In this document: positions 1 through 7,682 of the stretch, piece by piece | How positions within the stretch are numbered: position 1 is the stretch's first letter | Layout: each line of letters opens with the position of its first letter | Source of the DNA: a bacterium | GTDB lineage: Bacteria > SM23-31 > JAUVVT01 | NCBI GenBank assembly: GCA_030616165.1 | Contig: JAUWXV010000182.1 | Coordinates: 1 to 7,682 of the forward strand | Direction: 5' to 3' | Length of the DNA: 7,682 bases | Made by a program: the position numbers and the translations under genes | The notes under the pieces: generated by a model | What the model saw: only the letters and a program-made list of their open reading frames with translations | What the model was told of the DNA's origin: nothing | Database searches by the model: none

Positions 1-228
1 CCATCCTATACATCTGCTTTCGATAAAAAAATTCCCTTTATTATCCATAGCAGCGGTTTTGAACTGAACAAACTCCAGTAAATTTTTAATATTCCTTCTT
101 GAAATTTCATACTTTTCAAATCCATCTATCCACAAACTCTCAATAAGATGAATATCCACATCATCCCATCTCACGTTATCATCTTCTCTAACAATTTCAC
201 CAGAATATAATTTCGCAATCCATCTCAT
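1..228 (-). CDS. Small hypothetical protein next to virion genes, C-terminus outside window
   Basis: An open frame of 76 codons runs from an ATG at 228-226 to the window edge without a stop, so the gene is cut by the window. The protein begins MRWIAKLYSGEIVREDDNVR and contains acidic and aromatic stretches (WDDVDIHLIESLW near residues 20-32) and ends here in FFIESRCIGW. No signal peptide or membrane segment is visible. The style, a short soluble protein opening with a beta hairpin (WIAKLYSGEIVRED), resembles small accessory proteins found beside phage structural genes, but I do not recognise a family. It follows the cassette in the same direction, 94 bp after the preceding gene and beyond repeat element 1. 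The ribosome binding site is weak (AGAAG, about 4 nt before ATG). That this is a real gene is likely; its role is unknown. Confidence 0.6.
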   Translation of the reverse strand, partial: MRWIAKLYSGEIVREDDNVRWDDVDIHLIESLWIDGFEKYEISRRNIKNLLEFVQFKTAAMDNKGNFFIESRCIGW

Positions 229-251
229 TCTTCTATTACAATAATTTTTTC

Positions 252-322
252 AACTTTCCCCTCGTAAAAGGGGAAAGTTAATAGAAAGTTTTCTTGCTTA
301 CTTCTTTTTCAAAAGAAGTAAG
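252..322 (-). repeat. Two-hairpin intergenic element, copy 1
   Basis: Two perfect inverted repeats lie side by side. The distal one has 10-bp arms (252-261 and 270-279, AACTTTCCCC) around an 8-nt loop. The proximal one has 12-bp arms (297-308 and 311-322, CTTACTTCTTTT) around 2 nt. The proximal arm ends directly at the stop codon (323-325) of the upstream minus-strand gene. No run of T follows either stem on the minus strand, so this is not a textbook intrinsic terminator, although RNA hairpins here could stabilise the 3' end or end transcription. It is related in layout and sequence to the elements at 941-1018 and 2653-2746. Confidence 0.7.
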
Positions 323-889
323 TTAAGAAAAATCAAATTTCATAGAATAACCGAATGCTCCCCCTGTTCCGCCTTTTGTTCCAATTACTTCATCTGTCCC
401 GATGGATAACGCCAGGTAAATATACTGAGAAGTCTGGTCGTGAGTTATTCCGGTTATATCTCCGCCATTTATTTTAGTAACATTAGCCGACGATATGCTC
501 GTTGGACATATCCCAGGAACACCGCCTGATACCTGACCAACTGTTTTATTCTGTGTCCAGGTATTGGTTATATCACAATAGTAAGAATTATTCCCAACAA
601 AATCAGAATTCGAATTTAACCAGAACCTCATATTACTTATTGTTGTGTTGCCCTGCAAATTCGAACACCTGAAAATAACACACTTTGGCCCCACAGATGC
701 AGCTTCTGCTGTGTTATTTGCAGTCCCAAAATCGAGTGGATTATTCTGACTTACAACTGTACCAGCAGTCGTTCTATCAGATGGCTCCGTATCGGTTATA
801 CCAAGTGATCTAAACTCAACTGTAGGTATAGTCAACACCACAATAAACAACAACCATAATAATTCTAAATTAAAACCTATTTCTATCAT
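323..889 (-). CDS. Virion-associated-like beta-rich protein with hydrophobic N-terminus
   Basis: This gene encodes 188 residues. A hydrophobic stretch (about residues 9-23, LELLWLLFIVVLTIP) precedes a soluble domain rich in S, T, N and G. The domain carries patterns typical of beta-sandwich virion proteins, for example NPLDFGTANNT (residues 50-60) and a GGTGGAF turn before the C-terminal strand YSMKFDFS. Cysteines occur in pairs of regions (KCVIFRC, YYC and GIC). The n-region before the hydrophobic stretch is acidic rather than basic, which is poor for a Sec signal. The segment could be a membrane anchor, or the true start could lie downstream. The start at 889 has only a weak ribosome binding site (GTGAG). 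It lies in the virion cassette behind the secreted-type protein and ends exactly at repeat element 1. A surface or fibre-like role is inference from position and composition. Confidence 0.68.
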   Translation of the reverse strand: MIEIGFNLELLWLLFIVVLTIPTVEFRSLGITDTEPSDRTTAGTVVSQNNPLDFGTANNTAEAASVGPKCVIFRCSNLQGNTTISNMRFWLNSNSDFVGNNSYYCDITNTWTQNKTVGQVSGGVPGICPTSISSANVTKINGGDITGITHDQTSQYIYLALSIGTDEVIGTKGGTGGAFGYSMKFDFS

Positions 890-940
890 ATCTAACTCAC
901 TTTAATTTATTCCCAAAATTTTAACAAAAATCGTAACTAC

Positions 941-1018
941 TTCTCATCCCCCGAATGTTCGGGGGATGAGAAATAAGTCTAAAGTTTCTTTGCCTACTTT
1001 CTTTTCAAAGAAAGTAGG
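941..1018 (-). repeat. Two-hairpin intergenic element, copy 2
   Basis: This is the best-preserved copy. The distal hairpin has perfect 15-bp arms (941-955 and 958-972, TTCTCATCCCCCGAA) around 2 nt. The proximal hairpin has perfect 12-bp arms (993-1004 and 1007-1018, CCTACTTTCTTT) around 2 nt. The 20-nt linker (973-992) resembles the linkers in the other two copies (AAGT, then TTTCTT). The proximal arm ends 4 nt before the stop codon (1023-1025) of the minus-strand gene. There is no U-tract directly after the stems on the minus strand. It may act as a terminator or as an mRNA 3'-end stabiliser, or it may be an inserted palindromic repeat. Confidence 0.75.
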
Positions 1019-1022
1019 TAAC

Positions 1023-1505
1023 TCAATCTGTGAGTTTATATTGTATAATCACCATTGGAGTATCAGCACCGCTGACAAATGTTCCAGAATAATTGTCATC
1101 ACTAAACTTCAATGTGCATGGGAAAAACCGCTCAAATGTGACTTCAGTTGAGTCAAACCACTGATTTGCAGAAGAAAAACTGTCCAGAAGAGCAACTGCA
1201 GAGTTTATCCCATTTGTCATTATAAAAGCAGTAGAATCACTGTCAACCTTTGCCCGAGCATAAACATCAATCCTCTGCACTGTTATACTATTATGCGGAT
1301 TAAAGATTCCAATTACCTGGTCAGTCGGCTCACCATAAAGAACAAACGACATAATCTTCGATTCAGACTTAGAGCGAATATAATCCCTGACAGAACTCCA
1401 CCAAGACCGCGGAACCTGAGGGTCCTTAACTTGAGAACTCACCGCAATGGCTATAAAAAATACAAACACAAGTGAATATATACCTGCCCATATTTTCCTT
1501 TTCAT
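1023..1505 (-). CDS. Secreted beta-rich protein downstream of the capsid gene
   Basis: This gene encodes 160 residues. The N-terminus is a classic Sec signal peptide: basic MKRK, a hydrophobic core from about residue 9 to 22 (IYSLVFVFFIAIAV), then AVSS with likely cleavage near residues 23-24. The mature part is soluble and beta-rich, with IGIFNPHN and VQRIDVYARAKVDSDSTAF followed by a closing strand MVIIQYKL. This kind of domain is common in phage head-decoration and fibre proteins, but I recognise no named family. The start is well supported: GGAGG at 1511-1515 lies 5 nt before ATG. That Shine-Dalgarno directly abuts the TAA of the capsid gene, so translation is probably coupled to it. An export signal on a protein in a capsid operon is unusual, because tailed-phage virion proteins normally assemble in the cytoplasm. 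Confidence 0.78.
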   Translation of the reverse strand: MKRKIWAGIYSLVFVFFIAIAVSSQVKDPQVPRSWWSSVRDYIRSKSESKIMSFVLYGEPTDQVIGIFNPHNSITVQRIDVYARAKVDSDSTAFIMTNGINSAVALLDSFSSANQWFDSTEVTFERFFPCTLKFSDDNYSGTFVSGADTPMVIIQYKLTD

Positions 1506-1515
1506 ATCAGCCTCC

Positions 1516-2580
1516 TTAACTCATATCCAGATATTTTCTTGCCTTATCACATAATACAGAATATGCAATAGACTCACTTATAATACATTCTTCGATTCTT
1601 TTCTCGATAATCTTATCCGACTCAACAAGTAGGTCCTGCTCAACACCCTTCTTAATAGCAAACCTTTTATCAACAGCAGCAATATAGTTATCACTTGCAG
1701 AATCATAGCGAAAAATCTCCGCTCCCAAAGGAGTCACAATCTCACCAGTTGCCTGAAATTTAAATCCTGCATGTGGGTCCTTAAATTCTGCCAGACTCAA
1801 TATCTTTGATTCTATATTCTTGTTTACAATAATGGCATTCATTTCAAATGGTTCAAACTCAACAAAAAGATTTACAAGATCGTTATAGGTCAAATTTTCA
1901 TACCCGGGTGTACCTGCAGATACTGAATCTGCTGCTCCTGATGCACCATCACCACTAATCACAGAATTATAAACCGAAGCTATCTTGTCGTTTTGAATAT
2001 TGAAACCTACATACCACAAAATCACCTTGAATTCTGCCAGAGATGACCATCTTATCACCCGATAAGTAAAATCAAGTCCCCTACCGTAATCGCGAATAGA
2101 TATATCTTTATCTCGATAAGTAACAGTAATCTTCGGAACTGAGCTTCCTTCCCCTATCTCTGCAAGTGATTTCCCTTTTGTCTCAGGAGAACTAATATAC
2201 AGAGGTTTATAACTCGGCCCTTTAACTGGTGTCTCAACTGCTACTAATTTATCAGCACCCGGCTTCATTGCCATACCTGCCTTAATCTGTTGCCTGAACC
2301 ACTCGGGCGCCAATATCATCGCAGAACTCGAAAAAAATTCATCAACAGTTACAGACCTTTTCTCAGATGAAGTGATATTCGCAAGCATAAACTGCCGCTC
2401 AAATGCATCAAGGGGTGAAACAACATGACCAAGAGAGTCCCTCTCAGAAGGGTCTTTCTCCTCAAGAATATCAAGCAGTGTCAAACCCCTTTCATCTGCT
2501 TCTTTATATAAACTCAAATCTCCAGTCTTCGACAGCCTTGCTATCTCCTTCTGAAGGTCTTTTGCCTTAGTTAAATCCAT
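1516..2580 (-). CDS. HK97-fold phage major capsid protein
   Basis: This 354-residue protein looks like an HK97-type major capsid protein, the subunit of the icosahedral shell of tailed phages and relatives. Residues 1-75 are a charged, mainly helical N-arm (a KEADERGLTLLDILEE segment, then SPLDAFERQFMLANI at 56-70), comparable to the arm or delta region. Residues about 120-175 fit the extended loop and spine (EGSSVPKITVTYRDKDISIR). SGDGASG at 209-215 is a typical glycine-rich turn. Residues 247-355 fit the A-domain and C-terminal strand (IIVNKNIESKIL, then TPLGAEIF, then IAAVDKRFAIKKGVEQDL). The length matches the family (lambda E is about 340 residues). The start has GGAGG 5 nt before ATG (2586-2590). 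It follows the decoration-like gene after a 167-bp gap containing repeat element 3. An encapsulin is less likely because of the neighbours. The assignment is by pattern, not alignment. Confidence 0.85.
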   Translation of the reverse strand: MDLTKAKDLQKEIARLSKTGDLSLYKEADERGLTLLDILEEKDPSERDSLGHVVSPLDAFERQFMLANITSSEKRSVTVDEFFSSSAMILAPEWFRQQIKAGMAMKPGADKLVAVETPVKGPSYKPLYISSPETKGKSLAEIGEGSSVPKITVTYRDKDISIRDYGRGLDFTYRVIRWSSLAEFKVILWYVGFNIQNDKIASVYNSVISGDGASGAADSVSAGTPGYENLTYNDLVNLFVEFEPFEMNAIIVNKNIESKILSLAEFKDPHAGFKFQATGEIVTPLGAEIFRYDSASDNYIAAVDKRFAIKKGVEQDLLVESDKIIEKRIEECIISESIAYSVLCDKARKYLDMS

Positions 2581-2652
2581 CTTTACCTCCTTAATAATTA
2601 TAAAGTATTTAATATGCTTATCATTCTTCTCTACAAATTAGAAATTAACCAC

Positions 2653-2746
2653 CCCGAATTCTCGGGATAAGTTTAAAATTTCTTTTCCCTCGATTACTCG
2701 AGGTATCTCCCTTGGCGGAGACTACTTCTTTTTCAAAAGAAAGTAG
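2653..2746 (-). repeat. Two-hairpin intergenic element, copy 3, expanded
   Basis: This is a third relative of the elements at 252-322 and 941-1018. The distal stem is short (CCCGA 2653-2657, TCGGG 2662-2666). The proximal stem is long with one bulge (2722-2733 and 2735-2746) and ends one base before the stop codon (2748-2750) of the decoration-like gene. Between them, about 35 extra bases carry two more small stems: CCTCGA/TCGAGG (2688-2693, 2698-2703) and TCTCC/GGAGA (2706-2710, 2717-2721). It fills most of the 167 bp before the capsid gene, so it may modulate read-through from decoration to capsid gene. Confidence 0.65.
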
Positions 2747-2747
2747 T

Positions 2748-3140
2748 TTAAAGCAACACATCACACGTTGCAGCGGTTGTATCCACAGAGAGTGTAATTC
2801 CTCTCCTGATACCTTCGGTGACACCTTTATCAACAGTTCCATCTCCGGACATCTGCACAGGCCACCCAATTACCGGAATTGTTTCAGAATATGGTAAATC
2901 AGCGCAGACTCCCTTAATTTGAACCGCTGCAACCGAGCCATCCTCACTCACAGCGATCAGTTTCCCGATAAACATCTCTCCGTCAGCACCCTCACTGACC
3001 TCATTGTTATCGGTTAATGCAACAGGATTACCAATATCTGATTCATCTAGCGAATAACTTCCACCCGATGACTCAATATTGAATGGAATTGCTAAAAATC
3101 CCTGTTCCTCATTATCTACAACTCTTGGGTCTATTCCCAT
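2748..3140 (-). CDS. Putative capsid decoration (head-stabilising) protein
   Basis: This protein has 130 residues and no signal peptide. It is beta-rich and opens with MGIDPRVVDNEEQGFLAIPF, followed by glycine-turn-rich strands (DIGNPVALTDNNEV, then MFIGKLIAVSEDGSVAAVQI). That second segment reads like the barrel repeats of phage head-decoration proteins such as lambda gpD or DUF2190-like capsid cement. It would bind the outside of the capsid shell. Its place directly upstream of the capsid gene matches the lambda D-E order. I chose the start at 3140 because GGAGGG lies 6 nt upstream. An earlier in-frame ATG at 3173 would add 11 residues (MVMRLKKGGKN) that merely read through that Shine-Dalgarno. 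The family call is inference from sequence style and position. Confidence 0.72.
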   Translation of the reverse strand: MGIDPRVVDNEEQGFLAIPFNIESSGGSYSLDESDIGNPVALTDNNEVSEGADGEMFIGKLIAVSEDGSVAAVQIKGVCADLPYSETIPVIGWPVQMSGDGTVDKGVTEGIRRGITLSVDTTAATCDVLL

Positions 3141-3162
3141 GTTTTTCCCTCCTTTTTTTAGA

Positions 3163-3176
3163 CGCATTACCATGCG
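3163..3176 (-). other. Small hairpin between coiled-coil and decoration genes
   Basis: There is a perfect 5-bp stem (CGCAT 3163-3167, ATGCG 3172-3176) with a 4-nt loop. It lies in the 44-bp gap between the two genes, just before an A-rich stretch and the Shine-Dalgarno of the decoration-like gene. It may be a processing or translation-tuning hairpin, but the stem is short enough to be chance. Confidence 0.3.
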
Positions 3177-3184
3177 CCCTTACA

Positions 3185-3658
3185 TTAAATTTTGAATTTA
3201 GAATAATTGATTAATTCGTTTTTTGGTGTATCTTTCACCACTTGTTTTACTTTGAATTTCACATCAAACTCAAGTAATACCTTTTCCCTCAATTCACAAA
3301 TCTCTGAAAACTTACTCATTTCTGAAACCCTCTTCATCTCATCTTCAGGATAATCCAATAGCCTCATCTTCCCCGAAATCTCATTCTTCATAAGTGTAAA
3401 AAATTTACCAAGTTCACTTTTACTTTCCTCACACTTCTTTTTAAGTTCCGATTTTTCACACTCTAAAACAGAAATGATTTCATCCAATTCTTCGATTCGT
3501 TTTTTATAGTTATCAATAACATTCTGCTCGTTTGAATGATTTATTAAAGAATTTTTTAGCTTGAGTAATAACTCAATCTCTTTATCAAAGTCAAAAACCT
3601 TACCCTCTGGGTCTTGAAGAGACTCAATACTAACACCGATTCTTTCTATTAAATCCAC
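3185..3658 (-). CDS. Coiled-coil protein, possible scaffold, first gene of cassette
   Basis: This gene encodes 157 residues rich in E and K. Residues about 26-95 have heptad-like spacing of hydrophobics (EIELLLKLKNSL, then YKKRIEELDEIISVLECEKS), predicting a long coiled coil. A charged C-terminal part (FSEICELREKVLLEFDVKF) follows. There is no membrane segment or signal. Translation starts with GTG at 3658; a strong GGAGG (3667-3671) lies 8 nt upstream, which decides the start. It is the first gene after the promoter at 3725-3753. A small helical protein before decoration and capsid genes is where phages encode the scaffolding protein (lambda Nu3 position), so a scaffold is my best guess. I recognise no family motif, and another structural or regulatory role is possible. 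Confidence 0.65.
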   Translation of the reverse strand: MDLIERIGVSIESLQDPEGKVFDFDKEIELLLKLKNSLINHSNEQNVIDNYKKRIEELDEIISVLECEKSELKKKCEESKSELGKFFTLMKNEISGKMRLLDYPEDEMKRVSEMSKFSEICELREKVLLEFDVKFKVKQVVKDTPKNELINYSKFKI

Positions 3659-3724
3659 TTTTTACACCTCCTTAAAAATACTAAATTGCCTTAGAAAAGT
3701 TATTAATAAAAATAACACATTATA

Positions 3725-3753
3725 AATATAATAAAAAATGTTCGTGTTGTCAA
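3725..3753 (-). promoter_or_regulatory. Sigma-70-like promoter of the virion cassette
   Basis: On the minus strand a consensus -35 (TTGACA, 3753-3748) and a -10 (TATATT, 3730-3725) are separated by exactly 17 nt. A-rich DNA upstream (3754-3787) resembles an UP element. Transcription would start near 3718, giving about 60 nt of leader before the GTG start at 3658. This is the best promoter in the window and suggests the cassette is transcribed independently of any longer late-phage operon. Confidence 0.7.
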
Positions 3754-3900
3754 GAACTTTTTTCGTTTCTTTAATAATTTTTTAAAAAATAAAAAATGGA
3801 GGGAAACTAAGATTATATTTTTATATAAGATAGAATAGTGAGAAAATATTGACATTTTTTTTTAATACAGGGATAGAACACGGGGTGCAGGCATTGTTCT

Positions 3901-3951
3901 GTGTCATCCATGCAATCCGTGGATACTTTCTCTCCGCGTCTCTGAGGTTCA
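3901..3951 (-). repeat. Dispersed intergenic repeat, copy 1 (diverged)
   Basis: The segment around 3904-3935 (GGATTGCATGGATGA when read on the minus strand) matches the cores of the copies at 5926-6000 and 6979-7069 with a few substitutions. It continues into a CT-rich part, CAGAGACGCGGAGAG on the minus strand. No reading frame of note crosses it. The remainder of the spacer from 3754 to 4066 is AT-rich and I see nothing else convincing there. Confidence 0.65.
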
Positions 3952-4066
3952 TATGTCCAAATCCAAACTCTACCAAAACAACCATTCAAACCATTCTAAA
4001 TTCCTAAATCATAAACCTTTCTCGTCTAATAATTTGGATTTCGCCATAGATAGTCCAAAACATTTC

Positions 4067-4095
4067 TTGACAATCTTATAATTTTGTTTTAATTT
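4067..4095 (+). promoter_or_regulatory. Possible promoter of the Tat/PHP-like gene
   Basis: A perfect -35 TTGACA (4067-4072) is followed after 17 nt by TAATTT (4090-4095), a weak -10. A perfect TATAAT (4077-4082) also sits in the region but is too close to this -35. If used, the transcript would have a leader of about 185 nt before the start at 4285. I see no recognised riboswitch or other structure between 4096 and 4270. Confidence 0.4.
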
Positions 4096-4284
4096 TAATC
4101 CATATATTTTTTATTATAAGGCATCTTTTTATCGTTCCAATATTTTAACAATCCATCAGTGTACATTAGCTTATTAATAAAAAACAGAAAAATATTAGAC
4201 TGCAGTTCAAAGTCCAATTAGTAATCACCCGCATTAGAAACTTTTTTTGTAAAATTCATATTCTCATTAACAAAGGAGATTTAA

Positions 4285-5181
4285 ATGATAAAGCAAAGAA
4301 AAAACAGCAATCAGCCGGAAAACTTAATATCCAGGCGTAATTTCTTGTGCAGCATAGCTGCATCAGCAGCGACATTTGCAATCGGCACTTATTGTGCGAA
4401 AGGAGATACGAATGATGCTCCAAAGACCAGTGGAATAGATTTTCCCCTTATAGATTTTCATGTTCATCTTGAAAAGGAGATGACCCTCGAAAAGGCTGTG
4501 CAGCTCTCAAATAAACTCGGTGTCAAGTTTGGGATTGCTGAGCATGGCGGTTTCAGACAGATCGTTGACGGAGATGATACTTTGAAGCGATACATTGAGA
4601 GTTTGGAAGGTCATCCTTTTTATAAAGGTATGCAAGCCGAGGGGCTTGATTGGATGAAGTGCTTTTCTAAAGATGCTGTCGCCCAACTCGACTATGTTTT
4701 GTCTGATGCGCTCACATTTCCTGAAAAAGATGGAAGGTTAATTCGGTTGTGGACACCTAAAGTGAAAATCGAAGACAAGCAAGATTTCATGGACCGATAC
4801 GTGGATTTCAATGTTTTAGTCATATCCAGCGAACCGATTGATATAATTGCAAATCCCACTTTTTTACCTTTGAGCATAGCAGATGAATATGATACCCTTT
4901 GGACAGAAGAGAGAATGAAGAAAATCATTGAGGCAGCGGTAAAACATGATGTTGCAATTGAAATCAACTCCCGTTACAATATTCCGAGTTCAGCCTTTAT
5001 AAGAATGGCAAAGAGTGCCGGCGTAAAATTTTCATTTGGTTCAAATTATCATGGCGAGAATATTGGGAGGCTGGACTACTGCTTGAAAATAGCAAAGGAA
5101 TGCGGTTTGACGCAAAAAGATATGTTCATGCCTAAACCGTACGGCATGAAACCGATCCAAAAACGAACGTTCGACAGTTAA
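4285..5181 (+). CDS. Tat-exported PHP/amidohydrolase-like metal-dependent hydrolase
   Basis: This protein has 298 residues. A twin-arginine motif SRRNFL (16-21) and an Ala-rich hydrophobic core (22-36) indicate folded export by Tat. The rest reads as a PHP-type barrel: DFHVH (57-61, the HxH motif), AEHGG (85-89), QAEG (117-120, the usual metal-binding Glu), LDYVLSDAL (135-143), DIIANPTFLP (186-195), AIEINSR (224-230) and FGSNYH (251-256). PHP domains hydrolyse phosphoesters with a trinuclear metal site. Compared with the common motifs (SxH, HP and GSDAH), some ligands look replaced here (D141/A142, N190, N254), so activity may be altered or lost. The start has AAAGGAGAT just upstream. It stands alone, with a hairpin after the stop; the substrate is unknown. 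Confidence 0.78.
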   Translation: MIKQRKNSNQPENLISRRNFLCSIAASAATFAIGTYCAKGDTNDAPKTSGIDFPLIDFHVHLEKEMTLEKAVQLSNKLGVKFGIAEHGGFRQIVDGDDTLKRYIESLEGHPFYKGMQAEGLDWMKCFSKDAVAQLDYVLSDALTFPEKDGRLIRLWTPKVKIEDKQDFMDRYVDFNVLVISSEPIDIIANPTFLPLSIADEYDTLWTEERMKKIIEAAVKHDVAIEINSRYNIPSSAFIRMAKSAGVKFSFGSNYHGENIGRLDYCLKIAKECGLTQKDMFMPKPYGMKPIQKRTFDS

Positions 5182-5211
5182 AAGCATAAAGTTTTATTCC
5201 ACTTATGCTTT
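5181..5211 (+). terminator. Terminator-like hairpin after the PHP-like gene
   Basis: Nine-base arms AAAGCATAA (5181-5189) and TTATGCTTT (5203-5211) pair perfectly. They can extend by AGT/ACT if one A is bulged, and the left arm begins at the last base of the stop codon. The stem is AT-rich and no T-run follows, so intrinsic termination is uncertain. Confidence 0.4.
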
Positions 5212-5317
5212 GGGCAGCTTAACTCCAGGCTGTTATGACAAATAACATTAACTAACAATTTAGCAAGTTAGATACAATCACTGCACATTAATTTAACAAT
5301 GAAAGGAGAGGCATAAA

Positions 5318-5686
5318 ATGGAAAAACATATCACTCTTGTGGCAATACTCAATATTGGATTTGGTGCTTTAGGAATTCTAATTGCTATTATCACTTTTGT
5401 AGTAGTAGTTGGTGCGGGGCTTATTTCAGGAGATGAGCAAGCAATAGCAATCACCTCAATGGTCGGCTCTGCAATAGCTATCCTAATATTTATAATTTCC
5501 ATGCCACAAATCATCGGCGGTGTTGGTCTCCTGAAGCGGTGGTACTGGGCAAGGATTCTTATGCTGATAATTGCCGCTATGAATTTAATCAACATCCCAA
5601 TTGGAACAATTGTGGGAGGATACACAATCTGGGCACTATTGCAAGACGAGACAGCAAGTTTATTTGCCCGTGATTCTAAATCATAA
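5318..5686 (+). CDS. Small uncharacterised multi-pass membrane protein
   Basis: This 122-residue protein is strongly hydrophobic. Likely membrane segments are at about 8-34, 42-62, 76-91 and 92-108. The linker KRWYWAR (73-79) holds the positive charges expected on the cytoplasmic side. The C-terminal part (NLINIPIGTIVGGYTIWALL, then QDETASLF) looks like a family of small membrane proteins ending in a conserved WxLL-DE pattern, but I cannot name it. AAAGGAGAGG lies 9 nt before the ATG. It follows the PHP-like gene by 136 bp with a hairpin between, so it is probably its own unit; I see no clear promoter in that gap. An inverted repeat follows the stop. Confidence 0.7.
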   Translation: MEKHITLVAILNIGFGALGILIAIITFVVVVGAGLISGDEQAIAITSMVGSAIAILIFIISMPQIIGGVGLLKRWYWARILMLIIAAMNLINIPIGTIVGGYTIWALLQDETASLFARDSKS

Positions 5687-5688
5687 AT

Positions 5689-5749
5689 GACTGCCCTTAA
5701 CGAGACTGCTGAAAATTAAAAGTAAGTTCGGCGACTTTAGTGGGCAGTC
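5689..5749 (+). terminator. Inverted repeat after the membrane protein gene
   Basis: Eight-base perfect arms GACTGCCC (5689-5696) and GGGCAGTC (5742-5749) enclose 45 nt, which contain a smaller AAAGT/ACTTT pair. It begins 2 nt after the stop codon. It could form a long 3'-end hairpin, but there is no T-run. From 5750 to 5925 I see no further feature. Confidence 0.35.
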
Positions 5750-5925
5750 TGACCAGCCAGTGCTCTGATAAAAACATACAAAATTTTACTCCCCAAATTG
5801 CATGATTTGCAAACCTTGAGTTTTGAAATGAAACGATAAAAAATAAATTTAGATATAACATTCATTCTTGCCTGTACTGCAACTCTATCCTTTGGGCTTG
5901 ATTTGTGATTTGTATCCAAACCCAA

Positions 5926-6000
5926 ATCCGTATCATCCGTGCAATCTGTGGATACCTTCTCTCTGCCTCTCCTCCCTCTTCACCTCTGCAGTTAATTTTA
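5926..6000 (-). repeat. Dispersed intergenic repeat, copy 2
   Basis: The first 40 bases (5926-5965) are identical to 6979-7018. On the minus strand the unit reads TTAACTGCAGAGG, then CAGAGAGAAGG, then a core with ATTGCACGGATGATACGGAT. Its ends are the same type as in copy 3 (a GGTTAA-like end and an ATCCGTATC end). Repeats of this style, alternating CACAGA/GCAGAG words, occur between genes in many environmental bacteria. It lies 130 bp before mntA. Confidence 0.75.
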
Positions 6001-6038
6001 TTAAACTGTTTACTTTTTAATAAAAATGAAAAAATCTT

Positions 6039-6067
6039 TTGACATTGCATTGATAAGTTGTTAAATT
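6039..6067 (+). promoter_or_regulatory. Promoter of the mntA-hepT operon
   Basis: A perfect -35 TTGACA (6039-6044), a 17-nt spacer and TAAATT (6062-6067) as -10 would start transcription near 6074, about 60 nt before mntA. The leader (6074-6131) has no clear Shine-Dalgarno and no obvious operator palindrome. Confidence 0.55.
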
Positions 6068-6131
6068 TGTGAAGATTATATTTTAATTAAAAACTTTATA
6101 GACTAGGACTGTTTTTTGAAAATTTTATTGA

Positions 6132-6437
6132 ATGATGAAAAATATGAAAAGAATTGAGGAGATAAAAGATATTATTAAACAACATAAGCAGGAATTAGAA
6201 GATAAATTCAAAATTAAAGAAATAGGTATATTTGGATCTTATGTAAGTGGGAAGTATAGAAAGAAAAGCGATATTGATATTCTTGTTGAGTTTAAAGAAC
6301 CTGTGGGATTTTTTAACTTTTTGGATTTGGAAGAATACCTTAAGAACCTGCTTGAGACAAATATCGACCTCGTATCTAAAAAAGCATTAAAACCACATAT
6401 TGGGGAATATATTCTAAAAGAGGTGATTTATATATGA
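6132..6437 (+). CDS. mntA: MntA-type nucleotidyltransferase antitoxin
   Basis: This 101-residue protein is a minimal nucleotidyltransferase of the MNT/MntA family. The signature GSx10DxD is intact: GS at 35-36 and D47-I-D49, with the third acidic residue at D79 (NIDLV). Known MntA antitoxins transfer AMP from ATP to a tyrosine of the partner HEPN toxin and so silence it. The length fits the family. Start choice is open: ATG occurs at 6132, 6135 and 6144, none with a strong Shine-Dalgarno, and the last would give the more usual MKRIEEIK start. The stop overlaps the hepT start by 4 nt (ATGA), the normal arrangement of this toxin-antitoxin pair. Base composition is very AT-rich, consistent with an acquired module. 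Confidence 0.9.
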   Translation: MMKNMKRIEEIKDIIKQHKQELEDKFKIKEIGIFGSYVSGKYRKKSDIDILVEFKEPVGFFNFLDLEEYLKNLLETNIDLVSKKALKPHIGEYILKEVIYI

Positions 6438-6778
6438 GAAAACGAGATTATCGGGATTATATCGAGGACATTGTAGATTCGATAAATGATATTGAGTTGT
6501 TCACTGAAAATATGACTTTTAAAGCTTTCAATAAGGACAAAAAAACAATAAACGCTGTTATAAGAAGTATCGAGGTTATTGGAGAGGCAGCAAAAAAAAT
6601 CCCCAAACTTATTAGAGATAAACATCCTTCTATTCCTTGGAAGAAGATAACGGGAATGAGAAATAAACTGATACATGAATACTTTGGGGTTGATATTGAG
6701 GTTTTATGGGCGACTGTGAAAGAAGATATCCCCTTACTAAAATCATTAGTTCAAGATACCTTGAAAAGTTTAGGCTAA
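6434..6778 (+). CDS. hepT: HepT-type HEPN ribonuclease toxin
   Basis: This 114-residue, all-helical HEPN protein carries the catalytic motif RNKLIHEY (R76, H81, Y83), the RX4HXY form of HepT toxins. R and H form the RNase site, and Y is the residue adenylylated by MntA in studied pairs. All key residues are present, so the toxin looks functional. Family features upstream are also seen: a first helix YRDYIEDIVDSIN and VIRSIEVIGEAAKKIP (residues 42-57). It is translationally coupled to mntA by ATGA overlap, with AGAGGTGAT upstream of its ATG. The stop TAA shares a base with an ATG that begins a possible small third gene. Confidence 0.92.
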   Translation: MRKRDYRDYIEDIVDSINDIELFTENMTFKAFNKDKKTINAVIRSIEVIGEAAKKIPKLIRDKHPSIPWKKITGMRNKLIHEYFGVDIEVLWATVKEDIPLLKSLVQDTLKSLG

Positions 6779-6873
6779 TGAACTGTGAATTAAAGAAAAA
6801 AGAAATTGTAGAAAGAATAGCTCCCGCAAAGGGCGGGCAATGGAGGATTATTGAAAACGACAAGTTAATTTAA
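6778..6873 (+). CDS. Possible 31-residue protein coupled to hepT
   Basis: An ATG overlapping the hepT stop codon (TAATG) opens a frame of 31 codons ending in TAA, beginning MNCELKKKEIVERIAPAKGG. It is basic at the N-terminus and shows no membrane segment. The stop-start overlap is typical of translational coupling, but no Shine-Dalgarno is visible and the length is close to chance. Part of the frame lies over a GC-rich hairpin (CCCGC 6823-6827, GCGGG 6833-6837). It could also be the remnant of a longer gene start, or non-coding. Confidence 0.28.
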   Translation: MNCELKKKEIVERIAPAKGGQWRIIENDKLI

Positions 6874-6902
6874 TTAAAAAACCCTTAAAGTAAATATCCC
6901 AA

Positions 6903-6938
6903 TTGTCAAGAACTCTTTTAGTATTTTAGTAATTTTTT
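6903..6938 (-). promoter_or_regulatory. Promoter-like motif similar to the cassette promoter upstream region
   Basis: The stretch TTGTCAAGAACT, followed by a T-rich segment ending TAATTTTTT, closely resembles 3747-3783. Read on the minus strand it offers an A-rich tract and then TTCTTGACA (a -35), but no acceptable -10 at 16-18 nt. If active it would run antisense into hepT. It is more likely a decayed copy or a chance shared -35 context. Confidence 0.3.
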
Positions 6939-6978
6939 CATAGCATCGCCCGTTAACGCGTCTCTCCTAACAATGATA

Positions 6979-7069
6979 ATCCGTATCATCCGTGCAATCT
7001 GTGGATACCTTCTCTCTGTCTATCTCTGTCTCTCTGCGTCCTTGCCCCTTGGGTCTGTGGTTAATTTAT
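6979..7069 (-). repeat. Dispersed intergenic repeat, copy 3
   Basis: The first 40 bases (6979-7018) are identical to 5926-5965. The rest is CT-rich (CTCTGTC repeated) and ends in a GGTTAATTTA segment resembling the end of copy 2. With copy 2 it forms direct repeats about 1 kb apart that flank the whole mntA-hepT operon. Confidence 0.75.
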
Positions 7070-7152
7070 TGTAATCTTTTAAATCCGAGATTACACAAAG
7101 TTTCCTAATTCCCCCCCCGACTTTACCAAAATATTCTCACATATCTACTAAC

Positions 7153-7178
7153 AGACTGAACATATTCGGTCTATTTTT
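7153..7178 (+). terminator. Terminator-like hairpin in gene-free region
   Basis: Eight-base arms AGACTGAA (7153-7160) and TTCGGTCT (7165-7172), with one G-T pair and a 4-nt loop, are followed by ATTTTT. This is the form of an intrinsic terminator on the plus strand, about 280 bp after the last plus-strand frame. The stretch 7070-7152 holds only AT-rich DNA and a tract of eight C (7111-7118). Confidence 0.35.
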
Positions 7179-7254
7179 CTGTTTTCAAATACAGACAGAA
7201 TACAACAAGAATATTTTAAGGTTTCTGTATAATTGGAAACTGCCATTCCGTTAT

Positions 7255-7374
7255 TTAATATTCATCACAAAAATCATAAAAATGCTTTACTTTAACTTTT
7301 GTATATCTTACATTAAAATTACCTGAAATTTCAAATTCAAGTACTTCTTTTCCAATTGTCTAATTGAATTTCAT
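7255..7374 (-). pseudogene. Possible decayed small gene
   Basis: In one minus-strand frame an ATG (7374-7372) opens MKFN, then TAG, then 34 sense codons reading like real protein (TIGKEVLEFEISGNFNVRYT and on to a YDFCDEY end) before TAA. Without the TAG it would be a 39-residue protein. There is no Shine-Dalgarno, and in AT-rich DNA this could be chance. The alternation of charged and beta-type residues is the only support. Confidence 0.2.
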
Positions 7375-7460
7375 AATAACAATTTAAATAAATTTGGCGC
7401 ATAGTTTGTATTTATTGCAAAATCAATTTTAGTATTGTGTTTTATAAATAATATGATTGG

Positions 7461-7599
7461 ATTGTGCATACATGAAAAAAAGTATAAATTCTCGGCTATT
7501 AAGGATTGGATTACCGACTGCGCGGGAATGACAGAGGTACTATCGAAAAAAGAATTATCATTCCTGCGAAAGCATGAACCTATTTCATGTATGCACAAT
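7461..7599. mobile_element. MITE-like element with 17-bp terminal inverted repeats
   Basis: Perfect 17-bp terminal inverted repeats (ATTGTGCATACATGAAA at 7461-7477, its complement at 7583-7599) bound a 139-bp unit without coding capacity. Inside, GCGCGGGAATGACAG (about 7519-7533) and TCATTCCTGCGAAAGCATGAACC (about 7558-7580) are imperfect inverted copies of each other, of the widespread TCATTCC-GCGAAAGC palindromic type. No clear target-site duplication is seen. The whole unit can fold into one long hairpin, as non-autonomous miniature elements or structured intergenic repeats do. No transposase is in the window. Confidence 0.65.
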
Positions 7600-7677
7600 A
7601 TAGTTTGATTTTTTACAATTATTATATCATTTAATTTAAGGAACATAACATTAGTAACAACATCCGGAGGTTATGAT

Positions 7678-7682
7678 ATGAA
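7678..7682 (+). CDS. Start of a gene running off the right edge
   Basis: A strong ribosome binding site (CCGGAGG, 7664-7670) lies 7 nt before an ATG at 7678, of which only five bases are in the window. Another ATG at 7673 is only 2 nt from the site and therefore unlikely. Nothing can be said about the product. Confidence 0.5.

Follow-up and report, generated by a model that had tools for sequence, protein, structure and literature searches.

A bacterial capsid gene block, probably one half of a vertically inherited cluster resembling gene transfer agents

The window, a 7,682 bp stretch of DNA that is the complete contig C238, probably carries the capsid half of a chromosomally fixed, vertically inherited head-neck-packaging gene cluster that resembles gene transfer agents (GTAs). 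The case for a GTA-like cluster is strong in Zixibacteria and the KSB1 phylum; for the window it is likely but less certain, because one viral contig, IMGVR_UViG_3300028837_001967 (hereafter G060), carries the same block together with an integrase. The evidence favours an undescribed kind of GTA over an ordinary prophage or a capsid cassette standing alone. GTAs have been experimentally established in few lineages, namely, alphaproteobacteria, Desulfovibrio, Brachyspira and Methanococcus voltae, and their frequency in other lineages is stated as an open question in the GTA literature (PMC9662315, PMC11841831). If the present interpretation is correct, DNA exchange by domesticated particles would be an ancestral trait of two entire uncultured phyla. 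We found no publication on this cluster in the open-access literature searched, a scope that leaves out most subscription papers and preprints.

Gene content of the window

The capsid block consists of six ORFs on the minus strand, with the left edge of the window corresponding to the downstream end of the cluster. The contig end falls inside the gene set and truncates the ORF at 1..228.

1..228, minus strand: conserved cluster protein, 5' part, about 100 aa at full length (homologues of 98-112 aa in loci L012, L013 and L014)
323..889, minus strand: conserved cluster protein, about 170 aa (homologues in genomes G003, G004 and G005 and in G060 share 53-61% identity)
1023..1505, minus strand: 160-aa protein associated with the virion cluster (homologues in G003, 34%, and in the viral contig G060, 26%)
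1516..2580, minus strand: major capsid protein of modelled HK97 fold, 354 aa (PHROG match and structure model)
2748..3173, minus strand: head decoration protein, 141 aa (phrog_4588, E 5e-15)
3185..3658, minus strand: coiled-coil protein, 157 aa (about 22% identity to its positional counterpart)
3725..3753, minus strand: promoter-like site, TTGACA-17-TATATT, that agrees with the consensus at 11 of 12 positions and lies upstream of the cluster

The gene at 323..889 likely starts at the TTG codon at 835, because its homologues, which in every case are located between the capsid and neck genes, align from residue 19. The 160-aa protein combines an N-terminal signal-like segment with a conserved Q-KDP-PRSWW motif. 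The decoration protein shows 72% identity to the homologues in L012 and L013, whose start corresponds to residue 12; judging by sequence, the true start of the gene in the window is probably at 3140. The coiled-coil protein shares the C-terminal FD..F and SxFK motifs with its relatives, and its gene precedes the decoration gene in other loci too; judged by position, this is the probable scaffold. GC skew is strong in the window cluster and is no consistent trait of the relatives.

The sequence-only reading had assigned this block a near-consensus promoter of its own. The site exists (3753-3725), but sites of this kind are no more numerous across the region than chance would predict, so it is weak evidence of a promoter. 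The repeats and opposite-strand genes described upstream are indeed present, the repeats being 47 nt long, in three copies.

Capsid and decoration proteins

Lambda-like capsid genes had been proposed on the minus strand, with an HMM or structure search of the 354-aa protein as the check, and both family matches and structural modelling bear out the capsid genes. PHROG searches place the 354-aa protein in the major head protein family phrog_3922 (E 3e-58); the 141-aa protein falls in the virion structural protein family phrog_4588. The AlphaFold2 model of the former (pLDDT 88) matches the P. furiosus virus-like particle (VIA Z 17.0), the HK97 prohead (VIA Z 15.9) and the RcGTA capsid (VIA Z 14.6); on this model, the fold of the major capsid protein is that of HK97. 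In the phage collection, the capsid protein matched only unannotated human gut phage contigs, with 26-33% identity.

Packaging genes and gene order

The block had been described as isolated, without a portal or terminase. Both genes are present in the same genome, one copy each on contig C76, whose start falls within the gene that, in the conserved order, follows the last ORF of the window. This contig encodes a large secreted-type protein, the neck adaptor, TerS, TerL, the portal, a fusion of protease-like and ligase-like parts, a holin-like protein and a lysin. The ends of C238 and C76 do not overlap, and we infer their junction from synteny. In G004 (L013), a single contig carries the coiled-coil, decoration and capsid genes followed, further downstream, by the neck adaptor, TerS, TerL, portal, protease-like and holin-like genes; in G003 (L014), the block is unbroken through TerL. 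Thus, the order coiled coil-decoration-capsid, which had been read correctly, is conserved in relatives, where the packaging genes come after the capsid genes, and the apparent isolation reflects an assembly artefact combined with a capsid-before-terminase order that was not expected. Packaging genes, which had been named, together with tail genes, as the finding past the left edge that would speak against isolation, are located there in relatives, and on C76.

The portal ORF on C76 is intact, its TGA being the terminal stop, and in the TerL proteins of Zixibacteria, the Walker A and acidic residues are invariant. The protein P330 is similar to neck adaptors, with Z 8.6 to T4 gp13 and Z 7.2 to the GTA neck, and the lysis genes of the cluster encode the holin-like protein and a Hydrolase_2 lysin. 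Several of the proteins have the look of secreted proteins, an unusual feature in components of a virion. No genes for long or contractile tails were recognised in the cluster, in which many genes belong to no known family. The protein encoded after the portal was considered as a receptor-binding protein, an assignment that we dropped because its N-terminal domain aligns with the HK97 protease gp4, including the invariant His and Ser (hhalign P 8e-4, with a probability of only 25%). One member matches Peptidase_S78 at E 0.12, and there was no sequence match in the PDB; with moderate confidence, this protein can be considered protease-like.

Distribution and inheritance

The capsid protein is found in 111 of the 132 Zixibacteria genomes, nearly always as one full-length copy, and TerL in 115; 124 genomes encode at least one of the two. 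In the KSB1 phylum, 34 of 39 genomes encode the capsid protein, nearly always in a single copy. Within the class that includes the window's genome, four of six genomes encode the capsid protein and five encode TerL, spanning three families; the genome without TerL is 70% complete.

In the comparison of capsid and RpoB trees (25 genomes), every well-supported capsid branch is compatible with RpoB, and the capsid and RpoB distances correlate at 0.95 both within Zixibacteria (p 1e-4) and within KSB1 (p 0.0025). L017, which gave a poor alignment, was left out when the capsid proteins were aligned. The capsid gene is under purifying selection (dN/dS 0.04-0.08); a single in-frame stop interrupts several of the copies in KSB1, and a few of those in Zixibacteria are broken. 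Searches for rpoB in G000 and G004 found none, so UvrB served as the host marker in the window's class. The UvrB pairs, G000 with G003 and G002 with G004, agree with the TerL groups (G000, G003) and (G004, G005, G002). Capsid divergence in this class is above expectation (G003 and G005 differ by 57%, compared with 30% for RpoB), and the closest capsid partners only partly follow TerL. Vertical inheritance and co-diversification with the hosts are thus apparent for Zixibacteria and KSB1, and suggestive for the window's class.

Chromosomal context and alternative explanations

In subgroups of Zixibacteria, the cluster has the same neighbours on both sides. Capsid and TerL genes are separated by about 90 kb in G176 and about 1.3 Mb in G062; therefore, endogenisation has spread the set across several loci and, given the chromosomal flanks, is full in Zixibacteria. 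In the window's class, the contigs stop just after the cluster, so the flank seen is the upstream side only. In G004, this flank includes leuS, topA, recA, a CDP-alcohol phosphatidyltransferase gene and Nramp. Nramp is upstream in G005 as well, and flanking genes are common to these two genomes only. A phmmer search of 927 kb around 62 loci detected no relatives of the queried tyrosine recombinases, helicase, AAA protein or nuclease, with the sole exception of one integrase element inserted in G005.

The principal alternative is an ordinary G060-type temperate prophage, or a remnant of one, whose genes for integration and replication lie outside the sequenced contigs. G060 (31 kb) has the same gene order plus a Phage_integrase gene (E 4e-27), a helicase and an amidase, so a temperate phage can carry the block; the high capsid divergence in the window's class fits this explanation, as does the fact that both the window contig and C76 stop before any downstream flank. 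We nevertheless consider it rather unlikely, given the presence of TerL across the families of the window's class with a host-like topology, the 40 kb of core chromosome that immediately precede the cluster in G004, and the near-universal single-copy inheritance in the sister phyla. The AAA replication protein of G060 was not found in the 16 genomes tested, in a weak search that had no positive control.

Much less probable is a domesticated capsid that does not serve DNA transfer but forms, for instance, a storage or killing particle. The HK97 fold strongly matches encapsulins too, and the secreted look of several proteins is compatible with such a role, but the portal, TerS, neck adaptor, lysis genes and a TerL whose motor motifs are intact are all retained in the cluster; an encapsulin needs none of these, and no contractile or long tail genes were recognised. 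An encapsulin proper, that is, a shell without packaging genes, was rejected for the same reason: these genes lie in the same cluster, and the fold similarity is accordingly set aside. A satellite or capsid-forming chromosomal island using helper-phage tails, suggested by the lack of recognisable tail genes and by the best Foldseek match of the capsid (cf-PICI EcCI2), a similarity that by itself does not make the cluster such an island, is highly improbable in view of the lack of an island integrase in the 927 kb scanned around relatives (the inserted element excepted), vertical inheritance across whole phyla, and the cluster's own holin-like gene and lysin.

The sequence-only reading had offered a domesticated module, a satellite or reduced element, or a prophage fragment. 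Domestication is supported for the family: single copies occur phylum-wide, their trees agree with those of the hosts, selection is purifying, and the flanks are chromosomal and lack mobility genes. The premise of missing packaging genes fails.

A GTA-like cluster

Six features define GTAs: caudoviricete-derived proteins that form caudovirion-like particles; a fully endogenised genome, often in multiple loci; mostly vertical inheritance, with co-diversification with the host; packaging of mostly random host DNA; a genome of their own that cannot be fully packaged; and delivery of DNA to other cells (PMC9662315). The capsid, portal, TerL and neck adaptor are caudoviricete-derived by family or fold, and particles are predicted. 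Under the GTA-like interpretation, host cells would express the cluster, and small HK97-type heads would assemble with the scaffold, protease-like and decoration proteins. The portal and terminase would then load these heads with pieces of host DNA, rather than the cluster's own, and the neck adaptor would close the filled heads; the holin and lysin would lyse the cell, and the DNA would be delivered to relatives. The window's copy, from a third lineage, would presumably behave like those of Zixibacteria and KSB1.

A more specific proposal, which we advance tentatively and hold somewhat short of probable, is that these clusters form an undescribed GTA lineage, retained throughout the history of Zixibacteria, KSB1 and the window's class, with the fusion of the protease-like protein and an ATP-dependent DNA ligase-like part located in the head. 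The ligase active-site lysine is intact in one Zixibacteria group, which suggests that nicks in the packaged host DNA may be sealed inside the particle. Zixibacteria proteins of this kind bear the motif KYDG; the version in the window's genome has LYEG and is predicted to be inactive.

Comparison with known systems

The cluster shares the HK97 shell fold with encapsulins and capsid-forming PICIs; unlike the former, it retains portal, terminase, neck and lysis genes and, unlike the latter, it shows no island integrase in the DNA scanned, apart from the one element inserted in G005. The capsid, decoration, portal and protease-like proteins match PHROG families 3922 (major head), 4588 (virion structural), 3753 (portal) and 16951 (unknown), respectively, the known phage members of which are distant. 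The temperate phage contig G060 resembles the cluster in gene order and has homologues of nearly all its genes (26-53% identity to the window proteins); it differs in encoding an integrase, helicase, AAA protein and amidase, and its protease-like protein lacks the ligase-like extension. RcGTA of Alphaproteobacteria (Rhodogtaviriformidae) differs in having no close sequence relationship to the cluster (16-18% capsid identity in structural alignments), in module order and in hosts, those of the present cluster being candidate phyla of the FCB group, and the cluster has no recognised long-tail genes. The two systems nonetheless have in common an HK97-type capsid, portal, terminase and neck genes, a cluster of about 14 kb without replication or integration genes, one copy per genome, genes that are also scattered over several loci, vertical inheritance and purifying selection.

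Capsid genes in the window

Six collinear ORFs occupy positions 1-3658 of the window, which is contig C238 from end to end. The cluster is encoded on the minus strand, so its downstream end is at the left edge of the window.

Features of the window
3185-3658, minus: coiled-coil protein
2748-3173, minus: decoration protein (family search: phrog_4588 virion structural protein, E 5e-15)
1516-2580, minus: major capsid protein (family search: phrog_3922 major head protein, E 3e-58)
1023-1505, minus: 160-aa protein with a signal-like N-terminus
323-889 (probable start 835), minus: conserved ~170-aa protein
1-228, minus: ~100-aa protein, truncated
3736-3782 and 6892-6938: two-copy repeat holding the -35 region of a promoter-like site
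3896-3942, 5925-5971 and 6978-7024: 47-nt dispersed repeat, three copies 81-100% alike, intergenic, right of the cluster
4285-5181, opposite to the cluster: 298-aa twin-arginine-signal protein, DFHVH motif, no Pfam match
right half, opposite to the cluster: small membrane protein
6132-6778, opposite to the cluster: NTP_transf_2 (MNT-type) and HepT-like pair (family search)
7442-7477 and 7583-7618: inverted repeat of 36 nt (78% complementarity) close to the right end of the contig, flanking a short ORF pair

A Pfam search with the capsid protein produced no match. The HK97 fold proposed in the sequence-only reading is confirmed by the matches, by Foldseek and VIA, of an AlphaFold2 model built from a 22-sequence alignment (pLDDT 88). 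Secretion-signal-like N-termini, unusual among virion proteins, are found in cluster proteins of several phyla and of the viral contig G060 (window 1023-1505, L014:2740-4815, L038:13902-15970).

The genes in the right half are on the strand opposite to the cluster. DFHVH-type motifs are typical of metal-dependent hydrolases; the NTP_transf_2/HepT pair is a probable type VII toxin-antitoxin module, and the inverted repeat with its ORF pair could represent a small transposable element or an intergenic repeat.

Packaging genes and module order

Searching the window's genome with the proteins of its relatives identified one TerL and one portal, both on another contig, C76. The genes on C76 are, in order, a large secreted-type protein (cut), a 327-aa neck adaptor, TerS, TerL, portal, a 731-aa protein, two small ORFs, a Hydrolase_2 lysin and a small membrane protein. 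In the same class, the entire order is present on a single contig of G004 and is unbroken through TerL in G003, and these genomes, like G060, place the packaging genes after the capsid. Thus, the claim that the cassette lacks packaging genes fails: the modules are arranged as capsid, neck, terminase, portal, lysis, and these genes had been sought on the wrong side. The C238-C76 junction is inferred from synteny.

In the protein after the portal, an invariant His and Ser of the N-terminal domain align with the HK97 gp4 protease, and there is a conserved Cys/His motif as well, moderately supporting a prohead-protease-like role. In the window's genome and several Zixibacteria, this protein carries a fused ATP-dependent DNA ligase domain (PF01068); the fusion is absent from the G060 and KSB1 versions.

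Protease-like/ligase fusions and their active-site motifs
L027:6765-8960 (C76, window's genome): LYEG
L048:1029-3308 (Zixibacteria): KYDG kept
L064:6100-8352 (Zixibacteria): KYDG kept
L065:6492-8576 (Zixibacteria): KYDG kept
L068:6439-8640 (Zixibacteria): KYDG kept

The KxDG motif is intact in the four Zixibacteria loci; in the window's genome it is replaced by LYEG, so that ligation by this protein seems unlikely.

The predicted P330 structure is that of a helical neck adaptor into which Ig-like domains are inserted, matching T4 gp13 (Z 8.6), the RcGTA neck (Z 7.2) and the SU10 tail (Z 7.7). In Zixibacteria, the gene order is permuted compared with the window-type cluster: portal, TerL, protease-like, small TM protein, coiled coil, decoration, capsid, beta-propeller-like protein, neck adaptor and further genes, the last coding for a holin-like protein. 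The Zixibacteria TerL has the Walker A motif GNRWGKS and invariant acidic residues; BLAST finds no match between it and the window-type TerL, which are too diverged. Given the permuted order and this divergence, domestication of related phages may have happened separately in the sister phyla, or TerL may have been exchanged between them.

Distribution and inheritance

Among 84,980 species genomes, we detected 62 loci. Zixibacteria account for most of them, and the rest come from KSB1, Calditrichota and a small number of other groups; viral contigs with related loci are very few. Of the 132 Zixibacteria genomes, phylum-wide searches show that 111 encode the capsid protein, 115 encode TerL and 124 encode at least one of the two (counted from the two tables, two weak TerL matches included). 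The capsid protein is present in 34 of 39 KSB1 genomes and, in the window's class, in four of six (TerL, five of six). Copies are almost always single and full length. Departures from this are a capsid gene that a rearrangement has split (G091), fragments (G163 and G184) and, in KSB1, several copies that carry a single in-frame stop. In the zixibacterium G091 (CP070674, L090), the halves lie at C1 1725307 and 2322220, across a large rearrangement; in another, G062, the capsid and TerL genes are 1.3 Mb apart (C1 11341 and 1306323). Both arrangements suggest that in certain lineages the cluster has become dispersed or is decaying.

The capsid and RpoB trees of 25 genomes, compared by reading both, are nearly identical in topology, and all well-supported capsid branches are compatible with RpoB. 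The capsid and RpoB distance matrices correlate within Zixibacteria (r 0.95) and within KSB1 (r 0.95), and capsid dN/dS in close pairs is 0.04-0.08. In the window's class, G000 and G003 form a pair by TerL and the family-f2 genomes fall together, in agreement with UvrB for the genomes that have it; the capsid protein has diverged more than RpoB there, which weakens the case for vertical inheritance in this class.

The main rival explanation is a prophage resembling the 31-kb G060 (IMGVR_UViG_3300028837_001967), in which the identical order is followed by integrase, helicase and AAA genes on the opposite strand; the downstream flank of the window's copy lies beyond the sequenced DNA. In G004, the upstream flank is chromosomal (leuS, topA, recA, CDP-alcohol phosphatidyltransferase, Nramp), and neighbours on both sides are common to several Zixibacteria. 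A phmmer search of 927 kb around the 62 loci revealed no relatives of the queried mobility and replication proteins except an integrase element inside the large cluster gene of G005, a genome of the window's class. This tyrosine-recombinase element starts within the gene on contig C104 (L012:7790-8548), and contig C40 is uninterrupted over that stretch; perhaps the insertion is present in part of the population.

Comparison with gene transfer agents

Gene transfer agents (GTAs) are defined by six features: caudoviricete-derived proteins, endogenisation, co-diversification with the host, packaging of random host DNA, an own genome that is not packageable, and delivery (PMC9662315). The first three are found in Zixibacteria, and co-diversification in KSB1; for the window's class, the evidence for these three is suggestive. 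Most likely, this cluster acts like a GTA: it would make small phage-like heads that would move chromosomal DNA from cell to cell. Searches of an open-access library returned no paper linking GTAs with Zixibacteria and, among the papers listed, no description of this cluster in KSB1/Zhuqueibacterota. The cluster would work as GTAs do, yet shows no close relationship to any described one.
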